Shown here: piece by piece, positions 1 to 64,000 of the stretch
Layout: every line of letters begins with the position of its first letter
Numbering within the stretch: position 1 is the first letter of the stretch
DNA from: Jiangella mangrovi
GTDB taxonomy: Bacteria > Actinomycetota > Actinomycetes > Jiangellales > Jiangellaceae
Length of the DNA stretch: 64,000 nucleotides
Direction of reading: 5' to 3'
Assembly: GCF_014204975.1 (NCBI RefSeq)
Contig: NZ_JACHMM010000001.1
Location: 3,906,001 to 3,970,000, forward strand
Program-made: the position numbers and the translations under genes
The notes under the pieces: generated by a model
The model's database searches: none
Told to the model about the DNA's origin: nothing
The model's input: the letters and a program-made list of their open reading frames with translations, nothing else

Positions 1-564
1 GCGCACCACGACGCCGTCCGCTCGCTGCTCACCGCGTCGGGTGTGGCGTTCGAGGACGACCCGCGGCTGGTGCGCGGCCTCGACTACTACACCCGCACGC
101 TCTTCGAGTTCGTGCACGACGGCCTCGGCTCGCAGTCCGCGGTGGGCGGCGGCGGCCGGTACGACGGCCTGTCCGAGCTGATCGGCGGTCCGGCGCTGCC
201 CGGCGTCGGCTGGGCGCTCGGCGCCGACCGCACGCTGCTGGCCATGGAGGCCGAAGGGCTGCCGCTGCCGGGCACCACGGGCGTCCAGGTGTTCGCCGTC
301 CCGCTCGGCGACGAGGCGGCGGCGTGGGCGTTCTCGCTGGTGACGACGCTGCGGCGCGAGGGCGTGGCGGCCGACGTCGCCACCGGCGGGCGCGGGCTCA
401 AGGGCGCCATGAAGGCCGCCGACCGCAGCGGCGCGAAGTACGCCGTCGTCGTGGGCGAGCGCGACCTCGCCGAGGGCGTGGCCCAGGTCAAGGACCTCGC
501 GACCGGGGAGCAGCAGGCCATCTCGGTGAACGGGCTGGTCACCCACCTCAAGCGACTCGTCTGA
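1..564 (+). CDS. hisS: Histidyl-tRNA synthetase, C-terminal part (5' end outside window)
   Basis: This class II aminoacyl-tRNA synthetase charges tRNA-His with histidine in the cytoplasm. The reading frame is open from base 1, so the N-terminal catalytic part lies upstream of the window. The visible 187 residues contain the histidine-binding signature [15 protein letters not shown] at about residues 23-37 and a glycine-rich [11 protein letters not shown] strand, followed by the class II anticodon-binding domain (about residue 95 onward). The match to HisRS is direct from these motifs. The next gene starts 12 nt after the stop on the same strand, so the two may be co-transcribed. Confidence 0.97.
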
Positions 565-576
565 CGGGGTGGCGGC

Positions 577-1230
577 GTGCTGATCGATCACTTCCCCGTC
601 TACGGGATCCGCGTGCGCACGCCGAGGCTGGAGCTGCGCCTGCCCGCGCCCGAGGAGCTGGCCGAGCTCGCCGAGCTGGCCATGGACGGGATCCACGGGC
701 CCGACCTCATGCCGTTCGGCACGCCGTGGTCCGAGCTGCCGCCCGCCGACCGCGCCCGCCGGGTCATGCAGCGCCACTGGAGGACGCTGGCGGAGCTGAA
801 GGCCGACGCCTGGGCACTGAACCTGGTGGTCTTCCTGGACGGCCGGCCGGTCGGCGTCCAGGAGATCGAGGCCGACGACTTCGCCATCCAGCGTCAGGTC
901 ACGTCGGAGTCCTGGCTCGGCCTGCGCCACCAGGGCCGGGGCATCGGCACCGAGATGCGCGCGGCCATGCTGCACCTGGCCTTCGCCGGGCTGGGCGCCG
1001 ACGAGGCGGTGTCGGTCGGCTACATGGACAACCACGCGTCGCTGCGGGTGTCGCGCAAGCTCGGCTACGCCGAGAACGGCACCAGCCGGGGCATCTCGCG
1101 GGGGAAGCTCGCGCTCGAGCAGCGCTTCCGGCTCAGCCGGGAGGCCTGGGAGCAGCACCGCACCGTCGAGGCGACCATCGAGGGTCTGGAGCCCTGCCTG
1201 CCGCTGCTCGGAGCCGAGGCCGCCGCCTGA
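577..1230 (+). CDS. GNAT family N-acetyltransferase
   Basis: A 217-residue protein of the GNAT fold, which transfers acetyl groups from acetyl-CoA. The acetyl-CoA pyrophosphate-binding motif RHQGRGIGTEMR is at residues 117-128, and the tail has the usual 'DNHASLRVSRKLGY' helix found in RimJ/RimL-like members. The substrate cannot be read from sequence. Other family members modify ribosomal proteins, antibiotics or small amines. It begins with GTG 12 nt after hisS and ends just before a LexA box that belongs to the next gene. Confidence 0.85.
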   Translation: MLIDHFPVYGIRVRTPRLELRLPAPEELAELAELAMDGIHGPDLMPFGTPWSELPPADRARRVMQRHWRTLAELKADAWALNLVVFLDGRPVGVQEIEADDFAIQRQVTSESWLGLRHQGRGIGTEMRAAMLHLAFAGLGADEAVSVGYMDNHASLRVSRKLGYAENGTSRGISRGKLALEQRFRLSREAWEQHRTVEATIEGLEPCLPLLGAEAAA

Positions 1231-1242
1231 GTTGCCTCTCGT

Positions 1243-1258
1243 TCGAACCTGTGTTCGA
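1243..1258 (+). promoter_or_regulatory. LexA (SOS) box upstream of the radical SAM gene
   Basis: The sequence TCGAAC-ctgt-GTTCGA is a perfect 6-4-6 palindrome and equals the actinobacterial LexA operator consensus. It ends 8 nt before the ATG at 1267, so LexA bound here would cover the transcription start or the 5' end of the message. No other copy was noticed in the window. Confidence 0.85.
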
Positions 1259-1266
1259 ATGGAGGC

Positions 1267-2802
1267 ATGCGCTGGGAAGGTCAGGAACTCGCCGTCACCG
1301 ACGGGGCGGCACTGCCCGGCCTGCAGCGCATCGCCGGCCTGGTCCGCAGCGTCCGCACGCCCGAGTTCGAGGGCATCACGTTCCACGAGGTCACGTCCAA
1401 GTCCGCGCTGAACAAGGTGCCCGAGGCCTCGCACGTGCCGTTCCGGTGGACGGTCAACCCGTACCGCGGGTGCAGTCACGCGTGCACCTACTGCCTGTCC
1501 GGCTACGCGCCCATCACCATGTCCGACGGTTCCACCGTCCCGCTCGCGCGGGTGCGGCCGGGCGACCAGGTGCTCGGCACGCGGGTCGACGGCCTCAGCC
1601 GGCGGCTCGTGCGCACGCAGGTGCTCGACCACTGGCGCACCTCCAAGCCGGCGTTCCGGCTCGAGCTCGACGGCGGCACCTCCATCGTCGCCAGCGGCGA
1701 CCACCGGTTCCTCACGCCCGACGGCTGGAAGCACGTCGCCGCGGCGGCCGAGGGCGAGGCGCCGCGACCGCATCTGACCACCCGCGACCGGCTGGTCGGG
1801 CTGCGCCGGGGTGTGGTCGGGGCGGCGGTGCGCGCCGACCAGGCGCTGACCGTCAGCTACGTGCGGCCCATGGACGTCGAGCTGCCGATGTTCGACCTCA
1901 CCACCGGCACCGGCGACTTCATCGCCCACGGCGTCGTGAGCCACAACTGCTTCGCCCGCAACACCCACACCTACCTCGACCTCGACGCCGGCGACGACTT
2001 CGACCGCCAGGTCATCGTCAAGGTCAACGTCGCCGAGGTGCTGCAGCGCGAGGTCGGCCGGCGCACCTGGGCCCGCGAGCACGTCGCCATGGGCACCAAC
2101 ACCGACCCCTACCAGCGCGCCGAGGGCCGCTACCGGCTCATGCCCGGCATCATCGGGGCGCTGGCCGGGTCCGGCACGCCGTTCAGCATCCTCACCAAGG
2201 GCACGCTGCTGCGCCGCGACCTCCCGCTGCTGCAGCGCGCCGCCCAGGACGTCGAGGTCGGCATCGGGGTGTCGCTGGCGCTGCTCGACGAGGGGCTGCA
2301 CAAGTCGGTCGAGCCCGGCACGCCCACCCCGAAGGCCCGGCTCGACCTGATTCGTGCGGTACGGGCGGCCGGACTGCCCTGCACCGTCCTGCTGGCGCCC
2401 ATCCTGCCGGGGCTCACCGACTCCGAGGAGCATCTGTCCGCGCTGGTCCAAGCGGTGGCCGACGCGGGAGCGACGGGCATCAGCTACATCCCGCTGCACC
2501 TGCGGCCGGGGGCGCGCGAGTGGTACCTGGGGTGGCTCGAGTCCACCCGGCCCGACCTCCTGCCCCTGTACCGCCGGCTCTACCACCGGGGCTCCTACTC
2601 CGACCAGCGCTACCGCGACTGGCTCCGGGCCCGGGTCGAGCCGCACCTGCGGCAGTACCGGCTGCGCGACGACGACGAGGAACCGCTGGTCGACGACCGC
2701 CGCCGGCCGCTGCACGGCAAGCGCTGGGGCACCCGGCTCACGCCGACCGGCACCGGAACCGAGGCTGCCGCCGTCGTGCCCGGGCAGGACGCACTGTTCT
2801 GA
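1267..2802 (+). CDS. Rv2578c-family radical SAM protein, interrupted by an in-frame mini-intein
   Basis: A 511-residue precursor. Removing residues 76-227 leaves a 359-residue radical SAM enzyme whose cluster motif reads CSHACTY followed by CFARNTHTYLD, as in the Rv2578c family. These enzymes cleave S-adenosylmethionine at a [4Fe-4S] cluster. Their substrate is unknown, but resemblance to spore-photoproduct-lyase-like proteins and the upstream LexA box suggest a DNA damage role. The start MRWEGQ fits the family. The GGAGG at 1261-1265 is too close to be a normal ribosome site, so translation may be leaderless. C69 and C73 are the first two cluster ligands. The third is either C76 (intein) or C228 (mature). 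Confidence 0.9.
   Translation: MRWEGQELAVTDGAALPGLQRIAGLVRSVRTPEFEGITFHEVTSKSALNKVPEASHVPFRWTVNPYRGCSHACTYCLSGYAPITMSDGSTVPLARVRPGDQVLGTRVDGLSRRLVRTQVLDHWRTSKPAFRLELDGGTSIVASGDHRFLTPDGWKHVAAAAEGEAPRPHLTTRDRLVGLRRGVVGAAVRADQALTVSYVRPMDVELPMFDLTTGTGDFIAHGVVSHNCFARNTHTYLDLDAGDDFDRQVIVKVNVAEVLQREVGRRTWAREHVAMGTNTDPYQRAEGRYRLMPGIIGALAGSGTPFSILTKGTLLRRDLPLLQRAAQDVEVGIGVSLALLDEGLHKSVEPGTPTPKARLDLIRAVRAAGLPCTVLLAPILPGLTDSEEHLSALVQAVADAGATGISYIPLHLRPGAREWYLGWLESTRPDLLPLYRRLYHRGSYSDQRYRDWLRARVEPHLRQYRLRDDDEEPLVDDRRRPLHGKRWGTRLTPTGTGTEAAAVVPGQDALF
1492..1947 (+). other. Mini-intein coding segment (152 residues)
   Basis: This in-frame insert encodes precursor residues 76-227. Block A begins CLSGYAPITMSDG with Cys1 as splice nucleophile. 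Block B is ASGDHRFLTPDGW with a histidine at residue 146. Block F is MFDLTTGTGDFIAHG, and block G ends VVSHN with His226-Asn227, followed by the +1 nucleophile Cys228. There is no room for a homing endonuclease domain, so it is a splicing-only element. All canonical splicing residues are present except that the usual block B threonine appears as serine. Both junction cysteines fall on the third cysteine of the radical SAM motif. Intein-containing versions of this enzyme family are known. Confidence 0.93.
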
Positions 2803-2813
2803 TCCCCCGCTCT

Positions 2814-2886
2814 GTCACCTGATCATTTGGCGAAACGATCAGGTGACGAAGGTGCGGGCCGGCGACGCGGTAGGTCACCTGATCGT
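2814..2886. repeat. Dispersed palindromic repeat, copy 1
   Basis: The arms GTCACCTGATCaTTT (2814-2828) and AAAcGATCAGGTGAC (2833-2847) pair with one mismatch around the loop ggcg. A further half copy, GTCACCTGATCGT, lies at 2874-2886. The same units recur at 21287-21442. The element sits just after the radical SAM gene and could act as a terminator or a REP-like element. Confidence 0.75.
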
Positions 2887-2936
2887 CGGCGGGTCGACGG
2901 GAGGGAATCGCCTCGCCGTGAGCCGAGCGGGTTCCG

Positions 2937-2972
2937 TAGGATCGCTGCGTTGAACCCGAATGGGGTTCAACG
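2937..2972 (+). promoter_or_regulatory. aspS promoter -10 box and 5' stem-loop
   Basis: TAGGAT at 2937-2942 resembles an actinobacterial -10 box. Six bases later a perfect 10-bp hairpin begins: CGTTGAACCC (2948-2957), loop gaatg, GGGTTCAACG (2963-2972). If transcription starts at about 2948 the aspS mRNA begins with this hairpin, which could protect its 5' end or regulate it. No T-box features are visible. Confidence 0.5.
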
Positions 2973-3005
2973 CCAACCCTTTCGCTCGATCCCGGAGGAA
3001 CACCC

Positions 3006-4766
3006 GTGCTCCGCACCCACGAGGCCGGCACCTTGCGTGCCGACCACGCCGGCCAGACCGTCACCCTCACCGGCTGGGTGGCCCGCCGCCGCGATCACGG
3101 GGGAGTGGCGTTCCTGGATCTGCGCGACGCGTCCGGGGTGGCGCAGGTGGTGGTGCGCGACGAGGCCGTGGCGCACGGGCTGCGCAACGAGTTCTGCATC
3201 AAGGTCACCGGGCAGGTCGGCCGCCGTCCCGAGGGGAACGAGAACCCGAACCTGCCGACCGGCGAGATCGAGGTCGTCGCCGACGCCGTCGAGGTGCTGA
3301 GCGAGGCCGAGCCGCTGCCGTTCCAGATCGACGACCACGTCGACGTCGGCGAGGAGGTGCGGCTGAAGTACCGCTACCTCGACCTGCGCCGCACCGGGCC
3401 GGCCGCCGCGATCCGCCTGCGCAGCGCGGTGAACAAGGCCGCCCGCGACGTGCTGCTGGCCGCCGACTTCGTCGAGGTCGAGACGCCGACGCTGACCCGC
3501 TCGACGCCCGAGGGGGCGCGCGACTTCCTGGTGCCGGCGCGGCTGCGCCCGGGCTCCTGGTACGCGCTGCCGCAGTCGCCGCAGCTGTTCAAGCAGCTGC
3601 TCATGGTCGCCGGGCTGGAGCGGTACTTCCAGATCGCCCGCTGCTACCGCGACGAGGACTTCCGCGCCGACCGTCAGCCCGAGTTCACCCAGCTCGACAT
3701 CGAGATGAGCTTCGTCGAGCAGGACGACGTCATCGCGCTGGCCGAGAAGGTGCTGACGGCGCTGTGGGCGCTGGTCGGGCACGACATCACCACCCCGATC
3801 CCGCGCATGACCTACCGCGACGCCATGGACCGGTTCGGCTCGGACAAGCCGGACCTGCGGTTCGGGCAGGAGCTCACCGAGGTCACCGGCCACTTCGCCA
3901 CCACGGAGTTCCGGGTCTTCCAGGCCCAGTACGTGGGCGCGGTCGTGCACCCGGGTGGCGCGTCGCAGACCCGCAAGGAGCTCGACGGCTGGCAGGACTG
4001 GGCCAAGGCGCGCGGCGCCCGCGGCCTCGCGTACGTGCTGGTCGGGGCCGACGGCGAGCTCTCCGGCCCGGTCGCGAAGAACCTGTCCGAGGACGAGAAG
4101 GCCGGCCTGCCGAAGCTGGTCGGCGCCGTCCCCGGCGACGCCGTGTTCTTCGCCGCCGGCCCGCGGCGCTCGTCGCAGGCGCTGCTCGGCGCGGCCCGGC
4201 TCGAGATCGGCCGCCGGGCCGGCCTCATCGACGAGAACGCCTGGGCGTTCACCTGGGTGGTCGACTCGCCGCTGTTCGAGCCGGTCGACGAGACCGACGA
4301 CGTCGCCGTCGGCTCCGGCGCCTGGACCGCCGTCCACCACGCGTTCACGTCGCCGAAGCCGGACTCGATCGACACCTTCGACACCGACCCGGGCAGCGCG
4401 CTCGCCTACGCCTACGACATCGTCTGCAACGGCAACGAGATCGGCGGCGGGTCGATCCGTATCCACCGCCGCGACGTGCAGGAGCGGGTCTTCCGGGTCA
4501 TGGGCCTGGGCGCGGACGAGGCGCAGGAGAAGTTCGGCTTCCTGCTCGACGCGTTCAAGTTCGGCGCCCCGCCGCACGGCGGCATCGCGTTCGGCTGGGA
4601 CCGCATCACCGCGCTGCTCGCCGGGTCCGACTCGATCCGCGAGGTCATCGCGTTCCCGAAGACCGGTGGCGGGTACGACCCGCTGACCGCGGCGCCCGCG
4701 CCCATCACGGCGCAGCAGCGCAAGGAGGCCGGCATCGACGCCGTCCCGGAGAAGCCCGAGGGCTGA
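3006..4766 (+). CDS. aspS: Aspartyl-tRNA synthetase
   Basis: A 586-residue class II synthetase of bacterial type that attaches aspartate to tRNA. It starts at GTG 3006 behind a good ribosome site (GGAGGA). The N-terminal OB fold (residues 1-110) begins with [20 protein letters not shown]. The motif 2 region reads [19 protein letters not shown], a bacterial GAD insertion domain lies in the middle, and the class II motif 3 GGIAFGWDR is near the C-terminus. Many actinobacteria use a non-discriminating enzyme together with GatCAB for tRNA-Asn. That cannot be decided here. Confidence 0.98.
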
Positions 4767-4788
4767 CGCTGTCGGATCGTGCCCGTGT

Positions 4789-4826
4789 CCGTTCGTCTCA
4801 GGGGTAGCGGCCCCTGAGACGAACGG
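4789..4826. terminator. Perfect 16-bp inverted repeat after aspS
   Basis: Arms at 4789-4804 (CCGTTCGTCTCAGGGG) and 4811-4826 pair perfectly around a 6-nt loop. There is no T tract. It may terminate aspS transcription, but its right arm touches the GGAAGG ribosome site (4825-4830) of the next gene, so an effect on that gene's translation is also possible. Confidence 0.6.
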
Positions 4827-4837
4827 AAGGACCTGGC

Positions 4838-5308
4838 ATGACCTCGACACCCACCACCGCCCCACGTCCGCTCGCCGAACGGCGCGACGTCGCCCGGCAC
4901 CGGTTGGCCACGCACTACCGGCTCTGGCTGGCCACGGGCAGCGACGGTCACGGCGCCCACCTGATCCCGGTCAGCTTCGTCCGGGACGGCGCGTGCCTGG
5001 TCATGGCGACCTTCGACCGCAGCCGGACCATGGCCAACCTGCGGGCGAACCCGCGGGCCAGGGCGGCGATCGGCGACACCGATGACGTGGTCGTCGTCGA
5101 CGGTGTGGTGTCGATCGTCGAGGTGCCGGACGTCGACACCACGGTGGCCGATCGGTACGCGCAGGTCTCGCACGATCCGAGGCGGATCCCCGGCTTCCGG
5201 TACCTGTACCTGCGGCCGGAGCGCATCCAGGTCTGGAACGGCTTCCACGAGTTCGGCGGGCGCACCGTCATGCTCGACGCCGCCTGGCTCGACGAGCCGA
5301 TCGACTGA
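4838..5308 (+). CDS. PPOX-class (pyridoxamine-phosphate-oxidase-fold) flavin/F420 oxidoreductase
   Basis: A 156-residue split-barrel flavoprotein. The segment HRLATHYRLWLATGSDGHGAHLIPVSFV followed by DRSRTMANLRANPRARAAI is typical of actinobacterial PPOX proteins that bind F420 or FMN and reduce small molecules. The helix with R-x3-NLRANP is the usual cofactor-phosphate-binding segment. The exact cofactor and substrate are unknown. The ribosome site GGAAGG lies 7 nt before ATG. It stands alone between the hairpin after aspS and the ABC-F gene. Confidence 0.85.
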   Translation: MTSTPTTAPRPLAERRDVARHRLATHYRLWLATGSDGHGAHLIPVSFVRDGACLVMATFDRSRTMANLRANPRARAAIGDTDDVVVVDGVVSIVEVPDVDTTVADRYAQVSHDPRRIPGFRYLYLRPERIQVWNGFHEFGGRTVMLDAAWLDEPID

Positions 5309-5452
5309 CGGCCCGGCCGCGGTAATCCGTTTGCCCGCGGCCGGTCCGTTTGGCATCATCGAGAGCGATGTGATCCGACCGTGACTCCTGCTCGCGCCTG
5401 AGGTGTGTCCGCACCCGGCGAGCTCCCGTCGAACCTCGCCGAGGTCGGTCAC

Positions 5453-7093
5453 GTGTCTCTTCTCTCCGTTCGTTCGCTCTCCATCGCCTACTCCGGCCGT
5501 CCGGTCCTCGACGGCGTCGGTTACGACGCCGGCCCGGGGGAGCGGCTGGGCATCGTCGGCGAGAACGGGGCCGGCAAGTCCACGCTGCTGCGGCTCTCGG
5601 CCGGGGTCGAGGTGCCCGACGCCGGCACCGTCGAGCGGCACGGCACCCTCGGATACCTCACCCAGGAGCCGGAGCTGCCGGCCGGCGGCACGGTCGACGA
5701 CGCCGTCGACGCCGCGCTGGCGGAGTTCCGGGTCCTCGAGGAGCGCATGCGCGCCGCCGAGGCGAGCCTGGCCGACGGCGACCAGTCCGTCCTGGACGAG
5801 TACGGCGACCTCCTCGCCGAGTTCGAGCATCGCGACGGCTGGTCGGCCGACGCCCGGGCGGCCCGCGCGCTCGGCGGGCTCGGCCTGGCCGACGTCGCGG
5901 GGGACCGGGCACTCGACACGCTGTCGGGCGGCCAGCGGTCCCGGCTGGCGCTGGCGCTCGCCCTGGTGCGCTCGCCGGACGTCCTGCTGCTGGACGAGCC
6001 GACGAACCACCTCGACGACGACGCCATCGCGTTCCTCGAGGACGCGCTGCGCGAGTACCGCGGCGCCGTCGTCACCGTCTCGCACGACCGTGCCTTCCTC
6101 GACGGCGTCGCCACGTCGATCCTCGACCTCGACCCCGTCCTGACCGTCGAGCGCGACGGCACCCCGCACGTCGGCCCGGCCCGCTACACCGGCACCTACA
6201 CCGACTACCTGGCCGGCAAGTCCGCGGCCCGGGCCCGCTGGGAGCAGGCGTACGCCACCTGGACCGACGAGGTCGACGAGGCTCGCGCCGTCGTCAAGCA
6301 GGACGCCCGGCGGGTCGGCCACGAGGGACGCGGGCGGCGCGACAACGACAAGTTCGTGGCGCACTTCCTCAGCCAGAAGGTCGACGCCGCGGTCTCGCGG
6401 CGGGTCCGCGACGCCGAGGTGCGGCTGCGCCGGCTCGAGGAGCTGCGCATCCCGAAGCCGCCGCGGCTGCTGCGCTTCGACGCCGCCCTGGGTGCCGACG
6501 TTCCCGACGGCGTGCTGGTGGCGGTCCGCGACGTGAAGGTGCCGGGCCGCATCACCGCCCGTGCGCTCGACGTCACCGCCGACACCCGGCTGATGATCAC
6601 CGGCCGCAACGGCTCCGGCAAGTCGTCGTTACTCGCGGTGCTGGCCGGGGCGCTCGAGCCGGAGACCGGCGAGGTGCTGCGCTCGCGCCGGCTGCGGATC
6701 GGCTGGCTGCCCCAGACCGGCAGCTTCCCCGACCCGTCGCTGACGGCGGTTCAGGCGTTCGCCGTCGGTCGCGCCGGCCCGGCCGATGAGTACCAGGCCG
6801 AGCTGGCCGGGCTCGGGCTGCTGCCCGGACCGGCCCTGGCGATGCCGGTCGGCGCGCTGTCGGTGGGCCAGCAGCGGCGACTGGCGCTGGCCCGGCTGCT
6901 CGTTACACGGCCGCAGGTGCTGTTGCTCGACGAGCCGACGAACCACCTGTCGCTCGGACTGGTCGAGGAGCTGGAGGAGGCGGTCGACGGCGCCGGCCTG
7001 GCCGTCGTCGTGGTGACGCACGACCGCTGGGCGCGGCGGCGCTGGCAGGGCGAACGCGCCGAGGTCGTCCACAACGAGCTGCTGCTGGGCTAG
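5453..7093 (+). CDS. ABC-F family ATPase (ribosome-associated, antibiotic-resistance-like)
   Basis: A 546-residue protein with two ABC ATPase domains and no membrane segments, the ABC-F layout. Domain 1 has Walker A GENGAGKST at about residues 36-44, signature LSGGQRSRLALA and Walker B LLLDEPTNHLD. A charged linker follows, then domain 2 with GRNGSGKSS, LSVGQQRRLALA and LLLDEPTNHLS. Such proteins bind the ribosomal E site, and several actinobacterial members (OleB, TlrC, LmrC type) protect against macrolides and lincosamides. Start GTG 5453 is preferred (GAGG 8 nt before) over GTG 5405, which would add an untypical 16-residue tail. A predicted erm gene lies 0.9 kb downstream. Confidence 0.9.
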   Translation: MSLLSVRSLSIAYSGRPVLDGVGYDAGPGERLGIVGENGAGKSTLLRLSAGVEVPDAGTVERHGTLGYLTQEPELPAGGTVDDAVDAALAEFRVLEERMRAAEASLADGDQSVLDEYGDLLAEFEHRDGWSADARAARALGGLGLADVAGDRALDTLSGGQRSRLALALALVRSPDVLLLDEPTNHLDDDAIAFLEDALREYRGAVVTVSHDRAFLDGVATSILDLDPVLTVERDGTPHVGPARYTGTYTDYLAGKSAARARWEQAYATWTDEVDEARAVVKQDARRVGHEGRGRRDNDKFVAHFLSQKVDAAVSRRVRDAEVRLRRLEELRIPKPPRLLRFDAALGADVPDGVLVAVRDVKVPGRITARALDVTADTRLMITGRNGSGKSSLLAVLAGALEPETGEVLRSRRLRIGWLPQTGSFPDPSLTAVQAFAVGRAGPADEYQAELAGLGLLPGPALAMPVGALSVGQQRRLALARLLVTRPQVLLLDEPTNHLSLGLVEELEEAVDGAGLAVVVVTHDRWARRRWQGERAEVVHNELLLG

Positions 7094-7177
7094 TTATCCA
7101 CAATTCACGAATAGCCGTTTGCGGCATCCGGCGGTTCCGGAAAGGCTGAGTGGCGACAGAGCCCGGAAGGGGGCACC

Positions 7178-7732
7178 ATGACAACCATGATGGAGCGGCC
7201 ACATGCGGTCGACGGATGGACTGTCGCCGACCTCGAGGAGTTTCCCGACGACGGTCTGCGCTACGAACTGGTCGACGGGACGCTGCTGGTGACGCCCGCA
7301 CCGCTGGGACCGCACCAGGACGCGGTCCTCGGGCTCGCGCTGCTGTTGGGGCCTGCGACACCTTCACGCCTGAAGCTCTACATCGCACCTCGTGACTGGC
7401 AGCCGGACGACCGGACGTCGTTCCAGCCCGATGTCTTCGTGATCCGCCGGGAAGACGACCAAGCGGCGCCCATCGCGGCAGCGCCGAGTCTCGTCATCGA
7501 GGTGCTGTCCCGGAGCACGCGGCGCACAGACCGGGCGCTCAAGTACGCGACCTACGCAGAGCACGGGGTGGCGTCGTACTGGATCGTCGACCCGGACGAG
7601 CCGTCCATCGTGGCGTACGACCTGAAGGACGGCGCGTACGTCGAGGTGGGGCGGGCGGCCGGCGACCAGAGCGTCACCCTGCGGCAGCCGTTCGAGGTCA
7701 CCGTCACCCCGAAGTCGTTGGTGTCCGGCTGA
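7178..7732 (+). CDS. Uma2 family restriction-endonuclease-like protein
   Basis: A 184-residue protein of the Uma2/DUF820 family, which has the PD-(D/E)xK nuclease fold and is found in many copies in cyanobacteria and actinobacteria. The fold motifs are visible as FQPDVFVIRRED (Asp) and PSLVIEVLSRSTRRTDRALKYATYAEHGVASYWIVDP (Glu-Val-Leu-Ser, then Lys). Cellular role is unknown. The start ATG has a strong GGAAGGGGG ribosome site. Possible promoter and leader elements of the following erm gene begin at its 3' end. Confidence 0.9.
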   Translation: MTTMMERPHAVDGWTVADLEEFPDDGLRYELVDGTLLVTPAPLGPHQDAVLGLALLLGPATPSRLKLYIAPRDWQPDDRTSFQPDVFVIRREDDQAAPIAAAPSLVIEVLSRSTRRTDRALKYATYAEHGVASYWIVDPDEPSIVAYDLKDGAYVEVGRAAGDQSVTLRQPFEVTVTPKSLVSG

Positions 7733-7748
7733 GCCGACCCGCTAGGCT
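7718..7748 (+). promoter_or_regulatory. Promoter of the erm leader transcript
   Basis: TAGGCT at 7743-7748 is a good -10 box. TTGGTG at 7718-7723 is a weak -35 box at 19-bp spacing. The -10 box ends 6 nt before the GTG at 7755, so the mRNA probably starts at or next to that GTG and the leader peptide is translated without a ribosome site. Confidence 0.6.
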
Positions 7749-7754
7749 GGGAAC

Positions 7755-7817
7755 GTGGGAGTCTTGAAGAACGGCGCTGTGGCGTACTGGCGTCCCCGCC
7801 TGTCCGTCACGGCGTAG
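7755..7817 (+). CDS. erm leader peptide (20 residues)
   Basis: This short frame encodes MGVLKNGAVAYWRPRLSVTA, starting with GTG and ending with TAG. It lies between a -10 box and a terminator-like hairpin upstream of an Erm-type methyltransferase. The residues Arg13-Pro14-Arg15 form the Arg/Lys-X-Arg/Lys pattern at which macrolide-bound ribosomes are known to stall. The inferred role is drug-dependent stalling that changes the folding of the downstream leader RNA and turns on erm. It has no ribosome site, which fits a leaderless start. Confidence 0.75.
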   Translation: MGVLKNGAVAYWRPRLSVTA

Positions 7818-7878
7818 CTCCGCGCACCACCGGCTGACCCCCGTTCAGGGCGGGTCCGGGCCGGAGACACGGGAGCAC

Positions 7879-7933
7879 GCCGCGCCGCGTCCGTCCCTCG
7901 GTGAACACACCCGAGGCGCACGGCGCGGCTTTT
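7879..7933 (+). terminator. Attenuator-type hairpin in the erm leader
   Basis: GCCGCGCCG (7879-7887) pairs with CGGCGCGGC (7921-7929) and is followed directly by TTTT (7930-7933), one of few T-rich tails in this DNA. An inner hairpin (CCTCGG with CCGAGG) lies in the loop. It lies between the leader peptide and erm, the expected place for a transcription attenuator. The competing antiterminator pairing was not worked out. Confidence 0.7.
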
Positions 7934-7977
7934 CGACGTCCTCGTCCTCCCGCGTTCCCGATTGGTCGTGATGACCC

Positions 7978-8826
7978 ATGCCACGGCATTCCCGCATCCA
8001 GAACCGTCAGAACCGCCGGAACGGTCAGAACCGCTCCGCCCGGGGCGGCGCCCCCAACCACGCCGGCATCCACCTGCTCCGCGACCCCGCGGTCAGCGCC
8101 CGGATGGTCAGATCGTCCGCGGCCGGACCGGGCGACCTCGTCATCGAGCTCGGCGCCGGTCTCGGTGCGCTGACCACGCCGCTGGCCGCCACGGGCGCCC
8201 GCGTCATCGCCGTCGAGCGCGACCCCCGGTTCGTCGCGAAGCTGCAGCGCCGGTTCGCCGACGACCCGGGCGTCAAGGTCGTCGAGGGCGATGCGCGCAG
8301 CGTCATGCTGCCGCACCGGCCGTACGCCGTGGTCGCGAACATCCCGTACGCGATCTCGACGGCGCTGCTGCGCCGGCTGCTGGACCCCGAGGCGACGGCG
8401 ATCGCCAGCGCGGACCTGCTGGTCGAGTGGGGGTTCGCCAAGCGGATGACGGCGACCCACCCGCGCGACCTCGAGGTCGCCTGGTGGCAGGCGCGGTTCG
8501 AGCTGCGGATCGCCGGCCGTGTGCCGCCGGGCAGCTTCCGGCCGGCGCCGTCGGTCGACTCCGCGCACCTGGTGATCCGGCGCCGTCCGGGCCTGTCGCG
8601 CGGCCAGGTCAGGACGGCCCGGCGGCTGCTGCAGGACGCCTACCGGCAGCCGGGGCGGCCGGCCCGCGAGGTCCTGGGCGCCCACGTGCCGAAGAAGCGC
8701 GCCCACCGGTTGCTCACGTCGACGGGCATCGACCCGCCGGCCGCGGCCGAGACGGTCCCCGTCGCGACCTGGCTGGAACTCGCCCGCGCCATCGACGCTT
8801 CGGGCGAATCCAGAGATTCTCGCTGA
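7978..8826 (+). CDS. erm: Erm-type 23S rRNA (adenine-N6) methyltransferase
   Basis: A 282-residue SAM-dependent methyltransferase of the KsgA/Erm family. The SAM motif ELGAGLG is at residues 57-63, the acidic 'AVERD' loop at 78-82 and the catalytic NIPY at 121-124. The N-terminus is a basic, repetitive extension (three QNR units) as in Erm proteins of antibiotic producers. Members methylate A2058 of 23S rRNA and give macrolide, lincosamide and streptogramin B resistance. The C-terminus is longer than in KsgA, and the upstream leader peptide and attenuator support Erm over KsgA. The class within Erm cannot be assigned. Confidence 0.9.
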   Translation: MPRHSRIQNRQNRRNGQNRSARGGAPNHAGIHLLRDPAVSARMVRSSAAGPGDLVIELGAGLGALTTPLAATGARVIAVERDPRFVAKLQRRFADDPGVKVVEGDARSVMLPHRPYAVVANIPYAISTALLRRLLDPEATAIASADLLVEWGFAKRMTATHPRDLEVAWWQARFELRIAGRVPPGSFRPAPSVDSAHLVIRRRPGLSRGQVRTARRLLQDAYRQPGRPAREVLGAHVPKKRAHRLLTSTGIDPPAAAETVPVATWLELARAIDASGESRDSR

Positions 8827-8909
8827 CCGATGTCGAGAACCGCACGCCGGCTCCGTCCCAGGGACACGAGCGGCCACGACCGGCCGCACGACGACGAAGG
8901 AGAACCATC

Positions 8910-9491
8910 ATGCGCAAGCTCATCGTCCAGCAGTGGGTGACCGTCGACAACGTCGCCGCGGAGGAGGACGGCGGGCTCGGCTTCGTGTCGGCGGCACCCT
9001 TCTCCGAGGACGACACCAGCCCCTACAAGACCAGGACGATGGCGTTCATCGACTCCGTCGACACGATGATCCTCGGCTCGAACACCTACGCCCAGTCGGT
9101 GGGTTACTGGCCGACCGCCGACGACCAGGGTGAGTACGGGCGGAAGCTCAACAGTCTGACGAAGGTCGTCGCCTCGACGACGCTGGCCGACGCCCCCTGG
9201 GGCGAGTTTTCCGCCGCGTCGGTGACGCCCGACCCGGTTGCGACCATCCGGGAGCTCAAGGAGCAGGACGGCAAGGACCTCTGGCTGTGGGGGAGCCTGA
9301 CGCTCATGCGCTCGCTGCTGGACGCCGGCGTCGTCGACGAGGTCCGCCTGCTGGTGTGCCCGGTGTCGCGCGGCAAGGGAACCCGCGTCTTCGAGGACGC
9401 GCAGGACCTCGAGCTGGTCGAGGCCACCGGATTCGACAACGGCCTGGCGCTGCTGCGCTACGCGATCAGGACGCCGCGCCCCACGAACTAG
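8910..9491 (+). CDS. Dihydrofolate-reductase-like (RibD C-terminal fold) protein
   Basis: A 193-residue protein of the actinobacterial 'dihydrofolate reductase family' that shares the RibD C-terminal reductase fold. It starts at ATG 8910 with a GAAGGAGA ribosome site, and the N-terminus MRKLIVQQWVTVDN is typical. Later segments include DTMILGSNTYAQSVGYWP and a NADPH-binding-like 'DLWLWGSLTLMRSLLDAGVVDEVRLLVCPVSRGKG'. These proteins are probably NADPH-dependent reductases of unknown substrate, not true folate enzymes. It lies 83 nt after erm and is followed by a strong hairpin. Confidence 0.88.
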   Translation: MRKLIVQQWVTVDNVAAEEDGGLGFVSAAPFSEDDTSPYKTRTMAFIDSVDTMILGSNTYAQSVGYWPTADDQGEYGRKLNSLTKVVASTTLADAPWGEFSAASVTPDPVATIRELKEQDGKDLWLWGSLTLMRSLLDAGVVDEVRLLVCPVSRGKGTRVFEDAQDLELVEATGFDNGLALLRYAIRTPRPTN

Positions 9492-9503
9492 GACATAGGA
9501 GGT

Positions 9504-9538
9504 CAGGACGGCGTGTCAGGCTGAGACACGCCGTCCTG
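9504..9538 (+). terminator. Hairpin terminator after the DHFR-like gene
   Basis: CAGGACGGCGTGTC (9504-9517) and GACACGCCGTCCTG (9525-9538) are a perfect 14-bp inverted repeat with a 7-nt loop, 12 nt after the stop codon. No T tract follows. Confidence 0.75.
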
Positions 9539-9623
9539 AATATGAGACTTCCGCTTGCACGCACCCCGGAGGCCTCCCTGATCATGGAAGAAGGCGGTTG
9601 ACCCACCGGCAGGGAGCGTGGCG

Positions 9624-9761
9624 ATGAGTCAGAAGCTCGCGAAACGGTTCATGATCGCATTCGGTCTTGGCCTGGTCCTGGCCATGATCTTCGACCACTC
9701 GGCCCTGGGGTTCGCTCTCGGGTTCGCGGTGATCTTCGGCGGAGGACTCGTCGCCGAGTAG
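9624..9761 (+). CDS. Small hypothetical membrane protein (45 residues)
   Basis: The frame begins ATG 9624 with an AGGGAG ribosome site 7 nt upstream and ends TAG 9761. It encodes two hydrophobic stretches, FMIAFGLGLVLAMIF and LGFALGFAVIFGGGLVA, separated by a short polar DHSA turn, so a two-helix hairpin in the membrane is likely. Function is unknown. Similar short proteins, annotated only as hypothetical, are common in actinobacteria. It is flanked by the hairpin at 9504-9538 and the operator at 9788-9836. Confidence 0.65.
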   Translation: MSQKLAKRFMIAFGLGLVLAMIFDHSALGFALGFAVIFGGGLVAE

Positions 9762-9787
9762 TTCGCCTCCTTTCCGGCCTTGACATC

Positions 9788-9836
9788 CCCGATCGCACGG
9801 ACTTACGGTCCTGACCGTAATCGTCGTGCGATCGGG
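9788..9836. promoter_or_regulatory. Nested inverted repeat over the promoter of the SDR-DHDPS operon
   Basis: An 18-bp perfect palindrome TTACGGTC-ct-GACCGTAA (9803-9820) lies within 12-bp perfect outer arms, CCCGATCGCACG (9788-9799) and CGTGCGATCGGG (9825-9836). TTGACA at 9780-9785 could be a -35 box, which would put the palindrome over the -10 region. This looks like an operator for a GntR/FadR- or TetR-type regulator. No obvious cognate regulator gene is adjacent. Confidence 0.65.
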
Positions 9837-9847
9837 AGGGCCGGCTG

Positions 9848-10864
9848 GTGCGGACCGTTGAGGAGCTGGACGAGCGGCTGTCGAGGCCGCGGCCGGGGCT
9901 GGTCGAGGACCTGCGCCGGCTCGACGGCGACATCGTCATCCTGGGTGCCAGCGGCAAGCTGGGCGTGAGCCTGGCCCGCCTGGCCGTGCGGGGCGTCGAG
10001 GCCGCGGGAACGGGCGCGAAGGTCATCGCCGTCTCGCGGTACAGCGCTCCCGGCGCCGTCGAGGCCATGGAGGCGACCGGCGCCGAGGTGGTCGCGGCCG
10101 ACGTCGGCGACGACGACGCCCTGGCCGCACTGCCCGACGCCCGCAACGTCGTCTACCTGGTCGGCGCGAAGTTCGGCACCGAGGGCAACCAGTCCGGCAC
10201 CTGGGAGACCAACGTCTACCTGCCCGGCCGGGTCGCCCGCCGCTACGCGGGCAGCCGCATCAGCGCGCTCTCGACCGGCAACGTGTACCCGATGGTCGGC
10301 GTCGGCAGCGGCGGCGCCACCGAGGACACCCTGCCCGGGCCCATCGGCGAGTACGCCATGTCCTGCCTCGGCCGCGAGCGGGTCCTCGAGGCCGCCTCCC
10401 GCCGCGACGGCACCCCCATGGCGATCATCCGGCTCAACTACGCGGTCGAGATGCGTTACGGCGTGCTCGTCGACATCGCGCAGACCATCGAGGCGGGCGA
10501 GCCGGTCGACGTGACGATGGGCAGCTTCAACCTGGTCTGGCAGGGCTACGCCAACGAGGTGACGCTGCGGGCACTGCTGCACGTGTCGGCCCCGCCGCTG
10601 CTGCTCAACGTCACCGGCCCCGAGACGCTCAGCGTCCGCCGTCTGGCCACCGACGTGTCGGCGGTGCTGGAGAAGCCGGTGACGTTCACCGGCGCCGAGG
10701 AGCCGACGGCCCTGCTCGGCAACGCGCAGCGCTGCCACGCGCTCTTCGGCTACCCGGACGTGACGGTGCCGGAGCTGGTCGCGGCGACGGCGCACTGGGT
10801 CCGCGCCGGCCTGCCCACGCTGGGCAAGCCGACCAAGTTCAACCGCCGCGACGGGAAGTTCTGA
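9848..10864 (+). CDS. NAD-dependent epimerase/dehydratase (SDR) family protein
   Basis: A 338-residue extended-SDR-like protein. The Rossmann dinucleotide motif is VILGASGKLG at about residues 36-45, and the middle has 'RNVVYLVGAKFGTEG' and 'STGNVYP'. The usual YxxxK is not obvious (EYAMSCLGRER appears instead), so the active site is atypical. Such proteins paired with a DHDPS-family enzyme occur in sugar or sugar-acid catabolic operons. The substrate is unknown. It overlaps the next gene by 1 nt, so the two form an operon under the nested operator at 9788-9836. Confidence 0.8.
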   Translation: MRTVEELDERLSRPRPGLVEDLRRLDGDIVILGASGKLGVSLARLAVRGVEAAGTGAKVIAVSRYSAPGAVEAMEATGAEVVAADVGDDDALAALPDARNVVYLVGAKFGTEGNQSGTWETNVYLPGRVARRYAGSRISALSTGNVYPMVGVGSGGATEDTLPGPIGEYAMSCLGRERVLEAASRRDGTPMAIIRLNYAVEMRYGVLVDIAQTIEAGEPVDVTMGSFNLVWQGYANEVTLRALLHVSAPPLLLNVTGPETLSVRRLATDVSAVLEKPVTFTGAEEPTALLGNAQRCHALFGYPDVTVPELVAATAHWVRAGLPTLGKPTKFNRRDGKF

Positions 10865-11916
10865 TGACGGCCGCACTCGACCGGTTCCGCGCCGGCGGCG
10901 TGATCCCGGCCCATCCGCTCGCCCTCGACCAGGACCGCAAGCTCGACGAACGGCGGCAGCGGGCGCTCTCGCGCTACTACGTCGAGGCCGGCGCGACGGG
11001 GCTCGCCGTCGCCGTCCACACCACCCAGTTCGCCGTGCACGAGCCGGCCCGCGGCCTGCTCGCCCCGGTGCTCGAGCTGGCCGCCGAGACCGCCGCCGAG
11101 TACGACGGCGACAGGGGCGACGGCGTTACCCGGCCGGTCCTCGTCGCCGGCATCGTCGGCCCGGCGGAACAGGCGGTCGCCGAGGCGGAGCTGGCCCGCG
11201 GACTCGGCTACGACCTCGCGCTGCTGACGCCGTACGGCACCGGCGACGCCACTGAGGACGACCTGCTCGACCGCGCCCACGCCGTCGGCGAGGTCCTCCC
11301 CGTCATCGGCTTCTACCTGCAGCCGAAGGTCGGCGGCCGCGTGCTCGGCCGCGACTTCTGGCGCCGGCTGGCCGAGCAGCCCGCCGTCGCCGGCTTCAAG
11401 ATCGCCCCGTTCGACCGCTACGCCACGCTCGAGGTGCTGCACGGCGTCGCGGCGTCCGGCCGGGCCGGTGACGTCGCGCTCTACACCGGCAACGACGACC
11501 ACATCGTCATGGATCTCGTGACGACTTACGAGACGGGCGGCGAGCAGCTCGAGATCGTCGGCGGGCTGCTCGGGCAGTGGTCGGTGTGGGTGCGCGGCGC
11601 CGTCGAGACCGTCGAGCTGGCGCGTAAGGCCAAGGCCGGCGACGACGGCGCGCTGCGGCGGCTGCTGGCGCTGAACCCCGTGCTCACCGACGCCAACGCC
11701 GTCCTGTTCGACGCCGCCAACGGCTTCCACGGCTGCATCCCCGGCCTGCACGAGGTGCTGCGCCGGCAGGGTCTGCTGGCCGGCCTGTGGTGCCTGGACG
11801 AGCACGAGACGCTGTCGCCGGGCCAGGAGGCCGAGATCGACCGCATCTGGGCCGCGTACCCGGAGCTGCGCGACGACGACTTCATCGCCGCCCGGGCCGA
11901 CGGCTGGCTGCGCTGA
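10864..11916 (+). CDS. Dihydrodipicolinate synthase family protein (class I aldolase-like lyase)
   Basis: A 350-residue TIM-barrel protein of the DapA/NanA superfamily. The likely Schiff-base lysine is in AVAGFKIAPFDRYA and the partner tyrosine in VIGFYLQP. These enzymes form or cleave carbon-carbon bonds of keto acids such as keto-deoxy sugar acids. The protein is longer than true DapA (about 290 residues) and has an extra C-terminal part, and it lacks the lysine-biosynthesis context, so a catabolic lyase is more likely. It is translationally linked to the preceding SDR gene and converges with the regulator at 11929. Confidence 0.85.
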   Translation: MTAALDRFRAGGVIPAHPLALDQDRKLDERRQRALSRYYVEAGATGLAVAVHTTQFAVHEPARGLLAPVLELAAETAAEYDGDRGDGVTRPVLVAGIVGPAEQAVAEAELARGLGYDLALLTPYGTGDATEDDLLDRAHAVGEVLPVIGFYLQPKVGGRVLGRDFWRRLAEQPAVAGFKIAPFDRYATLEVLHGVAASGRAGDVALYTGNDDHIVMDLVTTYETGGEQLEIVGGLLGQWSVWVRGAVETVELARKAKAGDDGALRRLLALNPVLTDANAVLFDAANGFHGCIPGLHEVLRRQGLLAGLWCLDEHETLSPGQEAEIDRIWAAYPELRDDDFIAARADGWLR

Positions 11917-11928
11917 GCCGGTAACGGC

Positions 11929-13191
11929 TCAGAGGGTGACGCGGTAGAGCGTCAGCGGCCGGCCGATGGCGCCGGAGTCGAGGCTGCCGGACCGCTCGGC
12001 GTGCCCGGCGAGCTCGAGCCGCTGCAGCAGCCGGCGGGCGGTCCGTAGCTGCACGCCGAGCCCGTCGGCGACGTCGCGGGTGGTCAGCGGCTGGTCGCCG
12101 GAGGCCGTCGCGAGGTCGCGCAGCCGGTCCAGCGTCGCCACCGACAACCCGACCCGGCTGGCGACGACGGCCCGGCTCTGCCGCACCCCGTCGGCCCCGC
12201 CCGCCGGGTGGGCCGCACCCACCTCGTCGCCGGACGCCGCCGGGCGCACGGTCTCGAGGACGATGTCGAGGTCGTTGCGCGAGGACACGACGGCGGCGAC
12301 GTCGCCGTGACTGCGCGCCCGCGCCAGCGCCCGCCGGGCCAGCCGCTCGGCCTCGGCGCCGCTGTGCCCGAGCCCGAAGCCGATGCGCACGACGTCGTGC
12401 CGGTCGCCCAGCCGGTGCAGCAGCGGCAGCGCCGTGAACGCCTGCGTGGCGCCGTGCAGCGGCCCGCGCGTGGTGACGATGAGGGCCGAGCCGTCCGCCG
12501 TCGACGCCACGGCGCCGCCCAGCAGCGCGGCCTCGCGGGCGAGGTCGTCGAGCCCGGCGGGGTCGATCTCGACCAGTCCGAGCGCGAGCTGCGCGTCCTC
12601 CTGGATCTGCCCGGCCGCCGTCAGCAGCAGCTGGCGCAGTGCCACCCGGACCGACTGCGGCGACGGCGCCAGCCGCAGCACGGGCAGCTCGCCGGCCAGC
12701 TCGTCGTGCACTGACGCCAGGCACGTGACGGCGACGGCGCCGGCCGTGCGACCGGCGTGGCGGCGGTGGAACGCGGCGAAGTCGGCGGCCGTGGTGCCGG
12801 CGCGGTAGGGGAGCGCGCGGACCTCGGCGGTGGGCACGCCCGCCTCGGCGAGGGTGCCGCGGACCTGCGCGGGCTCGAGGGTGTCGACGGAGATGCGGGT
12901 GACGTCGCGCCCCTCGCGCAGCAGCCAGACCAGCGCCTGCAGCAGCGTCGATCCGCTGTAGTCGACGTACACGGCCGGGCGGGTGAGCGTGCTCTGGGTC
13001 AGCGTGTACGGGACGACGCCGGTGAACAGCCAGGCGTCCACCTCGGGCGCGTGCGCGGCGACGAGGCCGGGCGCGGCCGTCTCGTGGTCGTACGGGAACG
13101 GGACCGCCCGCACGCCCGCCTGCTCCGCGCACACCGCCGCGACGTCTCCGACCAGGTCGTGCGGCCCCACCACGCCGATCGAGGTGTCCAT
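11929..13191 (-). CDS. Transcriptional regulator with sensor and GGDEF/cyclohydrolase-III-like domains and a C-terminal winged helix
   Basis: A 420-residue protein. The N-terminal part (MDTSIGVVGPHDLVGDVAAVC) resembles a ligand-sensing domain of PrpR-N type. The middle contains 'VRIGFGLGHSGAEAERLARRALARAR', the pattern of GTP-cyclohydrolase-III/GGDEF-like folds used in CdaR-type regulators. The C-terminus 'LTTRDVADGLGVQLRTARRLLQRLELAGHAER' is a helix-turn-helix. It is divergent from the DegT operon (98 bp between the two starts) and convergent with the SDR-DHDPS pair, so it probably controls one or both. The domain assignment is by eye and the family name is uncertain. Confidence 0.65.
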   Translation of the reverse strand: MDTSIGVVGPHDLVGDVAAVCAEQAGVRAVPFPYDHETAAPGLVAAHAPEVDAWLFTGVVPYTLTQSTLTRPAVYVDYSGSTLLQALVWLLREGRDVTRISVDTLEPAQVRGTLAEAGVPTAEVRALPYRAGTTAADFAAFHRRHAGRTAGAVAVTCLASVHDELAGELPVLRLAPSPQSVRVALRQLLLTAAGQIQEDAQLALGLVEIDPAGLDDLAREAALLGGAVASTADGSALIVTTRGPLHGATQAFTALPLLHRLGDRHDVVRIGFGLGHSGAEAERLARRALARARSHGDVAAVVSSRNDLDIVLETVRPAASGDEVGAAHPAGGADGVRQSRAVVASRVGLSVATLDRLRDLATASGDQPLTTRDVADGLGVQLRTARRLLQRLELAGHAERSGSLDSGAIGRPLTLYRVTL

Positions 13192-13276
13192 CGCCCTCCA
13201 TTATGTCGGACCCGGGCGGGCCTGGCCGGTCAGGATGCCACTCTAGCCAGCAGCGTCGCATTTCGGGCCCGGCCGA

Positions 13277-13292
13277 TATAGTGGCGGCCGTG
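13277..13292 (+). promoter_or_regulatory. -10 box and leaderless GTG start of the DegT operon
   Basis: TATAGT at 13277-13282 lies 7 nt before GTG 13290. The first base of the mRNA is probably at or next to that GTG, which decides the start of the aminotransferase in favour of 13290 over the upstream in-frame ATG at 13203. Confidence 0.6.
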
Positions 13293-14543
13293 CACTCCGC
13301 TGGACTGGCCCTCGACGGCGGGACGCCGGTCCGTCCCGCGGACCGGCCGCTGCCCACCGTCATGGACGCCGCCGGCCGCACGTTCGGCCCCGAGGAGGAG
13401 CAGGCGGTCCTGCGCGTCCTGCGCAGCGGCATGCTCTCGGGCGTCTGGGGGAGCGAGGTCCCGGCGCTGACCTCGGAGTTCGCCGCTCTGACCGGCGCCG
13501 CACACGCTGTAGCCTGCAGCAGCGGCACCGCCGCGGTCCACCTGGCCGTCGCCGCCGCCGACCCCGACCCGGGCGACGAGATCATCGTCCCGCCGATCTC
13601 CGACATGGGCTCGGTCACGCCGGTGCTCGCGCAGAACGCCGTCCCGGTCTTCGCCGACGTCGACCCGCGCACCGGCAACCTCGACCCGTCCGCCGTCGCC
13701 GCCCTGATCGGTCCGCGCACGCGCGCCGTCGTCGCCGTCCACCTGTTCGGCAAGCCGGCCCCGGTCGACGAGCTGCGCGCCCTGGCCGACCGCGTCGGCA
13801 TCATGCTGATCGAGGACTGCGCCCAGGCGTACCTGGCGCCGGTGCGGCCGGGCGACCCGGGCGGGCCGCAGGTGGGCACCGTCGGGCACGTCGGCGCGTT
13901 CAGCCTGCAGCAGCACAAGCACATCACCGCCGGCGACGGCGGCCTGGTCACCACCGGTGACGCCGACCTCGCGACCCGGATGCGCCGGTTCGCCGACAAG
14001 GGCTGGCCGCGCGAGACGGGGGAGCGGGCCTACCTGCACTACGCGCTGAACTACCGGATGACCGAGCTGGTCGCGGCGGTGGCGCGCGAGCAGCTGCGCA
14101 AGCTGCCGGGTGTGATCGAACGACGGCGTCAGGCCGCGGCCGCGCTGGCCGGAGCGCTGGGCCGTGTGGACGGACTGCGCCTGCCCGCCGACGACGGCGA
14201 CCACGTCTACTGGTACCTCCCGCTGCTGGTCGACGGCCTGGACCACGCGGGCCTGCGGCGGTACGCGGCGGCGCTGACGGCCGAGGGCGTCCCGGCGGTC
14301 GCCGGCTACCTGGCGCGGCCGCTGTACGCGGAACCGGTGCTGCGCGAGGCGCGGACATACGGGCGATCGGGCTATCCGCTGCGCGGCCGGACGGCGTATC
14401 CCGACGGCCTGTGCCCGGTGGCGGAGGAGCTGATCGACCGGCGGCTCGTGGTGCTCGGCTGGAACGAGAACTACTCCACGGACGACGTCGCGGACATCGC
14501 CGCGGCGGTCGCCAAGGTACACGCGGCGGTGGTGCGGCCGTGA
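13290..14543 (+). CDS. DegT/DnrJ/EryC1/StrS family PLP aminotransferase
   Basis: A 417-residue fold-type I PLP enzyme of the sugar aminotransferase family. The PLP lysine sits in GAFSLQQHKHITAGDGGL, the phosphate loop is CSSGTAAVHLAV, and the Asp stacked on PLP is in MLIEDCAQAY. Family members transaminate keto-sugars such as keto-inositols or NDP-sugars. No nucleotide-sugar pathway genes are nearby, so a free or catabolic sugar substrate is possible. Its stop overlaps the GTG of the following gene (GTGA), so the operon continues with two amidohydrolase-fold proteins. Confidence 0.9.
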   Translation: MHSAGLALDGGTPVRPADRPLPTVMDAAGRTFGPEEEQAVLRVLRSGMLSGVWGSEVPALTSEFAALTGAAHAVACSSGTAAVHLAVAAADPDPGDEIIVPPISDMGSVTPVLAQNAVPVFADVDPRTGNLDPSAVAALIGPRTRAVVAVHLFGKPAPVDELRALADRVGIMLIEDCAQAYLAPVRPGDPGGPQVGTVGHVGAFSLQQHKHITAGDGGLVTTGDADLATRMRRFADKGWPRETGERAYLHYALNYRMTELVAAVAREQLRKLPGVIERRRQAAAALAGALGRVDGLRLPADDGDHVYWYLPLLVDGLDHAGLRRYAAALTAEGVPAVAGYLARPLYAEPVLREARTYGRSGYPLRGRTAYPDGLCPVAEELIDRRLVVLGWNENYSTDDVADIAAAVAKVHAAVVRP

Positions 14544-15265
14544 CGGCGCTCCTGGATGCCGACCTGCTGGTCGGCCGCGACATCGTGACCGGGGCGCGGC
14601 TGTCCGGCGACGACGTGGCGGTGGCGGTGGCCGGGCTGGGGATCGGCGGCGGCCTGGTCACGTCGCTGCGGGCGCTGCTCTTCGACGCGCCGAGCGGCAA
14701 CGACGAGGCCCGCGCGGTGGCGGCGGCGCACGGCTGGTGGGCGGCCGCGGGGGTCGACCTGCGCGACCCGCTGACCGCGCTGGCGGAGGTGTCGCGGGCC
14801 GCGTCATCGGACGGGACGGTGCGGGCGGTGCGGCTGGCCCTCGACCGGCAGGCCGTTCCGGTGACGGCGCCGGGGGTGCGGGCCGTGGCGCGGGAAGCGA
14901 CGGCGGCCGGGCTGGTGCTGCTGGCCGAGGGCGACGTCCGCGTCGTCGGGCCGGCGCTGGCCGGTCTGGACGCGACCGTCGTCTTCCTCGACGCGCACTT
15001 CTACCACCTGGGCGACTTCGTGCTCCTGGCCCGCGACGAGCCCGGCTTCCACGCGTCGACCCGGCTGCTCGGCGACGTCGACGGCTGGGAGCTGGTGGCG
15101 TCGGACGTCGGTGCGGAGCGGCTGGTGTTCGGCAGCCGGCCCGGCTGGTTCGAGGCGGCCGCCGTCGTCGACCGGCTGGCGGCGTCCGACCTGACGGCGT
15201 CGCAGCGCGCGCTCGTCGTCGAGGGCAACCTGCGCCGGCTGCTGGGGGCGGGGGCGACGGCGTGA
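14540..15265 (+). CDS. Amidohydrolase-like protein lacking metal-binding residues
   Basis: A 241-residue protein whose size, C-terminal pattern 'GAERLVFGSRPGW...ALVVEGNLRRLL' and position match the downstream amidohydrolase, which has 'GPERLMFGSDSTL...LVMWRNATEVFRL'. It lacks the N-terminal HxH metal motif, and the Asp of GSDS is replaced by Arg (GSRP), so it is probably not a hydrolase on its own. A regulatory or heterodimer partner role is one inference, and a decaying duplicate is another. The start GTG 14540 overlaps the previous stop, and its own stop overlaps the next GTG. Confidence 0.7.
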   Translation: MTALLDADLLVGRDIVTGARLSGDDVAVAVAGLGIGGGLVTSLRALLFDAPSGNDEARAVAAAHGWWAAAGVDLRDPLTALAEVSRAASSDGTVRAVRLALDRQAVPVTAPGVRAVAREATAAGLVLLAEGDVRVVGPALAGLDATVVFLDAHFYHLGDFVLLARDEPGFHASTRLLGDVDGWELVASDVGAERLVFGSRPGWFEAAAVVDRLAASDLTASQRALVVEGNLRRLLGAGATA

Positions 15266-15987
15266 TCGTCGACGTGCACGGCCACTGGGGCCCCTGGTTC
15301 TTCAGCACCGATGTCGCCGACGCGGCGGCGAACCTGCGGGTCATGGACCGGTGCGGCATCGACGTCCAGCTGGTGTCGGCGGTCGAGGCGGTGGTCTACG
15401 ACCCGCTGACCGGCAACCCGGCGCTCGTCCCGGTGCTGGAGGCGACCGGGCCGCGGCTGCGCGGACTGCTGGTCGTCGACCCGCGCGACCTGTCACTGGC
15501 CGCCGCCCAGCTCGACGAGCTGCTGCCTACGGGGCTGTTCGTGGGCGCGAAGATCCACACCCACTACGCCGGCTCTCCCGGCGGGTCCGACGCCATGGCC
15601 GCCGCGCTGACGCTGCTGGCCGCGCACGACCTGCCCGTGCTGGTGCACACCTGGGGCGAGGAGATCCTCGGCCTCGCCGACGTCGTCGCCCGGGTCGACG
15701 GCGTCCGCGTGGTCGCCGCCCACCTCGGCGGGCCGGCCTGGCAGCTGACGCCGTCGGCCGCCTCGCGGACGGGCCGGTTGTGGTTCGAGCCGTGCTGGTC
15801 GACCCCTGCGCCCGGCCGGATCCGCTGGGTGCTCGACCGCATCGGCCCGGAGCGGCTGATGTTCGGCAGCGACTCGACCCTCATCCACCCCGCAGTGACG
15901 CTGGGCGCGGTTCGCGCGTCCGGGCTGAGCGCCGCGGAGGAGGAGCTGGTCATGTGGCGCAACGCCACCGAGGTGTTCCGCCTCTGA
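15262..15987 (+). CDS. Amidohydrolase family protein (TIM-barrel metal hydrolase or decarboxylase)
   Basis: A 241-residue protein of the Amidohydro_2 family. It keeps the metal motif as VDVHGHWG at residues 3-10, a lysine/histidine strand GAKIHTHY, a histidine in VLVHTWGEE, and the C-terminal Asp in FGSDSTLIHP. Such enzymes hydrolyse lactones or decarboxylate ring acids. The substrate here is unknown. It is the last gene of the DegT operon, and the likely partner of the degenerate copy just upstream, whose stop codon overlaps its GTG start. Confidence 0.85.
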   Translation: MIVDVHGHWGPWFFSTDVADAAANLRVMDRCGIDVQLVSAVEAVVYDPLTGNPALVPVLEATGPRLRGLLVVDPRDLSLAAAQLDELLPTGLFVGAKIHTHYAGSPGGSDAMAAALTLLAAHDLPVLVHTWGEEILGLADVVARVDGVRVVAAHLGGPAWQLTPSAASRTGRLWFEPCWSTPAPGRIRWVLDRIGPERLMFGSDSTLIHPAVTLGAVRASGLSAAEEELVMWRNATEVFRL

Positions 15988-16325
15988 ACCCGTAGTTCGA
16001 CACGGCCCTGATCAGTCGTGTCGTGTGGCGCGGGTCAAGGGTGTGGGATCGCTGCGCCGACGATGTGAGATCGCTGTCGTGGACGCGGCAGTGATGCCGC
16101 GGCGTTTGCGCAGGATGGCCACAGCGATCGCTGCACGGTGAGCCGGAACGGCCGGTCGCGCCGCGCCGGCGTGTCGTTGGCTCGCCTCGGCCACGGTGTG
16201 GCGACGCCCCACCCGGTGGGTGGCCGAACTGTCGCCCTGGCAACAGCACCGCCACCCACGTTCCAGCAGCAGCGCCACGCTGCCGACGCATCGCCCGCAC
16301 CGCTGGATCGCCGGAGCAGCGGCCG
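15988..16325. other. Intergenic stretch without a recognised gene
   Basis: This 338-bp gap separates the end of the amidohydrolase gene from the end of thyX, so the flanking genes converge on it. Open frames exist in several phases, but none has a ribosome site or recognisable protein. I see no strong terminator, tRNA or repeat in it. Confidence 0.5.
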
Positions 16326-17111
16326 TCAGACCTTGCGCCAGCCGGGGATCCAGGAGCCGTCCTCGACGGTGTAGTCGCCGAACAGCGCGGGCGCCTCCTT
16401 GACCATGAGGTCGCCGACCTTGCCGAGGATGAGGCGGATCTCCTCTTCGGCGCCTGGCGCGGTGCGGTTCTCGATGACGTGGCGCAGCGTGCGCACGTTC
16501 GCCGTCCACACCATGCCGGTGCCGACGCCCTCGGGGGCGAAGCGGCGCATGAATGAGGTCTTGTGCTTCTTCTCGCCGAACTTCACGCCCTCGTCGTCGA
16601 GCCCGAAGTGACCGGCCATCCAGTGCTGGAACTCCTCCATCTGCGTCAGCAGCGCGCTCGCCCGCTCCATGAGCTCGGGGTCCTCGCGGGCCCAGTCGGG
16701 GAACCAGAAGGGGAGGTCGTCGAGGCGGACGAAGCGCAGCGACTCCTGCGAGACGGCGACGCCGGCGCGGTGGCGGACCAGCTCGTGGGTGGCGACGCGG
16801 CTGACGTTGTGCAGGACGAAGGAGAAGTTCACGTGCTCGAGCACCGAGCCGTGCGCGCTGGCCAGGATGTTGCGCAGGTACTCGGTCTGGTCGGTGCGGA
16901 TGCGGCTGACGTTCGGGTTCAGCCCCGGCTCCCACGATCGGTAGCACATGCGCCCGGCGAACTCGGCGAGGTTCTGCGCGTCGTCGAGGTCGCCGCGGTC
17001 GACCCGCTCGAGCCAGTTCTCGCCGCCGACGTCCTTCAGGTAGGTCGCGACCTCGTCGTAGTCGAAGTCGGGACGGGCGATGAGGTGAACCTCGGGTTCG
17101 ACGGTGCGCAC
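16326..17111 (-). CDS. thyX: Flavin-dependent thymidylate synthase
   Basis: A 261-residue FAD enzyme that makes dTMP from dUMP using methylene-tetrahydrofolate and NADPH. The ThyX motif is visible as RHRAGVAVSQESLR, with conserved context 'LASAHGSVLEHVNFSFVLHNVSR' and 'MVWTANVRTLRHVIENR'. Start GTG 17111 (VRTVEPEVHLIAR) is chosen because GGAGG lies 7 nt upstream. An upstream in-frame extension is not typical of the family. It is convergent with the amidohydrolase operon. Whether the genome also has ThyA cannot be seen. Confidence 0.96.
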   Translation of the reverse strand: MRTVEPEVHLIARPDFDYDEVATYLKDVGGENWLERVDRGDLDDAQNLAEFAGRMCYRSWEPGLNPNVSRIRTDQTEYLRNILASAHGSVLEHVNFSFVLHNVSRVATHELVRHRAGVAVSQESLRFVRLDDLPFWFPDWAREDPELMERASALLTQMEEFQHWMAGHFGLDDEGVKFGEKKHKTSFMRRFAPEGVGTGMVWTANVRTLRHVIENRTAPGAEEEIRLILGKVGDLMVKEAPALFGDYTVEDGSWIPGWRKV

Positions 17112-17139
17112 GGCTGGCCTCCAGGAAGCGGTCTCGCGT

Positions 17140-17901
17140 TCAGTCTGCCACCCACCCGGGTACGCGGACCGGGCTCCAGGCCAACACCGACTGCGTGTCG
17201 TCCGGGACGACGGAGACACCCGTCACATCCGCCGTGACGGAGAACGCACGGTACGGCCCGCGGTACTCCAGCGCCCGCTCGATCGCGGCCGCGAGGTCGC
17301 TCGCCGCCAGCGAAGGGATCGGCGGGCCGCCGCGCATGCGCATGACGCGGGTCCTGCCGCCGCCCTGCGAGGACGCCCACTCGGGCCAGGCCTCGTCCGT
17401 CGTGGGGTAGACCAGCCGCAGCGACGACACCGCCATCCCGAGCGACGGCGCCAGCGCGGCCAGCACCTGCTCGCCCAGCCGCTTGGTGAGACCGTACGGG
17501 TCGGCCGCGTCGGGCGCCGCAGTGGTGTCGACGCGGCGCTTGGCGTAGTCGGCGAAGACGGACATGCTGCTGACGTGCGCCAGCGCCGACACGCCGGCAG
17601 CTGCCGCCGTCACCGCCGTGAGGTGCAGCGACGCGACGTTGAGCTCGAACGCCGCCCGCATGCCCGCGGCGTCGTCGTGGCGGGTGGGGAAGCCCGCGGC
17701 CAGGTGGACGACGCCGTCGACCCCCTCGACGGCCGCCGCGACGTCGTCGGCGGATCGCACGTCACCGACCACGGACTCGACACCGCTCGCGTCAGCGACG
17801 CGCCGGTCGAGGACCCGCACGCGGTGCCGCGCCGCCAGGTGCGGGACGACGGTGCTGCCGACCAGTCCGGCGCCGCCGATGACCAGAACGTGCATGGGCA
17901 T
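17140..17901 (-). CDS. NAD-dependent epimerase/dehydratase (SDR)
   Basis: A 253-residue extended SDR. The N-terminal cofactor motif is VIGGAGLVGSTVV, Asp-Val at 'VVGDVRSADD' contacts adenine, the catalytic serine is in HVSSMSVF, and YGLTK supplies Tyr and Lys. The ribosome site GAGAGG precedes ATG 17901. Similar to uronate dehydrogenases and NAD-dependent epimerases acting on sugars. It is divergent from a DHDPS-family gene 65 nt away, an arrangement that repeats the SDR/DHDPS pairing at 9848-11916. Confidence 0.85.
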   Translation of the reverse strand: MPMHVLVIGGAGLVGSTVVPHLAARHRVRVLDRRVADASGVESVVGDVRSADDVAAAVEGVDGVVHLAAGFPTRHDDAAGMRAAFELNVASLHLTAVTAAAAGVSALAHVSSMSVFADYAKRRVDTTAAPDAADPYGLTKRLGEQVLAALAPSLGMAVSSLRLVYPTTDEAWPEWASSQGGGRTRVMRMRGGPPIPSLAASDLAAAIERALEYRGPYRAFSVTADVTGVSVVPDDTQSVLAWSPVRVPGWVAD

Positions 17902-17954
17902 TTCCTCTCTGTCTCACACGATGTACGTGGACGTTCACATAGTCGAACACTCGT

Positions 17955-17969
17955 TACCCTGCAGGGGTG
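17955..17969 (+). promoter_or_regulatory. -10 box TACCCT and leaderless GTG
   Basis: TACCCT at 17955-17960 precedes GTG 17967 by 6 nt with no ribosome site, which suggests a leaderless mRNA for the DHDPS-family gene. Confidence 0.45.
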
Positions 17970-18917
17970 GGGATCTCTCGAGAGACGACGGAGCTGAACG
18001 GCCGCCTGCGCTGGTCGCTGGTGGCCGCCGCGGCCACGCCCATGCGCGCCGACGGCAGCACCGATCCGGGCGTCTGCTCGGCCTACTTCGGCCACCTGGT
18101 GCGGGCCGGCGCCGGCGGGCTGGCCATCGCGGCGCACACCGGCCGCGGCGACCGCCTGCCCATCACCACGAAGGCCGACCTCGTGCGCCGCGCCGCCGCA
18201 CTCGACGTCCCCGTCGTCGCCGGTGTCGGGGGTCATGCCGACGGTCCCGGCCACGACCTCGAGTGGGCGGCCACGGCCGCCGCGGCCGGCGCTCAGGCCC
18301 TGCTGGTCTTCCCGCCCGCCGACACCGACCCGGACGCCGTCGTCGCCCATCATGAGGCCATCGCCGGCGCCTCCGGCCTGCCGCTCATCGCGTTCGACCT
18401 CTACACCCGGCCGTACGCGCCGTCGACCCTCGCGCGGCTGCTCGACCTGCCGTCGGTCGGGGCGTTCAAGCCGGCCCGGCTGCACGACGCCATCGCCTGC
18501 CAGGAGGGCATCGCGGCGGCCCGGGCACGCGGGAAGCTGGTGCTCACCGGCGAGGACCGCATGCTGGGCGCGTCGCTCATGTGGGGCGCCGAAGGCGCGC
18601 TCATCGGGCTGGCGGCCGCGGCCGCGCAGATCTCCGTCGCGGCGGTCGCCACCTTCGCGGCGGCCGTGCTCACGTCCGCGCGCGACGCCGCCACCCGGTT
18701 CATCGAGGTGTCCGCCGTCGTCGACGAGCTGTCGCGGGTGACGTTCCGGCCGCCCTTCGACGGCTACGTGCAGCGCATGCTCTGGATCGCCGCCGACGAG
18801 GGCACCATTCCCGAGGAGTTCGCCGTCGACCCCTATCGCCCCGCCGACCTCGACGACGCCGAGCGCGACGAGGTCGTCCGGGTGGTGCGGCAGTGCCGCG
18901 ACCAGGTGCGCCGGTGA
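17967..18917 (+). CDS. Dihydrodipicolinate synthase family protein
   Basis: A 316-residue TIM-barrel protein of the DapA/NanA superfamily, different from the 350-residue one upstream. The Schiff-base lysine is in VGAFKPARLHDA, and PLIAFDLYTRPY holds the neighbouring tyrosine. Early residues 'SLVAAAATPMRADGSTD' match the usual 'A..TPF..DG..D' opening of the family. The role is probably a keto-acid lyase or dehydratase in carbohydrate catabolism. It is divergent from an SDR gene and 36 nt upstream of rarA. Confidence 0.85.
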   Translation: MGISRETTELNGRLRWSLVAAAATPMRADGSTDPGVCSAYFGHLVRAGAGGLAIAAHTGRGDRLPITTKADLVRRAAALDVPVVAGVGGHADGPGHDLEWAATAAAAGAQALLVFPPADTDPDAVVAHHEAIAGASGLPLIAFDLYTRPYAPSTLARLLDLPSVGAFKPARLHDAIACQEGIAAARARGKLVLTGEDRMLGASLMWGAEGALIGLAAAAAQISVAAVATFAAAVLTSARDAATRFIEVSAVVDELSRVTFRPPFDGYVQRMLWIAADEGTIPEEFAVDPYRPADLDDAERDEVVRVVRQCRDQVRR

Positions 18918-18953
18918 CACCGGCTGTCAGCGTCGGCGCGTAAGGTCCACCTC

Positions 18954-20303
18954 ATGGAGCAGGAAGGTCTGTTCGGCGGCGCCGCGCCGTCGGTGCCCGC
19001 GGGGTCGCTCTCCGGGGCCGACGACGACGTCGCCGGCAAGCCGCTGGCCGTCCGCATGCGCCCGCGCACGCTCGACGAGATCGTGGGCCAGCAGCACCTG
19101 CTCGGGCCGGGCACGCCGCTGCGCCGGCTGGTCGAGGAGGACCAGCCCATGGCGCTCGTGCTGTGGGGGCCGCCCGGCACCGGCAAGACGACGCTCGCCT
19201 ACGTCGTCAGCCGGGCCACCCAGCGCCGCTTCGTCGAGCTGTCGGCGGTGACGGCGGGCGTCAAGGACGTGCGCGCCGTCATCGACACCGCCCGGCGCGA
19301 GCTGGTGCGATCCGGGGCGGGCACCGTCCTCTTCGTCGACGAGGTGCACCGCTTCTCCAAGACCCAGCAGGACGCGCTGCTGCCGGGCGTCGAGAACCGC
19401 TGGGTGTCGCTGGTGGCGGCCACCACCGAGAACCCGTACTTCGCGCTGATCAGCCCGCTGCTGTCGCGGTCGCTGCTGCTCACGCTCGAGCCGCTCGACG
19501 ACGACGCCATCCGCGAGGTCATGCGCCGGGCGCTGGCCGAGCCGCGCGGGCTCGACGGTGCGGTGACCATCGACGACGACGCGCACGACCACCTGCTCCG
19601 GCTGGCCGGCGGCGACGCCAGGCGGGCCCTCACGTACCTCGAGGCTGCGGCCGGGGGAGCGGTCGACGGCGTCATCACGCTCGAGGTGGCCGAGAAGGCG
19701 GTCGACCGCGCCGCCGTCCGCTACGACCGCGACGGCGACCAGCACTACGACGTCACCAGCGCCATGATCAAGTCCATCCGCGGCAGCGACGTCGACGCCG
19801 GCCTGCACTACCTCGCCCGCATGGCCGAGGCCGGCGAGGACCCCAAGTTCCTGGCCCGCCGCCTGGTCATCCTGGCCAGTGAGGACATCGGCATGGCCGA
19901 CCCCACCGCCCTGCAGACGGCGGTCGCCGGCGCCCAGGCGGTGCAGCTCATCGGCTGGCCGGAGGCGCAGATCACGCTGGCGCAGGTGGTCATCGCGCTG
20001 GCGCTGGCACCCAAGTCGAACAGCGTCGTCAAGGCCATCGGCGCGGCCGTCGGCGACGTGCGCGCCGGGCTGGCCGGGGCAGTGCCGCCGCACCTGCGCG
20101 ACTCCCACTACGCCGGGTCGAAGAAGCTCGGCCACGGCACGGCCTACGCCTACGCCCACGACGACCCGCGCGGCGTCGTCGAGCAGCAGTACGCGCCCGA
20201 CGCCGTCGTCGCCAAGCAGTACTACGAGCCCGGCACCCGCGGCGCCGAGCGCGACTACGCCGAGCGGTACGCCCGGCTGCGCAAGATCGTCCGCGGCGAC
20301 TGA
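18954..20303 (+). CDS. rarA: Replication-associated recombination protein A (AAA+ ATPase)
   Basis: A 449-residue AAA+ protein of the RarA/MgsA/WRNIP1 family that acts at stalled replication forks. Residues 1-10 hold a SSB/clamp-type tail ([10 protein letters not shown]), Walker [10 protein letters not shown] is at 72-80, Walker B is [24 protein letters not shown], and sensor 1 is 'VAATTENP'. The C-terminal tetramerisation part ends '[23 protein letters not shown]'. The length is normal. It is core and in many actinobacteria lies near alaS. Here about 3 kb of accessory genes separate it from that block. Confidence 0.97.
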
Positions 20304-20339
20304 GCCGCGGCGGCTGAGCCGCGGCCCGGTCACGGGTCG

Positions 20340-21191
20340 TCAGGGGAGCTGGGCGGCGATCGCGTCGAGCAGCTCGATCGGCGCCACCAGTGCCGCCGCC
20401 TCGGCCTCGGTGGGCGGCGCGCCGGCGGCCACGGCGGCGAGGAAGCGCTCCAGCACCGGCGCGGTGTAGCCCGGCGGCAGCTCCAGCTCCCGCTGCTCGG
20501 CCGGCCCGCCGTCCCGGACGACGGCGGCGTGGAACGGGTACGCGTCGGCGACGAACCCGAGGATCACCTCGGTGCCGCCGAGGGTGGTCCGCGCCGTCAC
20601 CCCGTTCGGCCGCTCGGTGACGCTGACGGCGACCTCGCCGTGCCCGACGGGGTCACCGGCCAGCCGCCGCGCCGCCTCGACGATGTGCACGCCGTAGAAG
20701 TAGAGGCCGCCGTGCTGCCCGCGGGCGTTGGCAGGTCCGGTGACGGTGATGAGCCGCGGCGGTTGCCGGTGGCCCGCCGTCAGCTCGTCCATCGCGGGGA
20801 CGAACCGCAGCGCCGACCCGGAGTAGAGGGGTACGCCGTGCTGTTGCGCGGCCGCGACGATCGCGGTGGCATCGGCCGCCGATCCGGCCAGCGGCTTGTC
20901 GACGAACACCGGCAGCCCGGCCTCGATGAACGGCGTCGCCTCGGCCAGGTGCCCGCGCCCGTCCCGCGTGCAGACGAGGACGGCGTCGACCCGGCCCAGC
21001 AGCGCCGCGGCGTCGTCGACCAGGTCGATCGCGCTTCCGGGGGCGGCGGCCGCGAGCTCGCGGTTGCGCTCGGTGTCGCCGCCGGCCAGCGCAACGATGC
21101 GGGCGTCGCCGTGCCGCTGCTCGGCATCGAGCAGGCGAACGAACTGGTCGACGTGGCTGCTGTCCGTCCCGACGACCCCGATGCGCGTCAC
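20340..21191 (-). CDS. Gfo/Idh/MocA family oxidoreductase
   Basis: A 283-residue NAD(P)-dependent dehydrogenase. The N-terminal Rossmann part starts VTRIGVVGTDSSHVDQF, and the family lysine is in LPVFVDKPLAG. The C-terminal half carries a short beta-sheet domain. The start GTG 21191 is preferred because TAGGCT (minus strand, 21205-21200) ends 8 nt before it, implying a leaderless mRNA. An upstream ATG at 21215 would add eight residues. Substrates in the family are sugars and inositols. It converges with rarA and has a repeat cluster upstream. Confidence 0.85.
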   Translation of the reverse strand: MTRIGVVGTDSSHVDQFVRLLDAEQRHGDARIVALAGGDTERNRELAAAAPGSAIDLVDDAAALLGRVDAVLVCTRDGRGHLAEATPFIEAGLPVFVDKPLAGSAADATAIVAAAQQHGVPLYSGSALRFVPAMDELTAGHRQPPRLITVTGPANARGQHGGLYFYGVHIVEAARRLAGDPVGHGEVAVSVTERPNGVTARTTLGGTEVILGFVADAYPFHAAVVRDGGPAEQRELELPPGYTAPVLERFLAAVAAGAPPTEAEAAALVAPIELLDAIAAQLP

Positions 21192-21286
21192 GGCAGACGA
21201 GCCTACGGGATCCACCCCACTCGAAGTTGATCTTGGAGCGATCGGCTGGAAGCGCGGCCCCGCGGACGTGTGGGCGCGGGCGTGTT

Positions 21287-21442
21287 GTCACCTGATCGTT
21301 TCTGCTGCAGTGATCAGGTGACCGGAAAGGTGTCCCGCCGGGCTGGTTCGCCACCTGATCGCCGCCAGCATGCGGACCGGAAACGATCAGGTGACGAAGG
21401 CGCGACGGACACGCTCAGTACGTCATCTGATCGTTTCCCGCG
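21287..21442. repeat. Dispersed palindromic repeat, copy 2 (compound)
   Basis: GTCACCTGATC (21287-21297) and GATCAGGTGAC (21312-21322) are perfect arms. CCACCTGATCG follows near 21352. GAAACGATCAGGTGAC (21380-21395), with the tail GAAGGCGCG, matches the right side of copy 1 at 2832-2856. A degenerate copy, GTCATCTGATCGTTTCC, runs from about 21422 into the 3' end of the WYL regulator, where it codes for the last residues. Confidence 0.75.
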
Positions 21443-22392
21443 GCGGAGGCCGCGAGGTAGCGCTCGGCGAGAGAGCGGAGGTGATCGCGCAGCTCCGGCG
21501 GGTCGAGCACCTCGAACGCTACCCCGAGGCTGCCCAGGTAGCCGGCGAGGTCGTGCCACGAGTCGCCGCCGGTCTGCAGCAGGCAGCTGCCGTCGGGCAG
21601 TTCGGTGACCAGTCCGCCCATGGCGGTGATCTTGTCCGTCACGACGTCGATCGGCGCGTCCAGCCGGACCCGGGCCTGCTCGCGGTAGGCCTGCGACCCG
21701 ACGCCGCGCAGGACGTGGGCGACGGCGTCGCCGCCGGGCGGCTCGCGCGGGGCGAACCGGGGACCCGTCGGCACCCGGGGGAGTATCCGGTCGGCCCGGA
21801 AGGTGCGCCAGTCGTCGCGGTCGAGGTCCCAGGCCAGCAGGTACCAGCGCCGCCCGGTGTAGACGAGCTGGTGCGGCTCGGTCCGGCGCACGGAGGTCTC
21901 GCCGTCGTGCCCCTCGTAGTCGAAGCGCAGCTGCTCGCGCGCGTGCACGGCCGCCGCGACCGCCGTCAGGACCTCGGCGTCGACCCGCGTCCCCACACCG
22001 GCGGCCGACGCCGTCGCCGATCGAAGGGCGTCGATGCGGTGCCGCAGCCGCGACGGCAGCGTCCGCTCGAGCTTGGCCAGCGCCCGCAGCGACGTCTCCT
22101 CGATGCCGGTGACGGAGCCGGCGGCGGCCGCCCGCAGCCCCAGCGCGACGGCGACCGCCTCGTCGTCGTCGAGGACCAGCGGTGGCAGCGCCGACCCCGC
22201 GCCCAGGCGGTAGCCGCCGGCCGGACCCGTCGTCGACTCGACCTCGTAGCCCATGATCCGCAGCCGCTCGATGTCGTTGCGGACCGTCCGCGTGGTCACC
22301 TCGAGCCGCGACGCGAGCTCAGCGCCCGACCACTCGCGCCTGACCTGCAGCAACGACAGCAGCCGCAGCAGCCGCACCGACGTCTCCAACAT
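21415..22392 (-). CDS. WYL-domain helix-turn-helix transcriptional regulator (YafY type)
   Basis: A 325-residue regulator. Residues 1-60 are an HTH_11 DNA-binding domain (MLETSVRLLRLLSLLQVRREWSGAEL through DIERLRIMGYEV). The WYL domain has 'RRWYLLAWDLDRDDWRTFRADRI', and a WCX-type C-terminal domain follows. Such proteins are activators or repressors that sense nucleic acids or small ligands. ATG 22392 is the start. The C-terminal GNDQMTY is encoded by a dispersed palindromic repeat, so the natural end may have been replaced. It is divergent from the VOC-YdeI-like pair with a shared operator between them. Confidence 0.9.
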   Translation of the reverse strand: MLETSVRLLRLLSLLQVRREWSGAELASRLEVTTRTVRNDIERLRIMGYEVESTTGPAGGYRLGAGSALPPLVLDDDEAVAVALGLRAAAAGSVTGIEETSLRALAKLERTLPSRLRHRIDALRSATASAAGVGTRVDAEVLTAVAAAVHAREQLRFDYEGHDGETSVRRTEPHQLVYTGRRWYLLAWDLDRDDWRTFRADRILPRVPTGPRFAPREPPGGDAVAHVLRGVGSQAYREQARVRLDAPIDVVTDKITAMGGLVTELPDGSCLLQTGGDSWHDLAGYLGSLGVAFEVLDPPELRDHLRSLAERYLAASAAGNDQMTY

Positions 22393-22412
22393 GCACGGAA
22401 GTCTGCCAGCTA

Positions 22413-22435
22413 TTGCGGAACCACACGTTCCACAA
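22413..22435. promoter_or_regulatory. Operator palindrome between the WYL regulator and VOC gene
   Basis: TTGcGGAAC (22413-22421), a 5-nt spacer cacac, and GTTCCaCAA (22427-22435) form a symmetric site. It overlaps the promoter region of the VOC gene, whose -10 box GATAAC is at 22441-22446. It is probably bound by the WYL regulator. Confidence 0.65.
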
Positions 22436-22455
22436 CCGCCGATAACGTCGTTCTC

Positions 22456-22902
22456 ATGAGCATCGACCTGCGGGGCTTCTGCACCCTGAACTTCTACGCC
22501 GACGACATGCCCGCCGCCCGTGCCTGGTACACCGAAGTGCTCGGCGCCGAGCCGTACTTCGAGGCCACCGACCCGCGCTCCGGCCAGGTCGGCTACTACG
22601 AGTGGCGCCTCGGCGATCACCAGGACGAGTTCGGCATCATCAACGGCGCCTGGCGCCCGCCGGGCGACCCGACCACCAGCGCGCCCGGCGGCGCCGTCAT
22701 GAACTGGCACGTCGACGACCTCGACGGCACCACCGAGCGCCTGGTCGCGCACGGCGCCACCGTCCACCAGCCGCGCGTCGACCGCACCCAGGGGTTCGCG
22801 AACGCCTCCGTCGTCGACCCGTTCGGCAACATCATCGGGCTCATGTACAACCCGCACTGGAAGGCGCTGGCCGACGGCGCCGACGGGGAGGCGACGGCAT
22901 GA
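22456..22902 (+). CDS. VOC family (glyoxalase/bleomycin-resistance fold) protein
   Basis: A 148-residue vicinal-oxygen-chelate protein. It has two beta-alpha-beta-beta-beta modules starting 'GFCTLNFYADDMPAARAWYTEVLGAEPYFEA' and 'NWHVDDLDGTTERLVAHGATVHQPRV', and the C-terminal 'ASVVDPFGNIIGLMYNPHW' typical of the fold. Ligand or substrate is unknown. It overlaps the next gene by ATGA and is probably under control of the divergent WYL regulator. Confidence 0.9.
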   Translation: MSIDLRGFCTLNFYADDMPAARAWYTEVLGAEPYFEATDPRSGQVGYYEWRLGDHQDEFGIINGAWRPPGDPTTSAPGGAVMNWHVDDLDGTTERLVAHGATVHQPRVDRTQGFANASVVDPFGNIIGLMYNPHWKALADGADGEATA

Positions 22903-23279
22903 GCGACGTCCTGGTCTTCGACGACGCCGCCGGCTGGGACGCCTGGCTGGCCGAGCACCACGACAGCGCCGACGGCGTCGTCCTGCGCATCGCGCGCAAG
23001 GGCGCGCCGGGCCTGCACATCGAGGAGGCGCTCGAGGTGGCGCTCTGCCACGGCTGGATCGACAGCGTCCGCCGCTCCGGCGACGAGCACCACTTCCAGC
23101 AGCGCTACTCGCGCCGACGACAGAAGAGCCCGTGGTCGGCCCGCAACGCCGCCATCGTCGAGGCGCTGACGGCGGCCGGCCGCATGCGCTCCGGCGGGCT
23201 CGCCCAGGTTGCGGCGGCGAAGGCGGACGGGCGGTGGGACAACGCATTGGCCGCGACCACGGCGGGTCGCCTACCCTGA
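22899..23279 (+). CDS. YdeI/OmpD-associated family protein, apparently C-terminally short
   Basis: A 126-residue protein. The segment 'GVVLRIARKGAPGLHIEEALEVALCHGWIDSVRR' followed by 'QRYSRRRQKSPWSARNAAIVEALTAAGRM' is characteristic of the YdeI-like family. Most members run to about 190 residues with an extra C-terminal helical part ending in a lysine/arginine-rich tail. Here the frame stops after DNALAATTAGRLP, so the gene is likely truncated. Function is unknown. It starts inside the VOC stop codon, so the pair is co-transcribed. Confidence 0.8.
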   Translation: MSDVLVFDDAAGWDAWLAEHHDSADGVVLRIARKGAPGLHIEEALEVALCHGWIDSVRRSGDEHHFQQRYSRRRQKSPWSARNAAIVEALTAAGRMRSGGLAQVAAAKADGRWDNALAATTAGRLP

Positions 23280-23394
23280 ATGACATGGGTGGTCACCGAG
23301 CAGCAGCCGTCTCCTGGTCGTGACCGCGCGGGCTGGCCCGGCGCGGTAGGGTCAGACGCTCGAGACACCCATCCGAAGAGAGGCAGCTCCACCC

Positions 23395-23805
23395 ATGTCC
23401 GTAGGCGAGATCGCCGGGTTGCTGGCCGCCGCCGCCCTGGTCGCGCTGGTCGGCTTCCTCGCCGTGCCGATTCTGAAGCTGGGCCGCACCGTCGACGAGT
23501 TCACCCTCGTCGTGCGCGACCTGCGCAAGGAGCACGTCGCGAAGACGGCCACCACGGTCGACGAGACCAACGAGCTGCTCGCCTCCACGAACGCGCAGCT
23601 GCAGCGCATCGACGCCATCACGTCCAACGCGCAGACCGTTACCACCAACGTCGCCGCCATGTCGTCGCTGTTCGCGGCCACGCTCGGCGGGCCACTGGTC
23701 CGCACGGCCGCGTTCACCTACGGCGTCCGCCGGGCCATCACCGCCCGCCGCGACGGCGCCGCGGCCGGCACCGGCCGGCGCCGCCGCTTCGGGAGCCGAG
23801 GATGA
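23395..23805 (+). CDS. DUF948 domain membrane protein
   Basis: A 136-residue protein with one N-terminal transmembrane helix (about residues 7-27, IAGLLAAAALVALVGFLAV) and a long helical, probably coiled-coil segment (VDEFTLVVRDLRKEHVAKTATTVDETNELL), ending in a basic tail (ARRDGAAAGTGRRRRF). It matches the DUF948 family, which is regularly found before alaS in actinobacteria. The role is unknown. A TAGGGT box at 23346-23351 may be its promoter. It overlaps the next gene by 4 nt and starts the alaS operon. Confidence 0.85.
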   Translation: MSVGEIAGLLAAAALVALVGFLAVPILKLGRTVDEFTLVVRDLRKEHVAKTATTVDETNELLASTNAQLQRIDAITSNAQTVTTNVAAMSSLFAATLGGPLVRTAAFTYGVRRAITARRDGAAAGTGRRRRFGSRG

Positions 23806-24107
23806 GCAAGCTCTTCTGGGTCGCCCTCGGGGCGACTGCCGGGGTGCTGGTGGTCCGCCGGCTCACCCGCGCCGCCGAGAGCCTGACGCCCGAGGGCGCT
23901 GCCGACCGCGTGGCCGGCGGCCTGCGCAACCTCGGCGACGCCGTTCGCGAGTTCACCGACGAGGTCCGCGCCGGCATGGCCGAGCGCGACGCCGAGCTGC
24001 GCTACGCCCTGGGCATCGCCCCCGACGGCACCGGCGTCCAGCGCGCCGAGCCCGACCTCGACGCCGTCGACGATCTGTTCCGCACGCACCCGAGAGGCAC
24101 GTTCTGA
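23802..24107 (+). CDS. DUF6167-like small protein upstream of alaS
   Basis: A 101-residue protein with a short hydrophobic N-terminus (LFWVALGATAGVLVVRRL) followed by a polar amphipathic helix (ADRVAGGLRNLGDAVREFTDEVRAGMAERDAELRYALG). This fits the small conserved protein usually found between the DUF948 gene and alaS. Function is unknown; a single membrane anchor with a cytoplasmic helix is likely. It starts within the stop of the DUF948 gene and ends 2 nt before alaS. Confidence 0.8.
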   Translation: MSKLFWVALGATAGVLVVRRLTRAAESLTPEGAADRVAGGLRNLGDAVREFTDEVRAGMAERDAELRYALGIAPDGTGVQRAEPDLDAVDDLFRTHPRGTF

Positions 24108-24109
24108 CC

Positions 24110-26788
24110 ATGGAGACCGCCGAGATCCGGCGCCGGTTCCTCGACCACTTCGAGAAGAACGGTCACGCCGTCGTCCCCAGCGCCTCGCTGATCTCGCCCG
24201 ACCCGTCGCTGCTGTTCACGGTGGCGGGCATGGTGCCGTTCATCCCGTACCTGACGGGGCAGCAGGCGTCGCCGTGGCCGCGGGCCACCAGCGTGCAGAA
24301 GTGCATCCGGACCGGCGACATCGAAGAGGTCGGCAAGACCACCCGGCACGGCACGTTCTTCCAGATGAACGGCAACTTCTCCTTCGGCGACTACTTCAAG
24401 GAAGGCGCCATCACCCACGCCTGGGACCTCATCACGAAGTCCCAGGCCGACGGCGGCTACGGGTTCGCCGAGGACAAGATCTGGGTCACCGTCTACCACG
24501 ACGACGACGAGGCCGCGGAGCTCTGGAAGAAGATCGCCGGCCTGCCCGACGAGCGCATCCAGCGGCGCGGCCTGCTCGACAACTACTGGCACACCGGCCA
24601 GCCCGGCCCGGGCGGCCCGTGCAGCGAGATCTACATCGACCGTGGCGCCGAGCACGGACCCGACGGCGGCCCCGTCGTCGACGAGGACCGGTTCCTCGAG
24701 ATCTGGAACCTGGTCTTCATGCAGGAGCAGATCACCGACGTCCGGGCGAAGGACGACTTCACCGTCGTCGGCGATCTCCCGTCGAAGAACATCGACACCG
24801 GCATGGGGCTCGAGCGCGTCGCGTACCTGCTGCAGGGCGTCGACAACATGTACGAGATCGACCAGGTCCGCCCGACGCTGCAGCGCGCGGCCGACCTCTC
24901 GGGCCGGCGCTACGGCGCCGACCACACCGACGACGTCCGCATGCGGGTCGTCGCCGACCACGTGCGCAGCTCGCTCATGCTCATCGGCGACGGCGTGACC
25001 CCGTCCAACGAGGGCCGCGGCTACGTGCTGCGCCGGCTGCTGCGCCGCTCGGTCCGCGCCATGCGGCTGCTCGGCGTCGAGGACAAGGCGCTGCCCGAAC
25101 TGCTGCCCACCGCCAAGGACTGCATGAGGGCGGCCTACCCGGAGCTCGAGTCCGACTTCGAGCGCATCTCCTCCGTCGCGTACGCCGAGGAAGAGGCGTT
25201 CCGCCGCACGCTGCAGACCGGCACGCAGATCTTCGACCTCGCGGCCGACGAGGCGAAGCGGGCCGGCGAGTTCGCGCTGCCCGGCGACACCGCGTTCAAA
25301 CTGCACGACACCTACGGCTTCCCCATCGACCTCACGCTGGAGATGGCGGCCGAGCAGGGGCTGAAGGTCGACGAGGGTCACTTCCGCCGGCTCATGACCG
25401 AGCAGCGCGAGCGGGCCAGGGCCGACGCGAAGTCGAAGAAGACCGGCGGCGCCGACCTCAGCGCCTACCGGACGCTGCGCGACGCCGGCCCCACGCCGTT
25501 CACCGGCTACGACGAGCTCGAGACCGACAGCACGATCCGCGGCCTGCTGCTCGACGGCGTCGCCATCCCGGGCGCCGGCGAGGGCGAGACCATCGAGATC
25601 GTGCTCGACCGCACGCCGTTCTACGCCGAGTCCGGCGGCCAGGACAGCGACGCCGGCGTCATCACCGGCGACGGCTTCGAGCTCGAGGTCCTCGACGTGC
25701 AGCGGCCCATCAAGGGCCTCATCGTGCACAAGGCGCGCGTCCTCAAGGGCGAGGTCATCAGCGGCCAGGACGTCGCGGCCAAGGTCGACCAGGAGTGGCG
25801 GGTCGGCGCCTGCCAGGCGCACTCCGGCACCCACATCGTGCACGCGGCGCTGCGCCAGGTACTCGGCCCGCAGGCGCTGCAGAGCGGCTCGTACAACAAG
25901 CCCGGTTACCTACGCCTCGACTTCGCCTGGGGGCAGGCGCTCGGCGCGCAGACCCGCAGCGAGGTCGAAGAGGTCGCCAACCTGGCGATCCGCCGCGACC
26001 ACTCGGTGTCGGCCACGTACATGCCGCTCGAGCGGGCCCGCGAGATCGGCGCGCTGGCGCTGTTCGGCGAGACGTACGACGAAGAGGTGCGCGTCGTCGA
26101 GATGGGCGGCGCCTGGTCGCGCGAGCTCTGCGGTGGCACGCACGTGGCCCACTCGTCGCAGGTCGGGCTGGTCACGCTGACCGGCGAGGGCTCCGTCGGC
26201 GCCGGTACCCGCCGGGTCGAGGCGTTCGTCGGCATCGAGGGCTTCCGCCACCTCGCCCGCGAGCGCACGCTGGTCAACCAGCTGGTCGACCTCCTCAAGG
26301 TGCAGCAGCCCGACCAGCTGCCCGAGCGCATCGAGAAGCTGGTCGCGCAGGTCCGCGACGCGGAGAAAGAGCTGGCGAAGGCCCGCTCGTCGGAGCTCGG
26401 CGCCCAGGCGGCCGAGCTGGCGGCGGCGGCCCGCGACGTCTACGGGGTCGCGTTCGTCGGCCACACCGCGCCCGAGGGCACGGCGGCCGACGACCTCCGC
26501 TCGCTGGCGCTGGACGTCCGCGGCCGGCTGGGCAACGAGCGCCCGGCCGTCGTCGCGGTGGCCGGCGCCGGCGACAGTGGGCGGCCCAGCGTCGTCATCG
26601 CGGTCAACGAGGCCGGGCGCGAGTGGGGCGTCAAGGCCGGTGCGCTGGTCCGGGTCGCCGCCCAGACGCTGGGTGGCGGCGGTGGCGGCAAGGACGACGT
26701 CGCGCAGGGCGGCGGCACCGACGCGAGCAAGATCGGCGAGGCGTTGACGCAGGTGGAACACGCCATCGGCCAGGCCGTGACCAACTAG
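24110..26788 (+). CDS. alaS: Alanyl-tRNA synthetase
   Basis: An 892-residue class II synthetase with editing function. The N-terminal catalytic domain begins 'IRRRFLDHFEKNGHAVVPSASL' and includes 'RATSVQKCIRTGDIEEVGKT'. The editing domain carries HSGTH and the zinc-type motif RELCGGTHV. The C-terminal domain ends with 'LGGGGGGKDDVAQGGG', the DHHA1 glycine-rich segment. The length is normal. The ruvX start codon overlaps the stop by one base, so translation is coupled. Confidence 0.98.
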   Translation: METAEIRRRFLDHFEKNGHAVVPSASLISPDPSLLFTVAGMVPFIPYLTGQQASPWPRATSVQKCIRTGDIEEVGKTTRHGTFFQMNGNFSFGDYFKEGAITHAWDLITKSQADGGYGFAEDKIWVTVYHDDDEAAELWKKIAGLPDERIQRRGLLDNYWHTGQPGPGGPCSEIYIDRGAEHGPDGGPVVDEDRFLEIWNLVFMQEQITDVRAKDDFTVVGDLPSKNIDTGMGLERVAYLLQGVDNMYEIDQVRPTLQRAADLSGRRYGADHTDDVRMRVVADHVRSSLMLIGDGVTPSNEGRGYVLRRLLRRSVRAMRLLGVEDKALPELLPTAKDCMRAAYPELESDFERISSVAYAEEEAFRRTLQTGTQIFDLAADEAKRAGEFALPGDTAFKLHDTYGFPIDLTLEMAAEQGLKVDEGHFRRLMTEQRERARADAKSKKTGGADLSAYRTLRDAGPTPFTGYDELETDSTIRGLLLDGVAIPGAGEGETIEIVLDRTPFYAESGGQDSDAGVITGDGFELEVLDVQRPIKGLIVHKARVLKGEVISGQDVAAKVDQEWRVGACQAHSGTHIVHAALRQVLGPQALQSGSYNKPGYLRLDFAWGQALGAQTRSEVEEVANLAIRRDHSVSATYMPLERAREIGALALFGETYDEEVRVVEMGGAWSRELCGGTHVAHSSQVGLVTLTGEGSVGAGTRRVEAFVGIEGFRHLARERTLVNQLVDLLKVQQPDQLPERIEKLVAQVRDAEKELAKARSSELGAQAAELAAAARDVYGVAFVGHTAPEGTAADDLRSLALDVRGRLGNERPAVVAVAGAGDSGRPSVVIAVNEAGREWGVKAGALVRVAAQTLGGGGGGKDDVAQGGGTDASKIGEALTQVEHAIGQAVTN

Positions 26789-27249
26789 TGCGGACGGGCG
26801 TCAGGCTGGGGGTCGATGTCGGGACGGTCCGCATCGGGGTCGCGTCCTGCGACCGCGACGGGCTCATCGCCACGCCCATCGAGACGGTCCGACGCGGCAA
26901 GGGTGACCTGCGGCGCATCGGGATGCTGGTGACCGAGTACGACGCGATCGAGATCGTGCTCGGATTACCGCGTAGTCTCGATGGGAAGGAGCACGCGGCG
27001 GCAGTGCACGCCAGGGCCTTTGGTGCCGATTTGGCACGATTTGTGGCACCATGCCCGGTGCGGCTCGTCGACGAAAGGCTGAGTACCACCGTCGCAGCGC
27101 GTGGGATGCGAGCCAGCGGTGTCTCGTCGCGTGCGGCACGCCCGGCCATCGACCAGGCCGCGGCGATGGTGATCCTGCAAGACGCGCTGGACGCCGAGCG
27201 CAGGGCCGGCGAGCCGCCTGGAGAGGTGCTGACGGTAACGGATGAGTGA
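26788..27249 (+). CDS. ruvX: Holliday junction resolvase-like protein RuvX (YqgF)
   Basis: A 153-residue RNase H-fold nuclease implicated in pre-16S rRNA processing and possibly junction resolution. It opens LGVDVGTVRIGVASCDRDG with the first catalytic Asp. The other motifs are IVLGLPRSLDG and VRLVDERLSTTVA with Glu, and a last acidic residue in PAIDQAAAMVILQ. The start is GTG 26788, sharing one base with the alaS stop codon. It overlaps mltG by 8 nt. Confidence 0.95.
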   Translation: MRTGVRLGVDVGTVRIGVASCDRDGLIATPIETVRRGKGDLRRIGMLVTEYDAIEIVLGLPRSLDGKEHAAAVHARAFGADLARFVAPCPVRLVDERLSTTVAARGMRASGVSSRAARPAIDQAAAMVILQDALDAERRAGEPPGEVLTVTDE

Positions 27250-28393
27250 CCTGTACACGTCGGAGGAGGAGATCGTCCGCCCCCGGCGTCAGCGGCGCCG
27301 TCGGCGCAAGCGCAGCCGGTTCGGCTCCTTCGTGGCCGTGCTGGCCTCGCTCGCCGTCATCGGCGGAGTCCTGGGCGGCATCTACTACGGCGGCAGCGCG
27401 CTGCTGAACAGCGTCGACGGCCTGTTCGGTGAGGCCGAGGACTTTCCCGGCCCGGGCACCGGCGAGGTCAACGTGACCATCGCCGACGGCGCCACCATCA
27501 GCGCCATGGGCGCCACGCTCTTCGACGCCGGCGTCGTCGCCAGCCAGGACGCGTTCGTCGCGGCCGCCGACCAGAATCCCGACGCCCGGGGCATCCAGCC
27601 GGGCAACTACGTGCTGCGCAGCGAGATGCGCGCCGCCGATGCCGTCGCCGCCCTGGTCGACGGCGCGGGCGGCGAGCGGGTCTCGCTGCCCGAGGGCTAC
27701 CGGGTCCGGCAGACCGTCGAGCGGCTCGCCGAGACCTCCGGGTTCACCGTCGAGGAGTTGCAGGCCGCCGTCGACGCCGCCACGCTGCCCGACTACGCCC
27801 AGGGTGTGGCCGAGGGTTTCCTGTTCCCGGCGTCCTACGGCCTGGGCGGCGACGTCACTCCGGAGTCGCTGATCGCGTCCATGGTGGCCCAGTTCGACCA
27901 GGTCGCCACCGACGTCAACCTCGTCGACGGCGCCGCAGCGCTCGACCTCACCCCACTGCAGGTGGTGACGGTGGCGAGCATCGTCCAGCGCGAGGTGAGC
28001 CGCGAGGAGGACATGCCGCGGGTCGCCGAGGTCATCTACAACCGGATGTCCGGCGCCTGCACGGCCAACGGGGTGCCCGAGGGCCGGCTGCAGATGGACT
28101 CCACCGTCCACTACGCCGTCGACGACTACTCCAGCGTCTACACGTCGAGTGAGCAGCGCCAGGTCGACTCGCCCTACAACACCTACCGGGTGTCCGGGCT
28201 GCCGCCGGGGCCCATCGCCTCGCCCGGCGAGGCGGCGCTCTCCGCGGCGCTCAACCCGTCGAGCGAGGGCAGCTGCTACTTCGTCGCGGTGAACCTCGAG
28301 ACCGGCGAGACCGCGTTCGCCGTCACCGAGGCCGACCACCAGGCGAACATCGCGCTCCTCGACGCGTACTGCCGCGAGAGCGATCTGTGCTGA
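27242..28393 (+). CDS. mltG: Endolytic murein transglycosylase MltG
   Basis: A 383-residue membrane enzyme that cuts nascent peptidoglycan strands and sets glycan length. A basic cytoplasmic stretch (RRQRRRRRKRSRF) is followed by one transmembrane helix (about 28-50), a LysM-like segment, and the YceG domain with the catalytic Glu in VASIVQREVSREEDMPRVAEVIYNRM. The end 'FVAVNLETGETAFAVTEADHQANIALL' is typical. It overlaps both ruvX and aroE. Confidence 0.96.
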   Translation: MSDLYTSEEEIVRPRRQRRRRRKRSRFGSFVAVLASLAVIGGVLGGIYYGGSALLNSVDGLFGEAEDFPGPGTGEVNVTIADGATISAMGATLFDAGVVASQDAFVAAADQNPDARGIQPGNYVLRSEMRAADAVAALVDGAGGERVSLPEGYRVRQTVERLAETSGFTVEELQAAVDAATLPDYAQGVAEGFLFPASYGLGGDVTPESLIASMVAQFDQVATDVNLVDGAAALDLTPLQVVTVASIVQREVSREEDMPRVAEVIYNRMSGACTANGVPEGRLQMDSTVHYAVDDYSSVYTSSEQRQVDSPYNTYRVSGLPPGPIASPGEAALSAALNPSSEGSCYFVAVNLETGETAFAVTEADHQANIALLDAYCRESDLC

Positions 28394-29244
28394 CGCGTCG
28401 CTGCGCCGTCCTCGGATCGCCGATCGCGCACTCGCTCTCGCCGGTGATCCACCGGGCGGCGTACCGGTCGCTGGGGCTGGACTGGGAGTACACCGCGCAC
28501 GAGGTCGCGGAGGAGTCGTTGCCGGCGTTCGTCGCCGGGCTCGGGCCGGAGTGGCGCGGCCTCTCGCTGACGATGCCGCTCAAGCGGGTGGCGCTGGACG
28601 TCGCGACGACGGCGTCCGACGTCGCCCGGACGGTCGGCGCGGCGAACACCCTGGTCCGGCGCGACGACGGCGGCTGGGACGCCGACAACACCGACGTGCC
28701 CGGCGTCGTGGCGACGCTGCGCGCGGCCTCGGGCGGGCCGGTCGACGGGGCTTCGACCCCCGGGCCGGTGTGCCTGTGGGGTGGGGGAGCGACGGCGTCC
28801 AGCGTGCTGGCGGCGCTGGCGTTCCTCGAGAGTGGTCCGGTCCACGTGCACGTCCGGTCCGCGGCGCGGGCCGGCGGTGCGCTGGCGGTCGCGGCCGCCC
28901 TGGGACACCCGGCCGAGCCCGCGCCCTGGGCGGTCCTGCCGGCCTGCGCCGACGCCGGCGTAACGGTGACGACGGCGCCGTCGGGCGCGATGGACGAGCT
29001 GGCGTCGTCGCTGGTCGTGGGGCTGGGTGGCGGCGTCTCCGGGCGGGTGCTGTTCGACGTCGTCTACGACCCGTGGCCCACACCCGTCGCCGCCGCCTGG
29101 CAGGCCGCCGGGGGAGTCGTGGCCAGCGGACTCGAGCTCCTCGTGCACCAGGCCGTCGGCCAGGTGCACCTCATGACCGGCTCCGACGTGCCGGCCGACC
29201 TGCTGCGGTCCGCGGCGCTGGCGGCGATCGGCGCCCGCGCGTGA
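28387..29244 (+). CDS. aroE: Shikimate dehydrogenase
   Basis: A 285-residue NADP-dependent enzyme that reduces 3-dehydroshikimate in aromatic amino acid synthesis. The substrate motif GSPIAHSLSP is at residues 9-18, catalytic Lys in LTMPLKR, NTDVPG follows the usual NTD, and the cofactor loop reads LWGGGATASSVLAAL. The first residues (LTRRCAVLGSPIAHSLSP) fit the family. It starts GTG 28387, inside the end of mltG. Confidence 0.95.
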   Translation: MLTRRCAVLGSPIAHSLSPVIHRAAYRSLGLDWEYTAHEVAEESLPAFVAGLGPEWRGLSLTMPLKRVALDVATTASDVARTVGAANTLVRRDDGGWDADNTDVPGVVATLRAASGGPVDGASTPGPVCLWGGGATASSVLAALAFLESGPVHVHVRSAARAGGALAVAAALGHPAEPAPWAVLPACADAGVTVTTAPSGAMDELASSLVVGLGGGVSGRVLFDVVYDPWPTPVAAAWQAAGGVVASGLELLVHQAVGQVHLMTGSDVPADLLRSAALAAIGARA

Positions 29245-29987
29245 CCCTGGTCGTCGTGCTGGTGGTCGCCGGGCTCGCCGCCGGAGCGCTGTTGCCGCTG
29301 CTGATCGCCCGGATCCCGGACCGCGAGCCGGTCGAGGTGTCCGCCGACGTGACGCCGGCCCCGGAGCCGTCGCCGGACTCGGCGCCGGAGCTGGTCGAGG
29401 GCGGCCGGCCGCCGACGCCGATCCCGTACCGCGAGCTGGCCGCCGCGCCCCGGCTGGCGGCCTGGCTCGCCGTCGCGACGGCGGCCGTCTGGGGCCTGCT
29501 GGCGATCGCCCGCGACGGCGCTCCCGGCGCGCCGGAGGAGCTGCCGGCCTACCTCGCGGTCGGGCTGCTCGGCGTCGCCATGGCCCATGTCGACCTGCGC
29601 ACCCAGCTGCTGCCGGACTGGCTGACGCTGACGGCGTTCGGTGCGGCGGGCGCCTGGCTCACCGTCGCCGCCGCCCTGACCGACTCGTGGGGCGCCTACG
29701 GACGGGCCTGGGCCGCGGCCGGCGCCTGCCTGGCGTTCTACCTGCTGCTGGCGCTGCTCCGCCCGGCCGACCTCGGCCTCGGCGACGTGAAGCTGTCGGT
29801 GTCGCTCGGGCTGCTGCTGGGGTGGGCGGGGTGGCAGGCGGTCGTGCTCGGGGTGTTCCTGGCCTTCCTGGTGGGCGCCGTCGTGGGCATCGCGCTGCTG
29901 GTGGTGGGGCGGGCGGGCCGGCGGACGAGCCTGCCGTTCGGCCCGCCGATGCTCGTGGGCGCGCTGCTCTCGCTGCTGCTGACGTAG
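29241..29987 (+). CDS. Prepilin peptidase (A24 family), short form
   Basis: A 248-residue polytopic membrane aspartyl protease of the TadV/PilD A24 family, which cuts leader peptides of type IV prepilins. The catalytic aspartates appear in MAHVDLRTQLLPDWLT and in GLGDVKLS. The methylase domain with zinc cysteines found in full PilD is absent. Instead the N-terminus has a Pro/Glu-rich stretch (VSADVTPAPEPSPDSAPEL). No pilin genes lie within the window. It overlaps aroE by 4 nt, the usual end of this actinobacterial block. Confidence 0.88.
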   Translation: MTLVVVLVVAGLAAGALLPLLIARIPDREPVEVSADVTPAPEPSPDSAPELVEGGRPPTPIPYRELAAAPRLAAWLAVATAAVWGLLAIARDGAPGAPEELPAYLAVGLLGVAMAHVDLRTQLLPDWLTLTAFGAAGAWLTVAAALTDSWGAYGRAWAAAGACLAFYLLLALLRPADLGLGDVKLSVSLGLLLGWAGWQAVVLGVFLAFLVGAVVGIALLVVGRAGRRTSLPFGPPMLVGALLSLLLT

Positions 29988-30008
29988 CCGAGTCCGGCGT
30001 CGGTGGTG

Positions 30009-30060
30009 CTGGTCCCCGCCCGGTTGGGAGGGTGCCCATCCTACGGGCGGGTACCGACAA
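30009..30060 (-). repeat. 52-bp dispersed repeat, copy A (intergenic)
   Basis: Read on the minus strand, this begins TTGTCGGTACCCGCCCGTAGG and ends CGGGGACCAG. Copy B at 41768-41819 on the plus strand matches 49 of 52 bases. Copy A lies just after the prepilin peptidase gene in non-coding DNA. Confidence 0.8.
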
Positions 30061-30079
30061 CCTCGCCGACCGCCGGACC

Positions 30080-30186
30080 GCTCACACTCGGGAAACCGCT
30101 GACGCTCGGGTAACCGGCTGACGCTCGGGAAAACGGCGGATGGCGGGTCGATCCGCGCGTCACGCGTCGGTTTCCCGAGCGTGAGC
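30080..30186. repeat. Cluster of 18-bp repeats between convergent genes
   Basis: Three direct copies, GCTCACACTCGGGAAACC (30080-30097), GCTGACGCTCGGGTAACC (30098-30115) and GCTGACGCTCGGGAAAAC (30117-30134), are followed by an inverted copy at 30169-30186. Pairing of a direct copy with the inverted one would form a long hairpin, so it could serve as a bidirectional terminator between the prepilin peptidase and the phosphatase gene. Confidence 0.7.
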
Positions 30187-30212
30187 CGGTTTCCCGGTGG
30201 GCGACGACGGCG

Positions 30213-30692
30213 TCAGGTGCGGCCGTCGGATTCCTGGGCGGAGAAGAGCGTCGGGTTGGGCCGGCTCCACTCCGCCTCGTAGACGGTGAAGCCGGCAGCG
30301 CGGGCGGCGGTACAGACGGCGGGGTCGTCGTCGACCAGCATGGCGACCTCGCGGCGCTCGGCCAGCCGCCGCAGCACGCCCACCTTGAACTGCCGTGCGG
30401 GGCGGCGGTCGTCGTCGGGGCGGAGCATGACGGTGCCGCGGGGCGCGCCGTTCGAGGCCAGCCACCTCTGCGTGACGGCGCGGGTGCGCTCGGGCCGGCC
30501 GCTCAGGTAGATCACCTCGTGCTCGTGCGCCAGCAGCGTGACGAGTTCGATGCCCTCGGCGAACGGCTCGTCGTCGCCCATGGCGCCGAAGAAGCCGGCC
30601 CAGTCCTTCGGGCGGCGGTCCAGGTGGTGCAGCCGGTGGTCGACGTTCGCGAGGACGCCGTCGATGTCGACGACGGCGACGGGGCGGCTCAT
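30213..30692 (-). CDS. HAD-like phosphatase (polynucleotide kinase 3'-phosphatase type)
   Basis: A 159-residue HAD-superfamily protein. The nucleophile motif is AVVDIDGVLANVDHR (Asp-Ile-Asp), motif II is VIYLSGRPER, and motif III/IV is VAMLVDDDPAVC. The 'SGRPERTRAVTQRWL' pattern resembles the phosphatase domains linked to T4 polynucleotide kinase. The substrate is unknown. It starts within the end of the polysaccharide deacetylase gene (ATGA overlap) and so is probably co-transcribed with it. Confidence 0.85.
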   Translation of the reverse strand: MSRPVAVVDIDGVLANVDHRLHHLDRRPKDWAGFFGAMGDDEPFAEGIELVTLLAHEHEVIYLSGRPERTRAVTQRWLASNGAPRGTVMLRPDDDRRPARQFKVGVLRRLAERREVAMLVDDDPAVCTAARAAGFTVYEAEWSRPNPTLFSAQESDGRT

Positions 30693-31585
30693 GGGTCTCC
30701 CGGGAGGACGTACTGGTAGCCGGCGGCGTCGAGGCCGCTCAGGATCTGCTCGAGCGCCGCGACCGTCTGCGACCGGTCGCCGCCGCCGTCGTGCAGCAGG
30801 ATGATCGCGCCCGGCTCGAGCTGGCCGAGCGTCTCCTGCACGATCGGCACCGTGCCCGGTCGCGACCAGTCCTTCGGGTCGACGGTCCAGTCCAGCGGCT
30901 CGAGGCCGACGTCGTCGAGGACCGCCTCGACCGGCGGCTGCACGTACGTGTTCGGCTGCCGGAACCAGCGCACCTCGGCGTCCTCGCCGAGCGCGTCGTC
31001 GATGGCCTCGTCGGTCTCGGCGATCTCGCGCTCGATCTGCTCGGCGCTGCGCTCGGAGAGCTTCTCGTCGTGGGTGTCGGTGTGGTTGCACAGCGCGTGC
31101 CCGGCGTCGACGACTTGCCGCACGACCTCGGGGTTCTCGCGGACCCGCTGGCCGACGACGCAGAACACGGCGGTCGCGTCGTGCGCCTCGAGCACGTCGA
31201 GGATCTGTGCGGTGTACACCGGGTGCGGGCCGTCATCGAAGGTGAGGGTGACGACGTAGTCGGCCGGGTCGCCGCCGGTGTCGGGGTTCCCCGCGCCGCC
31301 GTCACTGTCCCCGGAGCTCTCCCCGGAGCTCTCCCCAGAGCCGTCACCGGAGCTGTCACCGGAACCGTCACCCGACCCCGAGCCCGACCCGCCACCGGAC
31401 CCGGAGCCGCCGCCGTCGTCACCCGACCCGGCACCGGGGGAGGCGCTGGCCGACGGACCGGCCGACGGGCTCGCCGCCGCCTCGTCGTCGCGCGCGCCGC
31501 CGCGCTCGGCGGCGACCGCCATGAGCCCGATGAGGATGCCGAGAAGGACGGTGGCCGGCCAGGACAGGTTGTTCACCGGTGCCAC
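30689..31585 (-). CDS. Secreted or membrane-anchored polysaccharide deacetylase
   Basis: A 298-residue NodB-domain protein. An N-terminal hydrophobic helix (WPATVLLGILIGLMAVAA) acts as signal or anchor. It is followed by a low-complexity Ser/Gly/Asp linker of about 70 residues with repeated SGDGSGE units, then the deacetylase domain with TLTFDDGPH, HTDTHDE, WFRQPNTY and ILLHDGGG motifs. These metal enzymes remove acetyl groups from peptidoglycan or chitin-like sugars. The linker DNA is itself repetitive and could vary in length between strains. It overlaps the phosphatase gene downstream. Confidence 0.93.
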   Translation of the reverse strand: MAPVNNLSWPATVLLGILIGLMAVAAERGGARDDEAAASPSAGPSASASPGAGSGDDGGGSGSGGGSGSGSGDGSGDSSGDGSGESSGESSGDSDGGAGNPDTGGDPADYVVTLTFDDGPHPVYTAQILDVLEAHDATAVFCVVGQRVRENPEVVRQVVDAGHALCNHTDTHDEKLSERSAEQIEREIAETDEAIDDALGEDAEVRWFRQPNTYVQPPVEAVLDDVGLEPLDWTVDPKDWSRPGTVPIVQETLGQLEPGAIILLHDGGGDRSQTVAALEQILSGLDAAGYQYVLPGDP

Positions 31586-31659
31586 CTCCCTGCGGCGCTC
31601 GTCGACCCATGATCATAGGGTTCGGCCGGGCCGGAATCGGACAGGCGCGCCACGTCCGG

Positions 31660-33327
31660 TCAGCAGTTCGGCCGGCACTGCCGTTCGATCATGGCCTGCA
31701 GGAACACGCTCTGGATGTCGCTGGGGTCCTCGGCGTGGTAGGCGGTGGTGCCGGTGGCGGCCGAGATCTGCTGCAGCGCCTCCATGTCGGCCTCGGGGCC
31801 CATGCCGATGGTGATGATCGGCACCGGCGCGGCCGGGTCGAACTGGGCGGTGAGCTGGGTGAGCAGGGTCTCGAGGTCGATGCCCTCGGGGTCGTCCTCG
31901 TTGCGGCCGTCGGTGAGCAGCACGACGGAGTTGACCATGCCGGCCTGGTAGCTGCTGCGCATCTCCTGGAACGCCGCCAGCGCGGTGTCGTAGAGGCCGG
32001 TGCCGCCGTCGGCGATGTCCGGCAGCGACGCGGCGGCCGCCGCCAGGGCCTCGCCGCGCAGGGTGCCGTCCTCGGTGGGCTCGTTCATCGGCCCGACGTC
32101 GACCAGCTGGACGTAGTCATTGGGCGGGTCCTGCAGGATCGAGAACGCCCACAGGCCGACCGAGGCGTCCGGCGGGAACAGCTGCAGCGCCTCCAAGGCG
32201 GCGTCGCGGGTCAGTTCAATACGGGTGGCGTCGTCGGTGACCTGCTCGTTCATCGAGCCGGAGACGTCGATGACGGCGAGCATCCGCATGTCGAGCGCCA
32301 GCGCCGCCCACTGCCGCGACAGCTCGGTGACGGCGGCGGGGTCGGGGTCGGGGAGCAGCGCCGGCATCGCCTGGCGGGTGCCGTCGACGACGCCGGCGTT
32401 GCGGTCGGCGGTGCCGTCGGGGCTGCGGAAGCCGGCTCGCCGGATCGCCTCCTGCGCGTCGGTCGAGCCCAGGTACGTGACGAACGCCGCCGCGGCCGAC
32501 CGCGCGGCCTCGTCCTCGTCGGCGCCGGTGACCGCGAGTGCCGGGTAGTCGAAGGCCAGCGTCCCCTCGGCGGGGTAGAGGGCGGTCACGCGGGCGTCGC
32601 CGGCGTCGCGGTTGTAGGCGGCGACGGCCTGCTCGGTGGCCGTGAACGCGGCCGGCGACTCCGCCACCGCGGCGAACGCGTCGCCGACGGTGGGGACGGC
32701 GGCCTGCGACACCTGGGTCATGAGCTGGACCAGCTGGGTCCGGTCGACGTTCTCGCCGAGCGCGGTGCGCACGGCGATGAGGCTGGCGATGCCCTCGTCG
32801 TTGGCGGCGGGGTCGGCGATGACGGCCGGGCCCTCGCCCTGGACCAGCGCCGTCCACGAGATCTCCGCCTCGGACCCGCCGATCGCCTCGGCCGCCTGGC
32901 TCGGCATGACGACGACCAGCGGACTCAGCGCGACGCTGGCCAGCTCGGTCGCCGCGCCCTCCTCGACGGCCGGGCCGAACGCCCGCGTCTTCGGAACCCA
33001 CAGGTGCGGCGCCTCGGCCGAGCCGAGTGTGCCGACGACCGCCCCGGACGCCGCGGCGTTGACGTCGATCTGCACGCACCGGTCGCCCTGACGGGGGTCC
33101 GTCTCGGCGTAGCTGCGGCCCAGTTCGGTCAGGACCGGCTCGATGGTGGGGTCGGCGGCGACGGTCACCGCCAGCGGGCCGGCGCAGTCGCCGGTCCCGC
33201 GGTCCAGGACGGAGGCGACGCCGAGCCCGGCGGCCCCGATGAGGGCGACGGCCATGACGGACAGGCCGAGCCGGCGCAACCAGGGCGTCGGCGCGGCCTG
33301 ACGGTGCGAGGCGTGACGTCCTGGCAT
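31660..33327 (-). CDS. Extracytoplasmic substrate-binding and VWA domain protein
   Basis: A 555-residue protein. An N-terminal membrane helix (about 20-42, LGLSVMAVALIGAAGLGVASVL) precedes a type 2 periplasmic-binding-protein-like domain (TVAADPTIEPVLTELGRSYAE) and a C-terminal von Willebrand A domain with the MIDAS motif VIDVSGSMNE and later TDGRNEDD. The layout matches actinobacterial 'substrate-binding and VWA domain' proteins of unknown role, perhaps surface adhesion or signalling. It ends CRPNC. Three 9-bp direct repeats lie about 70 bp upstream of its start. Confidence 0.88.
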   Translation of the reverse strand: MPGRHASHRQAAPTPWLRRLGLSVMAVALIGAAGLGVASVLDRGTGDCAGPLAVTVAADPTIEPVLTELGRSYAETDPRQGDRCVQIDVNAAASGAVVGTLGSAEAPHLWVPKTRAFGPAVEEGAATELASVALSPLVVVMPSQAAEAIGGSEAEISWTALVQGEGPAVIADPAANDEGIASLIAVRTALGENVDRTQLVQLMTQVSQAAVPTVGDAFAAVAESPAAFTATEQAVAAYNRDAGDARVTALYPAEGTLAFDYPALAVTGADEDEAARSAAAAFVTYLGSTDAQEAIRRAGFRSPDGTADRNAGVVDGTRQAMPALLPDPDPAAVTELSRQWAALALDMRMLAVIDVSGSMNEQVTDDATRIELTRDAALEALQLFPPDASVGLWAFSILQDPPNDYVQLVDVGPMNEPTEDGTLRGEALAAAAASLPDIADGGTGLYDTALAAFQEMRSSYQAGMVNSVVLLTDGRNEDDPEGIDLETLLTQLTAQFDPAAPVPIITIGMGPEADMEALQQISAATGTTAYHAEDPSDIQSVFLQAMIERQCRPNC

Positions 33328-33397
33328 GGTCTGCGGCTCCGTGCGAGTCAGTGGGATTGCAGACTAACCGGGACCAATGCGACTCAGGTAGTTCTGT

Positions 33398-33424
33398 GTC
33401 ACGCAAGTCACGCGTGTCACGGAA
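33398..33424. repeat. Three tandem 9-bp direct repeats (GTCACGnnn)
   Basis: GTCACGCAA, GTCACGCGT and GTCACGGAA follow each other without gaps 70-97 bp upstream of the VWA protein start (minus strand). The regular 9-bp phasing resembles an activator binding array. No regulator gene is adjacent. Confidence 0.45.
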
Positions 33425-33441
33425 GTATGAAGATCACCTGC

Positions 33442-33657
33442 TCAGCCGCTCGCGGGCGCCGCGGGCGTCGTCGGCGCCCCCGGCTCGATGTGCGCGTCGG
33501 TGCCCGGATAGACCAGACACTGCGCACCGTCGGACCAGCGGACCAGGAACGGCGGCCCGCCGTCCGGCCCGTGCGTCTCGAGCACCTCGCCCTCGCGGCG
33601 GGGCGAGCCGACCCTCGTCCCCTCGACCACCAGACGGTCGCCGTCGTGTGCGTGCAC
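33442..33657 (-). CDS. DUF1918 domain protein
   Basis: A 71-residue protein matching the small actinobacterial DUF1918 family: 'GDRLVVEGTRVGSPRREGEVLETHGPDGGPPFLVRWSDG' is the full conserved core. It may fold like a small SH3-type barrel. The function is unknown. Start GTG 33657 is chosen over an upstream in-frame ATG because GGAGG lies 9 nt before it and the family begins at this point. Confidence 0.85.
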   Translation of the reverse strand: MHAHDGDRLVVEGTRVGSPRREGEVLETHGPDGGPPFLVRWSDGAQCLVYPGTDAHIEPGAPTTPAAPASG

Positions 33658-33757
33658 GGTCCTCGACCTCCCTCGGCGGAACCCGAACCCGTCACCGTCC
33701 AGCGTGCTCCGGACCGGGCCTGACGGCAACGGGTCGGCCGCCGTCGGGCCCCCGGAG

Positions 33758-34612
33758 CTATCGGCTGAGCTTCTGGTAACGACGGATCGACAGCGGCACG
33801 AAGATCGCCAGGATGACCAGCGGCCAGGCGACGGCCAGCAGCAGGCTGTGCTGCGCCGCCCACGAGTCGCCGCCGAGGCCCGGGTTGCCGAACAACTCGC
33901 GGGTGGCGGCCACCGTCGACGACAGCGGGTTCCACTCCGACACCGCGCCCAGCCAGCCGGGCATCAGCTCCGGCGCGACGAAGACGTTCGACAGCGCCGT
34001 CAGCGGGAACGCGGCCGGGAAGACGATGACGCCGACGGTGTCCGCGTTGGGCACGACGAGGCCGAGGTAGATGCCGACCCAGGTGATGGCGAAGCGCAGC
34101 AGCAGGATCAGCCCGACGGCGGCCAGCGCGTTGCCGATGCCGCGGTGCCACTGCCAGCCGACCAGCAGGCCGCAGACGACCAGCGTCGTCATCTCGAGCA
34201 CCGCGCGAATGAGGTCGGCGGCGCTGCGCCCTGCCACCAGCGCCGACCGCGCCATGGGCATGGACCGGAACCGGTCGACCACGCCGCGGTCGACGTCGAA
34301 CGCCACGCCGGTCGCCGTCGCGCCCAGGCCGTAGAGCATGGTCATCGCGAACACGCCGGGCAGCAGGAACTCGCGGTAGTTGCCGCCGCCGGGCATCGCC
34401 ATGCCGCTGCCGAACACGTAGCCGAAGACCAGCACGAACATGATCGGCAGGGTGAAGTAGATGATCACCTCCTCGGGCGCCCGGACGACGTGCGCCATGT
34501 TGCGCTTCGTCATCACCCAGGCGTCGGCGGCGGTCCAGCGCAGTCGCGCCAGGGGAGTGCGGGCCGGCGGGGGAGCGATCAGGGCGGGCGGCTGCTGCAA
34601 GGTGATGCTCAC
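33758..34612 (-). CDS. ABC-2 type transporter permease (DrrB-like)
   Basis: A 284-residue membrane protein with six predicted helices. The segment 'WVMTKRNMAHVVRAPEEVIIYFTLPIMFVLVFGYVFG' is the usual N-terminus, and 'PAAFPLTALSNVFVAPELMPGWLGAVSEWNPLS' is the conserved ABC-2 signature. It pairs with the ATPase gene directly upstream (4-nt overlap) to form a DrrAB-type exporter of drugs or lipids. The divergent TetR gene probably controls the pair. Confidence 0.92.
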   Translation of the reverse strand: MSITLQQPPALIAPPPARTPLARLRWTAADAWVMTKRNMAHVVRAPEEVIIYFTLPIMFVLVFGYVFGSGMAMPGGGNYREFLLPGVFAMTMLYGLGATATGVAFDVDRGVVDRFRSMPMARSALVAGRSAADLIRAVLEMTTLVVCGLLVGWQWHRGIGNALAAVGLILLLRFAITWVGIYLGLVVPNADTVGVIVFPAAFPLTALSNVFVAPELMPGWLGAVSEWNPLSSTVAATRELFGNPGLGGDSWAAQHSLLLAVAWPLVILAIFVPLSIRRYQKLSR

Positions 34613-35592
34613 GAGACGGACTCCTTGACGGCGTCGGATTCGGCCCGGTGGCCGGTGAGGTGGAGGAAGGCTTCGTCGAGGGTGGGCCGGCGCAGGCCGA
34701 TGTCCTCGGCGGCGACGCCGGCGGCCTGCAGCTCGCGAACGGCATCGGTGAGCGCGGCCATGCGGTCGGCGACGGGGGCACTGACCCGGCGGGTGTCGGC
34801 GTCGGTCTCGGGCGGGGACGTGCCGATGCGGGCGACGACGGCGGCAGCCTGCGGCAGCTGGGCGGCATCGCGGACGACGACCTCGATGCGGTCGCCGCCG
34901 ATGCGGGCCTTGAGCTCGTCGGCGGTGCCCTCGGCGACCACCCGGCCGGTGTCGATGACGGAGATGCGCCCGGCCAGCTGGTCGGCCTCTTCGAGGTACT
35001 GGGTGGTGAGCAGCACCGTCGTGCCGCCGGCGACCAGCGAGCGGACGGCGTCCCAGACGTCGTTGCGGCTGCGCGGGTCGAGGCCGGTGGTGGGCTCGTC
35101 GAGGAACAGCACCTCGGGCGCCAGGATGAGGCTGGCCGCGAGGTCGAGCCGGCGCCGCATGCCGCCGGAGTAGGTGCGCCCGGACCGGTCGGCGGCGTGG
35201 GTGAGATCGAACTGCTCCAGCAGCTCGTCGGCCCGCCGCTTCGCCTGCCGTGCGCCCAGGTGGTACAGCCGGCCGAACATCACCAGGTTCTGCCGGCCGG
35301 ACAGCGTCTCGTCGACTGCGGCGTACTGCCCGGTGAGGCCGATGCGGCGGCGCACCTCGTCGGCCTCGGCGACGACGTCGTACCCGGCGACCCGGGCGCT
35401 GCCGCCGTCGAAGCGCAGGAGCGTGGACAGGATGCGCACGGCCGTGGTCTTGCCGGCGCCGTTGGGGCCCAGCAGCCCGTGCACCACCCCGCGCCGCACG
35501 GTGAGGTCGAGCCCGTCGAGTGCGTCGCTGCTGCCGTACCGCTTGCGCAGCCCTTCGGCGACGATCGCCGCGTCGTTCGTGGTCACAGCCAC
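34609..35592 (-). CDS. Daunorubicin-resistance-type ABC transporter ATPase (DrrA-like)
   Basis: A 327-residue ATPase. Walker A is GLLGPNGAGKTTA, signature SGGMRRRLDLAASL, Walker [12 protein letters not shown], and the switch histidine is replaced by Gln in TTQYLEEAD, as usual in DrrA. The C-terminal extension (about residues 230-327) with 'RRPTLDEAFLHLTGH' is the regulatory tail of this family. It is divergent from a TetR gene, with direct repeats in the gap. Confidence 0.93.
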   Translation of the reverse strand: MAVTTNDAAIVAEGLRKRYGSSDALDGLDLTVRRGVVHGLLGPNGAGKTTAVRILSTLLRFDGGSARVAGYDVVAEADEVRRRIGLTGQYAAVDETLSGRQNLVMFGRLYHLGARQAKRRADELLEQFDLTHAADRSGRTYSGGMRRRLDLAASLILAPEVLFLDEPTTGLDPRSRNDVWDAVRSLVAGGTTVLLTTQYLEEADQLAGRISVIDTGRVVAEGTADELKARIGGDRIEVVVRDAAQLPQAAAVVARIGTSPPETDADTRRVSAPVADRMAALTDAVRELQAAGVAAEDIGLRRPTLDEAFLHLTGHRAESDAVKESVS

Positions 35593-35606
35593 CCTCCTGA
35601 GAAACT

Positions 35607-35640
35607 GTTTATGATGTATAGCGCTTGGTTTATGTTGTAC
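35607..35640. promoter_or_regulatory. Direct repeats in the DrrA/TetR divergent promoter
   Basis: GTTTATGATGTAT (35607-35619) and GTTTATGTTGTAC (35628-35640) are direct repeats 21 bp apart, about two helix turns, in an AT-rich island. They are likely binding sites for the divergent TetR regulator. Confidence 0.5.
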
Positions 35641-35695
35641 ACAGTTCTAGGATGGGCGTCAAGCGCAGACTCGCGACTCGACTGATGGGGAGTGC

Positions 35696-36484
35696 ATGGC
35701 CGCCACGGACAACCACCGGGCCGATCCGAACCGCACGCTCGAGCTGCTCTGGGGCACCCTGCAGCCGCCGACCCGCGGCCCGAAGCCGGCGTTGTCGCTG
35801 CCGCAGATCGTCGAGGCCGCCATCGAGGTGGCCGACGCCGAGGGAGTGGCGGCGGTCTCCATGCGCCGGGTCGCCGACGAGCTCGGCTTCACGACGATGT
35901 CGCTGTACCGCTACGTGCCCAGCAAGACCGACCTGCTCGAGCTCATGGTCGAGAACGCCGGTTTCATCGCCGACATGCCGCCGGAGCTCACCGGCTGGCG
36001 CGACCAGCTGCACTGGTGGGCCAACGACACCGCCGAGATCTACCGGCGCCGGCGCTGGGCGCTCGACGTCCCGCTCAACGCGCCGCCCATGGGCCCCCAC
36101 CAGATCAAGCGCATGGAGCAGGCGCTGGCCGCCCTCGACGGCACCGGCCTGAGCGGCATCGAGATGCTCGCCATCCTGGTCGTCCTCAGCGGCTACGTGC
36201 GCGGCCACGCCCAGCTGGCCACCACCCTGGCCGACGTCGAGTCGCGCACCGGAACGCCACAGGAGGCCTGGGACCAGGCGTACGGCCGCATGCTCACCGA
36301 GTTCGTCGACCCCGACCAGCATCCGACGCTGGCCCGCATCGTCGCCGAGGGCGCCTTCCACGACCCCGAGGTCGACCTGGACGACGAGTGGCTGGGGCAG
36401 GACTTCGCCTTCGGTCTCGACCTGGTCCTCGACGGCATCGCCCGGTACATCGAGCGGCGGACGGGAGCAGCGTCACCCGGGTGA
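35696..36484 (+). CDS. TetR/AcrR family transcriptional regulator
   Basis: A 262-residue regulator. The HTH domain is near residues 40-90 ('LSLPQIVEAAIEVADAEGVAAVSMRRVADELGFTTMSLYRYVPSKTDLLELM'), and the rest is a long ligand domain of TetR_C type with 'AMEQALAALDGTGLSGIEMLAILVVL'. The length and the C-terminal domain fit the actinobacterial family found beside drug exporters. It is divergent from drrAB-like genes, which it probably represses. Confidence 0.92.
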   Translation: MAATDNHRADPNRTLELLWGTLQPPTRGPKPALSLPQIVEAAIEVADAEGVAAVSMRRVADELGFTTMSLYRYVPSKTDLLELMVENAGFIADMPPELTGWRDQLHWWANDTAEIYRRRRWALDVPLNAPPMGPHQIKRMEQALAALDGTGLSGIEMLAILVVLSGYVRGHAQLATTLADVESRTGTPQEAWDQAYGRMLTEFVDPDQHPTLARIVAEGAFHDPEVDLDDEWLGQDFAFGLDLVLDGIARYIERRTGAASPG

Positions 36485-36493
36485 CATTCGGAA

Positions 36494-36541
36494 TGGCACC
36501 CGAGTGCCAATGTGATCGATTCCCCGATCATCTCGATCGGG
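36494..36541. promoter_or_regulatory. Two inverted repeats upstream of the arcD-arcA genes
   Basis: TGGCAC-ccga-GTGCCA (36494-36509) and CCCGATC-atctc-GATCGGG (36523-36541) lie between the TetR stop and the permease start. A possible -10 box TAGCGT at 36548-36553 follows, so one of the repeats may be an operator and the first may terminate the TetR gene. Confidence 0.45.
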
Positions 36542-36591
36542 TTGCGCTAGCGTGACCGCGACGCTATTGCCGATCTTCGGCGGAGGCCGAG

Positions 36592-38019
36592 ATGGCCGAC
36601 ACGACGGCGCAGACCGCCCAGAAGGTGACGCTGGCGACCCTGACCGCCATGGTGGTCGGCTCGATGGTGGGTGCGGGCGTCTTCTCGTTGCCCCAGCGGT
36701 TCGGCAGCGAGACGGGTGTGGCCGGGGCGCTGGTCGCGTGGGCCGTCGCCGGCAGCGGCATGCTCATGCTCGCCTTCGTCTTCCAGTCGCTCGCGCTGCG
36801 CCGCCCGGACCTCGACGCGGGCGTGTACGCGTACGCGAAGGCCGGCTTCGGGGAGTACCTCGGCTTCTTCTCCGCCTTCGGGTACTGGGCCAGCGCGTGC
36901 GTCGGCAACGTCACCTACTGGGTGCTGATCATGTCGACGGTGGGCGCCATCGCCCCGGCGCTCGGCGACGGCGACACCGTCCTGGCCATCGTGCTCAGCA
37001 GCGTGGGGCTGTGGACGTTCTACCTGCTGATCCGCCGCGGCGTGCAGGAGGCCACGGCGATCAACCGCATCGTGACCGTCGCGAAGGTCATCCCGATCAT
37101 CGTCTTCGTCATCCTGGCGATCTTCTACCTGGACCCGCAGGTGTTCGCGGACAACTGGCGCGGCGGCGGCGACCTCGGCTCGCTGTACGACCAGGTCACC
37201 GGCACCATGCTGGCGACGGTGTTCGTCTTCCTCGGCGTCGAGGGCGCCAGCGTCTACTCCCGGCACGCCCGCCGCCGCGAGGACGTCGGCCGCGCGACGC
37301 TGCTGGGCTTCGCCATGGTGCTGAGCATCTTCGCCTCGGTGACCATCGTGTCCTACGGGATCCTGCCCAACGAGGAGCTCGCCGAGCTGCGCCAGCCCTC
37401 CATGGCCGGCGTGCTCGAGGCGGCGGTGGGGCAGTGGGGCGAGGTGTTCGTCAGCGTCGGCCTGATCATCTCCGTCCTCGGCGCCTACCTGGCCTGGACG
37501 CTGATGGCGGCCGAGGTGCTCTTCGTCGCCGCGGCCGACCGCGACATGCCCCGCTTCCTGGGCCGCAAGACCGGCGCCGACGTGCCCGGGCCGGCCCTGC
37601 TGCTGACGACGGTGCTCGTGCAGGTCATGCTCGTGGTGACGGCGTTCTCCGAGAACGCGTTCAACTTCGCGCTGAACCTCACCAGCGCGCTGACACTGAT
37701 CCCGTTCCTGCTGGCGGCGGGGTACGCGGCGAAGCTGGCGCTCGGCCGCGACGGCGAGCGGTCCGGGGGACCGGCGCGCGAGATCGTCGTCGCGCTGCTC
37801 GCCACCCTCTACACGGCGTTCCTGCTCTACGCCGCCGGACCGAAGTACCTGCTGGTCTCGTTCATCGTCTACGCCCCGGCCACCGTGCTGTTCGTCATGG
37901 CCCGCCGCGAGCAGGGACGACGGCCGTTCGGGCCCGGTGAGCTGCTCATCCTGGCCGTGTCGATCGCCGGCGCCGTCGTCGGAGTCGTCGCCCTGAGCCT
38001 GGGCTGGATCAGTCTCTGA
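36592..38019 (+). CDS. arcD: APC family amino acid permease, arginine/ornithine antiporter-like
   Basis: A 475-residue protein with about 12 transmembrane helices. The opening '[25 protein letters not shown]' is the APC motif with GSMVGAGVF binding the amino-acid carboxylate. It resembles ArcD arginine:ornithine antiporters, and the arginine deiminase gene 29 nt downstream supports this. The ribosome site GCGGAGG precedes ATG 36592. Other basic-amino-acid permeases are possible. Confidence 0.87.
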
Positions 38020-38048
38020 CCCCATCCGCCGAGCGAGAGGACCCTGCC

Positions 38049-39305
38049 ATGACCGACGGGACCACGGGCGCGCCGCACGGCGTCCACTCCGAGGTCGGCC
38101 GGCTGCGCAAGGTGCTGGTGTGCCGGCCAGGCCTCGCGCACCGCCGGCTCACCCCGACCAACGCCGACGACCTGCTCTTCGACGACGTCCTCTGGGTCGA
38201 GTCCGCCCAGCGCGACCACCTCGACTTCGTCGAACGGCTGCGCGGCCGCGGCGTCGAGGTCGTCGAACTGCACGACCTGCTGGCCGAGACCATGGCGATC
38301 CCGGGCGCGCGGTCGTGGCTGCTCGACCGCAAGGTGACGGTCAACGAGGTCGGGCTCGGCTTCGTCGACGCCACGAGGGAGTACCTGGAGTCGCTGGACC
38401 CGGCCGCGCTGGCGGAGTTCCTGATCGGCGGCCTGGCGACGGCCGACCTGCCCGACGACTACCGCTCCGGCTACGTCGGGCTGGCCCAGGAGTCCGTCGG
38501 GGCGCGCGACTATCTGATGCCGCCGCTGCCGAACACGCTGTACACCCGCGACACGACCTGCTGGCTGTACGGCGGGCTGACGATGAACCCGCTGTTCTGG
38601 CCGGCCCGGCACGACGAGACCCTGCTCTACAAGGCGATCTACACGTTCCACCCCGGCTACGCGGACTCGACGGTGTGGTGGGGCGACCCGGAGCGCAGCT
38701 GGGGCCGGGCCACGTTCGAGGGCGGCGACATCATGCCGATCGGCAACCGCACGGTCCTCATGGGGATGAGCGAGCGGACCTCGCGGCACGCCATCACGCA
38801 GGTCGCGGCGGCGCTGTTCGAGCAGGACGCCGCCGAGCGGGTCATCGTCGCCGGCATGCCGAAGCTGCGCGCGGCGATGCACCTGGACACCGTGTTCACC
38901 TTCGCCGACGTCGACGTGGTGACGGTGTTCCCGCGCATCGTCGACGCCCTGCACGTGTTCACGCTGCGCCCGGGCGACCGCGCGCCCGGCGTCGACGTCA
39001 CCGACGAGGGAGACGCTCGGCTGGTCGACGTCGTCGCCGCTGCCCTCGGCCTGGACGGGCTGCGAGTCGTCGAGACCGGCGGCGACGCGTACGCCTCCGA
39101 GCGCCAGCAGTGGGACAGCGGCAACAACGCCGTCGCCGTCGAGCCCGGCGTGGTGTTCACCTACGACCGCAACACCCAGACCAACGAGCTGCTGCGCAAG
39201 GCCGGCATCGAGGTGATCCCGATCGTCGGCGCCGAGCTCGGCCGCGGCCGCGGCGGCGGCCACTGCATGACCTGCCCGCTGAGCCGCGACCCCGTCGGCG
39301 TCTGA
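38049..39305 (+). CDS. arcA: Arginine deiminase
   Basis: A 418-residue cytoplasmic enzyme that turns arginine into citrulline and ammonia. The N-terminus '[26 protein letters not shown]' is the conserved beta strand, FEGGDIM carries the acidic residue that binds the guanidinium group, and the catalytic Cys406 is in [14 protein letters not shown]. With the permease upstream it forms an arginine-use operon. No carbamoyltransferase (arcB) or carbamate kinase (arcC) gene follows. Confidence 0.96.
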
Positions 39306-39416
39306 CCCGGAGCCGCCGACCGGCTGCTCACGCCGTCGTCCAGCGGTGAATACTTGAGGCCTGGGCGGCGGCCGGCCGCCGCGGTTCGACGGGCACGTGG
39401 ACAGGGAGCGGCACTG

Positions 39417-40865
39417 ATGGCTGGAACGGCACAGATCGGCGTCACCGGGCTCGCGGTCATGGGCCGCAACCTCGCGCGGAACTTCGCCCGCAACGGGTAC
39501 ACCGTCGCGCTGCACAACCGCACCGCGAGCCGCACGCACGACCTCGTCGAGCAGTTCGGCTCCGAGGGCTCGTTCGTGCCGGCGGAGACCGCCGAGGAGT
39601 TCGTCGCCGCGCTCGAGCGGCCGCGCCGGCTGATCATCATGGTCAAGGCGGGCGACCCGACCGACGCCGTCATCGACGAGTTCGCACCGCTGCTCGAGCC
39701 GGGCGACGTCATCATCGACGGCGGCAACGCGCACTACGCCGACACCCGCCGGCGCGAGGCGAAGCTGCGCGAGCAGGGCATCCACTTCGTCGGCACCGGC
39801 ATCTCCGGTGGCGAGGAGGGCGCCCTCAACGGCCCGAGCATCATGCCCGGCGGCTCCGACGAGTCCTACCAGTCGCTCGGCCCGATGCTCGAGAAGATCT
39901 CCGCCAAGGCCGCCGACGGCTCGCCCTGCTGCACGCACATCGGCGCCGACGGCGCCGGGCACTTCGTCAAGATGGTGCACAACGGCATCGAGTACGCCGA
40001 CATGCAGCTCATCGCCGAGGCGTACGACCTGCTCCGCCACGCCGCCGGGTACGAGCCGGCCAAGATCGCCGAGATCTTCCGCGGCTGGAACACCGGCCGC
40101 CTCGACTCCTACCTCATCGAGATCACCGCCGAGGTACTCGCCCACGTCGACGCCGACACCGGCCGGCCGTTCGTCGACGTCGTCCTCGACCAGGCCGAGC
40201 AGAAGGGCACCGGCCGCTGGACCGTGCAGATCGCCCTCGACCTCGGCGTCCCGGTCAGCGGCATCGCCGAGGCCGTCTTCGCCCGGTCGGTGTCCGGTCA
40301 CACCGACCTGCGCGCCGTCGGCGCCTCGCTGGCCGGCCCGTCGCCCGCCGACGTGGGCGCGCTCGACGCCGACGACGCCGAGCGGTTCGCCGCGCAGGTC
40401 GAGCAGGCGCTGTACGCGTCCAAGGTCGTCTCGTACACGCAGGGCTTCCACCAGATGCAGGCCGCGGGTGCGGAGTACGGCTGGACGCTCGACCTCGGCG
40501 CCATCGCCGGCATCTGGCGCGGCGGCTGCATCATCCGGGCGGCCTTCCTCGACCGCATCACCGCGGCGTACGCCAAGGACGCGGCGCTGCCGAGCCTGCT
40601 CGCCGACGAGCAGTTCGCGGCCGAGATCGGCGCGGCGCAGGACGCCTGGCGCGCGGTGGTGTCGACGGCGGCGCGCCTGGGCATCCCGGTACCCGGCTTC
40701 TCGACGGCGCTGGCCTACTACGACGCGCTGCGGGCGCCGCGGCTGCCGGCCGCGCTGACCCAGGGCCAGCGCGACTTCTTCGGCGCCCACACCTACCGCC
40801 GGGTCGACCGCGAGGGTTCGTTCCACACGCTCTGGTCGGAGGACCGCTCGGAGGTGCAGGGCTGA
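39417..40865 (+). CDS. gnd: 6-phosphogluconate dehydrogenase (decarboxylating), NADP type
   Basis: A 482-residue enzyme of the pentose phosphate pathway that makes ribulose 5-phosphate, CO2 and NADPH. The cofactor motif is GVTGLAVMGRNLARNFA with NRT after beta 2, consistent with NADP. The substrate motif is GTGISGGEEGALNGPSIMPGG, the catalytic lysine is in HFVKMVHNGIEY, and RDYFGAH-like 'QRDFFGAHTYRRVD' closes the protein. ATG 39417 follows an AGGGAG ribosome site. The upstream in-frame start at 39354 is untypical. Confidence 0.97.
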   Translation: MAGTAQIGVTGLAVMGRNLARNFARNGYTVALHNRTASRTHDLVEQFGSEGSFVPAETAEEFVAALERPRRLIIMVKAGDPTDAVIDEFAPLLEPGDVIIDGGNAHYADTRRREAKLREQGIHFVGTGISGGEEGALNGPSIMPGGSDESYQSLGPMLEKISAKAADGSPCCTHIGADGAGHFVKMVHNGIEYADMQLIAEAYDLLRHAAGYEPAKIAEIFRGWNTGRLDSYLIEITAEVLAHVDADTGRPFVDVVLDQAEQKGTGRWTVQIALDLGVPVSGIAEAVFARSVSGHTDLRAVGASLAGPSPADVGALDADDAERFAAQVEQALYASKVVSYTQGFHQMQAAGAEYGWTLDLGAIAGIWRGGCIIRAAFLDRITAAYAKDAALPSLLADEQFAAEIGAAQDAWRAVVSTAARLGIPVPGFSTALAYYDALRAPRLPAALTQGQRDFFGAHTYRRVDREGSFHTLWSEDRSEVQG

Positions 40866-40870
40866 GCGCA

Positions 40871-41983
40871 GTGGGCGAGGTGTTCGCCGGTCGCTTCGAG
40901 CTGGTCGACGTGCTCGGCCGCGGCGGCATGGGCGACGTCTGGCGGGTCTGGGACCAGCGCGAACGGGCCTTCCGGGCGGCGAAGCTGCAGCGCCAGTCCG
41001 ACAGCGCCTCGCTGCTGCGCTTCGTCCGCGAGTCCTCGACCCGGGTCGACCACCCGCACGTCCTCGCCCCTACCGGCTGGTGGGCCGACGACGGCCGCGT
41101 GCTGATCGTCATGCCGCTCGTCGACGGCGGATCGGTGGCGGTGCTGCTGGCCGACCACGGGGCGCTGGGGGACCGGTGGGCCCGGACGCTGGGCCTGCAG
41201 TTGCTCGACGCGCTGACGGCGGTGCATGCGGCCGGCCTCGTCCACCGCGACGTGAAGCCGTCGAACCTGCTGCTCTCGGCGACGGGGACCGCGGCGCCGG
41301 AGCTGTGGCTGTCTGACTTCGGCATCGCCGTCCGGGCCGACGAGCCGCGGCTGACGCACCACTCGGAGGTCGTCCACACGCCCGGCTACTCCGCGCCCGA
41401 GGTGCTGGGCGGTGCCGACCCCGATCCGCGGCAGGACCTCTACTCGTGCGGGGTCGTGCTGGTGGAGCTGCTGACCGGACGGCGCCCGGGTGCCGACGGC
41501 GATGGCCCGGTTCCGTCCGGGCCGTTCGCGGAGCTGGTCACGGGCCTGCTGGCGGCGGACCCGGCCGATCGGTACGGCTCGGCCGCCGAGGCGCGCGAGG
41601 CGTTGGAGGCGGTGCCCGTGCCGGCGCCGTCCGGCGAGCCGATCGAGGTCTTCGACCAGCTGCCACCCTGGCCGCCCGGCTGGGGACCGGGCGGGCCGGT
41701 CCCCGTCGCACCGCCACCGTCGTCCAGCCCCGTCGCGGCGCCGCGGTCGGAGCCTGTAACGCCGCAGTTGTCGGTGCCCGCCCGTAGGGTGGGCCCCCTC
41801 CCAACCGGGCGGGGACCAGAACCGCAGCCAGAAGCGGAACCGGAGCCCGAATCTGAGCCGGCCCCGTCGTCGGCGCCCGCACCGGGACCGTCCGCGACGC
41901 GGCGCGCACCGTGGCCGGCGGTGGCGCTCGCGGTCCTCGGGGTCGGGCTGCTGGTCGCGGCCGTCGTCACGGCGCTGGCGTAG
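40871..41983 (+). CDS. Membrane-anchored serine/threonine protein kinase
   Basis: A 370-residue Hanks-type kinase. The glycine loop GRGGMGDVW is at residues 16-24, ATP-binding Lys at 38, catalytic loop HRDVKPSN at 125-132, DFG at 149-151, and APE (SAPE) after the activation loop. A Pro-rich juxtamembrane segment (about 215-345) leads to one C-terminal transmembrane helix (WPAVALAVLGVGLLVAAVVTAL) with no extracellular domain. Residues 300-317 (LSVPARRVGPLPTGRGPE) are encoded by a dispersed 52-bp repeat. It overlaps the convergent VWA gene by 17 nt. Confidence 0.92.
   Translation: MGEVFAGRFELVDVLGRGGMGDVWRVWDQRERAFRAAKLQRQSDSASLLRFVRESSTRVDHPHVLAPTGWWADDGRVLIVMPLVDGGSVAVLLADHGALGDRWARTLGLQLLDALTAVHAAGLVHRDVKPSNLLLSATGTAAPELWLSDFGIAVRADEPRLTHHSEVVHTPGYSAPEVLGGADPDPRQDLYSCGVVLVELLTGRRPGADGDGPVPSGPFAELVTGLLAADPADRYGSAAEAREALEAVPVPAPSGEPIEVFDQLPPWPPGWGPGGPVPVAPPPSSSPVAAPRSEPVTPQLSVPARRVGPLPTGRGPEPQPEAEPEPESEPAPSSAPAPGPSATRRAPWPAVALAVLGVGLLVAAVVTALA
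41768..41819 (+). repeat. 52-bp dispersed repeat, copy B (inside kinase gene)
   Basis: This plus-strand copy begins TTGTCGGTGCCCGCCCGTAG and differs from copy A (30009-30060, minus strand) at three bases. It lies in the sequence for the Pro-rich juxtamembrane linker of the kinase and keeps the reading frame open. Confidence 0.8.
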
Positions 41984-43955
41984 CCCGGTTCCGGCGCATC
42001 AGTGCGCCCGCGCCGCCGAGGGCCAGCACACCGGCCGCCGCCAGTCCGATGGTGAGCCACGGCGTGCCGGAGCTGTCGCCGTCGTCGCTGGTCAGTGCCT
42101 GGTTCTCGGTGTCCGGCTCGCCGGTCACCTCGTCGGTCGGCAGGTCCGTGACCTGCTCATCACCCGAGCCGCCACTGCCGCCGTCGACCAGGGCCGAATC
42201 GGCGGCCGGGGGAGTGAGGCCGTCGACGTCGGCGTAGGTGGGCGCGGTCTCGCCGGCGGTGCCGTTGGTCTTCAGGGTCAGCGTGTACTCCATCGGGTCG
42301 CCCGACGTGTCGAACGAGACCTGCACGTACCGCAGGCCCGGGATGCTGGCCCCGGCGCCGCCATTGCGGTGGAGGTAGCCGACCGTCTGCGTCAGGGTGC
42401 CGATGCGGTAGGACGTCGTGCCCGCGGGGAATGCGCCCCACACCCCGTCGGTCCAGTCGGAGGGTTCTCTGCCGAAGAGGTCCACCCTGGCGTCGTCGCG
42501 CACCGGTCCGGAGATCTGGACAGTGGGGCCGTGGGTGGCCAGACTCTCACCCGTCGGCAGCGCGCTGTCGAACTGCGCCTGCAGGCTCTGGCCCCAGTCG
42601 AGTGGGATCGCGACCACCTGCGTCTCGCCCAGGTTGATGTCGAACGCGTAGGTGCCGTCGGAGACCACCGGCGCGTTGGAGATCGACGTGCCGGGGACGA
42701 CTCCGGTGACGGGCTCGCCCGGCTCCAGCGGGGTCCAGGCCGGCTCCTGCGGCCGGGGGAAGAGGTCGCCGCCGGACGGGTCGGCCAGCGGCGGCTCCTC
42801 GTAGACGGCGATTTCGACCGGTTCGGCGGCCAGGTCGCCCTTCTGTGGCGCGACCTCGACGTAGACGACGTCGGCGGTGTTGCAGGGGTTGTCCGCGTTC
42901 TCGACCCAGCTCGTCGCCGAGGTGTAGCCGAGCGTGCCCAGCGGGAACGACGAGCGCTCGCCGCACAAGCCCAGCGAGCCGGGATCGTCGCCGGGGTGAT
43001 GGGTGCTCACGTTGACCCAGTCACCCATGGCGCCGAAGGCGATGCTCCGGTGGGTGACGCCCACGTGGATGGTGCTGTTCGGGACCGTCCGTTCGACGCG
43101 GTACCAGAGGCTGCCCTCCTGCGGGAAGGTGTCGAGGTACTGGCCGGTGGAGATGGTGGGGGCATCGTCCGGCGTCGCTGCGCCCTTGATCGGTGTGCCG
43201 GTGAGGTCGAACGGGCGCGAGGCGCGGGTGGTCGAGGTGTCGAGCGACTGCACGAGGTCTTCGGCGTCGGCGGCGTCGTAGTAGGTGCCGTGGCCGTTCT
43301 CGGCGATGCAGCGCAGCTTGTCGCGGGCCGCGGCGTCGACGTCGAGGCCGACCACGTCGATGCGCACGTCGACACCGTCGCCGGCCAGTTCGGTGGCGAC
43401 CGTGCACGGGTCCGGATCGCAAGTCGGCTCGCCGTCGGAGACCAGGACGATGGTGCGGGGTCCTTCGGTGCCCAGGTCCTTGCCGGCCTCCTGCAACGCG
43501 TAGCCGATCGGCGTCTCCCCGTACGGCTCGTAGCCGTCGAGCGCCGAGGTGAGCTGGTCGCGGTTGCCTGTGCCGGGCTCGACGATCAGCTGCGAGTCGG
43601 TGCACGCGCCGGGGTCGTTCTGCGAGAACACCTCGGCGCCGTACACCCGCAGGCCGACCTCCTGGTCGTCGGGGAGACCGCCGACGACCTCGCGCAGCGC
43701 GTCCTTGGCGGCGTCGATGCGCGTGGTGCCGTCGGGCGTCGCCTCGGACATCGAGCCGGACGAGTCGAGCACCAGGACCATGCGGCTGGCCGGGTCGATC
43801 GGCTCGGTCTGCGCCTGGGCGGAGGCAGGGACCAGGACGGCGATGACGGAGGCGGCGACCGCTGCGGCGACGAGACTCTCATGCGAACTCCCGACCTGAT
43901 TTGCAGTTGCAAACGTACGGTGAGTCTGGACCGGAGAACCCGTGCGTGTCAACAT
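41967..43955 (-). CDS. Secreted VWA domain protein with C-terminal membrane anchor; start region uncertain
   Basis: The frame encodes about 662 residues: a hydrophobic signal stretch (SLVAAAVAASVIAVLVPASAQAQ), a VWA domain with MIDAS LVLDSSGSMSEA and TIVLVSDGEPTC, a large beta-rich region, and a final transmembrane helix (WLTIGLAAAGVLALGGAGALM) with RR tail, so it is anchored outside the cell. The only in-frame ATG (43955) overlaps a likely -35 box and has no ribosome site. A well-placed ATG with GGGAG (43880) is out of frame by one base, so a frameshift in the signal region or an unusual start is possible. Confidence 0.8.
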   Translation of the reverse strand: MLTRTGSPVQTHRTFATANQVGSSHESLVAAAVAASVIAVLVPASAQAQTEPIDPASRMVLVLDSSGSMSEATPDGTTRIDAAKDALREVVGGLPDDQEVGLRVYGAEVFSQNDPGACTDSQLIVEPGTGNRDQLTSALDGYEPYGETPIGYALQEAGKDLGTEGPRTIVLVSDGEPTCDPDPCTVATELAGDGVDVRIDVVGLDVDAAARDKLRCIAENGHGTYYDAADAEDLVQSLDTSTTRASRPFDLTGTPIKGAATPDDAPTISTGQYLDTFPQEGSLWYRVERTVPNSTIHVGVTHRSIAFGAMGDWVNVSTHHPGDDPGSLGLCGERSSFPLGTLGYTSATSWVENADNPCNTADVVYVEVAPQKGDLAAEPVEIAVYEEPPLADPSGGDLFPRPQEPAWTPLEPGEPVTGVVPGTSISNAPVVSDGTYAFDINLGETQVVAIPLDWGQSLQAQFDSALPTGESLATHGPTVQISGPVRDDARVDLFGREPSDWTDGVWGAFPAGTTSYRIGTLTQTVGYLHRNGGAGASIPGLRYVQVSFDTSGDPMEYTLTLKTNGTAGETAPTYADVDGLTPPAADSALVDGGSGGSGDEQVTDLPTDEVTGEPDTENQALTSDDGDSSGTPWLTIGLAAAGVLALGGAGALMRRNRATPAP

Positions 43956-43980
43956 GGTTGCGGATTCACGGGTGCAAATC
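43898..43980. promoter_or_regulatory. TTTGCA operator sites between the VWA and HTH genes
   Basis: TTTGCA-gt-TGCAAA (43900-43913) is a perfect palindrome, and a half site TGCAAATC (43973-43980) is the inverse of GATTTGCA (43898-43905). They flank a minus-strand promoter with TTGACA at 43952-43947 and CAGACT about 18 bp on. The HTH protein encoded next door is the likely binder. Confidence 0.6.
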
Positions 43981-43994
43981 GTTGGAGGGCGCAC

Positions 43995-44513
43995 ATGGCG
44001 GACGTCGACGCCAACCGCGCGGCGCAGCGCGACATCTACGGCGAACCGCTGGGGGCGATCGTCGACCGCTGCCGCGCCACGCTGGGGCTGACGCAGGGGA
44101 GGGTGGCGGCATTGCTGGGCATCTCGGCGCCCATGCTGTCGCAGGTCATGAGCGGGCAGCGGATCAAGATCGGAAACCCGGCGGCGGTCGAACGGCTGCG
44201 CGCCATGGTCGAGGCCACGGACGCCGTCGCCGCCGGCCGGTTGGCGGGCGCCGACGCGATCGCGCGCATCGAGGCCGCGGGCGGGCCGGGGGAGTTGCTC
44301 ACCGGCGCCACCACCCGGCGCACGTCGGCGCGCGAGATCGCCGAACAGGTCCAGAGCCTGTTCCGGCGGGTCGCGTCGGCGTCGGACTACCTGTCGGCGG
44401 CCGGGCGGATCGAGGACGCCCACCCCGAGATCGCCGAGCTCTTGCGCGTCTACGGCGCCGGCCGCACCGACGACGCCGTCGCCCACCTCGCGGGGCCGGT
44501 CACGGCACCCTGA
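43995..44513 (+). CDS. Helix-turn-helix DNA-binding protein
   Basis: A 172-residue protein. Residues 20-60 are an XRE-type HTH: 'LGAIVDRCRATLGLTQGRVAALLGISAPMLSQVMSGQRIKIGNP'. The C-terminal part is helical ('REIAEQVQSLFRRVASASDYLSAAGRIEDAHPEIAELLRVYG') and may sense a ligand or mediate dimerisation. The ribosome site GGAGGG is 5 nt before ATG. It is divergent from the VWA protein gene with symmetric TTTGCA sites between, so it probably regulates itself and that gene. It converges on the oxidoreductase gene with a 14-nt overlap. Confidence 0.85.
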   Translation: MADVDANRAAQRDIYGEPLGAIVDRCRATLGLTQGRVAALLGISAPMLSQVMSGQRIKIGNPAAVERLRAMVEATDAVAAGRLAGADAIARIEAAGGPGELLTGATTRRTSAREIAEQVQSLFRRVASASDYLSAAGRIEDAHPEIAELLRVYGAGRTDDAVAHLAGPVTAP

Positions 44514-45378
44514 TCACCTCAGTGAGGGCGGCGATGCTGTCCGGGCCGTGGCCGGCGGCCCCAGCCCTGCGGATCAGGTCGTGCAGCGGCCGTAGCCAGG
44601 CGTCGTCGATCCCGGCATCGCGGGCAAACTCGAGGTCCCAGTCCGCGCCGGTGAGGAACAGGTCGACCGACGACGCGCCCGCGCTGTAGTCGCGGGCGTC
44701 GATCTCCGCCGCGAACAGGGGCAGGATCTCGCCGATCATCGTCAGCCAGCGGACGGAGTAGGGGACCAGCTCGCTCGCCGGGATCCCGCGGTTGCGGGCC
44801 GCGGCGGCGCCGGCGAAGAAGCCGACCAGCGCGGGCAGCAGGGTGGCGCCGACGGCAGACTCGTAGAACTTGGCGAGGTCGGGCTCGTCGCCCAGCAGGA
44901 CGGTGTCGCCGCCGAGGGCCCGGAGGGTGGCCGCGTGCTCGGCGAACCCCTCGGGGTCGCCGGCGTAGTAGAGCAGGGTTCCGGCCTTGCCGACGGCGTC
45001 GGGCACGTCCTTGACCGCGCCGTCGAGGAACCGGATGCCCTGCTCGGCCGCCCAGGCGGCCATGCCTCGAGCGCCGGTCGGGGTGCCGCTGTTCAGGGTG
45101 ACCAGCACGCGACCGGCCCAGGACGCCGTCGTCGACTCCAGCACCGCGCGGGTGTCGTCATAGCCGGTCAGGCAGGCGATCACGAGCGGACTGGCGGCGA
45201 CGGCGTCGTCGACGGCGGTGGTGTGGCGGGCGCCTTCGGCGACCAGGGGAGCGGCCTTCGACGGGGTACGGTTCCAGACCGTCGTCGGGTGGCCGGCGGC
45301 GAGGAACGCGCGGGCGAGCGCGCTGCCCATCGAGCCGAGTCCGAGGACGGTGACGGGCGCGGGCTGGTGGTCGGTCAT
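44500..45378 (-). CDS. NAD(P)-dependent oxidoreductase, imine-reductase/beta-hydroxyacid-dehydrogenase type
   Basis: A 292-residue protein. The cofactor motif is TVLGLGSMGSALARAFLAAGH and NRTPSKA after beta 2 suggests NADPH. The C-terminal all-helical domain, with 'FYESAVGATLLPALVGFFAGAAAARNRGIPASELVPY', is like that of bacterial imine reductases. True substrate unknown. ATG 45378 is chosen; an in-frame GTG 6 nt upstream is an alternative. Divergent from an HxlR regulator that probably controls it. Confidence 0.8.
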   Translation of the reverse strand: MTDHQPAPVTVLGLGSMGSALARAFLAAGHPTTVWNRTPSKAAPLVAEGARHTTAVDDAVAASPLVIACLTGYDDTRAVLESTTASWAGRVLVTLNSGTPTGARGMAAWAAEQGIRFLDGAVKDVPDAVGKAGTLLYYAGDPEGFAEHAATLRALGGDTVLLGDEPDLAKFYESAVGATLLPALVGFFAGAAAARNRGIPASELVPYSVRWLTMIGEILPLFAAEIDARDYSAGASSVDLFLTGADWDLEFARDAGIDDAWLRPLHDLIRRAGAAGHGPDSIAALTEVIRVP

Positions 45379-45399
45379 GGGCACGATGCTGTGTTCTAT

Positions 45400-45449
45400 A
45401 CTTGCCTGTGCGCAAGTACCTACACTTCTGTTCGGTACCCACAGTTCTG
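45400..45449. promoter_or_regulatory. Operator region for the HxlR regulator
   Basis: ACTTGC (45400-45405) and GCAAGT (45412-45417) are inverted arms beside TATACT (45397-45402). Two direct repeats, GTACCTACACTTCTG (45416-45430) and GTACCCACAGTTCTG (45435-45449), follow with 19-bp phasing. The AT-rich gap holds the divergent promoters. Confidence 0.6.
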
Positions 45450-45469
45450 TATGTCAAGAGGTCAAAGCC

Positions 45470-45805
45470 GTGACTCAGCGCAACTTCACCTCCGGGCTCG
45501 ACGCCGCGGTCGCCGTCATGGGCGGCAAATGGAAGGGCCTCATCCTGTTCGCGCTCCAGGACGGCCCGCTGCGCTTCGGCGAGCTGCGCCGGACGGTGGG
45601 TGGCATCAGTGAGCGGATGCTCATCCTGCAGCTGAAGGAGCTGCAGACCGCCGGGCTCCTGCACCGCGAGGTGTACCAGCAGATCCCGCCGAAGGTCGAG
45701 TACTCGCTGACCGACTTCGGCCGCTCGCTCAACGACGCGCTCGCGCCGCTGGGCGAGTGGGGCGAGGACAACATGGAGCGCATCGAGTCGATCCCGTTCG
45801 AGTAG
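45470..45805 (+). CDS. HxlR family transcriptional regulator
   Basis: A 111-residue winged-helix protein. The core 'AVAVMGGKWKGLILFALQDGPLRFGELRRTVGGISERMLILQLKELQTAGLLHREVYQQIPPKVEYSLTDFG' is the whole HxlR domain. Members often respond to formaldehyde, quinones or redox signals. It starts at GTG 45470 with a CAAGAGG site upstream. It is divergent from the imine-reductase-like gene, with paired operator-like repeats between. Confidence 0.93.
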   Translation: MTQRNFTSGLDAAVAVMGGKWKGLILFALQDGPLRFGELRRTVGGISERMLILQLKELQTAGLLHREVYQQIPPKVEYSLTDFGRSLNDALAPLGEWGEDNMERIESIPFE

Positions 45806-45863
45806 TTCCCCGCAATGCACCTGGCCATTAGGCTGGTGCCATCTCGGGGGAGCGGAGGACGCC

Positions 45864-46433
45864 GTGCCACGCAACTGGGGTCGATGGGCGTGGGCGACGG
45901 CGGCAGCTGCGGCTGCCGCTCTGTGTGCCAGCGGCACGGTCTCGGCCGGTCCGGTCACGGCGGCGGGCGCCTGGATCTGCATGCCGTGGCCGGACGACGG
46001 CCTGGCTACGGTGGGGCAGTGGCTCCCCAATCATGGCCCGGGCACGGTCACCCTCACTCATGTGGCACTCCGCGAGCCGGTCGGCGTGGCAGTGGTCGAG
46101 GCCTCGCTCATGGCCAACCATCAGGTGCCCGGCGGCGGCAGCCTCGGGATGGACTTCGGGCCGCACCCGCCGTCGTTCGACCCGGCCGACGGTTCTCCCG
46201 AGCTCGCGGACGAGTGGGCGCAGCGGCTCCCGGCGGTCGGCGCGCAGATCCCGGCAGGCGAGGTCCGCGCGCTGATCTTCGGCGTCCGCCGGACGACGGA
46301 GGACCGGCCGGCCACGCTGCGCGGCTTCGACGTCACCTACGTCGACGGCGGCCGCTCCCATCGCGTCGTCATGGACGGGGACATCATGCTCGGGCCTGAT
46401 GTGCAGGCCTGTGAGGCATGGGCGGAGCGTTGA
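45864..46433 (+). CDS. Exported protein of a tandem three-gene family, copy 1
   Basis: A 189-residue protein not recognised by family. A hydrophobic signal or anchor (WAWATAAAAAAALCASGTVSA) is followed by a beta-rich domain. It shares with copies 2 and 3 the pattern 'PLPN/LPNHGPGTVTLTHVAL.EP.G', 'PPDF/PPSFDP', 'WxxRLPAVGAQIPAGE' and 'GFDVTYVDGGRSHRVV'. The GTG start 45864 has GCGGAGG upstream. A -10 box TAGGCT at 45829-45834 resembles that of copy 3. Copy 1 is the most diverged. Confidence 0.6.
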   Translation: MPRNWGRWAWATAAAAAAALCASGTVSAGPVTAAGAWICMPWPDDGLATVGQWLPNHGPGTVTLTHVALREPVGVAVVEASLMANHQVPGGGSLGMDFGPHPPSFDPADGSPELADEWAQRLPAVGAQIPAGEVRALIFGVRRTTEDRPATLRGFDVTYVDGGRSHRVVMDGDIMLGPDVQACEAWAER

Positions 46434-46969
46434 CCTCGGCCTGGGAGCGGCGCCTTCTGCTGGCCGGCGTCGTGGCCGCGGCGGCTCTCTGCGCCGCCGG
46501 CACCGTCGCCGCCGGTCCGCTGTCGGAGGCCGCCGGAGGCGGGGGACTGTGCGCGCCGTCGCCCACGGGCGGCCCGGTGACGGCGAGCTACCCGTTGCCC
46601 AACAGCGGACCGGGAATCGTCACCATCGACCACGTCCGGCTGGTCGATCCCGAAGGCCTGACCCTGGAAGCCGCGCACGTGGTGCCCGGGCGGTTCGTCA
46701 TGGGCGGCCCGTACCCGCCGGACTTCACCAGCGCCGACGCGTTTCCGGAACTGCTGCCCGCTTGGGAGCAGCGGGTCGACGCCGTCGGCGCGCTGGTCCC
46801 GCCCGGATTCGGCCACGACCTAGTGGTCGGGCTGCGGCCGTCGGGCCCAGGGGAGTCGAGCATCGACGGGGTCGAGATCGCCTACTCCGAGGGCGGTCGG
46901 TCCTACCTGGTGACGTCACTGCTCAGCGTCACGGTCCGCGCCGGGTCGTCGGCCTGCGGCTTCAGCTGA
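46418..46969 (+). CDS. Exported protein of a tandem three-gene family, copy 2
   Basis: A 183-residue paralogue. The N-terminal helix (RRLLLAGVVAAAALCAAGTVAAGPL) is nearly the same as in copy 3. The outer domain has 'YPLPNSGPGIVTIDHVRLVDPEGLTLEAAHVVPGRFVMGGPYPPDFT', 'AWEQRVDAVGALVPPGFGHDLVVGL', and ends 'GVEIAYSEGGRSYLVTS..' with a Cys near the C-terminus. Function is unknown. It overlaps copy 1 by 16 nt, so the two are translated from one mRNA. Confidence 0.65.
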   Translation: MGGALTSAWERRLLLAGVVAAAALCAAGTVAAGPLSEAAGGGGLCAPSPTGGPVTASYPLPNSGPGIVTIDHVRLVDPEGLTLEAAHVVPGRFVMGGPYPPDFTSADAFPELLPAWEQRVDAVGALVPPGFGHDLVVGLRPSGPGESSIDGVEIAYSEGGRSYLVTSLLSVTVRAGSSACGFS

Positions 46970-47012
46970 GCCGCCGGAGCCGGTATAGGTTCTTGCAATG
47001 CACGTGCCACGC

Positions 47013-47027
47013 TAGGCTGGGCAGGTG
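47013..47027 (+). promoter_or_regulatory. -10 box and leaderless GTG of exported-family copy 3
   Basis: TAGGCT at 47013-47018 is followed after 6 nt by GTG 47025. The preceding GCAATGCAC element also occurs before copy 1 (45812-45820), so both genes share a promoter design. Confidence 0.5.
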
Positions 47028-47552
47028 CCACCTCGCTGGGTTCGACGGCTCCTGCTCACCGGCGTCGTGGCCGCCGCGGCTGTCTGCGCCGCGGGCACCG
47101 TAGCGGCCGGCCCGCTGGGTGGGTCGGGCAACCTGGTGGGCGTACGGTCTCCGGACGGCGGGCCGGTGACGATCAGCTACCCGCTGCCCAATCTCGGACC
47201 GGGGACCATCACGGTCGACCACGTCCGTCTGCTCGACCCCGACGGCATCACGTTGGAAGCGGCGCTCGTGTTGCCGGGGCGCTTCGTCATCGGCGGCCCC
47301 TTCCCGCCCGACCTCACCGGTGAGCAAAGCCAGCATCTGCGTCCCGCCTGGAGCCGGCGGGTCGACGCCGTCGGGGCTCGGGTGCCGCCGGGCCGCGACT
47401 ACGACCTCGCCGTGGGCCTGCAGCCGGCCCATCAGGGGCGGTCCAGTATCAAGGGCGTCGAGATCGCCTACACCGAGGGCGGCCGGTCCTACCGGCTTGC
47501 GTCGCGCATGGAGGTCACCATCTGCGTCGGACCGCGCTGCGCGCTCAGCTGA
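47025..47552 (+). CDS. Exported protein of a tandem three-gene family, copy 3
   Basis: A 175-residue paralogue closest to copy 2: 'YPLPNLGPGTITVDHVRLLDPDGITLEAALVLPGRFVIGGPFPPDLT', 'AWSRRVDAVGARVPPGRDYDLAVGL' and 'GVEIAYTEGGRSYRLAS' match almost residue for residue. The N-terminal helix RRLLLTGVVAAAAVCAAGTVAAGPL should export or anchor it. It has its own leaderless promoter. I do not recognise the family. A small surface or lipid-binding beta domain is one possibility. Confidence 0.65.
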   Translation: MPPRWVRRLLLTGVVAAAAVCAAGTVAAGPLGGSGNLVGVRSPDGGPVTISYPLPNLGPGTITVDHVRLLDPDGITLEAALVLPGRFVIGGPFPPDLTGEQSQHLRPAWSRRVDAVGARVPPGRDYDLAVGLQPAHQGRSSIKGVEIAYTEGGRSYRLASRMEVTICVGPRCALS

Positions 47553-47603
47553 TCGCGGGCCTCGGCCGCCGTCAACGCGCGGTGGAACACACGACACACC
47601 GAA

Positions 47604-47647
47604 GCGACGCCGGATGTCTTCCTTTCGGGGGGAGGACCTGGCGTCGC
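47604..47647 (+). terminator. Hairpin after the exported-protein cluster
   Basis: GCGACGCC (47604-47611) pairs with GGCGTCGC (47640-47647), and an inner stem (GTCTTCC with GGAGGAC, one wobble) continues it. It separates the plus-strand cluster from the convergent toxin gene. Confidence 0.6.
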
Positions 47648-47697
47648 CTCGTCTGGGCCCTCATCTCGTTTAGTTGACATAATGTGCATTATCGGCG

Positions 47698-48090
47698 TTA
47701 GGCGAGCAGCCGCACACCAGCCAGCTTGGCCGCACGGCGATCGAACGTCACGGTGTGGTCGCAACCCGCCTGGCGTGCCGTCTCAGCGATGAGCGCATCA
47801 GCAAAGTCGGCTCCGGCGGCTGCTGCATCCAGCGCCTGGCCGACCACCGCGGGATTCTCGACGACGAACTCGTCGGCGCTCACCACGTCGCTCAGCACTC
47901 GAGTGACCTCGCTCGCGTCGAAGCCGTACGAGCGCTGTAGCACCCAGGAGGTCTCGGCCAGGGTGACGAGGCCCAGATAGCCGGGCTGCCTGACGGTCAG
48001 GCTCTCGATCACCCTGGTGGCGATCCGCGCCTGAGCCGGGTCGTCCTGCGTCAGATAGCGCACCAGGACGTTGGTGTCGACACCGATCAT
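47698..48090 (-). CDS. VapC-type PIN-domain toxin
   Basis: A 130-residue PIN ribonuclease. The acidic active-site residues are Asp5 (GVDTNVLVRYL), Glu46 (LAETSWVL), Asp95/Asp98 (GADFADALIA) and Asp117 (TFDRRA), the normal set. Such toxins cut tRNA or rRNA. It overlaps by 4 nt the upstream AbrB-type antitoxin gene, the usual module order. Confidence 0.9.
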   Translation of the reverse strand: MIGVDTNVLVRYLTQDDPAQARIATRVIESLTVRQPGYLGLVTLAETSWVLQRSYGFDASEVTRVLSDVVSADEFVVENPAVVGQALDAAAAGADFADALIAETARQAGCDHTVTFDRRAAKLAGVRLLA

Positions 48091-48332
48091 CCGAGCGACT
48101 CGGCCGCGCCGCTCGCGATGCCGGCGTCCATCTCGTCCAGGGTCTTCGGCTCGCCGTCATACCGCAGCCGCCCCTTGAGCTCCTTGACGCTGCGCGCCCG
48201 CCGGCTGAGCACGTAGTCACCGTCCTCGTTCTTGGTGAACGTCACGCGAGTGCCTGTCATCAGACCCAGCTCCACACGAACCTGCTTCGGAATGGTGATC
48301 TGTCCCTTGCTGGTCATGGTCGCAGAGAACAC
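48087..48332 (-). CDS. AbrB/MazE-type antitoxin
   Basis: An 81-residue protein. Residues 1-45 (MFSATMTSKGQITIPKQVRVELGLMTGTRVTFTKNEDGDYVLSRR) are the swapped-hairpin AbrB DNA-binding domain. The acidic C-terminus (YDGEPKTLDEMDAGIASGA) should wrap the toxin. It overlaps the vapC-like gene. A large inverted repeat just upstream of its start is the probable autoregulatory operator. Confidence 0.9.
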   Translation of the reverse strand: MFSATMTSKGQITIPKQVRVELGLMTGTRVTFTKNEDGDYVLSRRARSVKELKGRLRYDGEPKTLDEMDAGIASGAAESLG

Positions 48333-48335
48333 TCA

Positions 48336-48371
48336 GCATCGCCTCCTTACACCATGGTAAGGAAGCGATGC
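48336..48371. promoter_or_regulatory. Inverted repeat upstream of the toxin-antitoxin genes
   Basis: GCATCGC-c-TCCTTAC (48336-48350) and GTAAGGA-a-GCGATGC (48357-48371) pair around a 6-nt centre with a single mismatch. It lies 3 bp before the antitoxin start, in the position of an operator bound by the antitoxin complex. It could also terminate transcription towards the VOC gene. Confidence 0.65.
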
Positions 48372-48396
48372 TGCCCGAGCAAGCCGAGCAAGCCGG

Positions 48397-48783
48397 TCAG
48401 GCGTTCGTGGCGGCCTTCCAGAGGTGGCCGTCCGGGTCGCTGAACGTGCCGGAGTAGCCGCCCCACTGGGCGGCCTCGGCCGGCTTGAGCACGGTGGCCC
48501 CGGCTGCGACGGCGGCCGCGAAGACCTCGTCGACCTCCTCGCGGGTGTCGGCGATGTAGTGCAGCGAGAACCGGCGGAAGCCGGAGCCCTCGGCCTTCAC
48601 GCCGGCGTCACCTGCCACCGCCTCCCAGCGGTACAGCGCCAGCTTCGTCGCCCCGCCCAGCCGGCACAGCACGAATCCCGGCTGGTCCTGCTCGAGCTCG
48701 GCGCCCATGCCGTCGACGTAGAACTTCTTGGCGCGGTCGATGTCCTCCACGCCGAGCATGACGACGCTCACCTGCAGCGACAT
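48397..48783 (-). CDS. VOC family (glyoxalase/bleomycin-resistance fold) protein
   Basis: A 128-residue protein with two VOC modules. It opens 'VSVVMLGVEDIDRAKKFYVDGMGAELEQDQPGFVLCRLGG', and the second half has 'REEVDEVFAAAVAAGATVLKPAEAAQWGGYSGTFSDPDGHLWKAA'. The conserved Glu/His metal positions are partly kept (DPDGHLW). Substrate unknown. It is separated from the UvrA-like operon by a perfect 20-bp hairpin. Confidence 0.88.
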   Translation of the reverse strand: MSLQVSVVMLGVEDIDRAKKFYVDGMGAELEQDQPGFVLCRLGGATKLALYRWEAVAGDAGVKAEGSGFRRFSLHYIADTREEVDEVFAAAVAAGATVLKPAEAAQWGGYSGTFSDPDGHLWKAATNA

Positions 48784-48868
48784 GATGATCTCCTTGCATT
48801 GACGATGTCGGTACTCGTCACGCTACGGCCGCGCGCGCCACTGGGGCTTCTCGATTCCTGACCGACTC

Positions 48869-48918
48869 GATGGCGGGTGGTTTGGTGGTGCCATAGCGCC
48901 ACCAAACCACCCGCCATC
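48869..48918. terminator. Perfect 20-bp inverted repeat after the UvrA-like gene
   Basis: Arms at 48869-48888 and 48899-48918 are perfectly complementary (GATGGCGGGTGGTTTGGTGG) around a 10-nt loop. It is located 25 bp past the stop of the minus-strand UvrA-like gene. No T tract is seen; hairpins of this kind act as terminators in high-GC actinobacteria. Confidence 0.75.
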
Positions 48919-48942
48919 GGGGGCCGAGTGGCCGACGGGAGC

Positions 48943-51312
<2,370 letters not shown>

Positions 51313-51341
51313 CGTGTCTCCGTCCGGTCTCGCGTCGTTCG

Positions 51342-51752
51342 TCAGTTCAGGTGGTTGATGCGGATCAGGTTGCCGGACGGGTCGCGGACGGCGGCGTCGC
51401 GCACGCCGTACGGCTGGTCCGTCGGCTCCTGGACGATGTCGGCGCCGCCGGCCTCGAGCCGCTCGAACAGGCCGTCGAGGTCGTGCGTGGCCAGCGTGAC
51501 CGCGCCGAAGCTGCCCTTGGCGATCAGCTCGAGGATCACCCGGCGCTCGTCGTCGGTGATGCCGGGGTCGACGGCGGGCGGGTGCAGCACGATCGTGGTG
51601 CCCGGCTGGTCCGGCGAGCCGACCGTGATCCAGTGCATCCCCTCGTAGTCGACGTCGTTGAGCACCTCGAAGCCCATCAGGTCGCGGTAGAACGCGATGG
51701 CGGCCTCGGCGTCGGTGTGCGGGAGGAACGCGTGGTAGATGCGGATGTCCAT
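51342..51752 (-). CDS. VOC family protein (middle gene of the UvrA-like operon)
   Basis: A 136-residue VOC-fold protein: 'IRIYHAFLPHTDAEAAIAFYRDLMGFEVLNDVDYEGMHWITVGSPD' and, in the second module, 'VTLATHDLDGLFERLEAGGADIVQEPTDQPYGVRDAAVRDPSGNLIRINHL'. Binding or conversion of a drug or aldehyde is possible. It begins 5 nt after the AraC regulator gene and is followed by the UvrA-like gene 29 nt on. Confidence 0.9.
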   Translation of the reverse strand: MDIRIYHAFLPHTDAEAAIAFYRDLMGFEVLNDVDYEGMHWITVGSPDQPGTTIVLHPPAVDPGITDDERRVILELIAKGSFGAVTLATHDLDGLFERLEAGGADIVQEPTDQPYGVRDAAVRDPSGNLIRINHLN

Positions 51753-51757
51753 GGCGG

Positions 51758-52211
<454 letters not shown>

Positions 52212-52216
<5 letters not shown>

Positions 52217-52276
52217 GTCCCGAATCGTACGCCGATCGTGCGGAGCCAGGTGTCTCGTCATGTCCCGATCGTGCGG
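52212..52276. repeat. Direct repeats at the AraC gene start
   Basis: GTCATGTCCCG occurs at 52212-52222 and 52257-52267, and CGATCGTGCGG at 52233-52243 and 52266-52276. They create two in-frame start codons on the minus strand and may be binding sites for the AraC protein. Confidence 0.5.
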
Positions 52277-52325
52277 CGGCTCCCCCGCCGGGCGCTTCTC
52301 GAATCCTGACCGGTGCGGGACGGGG

Positions 52326-52991
52326 TCAGCCTGCGGTCGCGCCCGACTCGGCCGGTGGCCGCTGGCGGAACCCGGCGACGACGGCCTCCAGCACCGACCG
52401 CAGCAGCACCTCGAAGTCGAACGGCTCGTCGTCGAGGTCCGGGCTGTTCGCGTGGAACGGGTCGCGGGCGCGGCCCGGGTTCGAGCTGGTCCAGGTGCCG
52501 GCCGCCATGACGACGGCGGTGGCGACCAGGCCGCGACCGCGCTCGACGCTGATCCGCCGGTCGGCCGCGTGGACGGCCTCGGCCAGCCCGCGCACATGCG
52601 CCAGCGTCGTGCGCCGGTAGCTGCGGACCACCTCGTCGGCGAGCTCGAACTGCTGCGCCGCCGGCATGTACGCGCCCAGCTCGCACAGGACCGGCAGCCC
52701 GACGAGTGCCCGGACGAACGCGCCGGCGATGTCCTCGGGCCGCTCCCCCAGGCCCCGGCGGACCAGCTCGTCGAAGCGGCCCCACTCGCGCTCGGTCAGC
52801 GTGACGAAGAGGTCGTCGCGGCTGTGGAACTGCCGGGCCACCGTCGACGCCGCCAGGCCCACCCGCTCCCCGATGGTCGCCAGCGTGAGTCCACGAACGC
52901 CCTGCTCGGCGATGAGCTCGTGGGTCGCGTCGAGGATCTGGGCGCGCCGGATCGCCTTGTGCTCCGGCCGCCTGGCCCGTTCGAAGCCCAT
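52326..52991 (-). CDS. TetR/AcrR family regulator of the molybdenum hydroxylase operon
   Basis: A 221-residue regulator. The HTH is 'IRRAQILDATHELIAEQGVRGLTLATIGERVGLAASTVARQFHSRDDLFVTL', and the ligand domain is long and helical. It is divergent from a three-gene xanthine-dehydrogenase-type operon only 49 bp away, with a palindrome in between, so it likely represses that operon. The ligand is unknown. Confidence 0.92.
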   Translation of the reverse strand: MGFERARRPEHKAIRRAQILDATHELIAEQGVRGLTLATIGERVGLAASTVARQFHSRDDLFVTLTEREWGRFDELVRRGLGERPEDIAGAFVRALVGLPVLCELGAYMPAAQQFELADEVVRSYRRTTLAHVRGLAEAVHAADRRISVERGRGLVATAVVMAAGTWTSSNPGRARDPFHANSPDLDDEPFDFEVLLRSVLEAVVAGFRQRPPAESGATAG

Positions 52992-53008
52992 TCACCACTC
53001 CCGCTTGA

Positions 53009-53029
53009 TAGTGCAACATCATTGCATTA
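53009..53029. promoter_or_regulatory. TetR operator in the molybdenum hydroxylase divergent promoter
   Basis: TAgTGCAA (53009-53016), spacer catca, TTGCAtTA (53022-53029) form a symmetric site in the 49-bp gap between the TetR gene and the iron-sulfur subunit gene. Position and shape fit binding by that TetR protein. Confidence 0.7.
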
Positions 53030-53040
53030 ACTTCGAGGCC

Positions 53041-53559
53041 ATGGCTACCGACGTGTCGTTGCGGGTCAACGGAACGACCCACCATCTGGCGCTCCCGGCC
53101 AGGACCAGTCTGCTGGACGCGCTGCGCGAACGGCTCGGACTCACCGGCACCCGCAAGGGCTGCGACCAAGGCGGCTGCGGCGCCTGCACCGTGCTCGTCG
53201 ACGGCCGGCGGGTGCTCTCGTGCCTGACGCTCGCGGTGCAGCACGACGGCGCCGACGTCACGACCGTCGAGGGTGTCGGCGACGGTGCCGGCGGCCGGCA
53301 CCCGCTGCAGGACGCGATGGTCCGCCACGACGGGTACCAGTGTGGGTACTGCACGTCGGGGCAGATCTGCTCCGCTCTGGGCATGCTCGCCGAGCACGCG
53401 GCGGGGCTGCCCAGCCACGTCAGCGACCGGGTCGGGCCGGACGCGCCCCTCCCCCTGAGCCGCGAGGAGATCCGCGAGCGCATGAGCGGCAACCTGTGCC
53501 GCTGCGGCGCCTACAACGGCATCGTCGAGGCGATCGCCGAGACGGCCGGCCGGCCATGA
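53041..53559 (+). CDS. Xanthine-dehydrogenase-family small subunit, two [2Fe-2S] clusters
   Basis: A 172-residue electron-transfer subunit. The ferredoxin-type cluster ligands are in GCDQGGCGACTVLVDGRRVLSC, and the second cluster in QCGYCTSGQ and NLCRCGAYNGI. Together with the next two genes it forms a PaoABC/YagTSR-type molybdenum hydroxylase. It starts at ATG 53041 right after the operator, with no twin-arginine signal, unlike periplasmic PaoA, so the complex is probably cytoplasmic. It overlaps the FAD subunit gene by 4 nt. Confidence 0.93.
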   Translation: MATDVSLRVNGTTHHLALPARTSLLDALRERLGLTGTRKGCDQGGCGACTVLVDGRRVLSCLTLAVQHDGADVTTVEGVGDGAGGRHPLQDAMVRHDGYQCGYCTSGQICSALGMLAEHAAGLPSHVSDRVGPDAPLPLSREEIRERMSGNLCRCGAYNGIVEAIAETAGRP

Positions 53560-54551
53560 GGGACATCGGCTACGCCAGGGCCACCTCCGGCGACGACGCG
53601 GTCCGCCTCGCAGGCGAGCACCCGGGCGCGCGGTACCTGGCCGGCGGGACGAACCTCGTCGACCTGTGGCGCGAGGGCGTCGAGGACCCGGACTTCCTGG
53701 TCGACGTCACCCGGGCCGGGCTCGACGGCATCGAGGCGACGGCGGACGGCGGCCTCCTGGTGGGTGCGGGCGTGCGCAACACCGACCTCGCCCGGGATCA
53801 CCGGGTGCGAACGGCGTACCCGGCGCTCGCGCAGGCGGTGCTGGCAGGCGCCAGCGGGCAGCTGCGCAACCTCGCCACCGTCGGTGGCAACCTGCTGCAA
53901 CGCACCCGCTGCCTGTACTTCTACGACACCGCGTCGGCGTGCAACAAGCGCACGCCGGGCGCCGGCTGCGACGCGCGCGACGGGTTCTCGCGCATGGGCG
54001 CGATCCTGGGCGCGTCGGAGCACTGCGTGGCTGTGCACCCGTCGGACCTGTGCGTGGCGCTGGCCGCGTTCGACGCCGTCGTGCACCTGCTCGGACCGGA
54101 CGGCGCGCGGCGGGTGCCGCTGACGGAGTTCCACCTGCTCCCCGGCGACCGGCCGGACCTCGAGACCGTGCTGCGCCCGGGTGAGCTGGTCACGGCCGTC
54201 GAGCTGCCGCCGTCGCCGGTGGCCCGGACGTCGCGGTACCGAAAGGTCCGCGACCGCGCCTCGTACGCGTTCGCGCTGGTCTCGGTCGCCGCCGCGCTGG
54301 ACGTCGACGACGGCGCCGTGCGCGCGGCGCGGGTCGCCCTTGGCGGCGTCGCGGCCCGGCCCTGGCGCGCGACCCGGCTGGAGGCGGCCCTGACCGGGGC
54401 GCCGGCCACCGACGAGTCCTTCGCCGCCGCCGTCGACGCCGAACTGGCCGGCGCGCACGGAACTCGCGACAGCGCGTTCAAGATCGATCTGGTCCGGCGC
54501 ACCGTCCCGGCGGTCCTGCGCCGGCTGCGGGACGAGGGCGGTGCGGCGTGA
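53556..54551 (+). CDS. Xanthine-dehydrogenase-family FAD-binding subunit
   Basis: A 331-residue FAD subunit. The FAD motif is ARYLAGGTNLVDLWREG and ATVGGNLLQRTRC. The cysteines in QRTRCLYFYDTASACNKRTPGAGCDA fit the extra [4Fe-4S] cluster of PaoB-type subunits. The C-terminal CO-dehydrogenase-flavoprotein domain follows (SYAFALVSVAAALDVDDG). It overlaps both neighbouring genes by 4 nt, showing one operon. Confidence 0.92.
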   Translation: MRDIGYARATSGDDAVRLAGEHPGARYLAGGTNLVDLWREGVEDPDFLVDVTRAGLDGIEATADGGLLVGAGVRNTDLARDHRVRTAYPALAQAVLAGASGQLRNLATVGGNLLQRTRCLYFYDTASACNKRTPGAGCDARDGFSRMGAILGASEHCVAVHPSDLCVALAAFDAVVHLLGPDGARRVPLTEFHLLPGDRPDLETVLRPGELVTAVELPPSPVARTSRYRKVRDRASYAFALVSVAAALDVDDGAVRAARVALGGVAARPWRATRLEAALTGAPATDESFAAAVDAELAGAHGTRDSAFKIDLVRRTVPAVLRRLRDEGGAA

Positions 54552-56818
54552 CTGACACGACGAACGCGACCGGCGTCCTCGGGGCACCGGTCGACCGCCG
54601 CGACGGCGCGGTGAAGACCAGCGGCCGGGCCACCTACTCCACGGACGTCGACGTCGAGGGCATCGTCCACGCGGCGCTCGCGCACGCCACGGTGGCCCGC
54701 GGCCGCATCACCGTGCTCGACGTCGAGGCCGCCGCGCGGGTCCCCGGCGTGCTCGCGGTCCTGACCTACCGCGACCGGCCGGCCATGCGGCGCCCCGGCC
54801 GGCTCAACCCGCTCAACCTCGCCTCGCTCGCGCCGGGTGTCTCGTCCGGCTACCTGCTCGACGACGAGGTGCACTATGACGGCGAGCCGATCGCCGTCGT
54901 CGTCGCCGAGTCCCTGGAGGCGGCCCATGAGGCCGCCGCGCTCGTGCGCGCCGAGTACGAGGCCGCGCCCGACCCCGTCGTCGACTTCCCCGCCGTCGCC
55001 GCCGGGGGCGCACCACAGCGGCCCATGCCGATCGGCCCGCCATTGGGCGGCAGCAAGGGCGACGCCGAGGCCGCCCTGGCCCAGGCGGCACACCGGGTCG
55101 ACGCCACGTTCGTCACGCCGCCGCAGAACCACAACGCGCTCGAGCCGCACGGCTGCACCGTCGTGTGGACCGGGTCGGGACGCGACGCGCAGGTCACCGT
55201 GTGGGATGGCTCGCAGAACGTCGACTGGGTGAAACGGCACCTCGCGCGCACCTTCGGGCTCGCGCCCGGCCAGGTGCGGGTCATCAGCGAGCACGTCGGC
55301 GGCGCGTTCGGCGGCCGGACCATGGTGTGGGCGCACACCGTGCTGGCCGCGCTGGCCGCCCGCGAGACCGGCCGGCCGGTGCGGCTGCAGCTCACCCGCG
55401 AGGGCGTCTACCGGACCGTGGGCGGGCGCAGTCCCTCGATCCAGCGGGTCGCGCTGAGCGCCGGCGACGACGGCCGGCTCACCGCGCTGATCCACACCGC
55501 CCAGCTGCGCAAGGGCGCCGTCGGCGGCGCGGCCGAGCAGGTGGTCTCCTGCTCGCACGACCTCTACGACGCGTCGGCGATGCGGCTGGGCACGCAGCTG
55601 GTCAGCATGGACCTGCTGCCGAACCAGGTGATGCGCGCGCCGGGCGAGGCCAACGGCACGTTCGCGCTGGAGTCGGCGCTCGACATGCTGGCCGCGTCGA
55701 CCGGTCTCGACCCGATCGAGCTGCGCCGCCGCAACCTGGCGCCGTCGCGCGGGCCGATCGACGGGAAGGAGTTCTCGCAGCGCCGCATCCTCGAGGCGTT
55801 CGACGTCGCGACATCGGCGTTCGGATGGGCGGACCGGCCGGTGGCCCCGCGCTCGATGCGCGACGGGCGGTGGCTGGTCGGCTGGGGCGCGGCGACGGCG
55901 TTCCACCCGGCCTGGCAGTTCCCGGCCCACCTGCGGTTGTCCGTGGCCGCCACCGGGACGGTGACGCTGGAGTGCGCCTTCCACGAGCTGGGCATGGGCG
56001 CGCCGACGGCCGTGGCGCAGCTGGTCGCCGACCGCCTGGACGTGCCGCTGCCCGCCGTCGAGGTCCGCTACGGCGACACCTCGTTGCCGACGGGGCCGGG
56101 GGCGGGCGGCAGCGGCCAGTCGGCCAGCATCGCGGCGAGTGTCGACGTCGCGAGCCGCCGGCTGGTCGCGACACTGGACCGGCTCGGCCGGCGGACGGAC
56201 GGCGGGGCGTTCGGCGACGGCCGGAGCGCCCACGAGCGCTACACCGAGATCGTGCGCCGTTCCGGGCGCGACGAGGTGACGGTCGAGCTGGGCCCGCGGT
56301 CCGGCCTCGCCGCGACCTGGTCCGGGCTGCGCGATACCGTGAAGCTGATGCGCGACCAACGGCGCTGGCTCAAGGCCGCCGCGGGCGCACAGCTGTGCGA
56401 GGTGCGCGTCGACGCCGACACCGGCGAGGTCCGGGTCACCCGGTGGGTCGGCGCCTACGACATCGGCCGCGTCATCAACGCCAAGACGGCCGCCAGCCAG
56501 ATCCGCGGTGGCGTCGTCATGGGCATCGGCCTCGCACTGACCGAGGCCACGCTGGTCGATCCGCGCCGCGGCCGCATCATGAACCCGAGCCTCACCGAGT
56601 ACCACGTGCCGGTCCACGCCGACGTCCCGCCGATCGAGGTGCACCTGCTCGACCACCCGGATCCGCAGACGCCGCTGGGCATCCTCGGTGCGGGTGAGGT
56701 CGGGATCACGGGCGCCGGGGCGGCGGTCGCGAACGCGATCTGGCACGCGACGGGCAGCCGGGTGACGGAACTGCCGATCACCCTCGACGCGGTGCTCCCC
56801 CGGCCCGCCGGTTCCTGA
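54548..56818 (+). CDS. Xanthine-dehydrogenase-family molybdopterin-binding subunit
   Basis: A 756-residue catalytic subunit. The N-terminal domain starts 'GAPVDRRDGAVKTSGRATYSTDVDVEGIVHAALAHATVARG'. Molybdopterin contacts are suggested by ALEPHGCTV, GGAFGGRTMVW and GPGAGGSGQSASIAAS, and the catalytic Glu is in GAGEVGITGAG near the end. Such enzymes hydroxylate purines or oxidise aldehydes. The set resembles aldehyde oxidases PaoABC, but the substrate is not decided. Maturation genes are not in the window. Confidence 0.92.
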   Translation: MTDTTNATGVLGAPVDRRDGAVKTSGRATYSTDVDVEGIVHAALAHATVARGRITVLDVEAAARVPGVLAVLTYRDRPAMRRPGRLNPLNLASLAPGVSSGYLLDDEVHYDGEPIAVVVAESLEAAHEAAALVRAEYEAAPDPVVDFPAVAAGGAPQRPMPIGPPLGGSKGDAEAALAQAAHRVDATFVTPPQNHNALEPHGCTVVWTGSGRDAQVTVWDGSQNVDWVKRHLARTFGLAPGQVRVISEHVGGAFGGRTMVWAHTVLAALAARETGRPVRLQLTREGVYRTVGGRSPSIQRVALSAGDDGRLTALIHTAQLRKGAVGGAAEQVVSCSHDLYDASAMRLGTQLVSMDLLPNQVMRAPGEANGTFALESALDMLAASTGLDPIELRRRNLAPSRGPIDGKEFSQRRILEAFDVATSAFGWADRPVAPRSMRDGRWLVGWGAATAFHPAWQFPAHLRLSVAATGTVTLECAFHELGMGAPTAVAQLVADRLDVPLPAVEVRYGDTSLPTGPGAGGSGQSASIAASVDVASRRLVATLDRLGRRTDGGAFGDGRSAHERYTEIVRRSGRDEVTVELGPRSGLAATWSGLRDTVKLMRDQRRWLKAAAGAQLCEVRVDADTGEVRVTRWVGAYDIGRVINAKTAASQIRGGVVMGIGLALTEATLVDPRRGRIMNPSLTEYHVPVHADVPPIEVHLLDHPDPQTPLGILGAGEVGITGAGAAVANAIWHATGSRVTELPITLDAVLPRPAGS

Positions 56819-56922
56819 CGCGGCTACACCCGCGGCACCGCGAGGAAACGCGTCCGCAATGTCCCGATGGTGAGGTTTCACCGTTTGCACAGGTGATCTT
56901 CGATCCACCAGAGAGGGACCCG

Positions 56923-59475
56923 ATGCCGAGAAGCGTGTCGAGGGGCCGGGCGGTCGCGGCGGGATGTGCCGCCGCGGCGCTGACCACGGCCGTCCTGCTG
57001 CCCGCGGCCCCCACGGGAGCCGTCACCAGCGTTCCGGCCGGCAACGGCGCGACGTGGCAGATCCACGACGCGTCCCCGCCGGGGCTGGACACCGGCAGCA
57101 TCCGCGCCGTCAGCAACTCGCCTGTCGAGGGGTTCGGCAACATCTTCGTCCGGGTGTCCATTCCAGCGGGCGCGGAAGAACCGCGGCTCAACGGCGAGAT
57201 GATGCGCGGCTTCGGCCTCACCTTCGACGGTGTCGACACGTTCGAGCCGACGCGGTCGGTGCAGCTCGGCGACGTGCGGATCACCCGCGAGGTGACGGTC
57301 GACGGCGCCGACGCGTGGGCGCGGTTCTTCGACACCTTCACCAACACCGGGCGCAAGCCGGTCACCGTCGAGGTCTCGTTCGGCGGATCGCTGGGCTTCG
57401 GCGCGGCCCAGAGTCAGGGCGCCATCCGGTCGACGTCCAGTGGCGACGCGGTCGTCGACCGGCAGGATGCGTGGACGCTGGCCGCCACCCCGAACGCCGC
57501 GCAGCGCCCGGTCGGCGTCGTGCTCGGCTCCCCCGGGGCGCCCGGCACGCTGGACCGCACCGGCAACCAGCAGCGCGACCCGTTCGACACGCCCATGGCG
57601 ACGACCGGGCACGAGGCGAACTTCCAGGGTTACGTCAGCACCTTCACCGTCGCGCCCCGCGAGACCCGGTCGCTGGCCCGGTTCGTGACGGTGGGCGCGA
57701 CCGGCGCCGGCTCCCAGACCGCGGCGGCCGCGCAGCTCACGGCGTTGGCGGCCACGCCCGACCTCTCCGGCCTGACCACGCTGGAGCGCTGCACGCTGCA
57801 GAACTGGGACGCCTCGGCGCTCGGCGTCGCCCGCTGCCCGTCGGCGCCGGTGCTGGCGACGCCGTCGGCCGGCCCGCAGGTGCCCGCCTACACGACCTCG
57901 TCCTACGACGTCGTCAACACCTCGATCGACCAGATGCTGCGCGACCTCGACGCCGGTGTCACGACGTCGGCCGAGATCACCCGCGCCTACCTGGACCGGA
58001 TCGCGGTCTACGACGGCGGCCCGCTCGGCTACCACGCGTTCATCCACGTCGCCGAGGACGCCATGCAGCAGGCCCGTGCCGCGGACCGGGCCCGGGCGCG
58101 CGGCGCCACGGGCGAGTTGCTGGGCATCCCGCTCGCGATCAAGGACCTCTACGACACCAAGGACATGCCGACCACCGGCGGCACCCTGGCACTCGAGGGC
58201 TGGCAGCCCGAGACCGACGCCTACCAGGTGGAGCGCCTGCGGGCGGCCGGCGCCGTCATCATCGGCAAGGCCAACCTGAGCGAGTTCGCCAACTCCGGCG
58301 GCTACAGCGAGAGCGGCTGGGGCCAGGTGTGGAACGCGCTCTACCCGTCGAAGACCTCGTTCGGCTCCAGCGGCGGGTCCGCCGTCGCCGTCGCGACCAG
58401 CATGGCGGCGGGCGCGCTGGGCAGCCAGACCGGCGTGTCGCTCTACGCGCCGTCGACCGGCAACAGCCTGACGACGTTCCGCGGCACCGACGGCATGGCG
58501 AGCCTGCGCGGCATCATGCCGCTGACCTGGGCGCAGGACTACGGCGGCCCCATCGCACGGTCCGTCACGGACCTCGCGCACCTGCTCAACGCCACGACGG
58601 GCACCGACCCGCTGGACCCGCTGACGGCGCAGGCGGACGCGCGCCGGCCGGCCGACTGGACGGCGCACCTCGACGCCGGCGCCCTGGACGGGATGCGGAT
58701 CGGTTACCTGCCGGCCTCGTTCGTCTCCGGGTACGCCGACGACGGCACGGGTGCGGCCGTGATGGAGCACTTCGCCGACCTCGAGGCGGCCGGCGCGACG
58801 ATGGTCGAGCTCACGCCGCCGCCGAGCGGTGGATCGTCGCCGGGCGGCAGCCGCAGCGAGGAGGGCTGGGCGCGCTACATCGAGCTGCACGACGACTTCC
58901 CCTATCCCGACGGCGACGCGCTGCTGGCCTCACCCCTGGTGCTCCCCTACAACCAGCGGGCGCTGCGCGACACCCCGCGGATGACGCCGGAGCAGGTCGA
59001 CGCCTGGCTGGCCTACCGGGCCACCTACAAGCAGGTCATCGCCGGCTGGATGGACGCGGCCGACGTCGACGCCGTCGTGTACCCGGGCTTCATCAGCGAC
59101 ATGTACAACAACGACGCGGCCGGGAACCAGCTCACGGCCGACCGCGGCACCGGCGTGCTGACCTCGAACGTCGGGCTGCCGACGGTGGTCGTGCCGGTCG
59201 GCACCAACCCGCACGGCTACTCGATCTCGATGCAGCTGGTCGGCCGGGCCTGGGACGACGCGGCGATCCTCGGCATGGGCTATGCCCTGGAGCAGCAGGC
59301 CCAGGGCCAGCAGGTGCCCGACGACGCGCCCGCGCTGGAGTACCGGCCGAACGCCCGCCCGCACGCCGTTCCGGAGATCTCGCCGCTCGTTCCGGGCAGG
59401 GCTCCGGCGGCAGCCGGACTACGCTTCTCCTTCGGCGCGGGCACCGGGCTGTCGCAGCGTGAGAACGACGGCTGA
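56923..59475 (+). CDS. Secreted amidase-signature enzyme with extra N-terminal domain
   Basis: An 850-residue protein. A signal peptide (MPRSVSRGRAVAAGCAAAALTTAVLLPAAP) is followed by a region of about 270 residues without a clear family match and rich in predicted beta strands, then an amidase-signature domain. Its catalytic lysine is in GIPLAIKDLYDT, and the Ser-cis-Ser loop in SFGSSGGSAVAVATSMAAGALGSQTG. The next residues read VSLYAPST where most amidases have GSI..PA. It probably hydrolyses amides outside the cell. Start ATG 56923 has a GAGAGGG ribosome site 5 nt before it. Confidence 0.9.
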   Translation: MPRSVSRGRAVAAGCAAAALTTAVLLPAAPTGAVTSVPAGNGATWQIHDASPPGLDTGSIRAVSNSPVEGFGNIFVRVSIPAGAEEPRLNGEMMRGFGLTFDGVDTFEPTRSVQLGDVRITREVTVDGADAWARFFDTFTNTGRKPVTVEVSFGGSLGFGAAQSQGAIRSTSSGDAVVDRQDAWTLAATPNAAQRPVGVVLGSPGAPGTLDRTGNQQRDPFDTPMATTGHEANFQGYVSTFTVAPRETRSLARFVTVGATGAGSQTAAAAQLTALAATPDLSGLTTLERCTLQNWDASALGVARCPSAPVLATPSAGPQVPAYTTSSYDVVNTSIDQMLRDLDAGVTTSAEITRAYLDRIAVYDGGPLGYHAFIHVAEDAMQQARAADRARARGATGELLGIPLAIKDLYDTKDMPTTGGTLALEGWQPETDAYQVERLRAAGAVIIGKANLSEFANSGGYSESGWGQVWNALYPSKTSFGSSGGSAVAVATSMAAGALGSQTGVSLYAPSTGNSLTTFRGTDGMASLRGIMPLTWAQDYGGPIARSVTDLAHLLNATTGTDPLDPLTAQADARRPADWTAHLDAGALDGMRIGYLPASFVSGYADDGTGAAVMEHFADLEAAGATMVELTPPPSGGSSPGGSRSEEGWARYIELHDDFPYPDGDALLASPLVLPYNQRALRDTPRMTPEQVDAWLAYRATYKQVIAGWMDAADVDAVVYPGFISDMYNNDAAGNQLTADRGTGVLTSNVGLPTVVVPVGTNPHGYSISMQLVGRAWDDAAILGMGYALEQQAQGQQVPDDAPALEYRPNARPHAVPEISPLVPGRAPAAAGLRFSFGAGTGLSQRENDG

Positions 59476-59512
59476 TGTCATCGATGACACACCTGTTCTG
59501 ACATCGATGACA
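59476..59512. promoter_or_regulatory. Two palindromic operators for the downstream TetR
   Basis: TGTCATCGATGACA (59476-59489) is a perfect 14-bp palindrome, and a second copy, TGACATCGATGACA (59499-59512), differs at one base. They are 23 bp apart, about two helix turns. They are immediately after the amidase stop codon and about 90 bp before the TetR start. Confidence 0.75.
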
Positions 59513-59540
59513 CGCGGTAGGGTCGTCCGGGTGAGAGCAT

Positions 59541-59581
59541 ATGTGGGGAGTCCTCCGGTTCAACCGGGGGGCTCCCCACAT
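59541..59581. promoter_or_regulatory. Nearly perfect 41-bp palindrome before the TetR gene
   Basis: ATGTGGGGAG (59541-59550) and CTCCCCACAT (59572-59581) pair. Inside, TCCT pairs GGGG (two wobble pairs), and CCGGTT-c-AACCGG completes the stem. In RNA it would be a long hairpin in the TetR 5' leader, ending 17 nt before ATG. It may also be an operator or a terminator of the amidase gene. Confidence 0.6.
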
Positions 59582-59598
59582 CGACGGACGGACGGGGT

Positions 59599-60105
59599 AT
59601 GCGGGCGGACGGGCGGCGCAACCGCGAGGCACTGGTGACGGCGGCCGCCAAGGTGTTCGCCGAGCTCGGCCCCGAGGCGCCGCTGGACGACATCGCCCGC
59701 CGGGCCGGGGTCGGCAACGCGACCCTCTACCGTCACTTCCCCACCCGCCGCGACCTGCTGACCGCCGTCTACGCCGACGAGTTGACGGCCCTGCGTGACT
59801 ACGCGGAGCTGCTGCGCGAGCAGGAGCCGCCGGCCGACGCGCTGCACGGGTGGCTGCGGGCGCTCGCCACGCACCTCACGCACACGAAGGATCTCGCGCT
59901 CGCCGCCGACGGCGACTGGTACGGCGCCGTTCACGCGACGGCGGCCGAGCTGCTGGCCGCGGCCCGCGGTGACGGCGCGGCCCGGACCGACGTCGCCGTC
60001 GCCGACCTGCTCGCGCTGGTCCGCGGCGTCGCCCTGACGGCGGACTCCCCCGCCCAGCAGGCCCGGCTGCTCGAGCTGGTGCGCCGCGCGGTCGCCGCCG
60101 GTTGA
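59599..60105 (+). CDS. TetR/AcrR family transcriptional regulator
   Basis: A 168-residue regulator. The HTH is 'NREALVTAAAKVFAELGPEAPLDDIARRAGVGNATLYRHFPTRRDLLTAVYADEL', and the C-terminal ligand domain is short. Its start follows symmetric operators and a long palindrome, so self-regulation is likely. Downstream are a methyltransferase and an MpaB-like oxygenase on the same strand; whether they are in its regulon is uncertain. Confidence 0.92.
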   Translation: MRADGRRNREALVTAAAKVFAELGPEAPLDDIARRAGVGNATLYRHFPTRRDLLTAVYADELTALRDYAELLREQEPPADALHGWLRALATHLTHTKDLALAADGDWYGAVHATAAELLAAARGDGAARTDVAVADLLALVRGVALTADSPAQQARLLELVRRAVAAG

Positions 60106-60241
60106 CGCCAACCGATGCCTTGGCACGGCCGGCCATGCCGGGAACCGGGACGAAACGGACATGGCAGGGGCGGCCAGCCGAGCCGAGCGGGCCGCCGGCC
60201 GAGCCAAGCGGCCCGAGCCCGCGCGACTATGGTGGGAAGGG

Positions 60242-60928
60242 ATGAGCACGGAGGATCCCGACGCGGACGCCCGGCGCCTGGCCGCGGTGTCGCTGGCGGC
60301 CGACGACCCCACCGGCTGGTTCGAGCACCTCTACGCCGCCGCGGCCGACGGTTCCGCCGTCGTCCCGTGGGACCGCGGCGCGCCGCATCCGCTGCTCCTC
60401 GACTGGATCGGCGACGGCGAGCGCATTCGAACCGGCGCTCGCGCCCTGGTCGTCGGGTTCGGCCCCGGGTTCGACGCCGAGCTCCTCGCGCACCACGGCG
60501 CGCAGACCACGGCGTTCGACGTCGCCCCCAGTGCCGTCGCGGCCGCCCGCGAGCGCTTCCCCGGCTCCCCCGTCGACTACCGCGTCGCCGACCTGCTGAC
60601 GCCGCCGGACGAGTGGCGGCACGCGTTCGACCTGGTCGTCGAGATCATGACGGTGCAGTCGATGCCGCCGCCGTTCCATCCGCCCGCGACGGCGTCCGTG
60701 GCCGGCTTCGTCGCACCAGGCGGGACGCTGCTGGTCATCGCGACGGCAGCACCCGAGACGCACCCGGGCGGCGACGCCCACGGGGGCCCGCCCTGGCCGC
60801 TCACCCGCGCCGAGGTGAACGCGTTCGCCCAGGACGGCCTGCACACCGTCGCCGTCGAACACCTGGACGCCGTCCCGCCCTGGTACCGGTGGCGCGCGGA
60901 GTTCCATCGAGGGAGCGAGGAACCATGA
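60242..60928 (+). CDS. Class I SAM-dependent methyltransferase
   Basis: A 228-residue protein. The SAM motif I is ALVVGFGPGFDAELLA, motif II TTAFDVAPSAVAAARERF, and the active-site region 'FDLVVEIMTVQSMPPPFH' replaces the usual D.V.....L. Start ATG 60242 is chosen over an upstream in-frame ATG (60161) because GGGAAGG lies just before it and a TATGGT box a little upstream. The target is unknown. The stop overlaps the next ATG. Confidence 0.85.
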   Translation: MSTEDPDADARRLAAVSLAADDPTGWFEHLYAAAADGSAVVPWDRGAPHPLLLDWIGDGERIRTGARALVVGFGPGFDAELLAHHGAQTTAFDVAPSAVAAARERFPGSPVDYRVADLLTPPDEWRHAFDLVVEIMTVQSMPPPFHPPATASVAGFVAPGGTLLVIATAAPETHPGGDAHGGPPWPLTRAEVNAFAQDGLHTVAVEHLDAVPPWYRWRAEFHRGSEEP

Positions 60929-61740
60929 GCGACGATCTCGGCCTGTTCGGCCCGGACAGCGTGAGCTGGCGGGTGCACCGCGAGCCGGTGCTGTGGCTGG
61001 CCGGGATCCGCGCGCTCTACCTGCAGGCGCTGCACCCGCGCGCCGTCGCCGGCGTCGTGCAGAACGGCGACATCCGCCGCAACTGCTGGCCGCGGCTCAT
61101 GCGCACCGCCGAGTACGTCGGCACCGTCGTCTACGGCACCTCCGAGCAGGCCGAGAAGGCCGGGCTGCGGGTACGGCGCATCCACGACCGCCTGCGCGCC
61201 CACGACCCCGCCACCGGCGAGGAGTTCCGCGTCGACGACCCGCACCTGCTGCGCTGGGTGCACGTCACCGAGGTCGAGTCGTTCGTGTCGACGGCGCGGC
61301 GGGCTCGCATCGGGCTGACCGACGAGGACATCGACCGCTACTACGCGGAGCAGACCCGCGCCGCCGCCCTGGTCGGCCTCGACCCCGCGACGGTCCCCGC
61401 CAGCGCGGCCGCCGTCGAGGAGTTCTACCGCGACCTCCGGCCCGAGCTCCGGTTCACCGCCGAGGCCCGCGACGTCGCCCGCTTCCTCACCGTGCCGCCC
61501 ATGCCCACGAAGGTGGTCGCCGTCGGGCGGCCGGCCTGGCTGGGCCTCGCGACGACGGCGTTCGCGCTGCTGCCGCGCTGGGCCCGTCGGCTCTACCGCA
61601 TGCCCGGGTTCCCGACCACGGACATCGCCGCCTCGCTCACCGTCATCGGGCTGCGCGGGGTCATCAACGCGCTGCCGGTGCGCGAGGGCCCGATCTACCG
61701 CGAGGCCATGGCCCGCGCGGACGCCGTGCGGGCCACGTAG
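60925..61740 (+). CDS. MpaB/DUF2236-type oxygenase family protein
   Basis: A 271-residue helical protein matching the latex-clearing-protein/MpaB family: 'SVSWRVHREPVLWLAGIRALYLQALHPRAVAGVVQNGD' includes the conserved His, and 'RRIHDRLRAHDPATGEEFRVDDPHLLRWVHVTEVESF' has a second His-containing segment. Related proteins carry heme or act as prenyl-pyrophosphate oxygenases. The substrate is not known. ATG 60925 overlaps the methyltransferase stop. Its 3' end overlaps the convergent methyltransferase by 46 nt. Confidence 0.87.
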   Translation: MSDDLGLFGPDSVSWRVHREPVLWLAGIRALYLQALHPRAVAGVVQNGDIRRNCWPRLMRTAEYVGTVVYGTSEQAEKAGLRVRRIHDRLRAHDPATGEEFRVDDPHLLRWVHVTEVESFVSTARRARIGLTDEDIDRYYAEQTRAAALVGLDPATVPASAAAVEEFYRDLRPELRFTAEARDVARFLTVPPMPTKVVAVGRPAWLGLATTAFALLPRWARRLYRMPGFPTTDIAASLTVIGLRGVINALPVREGPIYREAMARADAVRAT

Positions 61741-62798
61741 ACCGAGTCCAGCGGGTCGTCGGGCACGTCCCGGACGGTGACGTCGGTGAAGCCGGCGTCG
61801 GCGAGCATGCGGCGGGCGGTCTGCTCGCCCCACACGGTGCCCAGCCCGGCGCCGTCGCGCGCGAGCGACACCGTCAGGCAGTGCAGCGTGCTGACGGCGT
61901 AGAGCAGCGGCGCGAACGGGTTGCCGACGTTGTCCTCGAGGCGGCTGGACGCCTTGGTGTCCATCATGACGAAGACGCCGCCGGGCCCGAGCGCGTCGTG
62001 GACGCGCCGCAGGACGGTGGCGGGGTCGGCCTGGTCGTGCACGACGTCGAACGCGACGACCACGTCCAGCGGCGGGTCGGACGGCAGGTCGACGAGGTCC
62101 AGCGGCTCGAACGTCACGTTGTCCAGCCCCCAGCCGTCGGCCTCGGCGCGGCCGTGGTCCAGGGCGTCGCCGGCCAGGTCGTAGCCGACGAACGTCGACC
62201 GCGGATACGTCCTGGCCAGCAGGTTCGTGCTGTGCCCGGTGCCGCAGCCGATGTCGGCGACGGCGACACCGGCGGTCAGCGTGGGGGCCAGCCCGGCCGG
62301 CTCGACGATGCCGGTGATGAGCTGGTCGTCGAAGAGCCCGCGCGACATGCCGTCCATGACGGTGGTGAACTCGGGCCGGTACGCCTCGTACGGGATGCCG
62401 CCGCCGTCGCGGAACACCTGCGCGAGCGGCCCGACCTGCCGGGCGAGCAGGGTGACGACTGCGCTCATCGGCGCCAGGTCGGTGGAACCGCCGCCGGTGA
62501 GGCAGACGGCGTGCTCGGCCGGCAGCGTGTAGACGCCTCCGTCCGCGGCGTAGTCGACGATGCCGGCGGTGGTGAGCGCGCCCAGGCACTCACGCACGTA
62601 GCGCTCCTCGAGTCCGGCCCGCGCGGCCAGCTCCGCGCTGGTGCCCGGACCGGCGGCGAGCGCCGAGAACAGGCCGGTGCGCTGGCCGACGTCGATCATC
62701 AGCGTCAGCAGGCCGTCGGTGTACAGGCCGAAGAGCCGCTCGGCGAACGCCCCGACCCTGTCATCGTCGAGCTCCCCCGGTGTGAAGGACGTGGTCAT
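61695..62798 (-). CDS. SAM-dependent methyltransferase with N-terminal winged helix (Rv2258c-like)
   Basis: A 367-residue methyltransferase. Residues 10-110 are a winged-helix dimerisation domain (GTSAELAARAGLEERYVRECLGALTTAGIVDY), and the Rossmann domain follows with SAM motif VADIGCGTGHSTNLLA, then FVGYDLAGDALDHGRAE and 'DVVVAFDVVHDQADPATVLRRVHDALGPGG'. It is most like mycobacterial Rv2258c-type proteins of unknown substrate. Start ATG 62798 is at the family N-terminus (MTTSFTPGE). It is divergent from an aminotransferase gene. Confidence 0.88.
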   Translation of the reverse strand: MTTSFTPGELDDDRVGAFAERLFGLYTDGLLTLMIDVGQRTGLFSALAAGPGTSAELAARAGLEERYVRECLGALTTAGIVDYAADGGVYTLPAEHAVCLTGGGSTDLAPMSAVVTLLARQVGPLAQVFRDGGGIPYEAYRPEFTTVMDGMSRGLFDDQLITGIVEPAGLAPTLTAGVAVADIGCGTGHSTNLLARTYPRSTFVGYDLAGDALDHGRAEADGWGLDNVTFEPLDLVDLPSDPPLDVVVAFDVVHDQADPATVLRRVHDALGPGGVFVMMDTKASSRLEDNVGNPFAPLLYAVSTLHCLTVSLARDGAGLGTVWGEQTARRMLADAGFTDVTVRDVPDDPLDSVYVARTASARAMASR

Positions 62799-62855
62799 GG
62801 CTGCCCCCTCCCCCTTGCTCGCAGCGTAGACCCGCCGCCGGGCGCCGAGAAGGAC

Positions 62856-62887
62856 TTGACCCTGACACCGGTGTGAACCCTTACGGT
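62856..62887 (+). promoter_or_regulatory. Promoter region of the class IV aminotransferase
   Basis: TTGACC (62856-62861) could be a -35 box and TACGGT (62882-62887) a -10 box, 6 nt before ATG 62894, giving a leaderless mRNA. A palindrome ACACCGGTGT lies between them and may be an operator. Confidence 0.4.
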
Positions 62888-62893
62888 CGGCGC

Positions 62894-63682
62894 ATGATCG
62901 TGCATCGCAACGGGCGCGCCGCGACGGCCGACGACCTCGCGCCACTGGCCTTCGCCGGCTACGCCCACTTCACCGCCGCCCAGGTCCGCGACCGGCGGAT
63001 CCGCGGCCTCGACCTGCACCTCGAGCGGCTGCGCACCGCCTCGCTGGAGCTGTTCGGCACCGCCCTTCCTGACGACGTCGTCCGCACCCACCTGCGGACG
63101 GCGCTGGCGGCCGGACCGGCGGACGTCTCCCTGATGGCGACGGTGTACTCCGCGGCCGGCGAGTTCACGGCGGCCGACGGCGCCCTGGACCTGCTGGTGC
63201 GCACCGGCCCGCCGTTGACCGGCCCGGACAGCCCGCTCGCGCTCGCCGTCGTCGAGCACGAGCGCTACCTGCCCGCCGTCAAGCACGTCGGCGAGGTCGC
63301 CAAGACCCACGTCCTGCGCACCGCCGCGGCCGTGGGCTTCGACGACGCCGCCTTCGTGGACCGGCAGGGCCGGCTCAGCGAGGCGTCGATCTGGAACCTC
63401 GCCTTCTGGGACGGCTCGGCCGTCGTATGGCCGGTCGCCGACGTGCTCGGCGGCATCACGATGGGGATCCTGCGCCGGCAGCTGGCCGCCCGCGGGGTGC
63501 CGCAGCGCGACGCCGAAGTCCGCCCCGGTGATCTGGTGGGCCTCACCGGCGCCGTCGTCATGAACTCGTGGACGCCGGGGATCGCGGTGCACCGCATCGG
63601 CGAGGCCGCCCTGCCGGCCGCGCCGGAGTTCGTCGCCCTGCTGCACGAGGTCTACGGGGTCGAGCCGCTCACCGCACCCTGA
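62894..63682 (+). CDS. Aminotransferase class IV family protein (PLP fold-type IV)
   Basis: A 262-residue protein of the branched-chain aminotransferase/ADC-lyase fold. Early residues 'DLAPLAFAGYAHFTAAQVRDRRIRGLDLHLERLRTASLELFG' are the N-terminal domain. The PLP lysine is in VKHVGEVAKTHVLRTAAAVGFDDAAFVDRQG, and GRLSEASIWNLAFWDG and GGITMGILRRQL are the usual C-terminal motifs. The substrate is unknown. The last 31 nt overlap the convergent Asp-rich gene. Confidence 0.88.
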   Translation: MIVHRNGRAATADDLAPLAFAGYAHFTAAQVRDRRIRGLDLHLERLRTASLELFGTALPDDVVRTHLRTALAAGPADVSLMATVYSAAGEFTAADGALDLLVRTGPPLTGPDSPLALAVVEHERYLPAVKHVGEVAKTHVLRTAAAVGFDDAAFVDRQGRLSEASIWNLAFWDGSAVVWPVADVLGGITMGILRRQLAARGVPQRDAEVRPGDLVGLTGAVVMNSWTPGIAVHRIGEAALPAAPEFVALLHEVYGVEPLTAP

Positions 63683-64000
63683 CCGTCGTCGTCCCCGTCG
63701 TCATCGGAATCGTCCCCGTCGTCGTCACCGGTGTCGTCATCCCCGTCGTCATCCCCGTCGTCGTCGCCCGGGTCGTCGTCATCGTCGTCATCCTCCGTGG
63801 GGCCGCCGCCCAGGCGGATGATCACGGCGACCTCCGCCTGGGCGCCCGCGTCGGACTCGTCGGGGTTGCGCAGCGAGACGTTCAGGGTGTGCTCGCCCGA
63901 GTCGATTCCGGCGAGCGCCGCCGAGTCGGCGGTGACCTCGTACTCCTCGCCGTTGCCGGCCTCGATCGTCTCGAAGGTGCCGTTGTCGCCGTCGACGTAG
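63652..64000 (-). CDS. C-terminus of an Asp-rich exported protein (5' part outside window)
   Basis: The minus-strand frame is open from the right edge of the window to TAG at 63652-63654. The visible 115 residues begin with a beta-rich segment (YVDGDNGTFETIEAGNGEEYEVTA, then GIDSGEHTLNVSLRNPDES) like an Ig/PKD-type surface domain. They then run into a long acidic tail of DDDGDDD units and end GQGAVSGSTP. The rest is beyond the window, so the family is unknown; calcium binding by the tail is possible. Confidence 0.7.
   Translation of the reverse strand, partial: YVDGDNGTFETIEAGNGEEYEVTADSAALAGIDSGEHTLNVSLRNPDESDAGAQAEVAVIIRLGGGPTEDDDDDDDPGDDDGDDDGDDDTGDDDGDDSDDDGDDDGQGAVSGSTP

Follow-up and report, generated by a model that had tools for sequence, protein, structure and literature searches.

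How an Erm-type methyltransferase gene of Jiangella mangrovi is controlled is the question raised by a short open reading frame with an Arg-X-Arg motif that lies upstream of it. We analyzed this locus within a stretch of 64,000 nt (called the window in the following) and compared it with erm loci of other Jiangellales and of actinomycetes outside this order. The comparison points to a leader peptide gene that, together with its Arg-X-Arg motif, probably acts as a macrolide- or ketolide-sensing attenuator of erm, with a helix formed by the end of the leader as the candidate switch. The coordinates are collected in Table 1.

The original prediction had placed a GC hairpin with TTTT and then an Erm-type gene behind a leaderless 20-codon frame with Arg-X-Arg, and this description was borne out, including the coordinates and the translation of the frame. 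With the TAGGCT box ending 6 nt before the GTG start codon, we infer with good reason that the transcript starts at or adjoining this codon, i.e., that it is leaderless. TTGGTG further upstream is a weak candidate for the −35 element because the spacer to TAGGCT measures 19 nt; the sequence TTGGTGTCCGG in this region is retained in locus L026, where the region does not code for a Uma2-family protein. A sigma-70 scan gave no match. Searching both strands of the 64-kb window for leaderless short ORFs (TANNNT, 6–8 nt, ATG or GTG, 8–45 codons) yielded three, and only the leader described here contained R-X-R.

Conservation was assessed in 20 erm loci of the Jiangellales with at least 56% identity. 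The leader, a TANNNT box 6–7 nt before its start codon and both arginines are present in all of them, with the 6-nt spacing mostly at GTG and the 7-nt spacing mostly at ATG starts. The motif reads R-P-R in ten loci, R-L-R in seven and R-I-R in three. The first arginine is encoded by CGT, CGC, CGG or AGG and the second by CGC or CGT, without any replacement; judged by these alignments, both basic residues of the +X+ motif are under selection. For the whole leader, pN/pS in the Jiangellales is 1.1–1.4 and gives no purifying signal outside the motif, and what is conserved is therefore the pair of arginines together with the RNA and the promoter.

Table 1 Features of the leader region and the Erm-type gene (positions within the window).
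Feature	Position	Strand	Evidence or remark
−35-like TTGGTG	7718-7723	+	Overlaps the Uma2-family gene at its 3′ end
−10 box TAGGCT	7743-7748	+	Ends 6 nt 5′ of GTG; TANNNT in 20/20 Jiangellales
Leaderless leader peptide ORF, MGVLKNGAVAYWRPRLSVTA-stop	7755-7817	+	GTG 7755-7757 to stop codon TAG 7815-7817, 20 codons; translation and conservation
P0, hairpin inside the leader ORF	7774-7815	+	MFE −28.2 kcal/mol, z −4.7; compensatory changes
Arg13-Pro14-Arg15, +X+ arrest motif	7791-7799	+	Arg invariant in 20/20; X = P/I/L
Region 1, last codons of the leader and stop codon	7810-7821	+	Pairs with region 2 in 20/20 Jiangellales
P1, hairpin inside the helix of regions 1 and 2	7830-7864	+	Predicted MFE
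D, 5′ strand CGGGAG	7870-7875	+	Pairs with 7947-7952, with T in between; shares bases with region 2
Region 2, partner of region 1	7871-7882	+	Directly 5′ of T; here overlaps the ascending arm of T
T, GC hairpin and TTTT, candidate intrinsic terminator	7879-7933	+	Arms GCCGCGCCG (7879-7887) and CGGCGCGGC (7921-7929), TTTT at 7930-7933; folding (MFE −32.7 kcal/mol, z −2.5), co-variation
D, 3′ strand CTCCCG	7947-7952	+	Pairs with 7870-7875
erm SD-like stretch GGTCGTGATG	7964-7973	+	Complementary to the leader 3′ end CCGTCACGGC, 7804-7813
Erm-type 23S rRNA adenine N6-methyltransferase gene	7978-8826	+	Best NCBIfam and PDB matches

The protein encoded downstream of the leader matches the NCBIfam model Erm23S_rRNA_broad best (185.2 bits, versus 135.9 for RsmA), and because this score falls under the curated cut-off of 212, it is called Erm-type here by best hit. 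Its best PDB match is 6nvm, named rRNA adenine N-6-methyltransferase, followed by Erm(38), and a separate RsmA is encoded in the same genome. In a phylogenetic tree the Jiangellales Erm proteins form a supported clade; the tree, which included a wrong-frame extraction with a very long branch (L032), does not settle their position among Erm and RsmA. In some relatives of the family (loci L036, L037, L038) Erm is short, about 204–213 amino acids, lacks the C-terminal portion and has a length comparable to that of Erm(37) and Erm(41).

Shortly upstream of erm, an ABC-F ribosome-protection-like gene is located on the same strand (5450–7093, +), whose best NCBIfam match is the TlrC/CarA/OleB/SrmB family with 506.8 bits, below the cut-off of 800. 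Its combination with erm suggests a two-gene MLS resistance locus, and no leaderless R-X-R short ORF was found 5′ of this ABC-F gene. The ABC-F gene and the erm leader are separated by a Uma2-family gene (7178–7732, +), into whose 3′ end the promoter of the leader reaches. Locus L026 has no Uma2 gene, and there the end of the ABC-F gene directly abuts the conserved promoter.

Arg/Lys-X-Arg/Lys is an established arrest motif of ribosomes with bound macrolides or ketolides (PMC8298421, PMC6851288). Stalling at R-X-R is very likely the sensor, because leaders with this motif precede erm in 20 of 20 Jiangellales and 60 of 76 other loci versus 1 of 318 controls. RNA polymerase would begin at or adjoining the first base of the leader and a ribosome would translate the leaderless ORF. 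With the drug bound, it would arrest at Arg-X-Arg, its P site occupied by Pro14 and its A site by Arg15, a placement suggested by analogy to the RYR of tlrB (PMC6851288) and the RLR of ErmDL (PMC8298421). The 3′ edge of the stalled ribosome, about 16 nt downstream, would cover the mRNA to about position 7810 and leave 7810–7821 free; a ribosome that has reached the stop codon without arrest would hide this segment. The freed leader end could pair with 7871–7882 beside the hairpin, altering the downstream RNA in such a way that erm is made.

The RNA element with the best support is indeed this helix between the leader end (region 1) and the segment just before the hairpin (region 2). Its core, CGGC-R-U with its partner, is found in 20 of 20 Jiangellales species; compensatory changes occur at several positions, both within and past the stop codon. 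Of the sequence separating leader and erm, region 2 offers the strongest complement to the leader end in nearly all species. By this comparison, the helix is a better candidate for the switch than hairpin T. The latter is also conserved and co-varies, G-C pairs being changed to A-U in 4 of 16 species, and is followed in the window by a U-run of only 4 nt. Another long-range helix, D, is conserved in Jiangella and Haloactinopolyspora and weak elsewhere; it excludes the leader-end helix because it overlaps region 2. RNAalifold further predicted a small conserved hairpin (7964–7983) in which the AUG region pairs with the SD-like stretch of erm. No Rfam family reached its gathering score in the window, with only a weak chance match in this region.

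To model the ribosome on the leader, we took each of the 16 species with the hairpin and folded the transcript, including the whole U-run, once for every leader codon with a ribosome set on that codon. The probability of T was 0.77–1.0 in all ribosome positions and all 16 species. Its free-energy gain averaged −19.7 kcal/mol with the ribosome stalled at R-X-R versus −14.8 kcal/mol at the stop codon and was larger in the stalled state in each of the 16 species, and the sign is therefore opposite to that of simple attenuation. Equilibrium folding of these species gave no mutually exclusive antiterminator favored by a stalled ribosome, and the alternative folds in which an antiterminator was to be identified showed no stall-dependent loss of T. 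Of the attenuation model in the original prediction, the leaderless leader, Arg-X-Arg, the co-varying hairpin and the Erm-type gene thus stood, while a regulated terminator removed by stalling found no support in the folding or in the U-run. Equilibrium folding takes no account of kinetics, pausing or coupling, and this therefore only makes the terminator model less likely. For accessibility of the erm SD, we found no consistent response to the modeled stall in the Jiangellales. Across a broader sample of 26 erm leaders from actinomycetes, the predicted accessibility rose from 0.28 without a ribosome to 0.36 with a stalled one (p = 0.014); the difference between the stalled and the stop-codon state was not significant (p = 0.19).

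These results bear on how the leader might act. Pure transcription attenuation, with T as intrinsic terminator and an antiterminator that the stall promotes to remove T and allow read-through into erm, is a possible but somewhat doubtful account. It agrees with the co-variation of T, with TTTT or TCTT following the hairpin in 12 of 12 Jiangella loci at a near-constant leader-to-erm distance of 219–225 nt, and with the overlap of region 2 and the 9-bp form of T in the window, so that the region 1-region 2 helix would shorten T. The U-run, however, is short and lost outside Jiangella though the hairpin is kept, a strict terminator scan of the window (5 T of 8) was negative, and the modeled stall changes the energy of T in the wrong direction. 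With translational attenuation, transcription would run through, 7804–7813 or another segment would mask the erm SD until the stall frees it, and T would be a mere spacer. The missing conservation of the U-run fits this account, as do the other actinomycete erm leaders, most of which have no T-runs, the slight rise in SD accessibility, and the complementarity of leader end and erm SD seen in several species, which extends to 11 bp in L033. This complementarity was strong compared with shuffles in 7 of 20 loci but not in the others, and together with the inconsistent accessibility in the Jiangellales this leaves translational attenuation, too, a tentative reading that we would not favor by itself. 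For the switch as such, which may act on termination at T, on the translation of erm or, like that of tlrB, on both, we give a transcriptional part nearly even chances and consider a mainly translational mode conceivable, at somewhat below even chances.

A different signal is very improbable. Actinobacteria commonly use leaderless amino-acid attenuators (PMC8079986), and the Trp or Arg codons of W-R-P-R might sense starvation instead of a drug, in line with the Trp12 that stands before the motif in 14 of the 20 loci; yet this Trp is lost in the other six, it is R-X-R and not a run of a single codon that persists across families, and the regulated gene is a methyltransferase of the drug-resistance type. 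An ORF without function, arisen by chance as short ORFs commonly do in GC-rich DNA, was rejected and retains practically no probability, given that 20 of 20 relatives conserve the leader against a control rate of about 0.3%. The drug-sensing leader with the leader-end helix as candidate switch thus stays our preferred reading.

Several components of such a system are already known, namely the attenuation of erm by leader peptides, including transcriptional attenuation, +X+ motifs, leaderless amino-acid attenuators and the control of whiB7 by an upstream ORF (uORF). Transcription attenuation of erm via translation of a leader has been proposed for ermK of Bacillus and tlrA (ermSF) of Streptomyces fradiae. 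Like the Jiangella locus, tlrB/yxjB of Bacillus subtilis combines a short R-X-R leader, a 23S rRNA methyltransferase as the target and a terminator in the leader region, which in Jiangella is a candidate. Its leader senses the macrolide tylosin, the second Arg of RYR lies in the A site when tylosin stalls the ribosome, and experiments demonstrated attenuation at the level of transcription as well as of translation (PMC6851288); a contrast to classical erm control, as originally drawn for the Jiangella locus, was therefore overstated. The tlrB/yxjB leader differs in having an SD, i.e., led initiation, and RYR at its very C-terminus, and the gene encodes RlmA(II) (G748), whereas the Jiangella gene is Erm-type and its attenuation is predicted from sequence comparison.

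The ErmDL or erm(D)-type leader shares with Jiangella an Arg-X-Arg, in ErmDL Arg-Leu-Arg, upstream of an erm gene. This RLR arrests telithromycin-bound ribosomes; stalling by erythromycin at +X+ is less frequent than stalling by telithromycin and in ErmDL does not depend exclusively on RLR (PMC8298421). ErmDL is non-actinobacterial, whereas in the Jiangellales X is Pro, Ile or Leu, the motif lies five codons before the stop codon and the ORF is leaderless. Leaderless attenuators are represented by trpL, leuL and ilvL of Streptomyces lividans (PMC8079986) and by the mycobacterial polycysteine leaders (cited in PMC13236596). Both resemble the Jiangella leader in a leaderless short ORF followed by hairpins, with the position of the ribosome controlling the downstream gene, but they sense amino acids through codon content, whereas the Jiangella leader is proposed to sense a drug through an arrest motif. 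In whiB7/wblC, an actinobacterial uORF and a U-rich terminator likewise precede an antibiotic-response gene; there, a transcription factor is controlled, many translation inhibitors act, and the accessible portion of the source reports no Arg-X-Arg leader (PMC4128351).

To see how far the leader extends outside the Jiangellales, we screened 76 upstream regions from at least 8 families of the class. Sixty-nine belong to matches above the Erm cut-off among 394 actinomycete genomes, and the other seven to one match below the cut-off, plasmid-borne erm(X), erm(36), erm(46), a Nocardioides erm and two Glycomyces loci. A leaderless R-X-R ORF was present in 60 of the 76 regions, with a spacing of 7 nt in 51, 6 nt in six and 8 nt in three cases, compared with 1 of 318 control segments, taken from the window and the locus DNA, and 1 of 76 antisense regions (Fisher p about 1e-54, in which independence is overstated, the loci being kin by descent). 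A few of the 16 misses have R-X-R ORFs with looser spacing. The leaderless leader peptide therefore reaches beyond Jiangella and is probably a widespread drug sensor of actinobacterial erm.

Examples are the leaders of erm(36), MGSPSIAVTRFRRF, of Glycomyces, MAGSPGLNACAAFGPSFIRLRAAA, and of erm(X) on plasmid pTP-CU411 (L118), MLISGTAFLRLRTNR, with RLR and TATAAT 7 nt before the ATG. The latter is leaderless by the same criterion as in Jiangella but has a leader region of 147 nt without a T-run. A distinct leader type of 37–39 codons, e.g., VAANNAIINTGLGRGYAHSVRMRRGPGALTGPGSHAR, occurs in the Streptomyces-like family f19 (L063, L065, L067-L070); midway along it lies R-M-R, or R-K-R in the case of L068, flanked by long conserved stretches. 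The broader view that leaderless Arg-X-Arg is the general actinomycete erm sensor, read by drug-bound ribosomes that start directly at the 5′ end, and that the stall in the Jiangellales acts as a non-canonical switch by building the leader-end helix beside a persisting hairpin, with no removal of a terminator, is speculative and, taken as a whole, unlikely.

In the open-access literature searched, we found no description of leaderless initiation of erm leaders; for the leaderless form as a general rule of actinobacterial erm, this absence is not proof of novelty. If the reading is true, most actinomycete erm genes, including the plasmid-borne erm(X) and erm(36), would have one common sensor, a transcript that opens directly with the first codon of an Arg-X-Arg arrest peptide. 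Context-specific macrolide arrest would thereby be tied to leaderless initiation, and the locus would provide a test case for attenuator switching without an obvious antiterminator. The sequence of TANNNT, 6–8 nt, a start codon and R-X-R would then be a simple rule for spotting inducible erm genes in genomes.
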